Source: an uncultured Gammaproteobacteria bacterium (GTDB lineage Bacteria > Pseudomonadota > Gammaproteobacteria > GCA-2729495). Taken from it: DNA of 5,661 nucleotides. How positions within the stretch are numbered: position 1 is the stretch's first letter; each line of letters starts with the position of its first letter. Below are positions 1 to 5,661 of the stretch, one piece after another. Below the pieces are notes generated by a model. It had not been told where the DNA came from. It did no database searches and saw nothing but the letters and a program-made list of their open reading frames with translations. The DNA lies in the NCBI GenBank assembly GCA_947258805.1, contig CAMYJV010000184.1, forward strand, positions 1-5,661. The letters are read 5' to 3'. The position numbers and the translations under genes are program-made.

Positions 1-471
1 GGCAAGGAGCCCGGCATCATGGAACGTCTCCCACGGCGTCCTGAGACGCCGGTACTGACTGGGGAACTCAGTTTCCGGATAGGGCTCGTGAGCCTGATGT
101 TGGTGCTGGGCTCCTTCGGTCTTTTCGAATGGGCTTCGTCGCATGACGAGGGCGTGGATAAGGCGCGGACGGTTGCGGTCAATATGTTCGTATTTGGTGA
201 ACTCTTTTATCTGTTCAATTGCCGGTCACTGCGTTACTCGATGTTCAGGCTCGGTGTTTTTTCGAATCGCTGGCTTATCCTTGGCGTGGCCGGCATGGCC
301 TTGCTGCAAATCTTGTTTACCTATGCTCCGACAATGAATCAGTTGTTTGGAACGGCGCCGATCGGCGTCGTCGAATGGGCGTTGATTCTGGCAGGGGGGC
401 TGGTTATCTACCTGGTGGTCGGTACGGAGAAGTGGTTGCGTCGTCGTGCCCGCGCTCAGAAAGTCGCGTGA
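1..471 (+). CDS. Cation-transporting P-type ATPase, C-terminal part (5' end outside window)
   Basis: This is the last 156 codons of a P-type ATPase that pumps a cation across the cytoplasmic membrane using ATP. The reading frame is open from base 1 and ends at TGA 469-471. The visible part starts inside the loop after the catalytic core: GKEPGIMERLPRRP matches the 'EPGIM-RPPR' signature that precedes the last membrane helices of the Ca2+/Na+-type (P2) ATPases. It continues with the C-terminal transporter domain: helices around GLVSLMLVLGSFGLFEW, then ARTVAVNMFVFGELFYLFNCRSL (given here as a pattern ARTVAxxMFVxxELFYLFNxRS), a helix over bases 265-321, the TYAPTMNQLFG loop, and a last helix before the basic tail WLRRRARAQ. 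The nucleotide-binding and phosphorylation domains and the ion-binding helices M4 to M6 lie upstream or are only partly visible, so the ion (Ca2+, Na+, K+ or Mg2+) cannot be read here. An ATG at base 19 is internal, not a start. Its place just before a cation antiporter operon suggests a shared role in ion balance. Confidence 0.93.
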   Translation, partial: GKEPGIMERLPRRPETPVLTGELSFRIGLVSLMLVLGSFGLFEWASSHDEGVDKARTVAVNMFVFGELFYLFNCRSLRYSMFRLGVFSNRWLILGVAGMALLQILFTYAPTMNQLFGTAPIGVVEWALILAGGLVIYLVVGTEKWLRRRARAQKVA

Positions 472-569
472 GTGGGCCAATTGCCAGACATGTTAAAGGC
501 AATGGCGGTGGTTCAGACGTTGGTGGCCGCCGACCAAATACCGGGATAACAAAGGATGATGTTGGTGTG
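472..569 (+). other. Intergenic leader upstream of mnhE with two short inverted repeats
   Basis: These 98 bases separate the ATPase stop from mnhE and form the largest gap in the window. Two dyads are visible. ATTGCC at 480-485 pairs with GGCAAT at 498-503 across 12 bases. TTGGT at 520-524 pairs with ACCAA at 533-537 around an 8-base GC-rich loop. Neither is followed by a T-run, so neither looks like a standard intrinsic terminator. They could be an operator, a weak attenuator or chance. No convincing -35/-10 pair was found. AAGGA at 552-556 is the probable ribosome binding site of mnhE. Confidence 0.35.
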
Positions 570-1064
570 ATGAGCGATTTGCAAGCGCGTGTCATTTGGT
601 CAACCCTCGCATCACGAGGGCTGCTGTTCTCGTCCATCTGGTGGATTCTCACCGATGGGACAGCAACCTCTTGGTCGATCGGCATCCCGGCAGTATTGTT
701 GGCACTGATTGCCAGTGTCGCATTGCTTGCGCCTGTGCAATTCAACTGGCTCGAGTTTGCCCGGTTCGTACCATTTTTCCTCGTGCGCTCTCTGCTGGGG
801 GGCGTGGACGTCGCCTGGCGCGCATTTCATCCCGGCCTGCCGATCGCTCCGGAGTTTGTTGAGTATCCGCTGCGGCTGCCGCCGGGTCCGGCGCGGGTAT
901 TCATGGTCAACGTGGTCAGTCTGCTACCCGGTACAATGACCATTGAAATCGGTCAGAATCGCCTGAGGGTACATGTGCTTGATGGTCGCAAAGACATCTT
1001 TCCAGAATTCGAAGCCGTGGAACAAGGTGTAGCCCGGATGTTCCGTATATCCTTGGCTACCTGA
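570..1064 (+). CDS. mnhE: Na+/H+ antiporter subunit E (MnhE/MrpE)
   Basis: A 164-residue protein of usual MnhE length. It is an integral membrane subunit of the Mrp/Mnh complex, which exchanges cytoplasmic Na+ (or another monovalent cation) for external H+. Hydrophobic helices lie at about residues 16-28 and 37-55, with a third near 65-78. They are followed by the family's WRAFHPGLPIAPEFVEYPL stretch (residues 83-101, the loop after the helices) and the diagnostic motif VNVVSLLPGTMTIEIG (113-128) with RLRVHVLDG (131-139), the small cytoplasmic domain. The frame is open well upstream, but the earlier part overlaps the ATPase and is not MnhE-like. ATG 570 is chosen. GTG 567 would sit closer to the AAGGA at 552-556 and is a real alternative. 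MnhE comes first here, whereas classical mrp operons begin with mrpA. It ends nine bases before the universal stress gene, so the two are almost certainly co-transcribed. Confidence 0.95.
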   Translation: MSDLQARVIWSTLASRGLLFSSIWWILTDGTATSWSIGIPAVLLALIASVALLAPVQFNWLEFARFVPFFLVRSLLGGVDVAWRAFHPGLPIAPEFVEYPLRLPPGPARVFMVNVVSLLPGTMTIEIGQNRLRVHVLDGRKDIFPEFEAVEQGVARMFRISLAT

Positions 1065-1070
1065 GGAGGG
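1063..1070 (+). promoter_or_regulatory. Strong Shine-Dalgarno site for the universal stress gene
   Basis: GAGGAGGG overlaps the mnhE stop codon (TGA 1062-1064) and lies four bases before ATG 1074, counted from AGGAGG. It is the best ribosome binding site in the window. It suggests the stress protein is translated efficiently in its own right, whereas several antiporter subunits after it have GTG starts and weak sites. Confidence 0.7.
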
Positions 1071-1073
1071 TAG

Positions 1074-2054
1074 ATGAAAAGATTCCAAGCTATTCTTTGT
1101 GTGATTGAACCTGGAGATAAATCCAAGGATGCCTTGGAGCGTGCCGTCACCCTGGCACAGAATAACCAGGCCAGCCTGAAAGCGGTGGTTGTCGCTGAGG
1201 TCGTAACGGCCGGTATCGGGATGCCGGAGGGCGGTCCGATCTCTGCTGATCTGCAGGAAGCGTTGGTGCGTGCGCGTGCGCAGGAGTTGGAGAGCCTGAT
1301 CGATCCTTATCGTAAACGGATCGATATCGAGACCAAGGTTCTGGTTGGGGTGCCGTTCCTGGAGGTTATCCGCGAGGTGCTGCGCAGTGGTCACGACCTT
1401 GTGATCAAGACGCCTGAAAACCCGGACTGGCTCGAGCGATTGTTCGGAAGTAATGACATGCATCTTTTGCGCAAGTGTCCGTGTCCGATCTGGTTGGTCA
1501 AACACCAAGCACCCAAATCATATCGGCGTATTCTTGCGGCCGTCGATGCAGATGAGGATCATCCCAAAGACGAATTGAAAACCCGGCATGCGCTCAACCA
1601 GCAGATCCTGCAAATGGCCAGTTCCCTGGCGCTATCCGACTTTGCCGAGTTGCACGTCGTTCATGCCTGGCATGCGGTTGGCGAGAGTGCCATGCATGGC
1701 GCGTTTCTACATGCCTCAGCGAAGGAGATTGTCGCCTATGTCGAACAAACCAGGTTGAAGCACGAGGCCAGCCTGCAGAACATCGTTCGTGAGATGATCG
1801 GTTACGCTGGAACTGATGCGGTCGATTTCCTCAAACCCCAGAGCCAACTGTTGAAAGGGTCGGCACGCAAAGAGATTCCAGCGTTAGCAAAACGGATTGA
1901 CGCTGACCTCGTCGTCATGGGGACCGTGGGACGCACTGGCGTTCCCGGATTCTTTATGGGCAATACCGCAGAGTCGATTCTGGAGCAGATCGATTGCTCC
2001 GTTCTTGCGGTCAAGCCTCCTGGCTTCGTGACCCCGGTAACCTTGCTGAAGTGA
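1074..2054 (+). CDS. Tandem-domain universal stress protein, UspE-like
   Basis: A 326-residue soluble cytoplasmic protein with two universal stress (UspA) domains, close to the usual size of UspE (about 315 residues). Domain 1 spans about residues 1-143 and ends in HLLRKCPCPIWLVK (130-143), nearly the same as the matching segment of E. coli UspE. Domain 2 spans about 150-315. It opens with RRILAAVDAD, with Asp158 at the usual ATP-contact position, and ends with GTVGRTGVPGFFMGNTAE (283-300). This fits the ATP-binding pattern G-x2-G-x9-G (Gly283, Gly286, Gly296), followed by Asn297-Thr298. Domain 1 has Glu12 where the Asp is expected and no glycine motif, so only the second domain is likely to bind nucleotide. 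Known USP proteins support survival under stress, and some bind transporters. Here the gene sits between mnhE and mnhF, and its stop overlaps the mnhF start, which implies co-regulation with the antiporter. A regulatory role on the complex is an inference. Confidence 0.94.
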   Translation: MKRFQAILCVIEPGDKSKDALERAVTLAQNNQASLKAVVVAEVVTAGIGMPEGGPISADLQEALVRARAQELESLIDPYRKRIDIETKVLVGVPFLEVIREVLRSGHDLVIKTPENPDWLERLFGSNDMHLLRKCPCPIWLVKHQAPKSYRRILAAVDADEDHPKDELKTRHALNQQILQMASSLALSDFAELHVVHAWHAVGESAMHGAFLHASAKEIVAYVEQTRLKHEASLQNIVREMIGYAGTDAVDFLKPQSQLLKGSARKEIPALAKRIDADLVVMGTVGRTGVPGFFMGNTAESILEQIDCSVLAVKPPGFVTPVTLLK

Positions 2055-2341
2055 CGCTTGTGCACACCATAAATCTCGCAGTGGCTCTGTTTTTGTTGCT
2101 GAACCTGGGTGCCGGGATGTGGCGCGTGATACGTGGACCGACGGCCGCGGATCGCATGCTCGCAGGACAGTTGTTCGGCACCACAGCGGTGGCCATGCTC
2201 TTGCTGCTGGCGGAGTCAACCGCGACTGCGGTCTTGCGCGACGTGGCATTGCTGTTTGCGCTGTTGGCCGCGGTGACAGCGGTGACGTTTGTCCGGCGGG
2301 CCTGGCCGGACCGGGAGCCGGACCATCGTCGTGTTGATTGA
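2051..2341 (+). CDS. mnhF: Na+/H+ antiporter subunit F (MnhF/MrpF)
   Basis: A small membrane subunit of the Mrp complex, 96 residues from GTG 2051, with three helices (about residues 6-26, 37-54 and 62-81). The family motif RVIRGPTAADRMLA (25-38) is clear: GPT-x2-DR with its conserved Asp34, followed by RDVALLFALLAAVTAVTF (63-80). MnhF belongs to the small-subunit part of the complex thought to line the cation path. The open frame starts earlier, inside the stress gene, but that extension is not family-like. GTG 2051 is chosen because it makes a GTGA overlap with the stress gene stop (2052-2054), typical of coupled translation. GTG 2060 would give 93 residues and is almost as likely. The ribosome binding site is poor at either start, which also points to coupling. 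Confidence 0.93.
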   Translation: MTLVHTINLAVALFLLLNLGAGMWRVIRGPTAADRMLAGQLFGTTAVAMLLLLAESTATAVLRDVALLFALLAAVTAVTFVRRAWPDREPDHRRVD

Positions 2342-2627
2342 TGTTCTCTCCGCCTTATTGATATTGGGGGGGGCTGCCTTTTTTCTGGCCGGAACCCTGG
2401 GGCTACTGCGCTTTCCTGACGTTTACACGCGCCTGCACGCCTTGACCAAAGCCGACAACGTCGGCCTCGGACTGGTGGTGGGGGGCCTCGGGTTGCAGGC
2501 GGACACATGGTCGGTGGCGGGCAAGCTGTTTCTGATCTGGCTGCTGGTGCTGTTCGCCGGGGCCAGTGTTTCTTATCTGGTCGCCAGGGGCGCATGGCTC
2601 CGGGGGGTCAAGCCGTGGATTCGCTGA
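2331..2627 (+). CDS. mnhG: Na+/H+ antiporter subunit G (MnhG/MrpG)
   Basis: A 98-residue membrane subunit of the antiporter with three helices (about residues 4-24, 43-56 and 63-84). The diagnostic MnhG motif is GLLRFPDVYTRLHALTKADN (24-43), in the loop after helix 1. GTG 2331 is chosen because it gives the usual family N-terminus just before helix 1 and overlaps mnhF by 11 bases, with GGGAGCCGGA at 2313-2322 as a plausible ribosome binding site. TTG 2334 is an alternative. A longer reading from TTG 2289 adds a non-hydrophobic stretch unlike the family. The gene has an 8-base G run at 2366-2373 (codons 12-15) and 6-base G runs at 2480-2485 and 2602-2607. The frame is intact through all of them. 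Confidence 0.94.
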   Translation: MLIDVLSALLILGGAAFFLAGTLGLLRFPDVYTRLHALTKADNVGLGLVVGGLGLQADTWSVAGKLFLIWLLVLFAGASVSYLVARGAWLRGVKPWIR

Positions 2628-2947
2628 TTCTGTTGGCGTGGGCCTTCGATAGCTTCTTGGTATTGGGATTGTTTTGGTTGGCCTGGCAGGCATTGGCCTG
2701 CGCGGATCTGTTCAGGGCCATCGTGTTGTTCGTTGCCTTTGGCCTGCTGATGGCGCTGGTCTGGACGCGACTGCATGCGCCTGACATCGCTTTGGCGGAA
2801 GCCGCCATCGGTGCAGGACTCACAGGTGCCTTGCTGTTGACGGCGCTGGCGCGCCTCGAAGCTGCCGACCGGGATCGTCGAAAGCAAGAACAATACAACG
2901 AGGAAGAAGACCGCCAATCAATGCAGGCTCCAAGGACCGACGCATGA
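2615..2947 (+). CDS. MbhD-like DUF4040 antiporter subunit (equivalent to part of the MrpA C-terminus)
   Basis: A 110-residue membrane protein with three helices (about residues 4-25, 33-50 and 58-78). LHAPDIALAEAAIGAGLTGA (53-72) is the signature of the MbhD/DUF4040 domain, which is a separate subunit in archaeal membrane-bound hydrogenases and is fused to the C-terminus of MrpA in classical Mrp systems. Glu62 lies where this family has its conserved acidic residue. After helix 3 comes a strongly charged soluble tail (about 79-110, rich in Arg, Asp, Glu and Gln), longer than I would expect for the domain. GTG 2615 is preferred: it starts right before helix 1, has a G-rich site at 2602-2607, and overlaps mnhG by 13 bases. 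ATG 2594 is in frame and would add seven residues (MAPGGQA), so it cannot be excluded. The stop overlaps the next start as ATGA. Confidence 0.88.
   Translation: MDSLILLAWAFDSFLVLGLFWLAWQALACADLFRAIVLFVAFGLLMALVWTRLHAPDIALAEAAIGAGLTGALLLTALARLEAADRDRRKQEQYNEEEDRQSMQAPRTDA
2932..2936 (+). promoter_or_regulatory. Shine-Dalgarno site deciding the start of the PsiE-like gene
   Basis: AAGGA lies seven bases before ATG 2944, which itself overlaps the upstream stop as ATGA. It favours ATG 2944. A second purine-rich stretch, GAGGAAGGA at 2946-2954, could serve the in-frame ATG codons at 2959, 2962 and 2965, so two start sites may be used. Confidence 0.55.
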
Positions 2948-3408
2948 GGAAGGAATCAATGATGATGGGCTATCTGAAGAAATTTGAGCGTGCCCTTGTC
3001 GGGGTATTGATCCTGATGCTGGCCCTTGTGGTGCTGCTGTCAGTGGTGGAATTGGGCCGCGTGTTGCTCAGAGACATGCTCACGCCCCCGCGATTCGTTC
3101 TTGAGATCGGGCAGCTCCTGGAGATATTTGGTCTGTTCCTCCTGGTGCTGATCGGAATCGAGTTGCTCGAAACGGTAAAAAAATACTTCACGGACGGCTG
3201 TGTGGACGTTGACGTGATCCTCTCCGTCGCATTGATCGCGCTTGCGCGAAAGATCATCACCATGGATCCAAAGGAATACGATCCCCTTACCCTGATCGGA
3301 ATGGCGGCCATCATCCTGTCGTTGGTGGTGGGGTATTGGATCGTGAAGAAAAGCAGGCCGAGCCGAGTCGCACATGACGAGCAACAAGACTGCAAGACCG
3401 AAAACTGA
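2944..3408 (+). CDS. PsiE-family (phosphate-starvation-inducible-like) membrane protein
   Basis: A 154-residue inner-membrane protein with the four-helix layout of the PsiE family: about residues 17-42, 55-76, 88-105 and 115-134. The family resemblance is clearest in LLEIFGLFLLVLIGIELLET (58-77) followed by VDVDVILSVALIALARKII (87-105) and MDPKEYDPLTLIG (107-119). A basic and charged tail (KKSRPSRVAHDEQQ) ends the protein. PsiE is named from E. coli phosphate starvation, but its biochemical role is unknown, so no function is claimed. It is not a usual Mrp subunit, yet it is embedded here: it overlaps the MbhD-like gene by four bases and the MbhE-MnhB gene by 35, so it is translated with them. 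ATG 2944 is chosen, with 2959/2962 as alternatives. Sampled rows inside it are 50-55% GC (bases 3181-3300), against 73% in a sampled mnhC row (4201-4260), which could reflect a separate origin. Confidence 0.88.
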   Translation: MRKESMMMGYLKKFERALVGVLILMLALVVLLSVVELGRVLLRDMLTPPRFVLEIGQLLEIFGLFLLVLIGIELLETVKKYFTDGCVDVDVILSVALIALARKIITMDPKEYDPLTLIGMAAIILSLVVGYWIVKKSRPSRVAHDEQQDCKTEN

Positions 3409-4081
3409 TGAAAATGCGCGGGTTGAGACGGTGATCCGCCTGCTGAGTGCGCTATTGGTCTCGGCTGTTGCCGCGGGGTTGGCCTTTGCCGTTTCTTCGT
3501 TGCCGACTGTCGCCACGGGTCTGCATGATGCCGTTGATGCGCGGCTGGCGCTGAGCGGCGTCAGCCACCCGGTGACCGCAGTACTGCTCAACTTCCGCGG
3601 TTATGACACACTGCTTGAGATGGCCGTATTGCTGCTGGTACTGGTGGGTGTCTGGTCATTGAACGTGGCACCATCGGAGCGTCAAACCGCGACGGCTGCT
3701 GTTTTGCATTTCCTCGTCCGATTCCTGGTGCCGGTGATGATACTGATAGCCGCTTACCTGCTTTGGGTCGGCGCTCATGCACCAGGTGGCGCCTTTCAGG
3801 CCGGGGCGGTGCTGGGAGCAGCCGGCGTCTTGTTGCTGTTATCGGGCTGGCGCCTGCCCGAGTTGCTGGCGGGCTGGCCGCTGCGCCTGACGTTGGTTGC
3901 GGGCGTTGGGGTGTTCGCCGCAGTGGCGGCCGGCGTCATGTGGAGTGGGGCCTCGCTTCTGGAGTATCCACCGCAATGGGCTGGCGAGCTGATCCTGCTT
4001 ATCGAGGCGACAGCCACCCTGTCGATCGGCGCCGCCTTGGCGGCCCTGTTTCTGGGTGGGCGGCCGGAAGATAGTCCGTGA
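3374..4081 (+). CDS. mnhB: MbhE-MnhB fusion: Na+/H+ antiporter subunit B with N-terminal MbhE-like domain
   Basis: A 235-residue membrane protein made of two parts. The N-terminal third resembles MbhE: a helix at about 22-42, an extracytoplasmic stretch, then VTAVLLNFRGYDTLLEMAVL (67-86), where NFRGYDTLxE is the MbhE hallmark, leading into a helix to about 95. The rest is the MnhB domain: VRFLVPVMILIAAYLLWVGA (115-134), HAPGGAFQAGAVLGAAGVLL (135-154), a helix at about 171-190, and the last helix with LIEATATLSIGAALAALF (209-226). In archaeal hydrogenases these parts are separate MbhE and MbhF proteins, while in classical Mrp the first lies at the end of MrpA and the second is MrpB. ATG 3374 overlaps the PsiE-like gene by 35 bases and has no strong ribosome binding site. 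A later GTG in the frame (about 3431) would remove only the polar N-terminus. The stop overlaps mnhC as GTGA. Confidence 0.92.
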   Translation: MTSNKTARPKTDENARVETVIRLLSALLVSAVAAGLAFAVSSLPTVATGLHDAVDARLALSGVSHPVTAVLLNFRGYDTLLEMAVLLLVLVGVWSLNVAPSERQTATAAVLHFLVRFLVPVMILIAAYLLWVGAHAPGGAFQAGAVLGAAGVLLLLSGWRLPELLAGWPLRLTLVAGVGVFAAVAAGVMWSGASLLEYPPQWAGELILLIEATATLSIGAALAALFLGGRPEDSP

Positions 4082-4386
4082 ACCCCGCGTTTCTGTATGC
4101 ACTGGCCGGGGTGGGGCTCTTTTCCCTGGGTCTGTATGCGTTGATCGTTCATGCCCACCTGTTGCGCAAGATCCTGGCGCTGAACGTCATGGGCAGCGGC
4201 GTATTTCTGGTGCTCGGCGGACTGGCGGGGCGCACCCCGCAGGGGCCGCCAGATCCGGTGCCGCACGCCATGGTAATCACCGGTATCGTGGTGGCGGTAG
4301 CGGCCACCGCCCTGGCTTTGGCGTTGATGTTGCGCGTCCATGCTGCCACCGGTCGCCCAGTGCTTCCCGACGGGCAGGGAAGCTAG
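4078..4386 (+). CDS. mnhC: Na+/H+ antiporter subunit C (MnhC/MrpC, NuoK-like)
   Basis: A 102-residue, three-helix membrane subunit homologous to NuoK of respiratory complex I. Helices lie at about residues 3-24, 32-50 and 64-86. The motif LLRKILALNVMGSGVFLVLG (28-47) marks helix 2, and DPVPHAMVITGIVVAVAATA (59-78) is the standard MrpC loop and helix 3 (family form DPxPQALVLTAIVI). Here His63 replaces the common Gln. In Mrp and complex I this subunit connects the proton-pumping D-type subunit to the small-subunit module. The GTG start at 4078 overlaps the MnhB stop as GTGA, with CGGAAG at 4065-4070 as its ribosome binding site. The C-terminal 15 residues are polar and rich in Gly and Pro. The TAG stop is four bases before the mnhD start. 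Confidence 0.95.
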   Translation: MNPAFLYALAGVGLFSLGLYALIVHAHLLRKILALNVMGSGVFLVLGGLAGRTPQGPPDPVPHAMVITGIVVAVAATALALALMLRVHAATGRPVLPDGQGS

Positions 4387-4390
4387 CTCT

Positions 4391-5661
4391 GTGGAGCAGG
4401 TATCCAACGCCGCCTCCAGCTGGAGCGTCGCGCTCATCCTACTGCCGCTAGCGGGGGCGGTGCTGGCATTTTTGTTCCGGCGTGCCGTCACAAAAATCAG
4501 TATCGGCGCCGCCGTAGCGACGAGCATCGCCGCAGCCGGTCTGACCCGGTCGGTAATCATGGAGGGCACGCTGAATCACACCGTGGGCGGCTGGGGCGCA
4601 CCGCTGGGCATTGATCTGCGAGCAGACGGCCTGAGTGTGCTGATGCTGCTCATGACCGCCGCAGTTGGTCTGGCGATCAGCTTCTATGCGCCGGCCTATT
4701 TCCGCGACGAGCCGCGCAAGGCAGAACGATTCTGGCCACTTTGGCTGTTCCTTTGGACAGGACTGAATGCGCTGTTTCTGTCTTCTGATATCTTCAATCT
4801 CTACGTCACCCTGGAGCTGCTCGGCCTGGCGGCAGTGGCGCTCACTGCACTATCCGGTCGGGCGGACGCCTTGACCGGCGCCATGCGTTATCTGCTGGCT
4901 ACGCTGCTGGGGTCGCTCCTGTACCTTCTTGGTGTTGCGCTGCTCTATCATGGCGTTGGCAGTGTGGACATCGCGATCATTGCGGAGCGGGTCGATGCCT
5001 CTCCAGTGGTTTGGGCCGCTCTCGGGCTGATGGGTACCGGCCTGTTGCTCAAGACGGCACTTTTCCCATTGCATTTCTGGTTGCCGCCAGCCCATGCCAG
5101 CGCACCGGCGCCCGTGAGCGCGCTTTTGTCGGCCCTGGTGGTGAAGGCCTCTTTCTATATTCTGCTGCGTTTGTGGCTCGAAATATTCGGCCCTCTGGTT
5201 GGCGATGGTGTTGGAGAACTTCTCGGCCTGCTCGGCGCTGCAGCCGTGCTCTGGGGCTCCTTGCAGGCCTTGCGCCAGACCCGGCTGAAGCTGCTCATCG
5301 CGTATTCCACCGTAGCGCAGCTCGGTTACATGTTCCTGGCGTTTCCACTTGCTCCGGCCTCTGGTTTTTCGGCTTGGAGCGCGGCGGCATACCTGGCCCT
5401 GTCTCACGCTTTTGCAAAGGCCGCCATGTTTCTGGCGGCGGGCAATCTGCTGCGCTTTGGCGGGCATGACCGCATTGCCGATCTGGATCGCGTGGTGCAG
5501 CGCCTGCCGCTCACCGCGGGTGCCTTTGCGCTCGCAGGTGTCAGCAGCATGGGGTTGCCTCCGAGCGGGGCCTTTGTCGGCAAATGGCTGTTGCTTGAGG
5601 CGGCCCTGGCCCAGGGGCGGTGGGACCTGGTTGCGGTCATGTTTCTTGGTGGCCTGCTGGC
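4391..5661 (+). CDS. mnhD: Na+/H+ antiporter subunit D (MnhD/MrpD), 3' end outside window
   Basis: The first 423 codons of a NuoL/M/N-type antiporter subunit (family length about 490-520), with the frame open to the end of the window. It carries the proton-conducting machinery of the complex. Family residues are in place: Glu142 in YVTLELLGL (helix 5), Lys221 in GLLLKTALFPLHFWLPPAHA (217-236), Lys252 in ALVVKASFY, Lys300 in TRLKLLIAYSTVAQLGYM, His339 and Lys343 in LSHAFAKAAMF, and Lys398 in GAFVGKWLLLEAAL. Glu142 and Lys221 are the pair expected to be essential in this family. GTG 4391 (MEQVSNAASSWS, then helix 1 at about 13-29) is chosen as the first in-frame start after the mnhC stop. Its upstream ribosome binding site is weak, so reinitiation after mnhC is likely. 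Nothing looks broken in the visible part. Confidence 0.95.
   Translation, partial: MEQVSNAASSWSVALILLPLAGAVLAFLFRRAVTKISIGAAVATSIAAAGLTRSVIMEGTLNHTVGGWGAPLGIDLRADGLSVLMLLMTAAVGLAISFYAPAYFRDEPRKAERFWPLWLFLWTGLNALFLSSDIFNLYVTLELLGLAAVALTALSGRADALTGAMRYLLATLLGSLLYLLGVALLYHGVGSVDIAIIAERVDASPVVWAALGLMGTGLLLKTALFPLHFWLPPAHASAPAPVSALLSALVVKASFYILLRLWLEIFGPLVGDGVGELLGLLGAAAVLWGSLQALRQTRLKLLIAYSTVAQLGYMFLAFPLAPASGFSAWSAAAYLALSHAFAKAAMFLAAGNLLRFGGHDRIADLDRVVQRLPLTAGAFALAGVSSMGLPPSGAFVGKWLLLEAALAQGRWDLVAVMFLGGLL

Follow-up and report, generated by a model that had tools for sequence, protein, structure and literature searches.

What is a gene for a PsiE-family membrane protein doing inside the operon of a multisubunit cation antiporter? 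The question is raised by a 5,661-nt stretch of DNA from an uncultured gammaproteobacterium (hereafter, the window), which appears to be a complete short contig and carries, by Pfam assignment, an Mrp-type antiporter operon that runs past the contig end. Pfam searches give the gene order as the end of a P-type cation ATPase gene, mnhE, a UspE-like gene, mnhF, mnhG, mbhD, psiE, mbhE-mnhB, mnhC and mnhD (Table 1). A first-pass annotation, made from the sequence alone, had placed a PsiE gene between MbhD-like and MbhE-MnhB genes, and matches to PF13244, PF06146 and PF04039 bear this out, with psiE lying between mbhD (DUF4040), the counterpart of part of the MrpA C-terminal domain, and a fused mbhE-mnhB gene.

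Table 1. Features of the window, with positions counted from its first letter and Pfam matches as E-values.
Feature	Position	Strand	Basis
3' end of P-type cation ATPase gene	1..471	+	PF00689, E 3.5e-38
mnhE/mrpE	570..1064	+	PF01899, E 2.3e-24 (scanned as 573-1061)
Universal stress protein gene, UspE-like, within the operon	1074..2054	+	PF00582, E 6.5e-34
mnhF/mrpF, likely GTG start	2060..2341	+	PF04066, E 1.1e-8 (scanned as 1994-2338)
mnhG/mrpG, likely GTG start	2331..2627	+	PF03334, E 1.1e-24 (scanned as 2289-2624)
mbhD (DUF4040)	2615..2947	+	PF13244, E 1e-17
Probable ribosome-binding site GAGGAAGGA for psiE start 2959	2946..2954	+	read from sequence
psiE-like gene (alternative start 2944)	2959..3408	+	PF06146, E 5.1e-32; 111 bits, curated Pfam cut-off 23.9
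35-nt overlap of psiE and mnhB	3374..3408	+	holds if mnhB ATG 3374 is used
Fused mbhE-mnhB (MrpA C-terminal end + MrpB)	3374..4081	+	MnhB, PF04039, E 4.2e-12
mnhC/mrpC	4078..4386	+	PF00420, E 2.8e-17
mnhD/mrpD, off contig end, likely GTG start	4391..5661	+	PF00361, E 1.5e-56 (scanned as 4340-5659)

Of the antiporter itself, Pfam identifies Mrp subunits B, C, D, E, F and G and C-terminal parts of MrpA in the window, MbhE (PF20501) falling below its own cut-off (E 2.5e-5, 24.7 bits against 27). The fused MbhE-MnhB protein matches the 235-aa chain E of 6u8y, from the archaeal MBS complex (E 2.4e-9), mnhG/mrpG scores above the cut-off of TIGR01300, and the Usp gene reaches 176.8 bits with the UspE model, below the cut-off of 227. 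The gene for the MrpA N-terminal part would lie past the contig end, because an antiporter-like gene follows mnhD in two related genomes (G359 and G476). Aligned to 6cfw_D, the window MbhD retains a Glu at the position of E69 of MbhD, which excerpts of a structural study name as the counterpart of E706 (PMC7419157). The Asp and Glu of the window's MbhE motif GYDTLLE align with the MBS chain and, judged by their spacing rather than by an alignment to MrpA, probably correspond to D792/E796 of MrpA in the same excerpts. Alignments to solved chains thus locate the essential acidic residues of MrpA-C in the window, and with the MbhD Glu and the MbhE Asp/Glu pair kept, the antiporter core looks intact.

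PsiE scores well above the curated cut-off of PF06146 and is predicted, from an AlphaFold2 model and hydropathy, to be a four-helix membrane protein of 149 aa. The hydropathy profile has four peaks, and the best of five models (mean pLDDT 79.5; range 64.5 to 79.5) places helices at residues 2-41, 50-79, 84-101 and 109-131; four membrane helices are typical of PF06146. E68, A94, R97, I100 and L122 are kept in at least 90% of the sequences in a 100-sequence alignment. The protein is not the enterobacterial PsiE equivalog NF002763, scoring 29 bits against an NCBIfam cut-off of 138. Viral contigs and plasmids searched with the window PsiE yielded no close PsiE, PHROGs gave one match, to a family of unknown function, and PADLOC found nothing; no long PsiE fusion came up in a dedicated search, a weak negative given that the query itself was missed as well.

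Read from the sequence, the stop codons of mbhD and psiE lie at 2945-2947 and 3406-3408, and mnhB starts at ATG 3374. Position 2615, from which the first-pass feature had been drawn, is the GTG of mbhD and not the start of psiE. The overlap with both neighbours proposed at that stage stands on the mnhB side, where the 5' end of mnhB, read in the +1 frame, also codes for the C-terminal tail of the window PsiE. On the mbhD side it is doubtful, depending on the choice of start: solely ATG 2944 gives a 4-nt overlap (ATGA), and ATG 2959 leaves a gap of 11 nt from the mbhD stop. With its good ribosome site, 2959 is the likelier start, and the database copy of the window PsiE (P0001) has 149 residues, matching it.

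To follow the mnhB overlap in relatives, we compared 28 PsiE tails with the MnhB N-terminus for dual coding, each against 200 shuffles. None of the shuffles was as good as the window tail, which served as positive control; tails P0003, P0004, P0005, P0007 and P0008 fit dual coding, with at most one shuffle in 200 doing equally well, and P0009 comes close (3/200). P0002 (9/200) did no better than the best of 19 non-fitting tails, for which 9 to 184 of 200 shuffles were as good, and P0006, named partial by its source, gave no fit. The tails of P0002-P0005 and P0007-P0009 share one common offset from the stop, the window PsiE stopping one residue sooner. Because the tails that fit are related, they do not count as independent tests; in actual DNA, dual coding of the PsiE tail is visible for the window and for genome G001. 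Since psiE runs into mnhB in the window, and could do so in close relatives, its main purpose might be to couple the translation of mbhD and mnhB, with the protein secondary. We consider this highly improbable: among the matches listed, P0002 to P0030 are 66-91% identical to the window PsiE, which is thus conserved as a protein even where the tail fits no overlap.

How often PsiE fills this place was assessed in 63 Mrp loci: the window, genome G359 and 61 others that form part of the best MnhB matches listed and are a non-random draw. The distance from mbhD to mnhB, estimated by alignment, is 430 nt in the window and 397 nt in G359, both filled by PsiE, and at most 173 nt in the other 61. The slot placement of PsiE is rare but recurrent. 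Of the association between PsiE and Mrp antiporters suggested by the first-pass annotation, the recurrence in other sequences therefore holds, and any expectation of a regular presence does not, the slot being empty in 61 of the 63 loci. The G359 Mrp cluster also holds a KefC-type exchanger and two Usp genes. The suggestion that PsiE splits adjacent domains fared well, since in 16 of the best 120 MnhB relatives listed (the window's own included) a single polypeptide spans MbhD and MbhE-MnhB, and PsiE is thereby placed at a joint that is elsewhere uninterrupted. In-frame TGA codons seen within MbhE-MnhB of 11 matches proved to be natural stops, reached by the alignment end.

A core Mrp subunit would be found in most operons of the group and as a chain in the solved complexes. 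PsiE occupies 2 of the 63 loci, and its profile, searched against the PDB, gave a single chance-level match to PsaM (E 0.65), with no PsiE relative found by sequence. The stoichiometric membership that the first-pass annotation read from the overlaps finds no backing in this PDB search, nor in G001, whose PsiE is open without a complete Mrp gene on its contig. We read PsiE most readily as a partner that serves cation transporters in an accessory or assembly role, and not as a core Mrp subunit.

Linkage between PsiE and MnhB was sought by comparing the best 120 relatives of each, excluding the window, for contigs of identical base count, at least 2 kb long and of shared source; a contig shared in this way is evidence of linkage and says nothing on gene order. 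Five contigs were common to both lists (16,835, 44,608, 5,671, 10,001 and 3,708 bases), against a chance level of 0.15 on average and 2 at most (600 shifts, 1 to 300 bases either way), and a sixth match of 950 bases with differing sources was left out of the count. The PsiE on the 5,671-base contig is a short one of 125 aa, perhaps truncated or with an early end. MnhB relatives on two further contigs, of 31,303 and 10,555 bases, are closer to the window MnhB than those on the five shared contigs and had no counterpart among the PsiE relatives listed. In the seven pairs provided by the five contigs, G359 and the window, distances among the PsiE sequences correlate with those among the MnhB sequences (Mantel r 0.70, exact p 0.0006). 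Shared contigs, correlated distances and tail overlap together back a recurrence of the PsiE-mnhB linkage, and the recurrence whose absence would have counted against the first-pass proposal was found within Gammaproteobacteria, the scope of the context search.

Two gene trees bear on the ancestry of the slot arrangement. The PsiE tree rejects the window and G359 genes as sisters (p 8e-5, the pair being tested after the first tree was seen), which rules out a single recent insertion common to both; the Mrp tree, built by a quick method with no bootstrap, keeps the two separate, though their union in one clade is not rejected (p 0.26). The trees are compatible with two captures into this slot and equally with an old linkage followed by many losses.

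Could psiE be a passenger, brought to this place by chance insertion or operon shuffling and having no functional meaning? The family is common in the class, with 143 PsiE matches spread over 109 of 274 gammaproteobacterial genomes sampled (contexts covered for about 98 of the matches); MbhD occurs in at least 117 of these genomes, and the two together in at least 55. Among the matches listed, two same-strand PsiE-MbhD pairs lie within 3 kb (G137 and G208) against 0.096 expected (P ~0.004), a limit chosen after the pairs were seen. In the order of G001 (210 genomes), the positions listed include G359, where PsiE fills the slot, and two genomes, G450 and G452, where it neighbours an Mrp operon on the other strand; these positions were read by eye and partly by script, with PsiE contexts covered for a minority of matches. 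The three PsiE/MnhB pairs within 5 kb are near chance, about 1.2 being expected by a rough estimate, and this, like the abundance of PsiE and a slot filled in just two loci, is what a passenger would give. The linkage has nonetheless lasted through divergence that sets the five contigs apart from the window by 9-32% in PsiE and 10-39% in MnhB; a tail overlap is compatible with the sequences of relatives, and by the PsiE tree the lineages occupying the same slot had already separated. A passenger is, in our judgment, decidedly unlikely.

We then asked whether PsiE accompanies cation transporters elsewhere. Sequences at least 51% identical to the window PsiE form a subgroup of seven loci, the window included, and the next relative stands at 37%. 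A probed cation transporter lies within 3 kb in 5 of the 7 subgroup loci and is missing in 93 of the 100 PsiE loci outside the subgroup (5/7 versus 7/100, p 1.4e-4), a contrast inflated to an unknown degree because the probes came partly from the subgroup itself. Without the window, G359, G450 and G452 the comparison is 3/5 versus 5/98 (p 0.003), and without G208 and G137 as well, which had been fetched because of Mrp, it is 2/4 versus 4/97 (p 0.017). The proposed link between PsiE proteins and antiporters is accordingly not general; it survives for the subgroup, most of whose members adjoin cation transporter genes or share a frame with them.

The partners themselves vary. PsiE stands in the Mrp slot in the window and in G359, overlaps the gene of a Na/Ca exchanger that has mrpA-, mnhC- and mnhD-type genes after it in G208, lies between a Na/Ca exchanger and MarC in G175 (exchanger before, MarC after), shares one open frame with TerC in G003 and adjoins an mnhB stub in G001. 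The seventh locus, in G002, had no probe match within 3 kb, and Pfam scans of four nearby ORFs found no transporters. The TerC-PsiE fusion had no second example. Close PsiE sequences were otherwise scarce: G002 was the sole one in a 398-genome phylum sample, the orders of G175, G208 and G067 held no further ones, and the order of G003 (2 genomes) had no MnhB. Outside the subgroup, PsiE lies upstream of a P-type ATPase gene in G140 and G186. As a general antiporter neighbour PsiE was rejected: in a tally of 75 downstream and 72 upstream neighbours (25 Pfam families listed of 73 and 82), picked by simple ORF rules and including some that are not genes, the commonest family was SAICAR synthetase (6), and no transporter family exceeded 2.

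As the subgroup neighbours differ, contact made by PsiE would not be specific to Mrp. One PsiE subgroup might supply cation transporters of unrelated folds (Mrp, Na/Ca exchangers, TerC and perhaps P-type ATPases and KefB) with a small, portable partner subunit, its role being like that of the small auxiliary subunits of eukaryotic ion pumps, and the window would then record a capture at the MbhD/MbhE joint. This extension is rather unlikely as it stands; if true, it would assign these proteins a molecular role, none having been found on record in open papers.

The G001 locus shows PsiE beside a decayed neighbour. Its PsiE is open, and its end is overlapped by an mnhB stub that reads MSNRTAKMRTDE before diverging; the MnhB sequence P0124 begins MSNKTAKLKTDE. 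Of 12 MnhB starts compared, all but P0127 begin similarly, including cases with shorter listed PsiE tails, which makes mnhB the most likely origin of the stub; on this evidence PsiE of G001 formerly lay upstream of that gene. No Mrp gene was found on the 4.25-kb PsiE contig beyond the stub, and the genome has one weak MnhB match only (E 1.6e-5). That PsiE stayed open after the loss of its neighbour counts against a strict need for Mrp, with the qualification that G001 is a low-coverage (2.5-fold) metagenome assembly in which misassembly is possible.

The persistence of PsiE without Mrp in G001 would suit a membrane stress protein that acts on its own, is co-regulated with ion-homeostasis genes, rides in the operon like the Usp gene and makes no contact with the antiporter. 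A Usp gene sits in the same operon, and at least 14 of 62 related loci show one as well, a minimum count since the flanks covered mostly spanned 1.5 kb. Excerpts of published work point the same way, describing PhoB and CRP control of E. coli psiE (PMC4415409) and a PsiE-like gene beside kefB among the chaperone genes of heat-resistance islands (PMC8290217). The 35-nt mnhB overlap fits contact better than co-regulation, and contact is also favoured by the open frame that joins TerC and PsiE and by a position precisely where a single structural domain is split into two parts. We treat the stress-protein explanation as a serious, if somewhat doubtful, possibility.

We interpret the observations on PsiE (gene identity, overlap, recurrence, divergence correlated with that of mnhB and neighbourhood enrichment in the subgroup) as those of a functional partner. 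With confidence that stops a little short of even, we propose that psiE is a maintained, co-translated member of the operon whose product assists the MbhD/MbhE-MnhB part as an accessory or assembly partner, modulating exchange, and that its subgroup relatives act likewise. In such a mechanism, psiE would be translated together with its neighbours in the Mrp-type antiporter operon, and the four-helix protein would bind the MbhD/MbhE-MnhB part or aid its assembly, with physical contact being presumed from gene arrangement. PsiE might then modulate cation/proton exchange without a catalytic role. Excerpts on the solved Mrp complex describe MrpC, A-C, F and G arranged in layers, MrpB on the flank and a lipid-containing cavity between MrpA-C and MrpF (PMC7419157), and PsiE could dock near this cavity region. 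Relatives in the subgroup would probably serve other cation transporters, the Na/Ca exchanger and TerC, in the same manner. A recurrent, overlapping place in the operon of a structurally solved antiporter is a specific and testable lead on the role of PsiE; its confirmation would add a lineage-specific accessory subunit to Mrp complexes and provide a candidate role for the PsiE-like gene beside kefB in heat-resistance islands.

Open papers yielded no report of PsiE in an Mrp operon, most subscription journals lying outside their coverage, and no biochemical activity of PsiE. Comparison with known systems shows which parts of the arrangement are familiar. E. coli PsiE (phosphate-starvation-inducible E) shares PF06146 with the window protein, which lies far under the cut-off for that equivalog. 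In heat-resistance islands (tLST), two studies place the PsiE-like orf14 directly after kefB, which encodes a K+/H+ antiporter (PMC8290217), and report KefB and Orf14 enriched in inclusion bodies (PMC7010813). As in the window, a PsiE-like gene thus appears to adjoin an antiporter gene, Orf14 being likened to PsiE by description, but KefB is a single-protein antiporter. The archaeal MBH and MBS complexes (6cfw, 6u8y) resemble the window in having a separate MbhD and, in MBS, a 235-aa MbhE-MnhB chain; they differ in that the PDB holds no PsiE-like chain by sequence and in that Pfam found no hydrogenase or sulfur-reductase gene in the window. The closest counterparts are Mrp/Mnh (CPA3) operons, with which the window shares E, F, G, MbhD, MbhE-MnhB, C and D in order; unlike them, it has extra PsiE and Usp genes and carries the MrpA C-terminal parts split from the NuoL-like part.

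The Mrp (multi-subunit cation/proton antiporter) operon of the window also holds a gene for a universal stress protein (Usp). A Usp match was found in at least 14 of the 62 loci related to the window's Mrp locus, most of which were covered with flanks of 1.5 kb, and G359, the other genome with PsiE in the same Mrp slot, carries two tandem Usp genes.

Coordinates of the Usp gene and the TerC-PsiE frame
Feature	Location	Description
UspE-like gene	window 1074-2054	within Mrp operon; mnhE upstream, mnhF downstream
TerC-PsiE frame	L074:767-2218 (G003)	484-aa single open frame with both domains

G003 belongs to the window's PsiE subgroup; a search for further long PsiE fusions returned none and also missed this TerC-PsiE frame itself. 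In G001, another subgroup member, mnhB appears reduced to its first codons (L073, near 3101-3133) and the PsiE frame is still open; the locus looks like a decay product of an Mrp operon.

The JGI label on P0002 and other PsiE relatives is 'DUF373 family', despite the PF06146 (PsiE) domain in them. Outside the subgroup, a P-type cation ATPase gene lies directly 3' of the PsiE gene in G186 (L227 1033-4193) and G140 (L140). In G450 (L215), PsiE comes after a gene for a SulP-family permease, in an arrangement divergent from an Mrp operon. At the Mrp locus of G476 (L070, 6782-16058), a KefC-type exchanger gene stands upstream of an operon of the window's type, which has two additional antiporter-like subunit genes downstream of mnhD.
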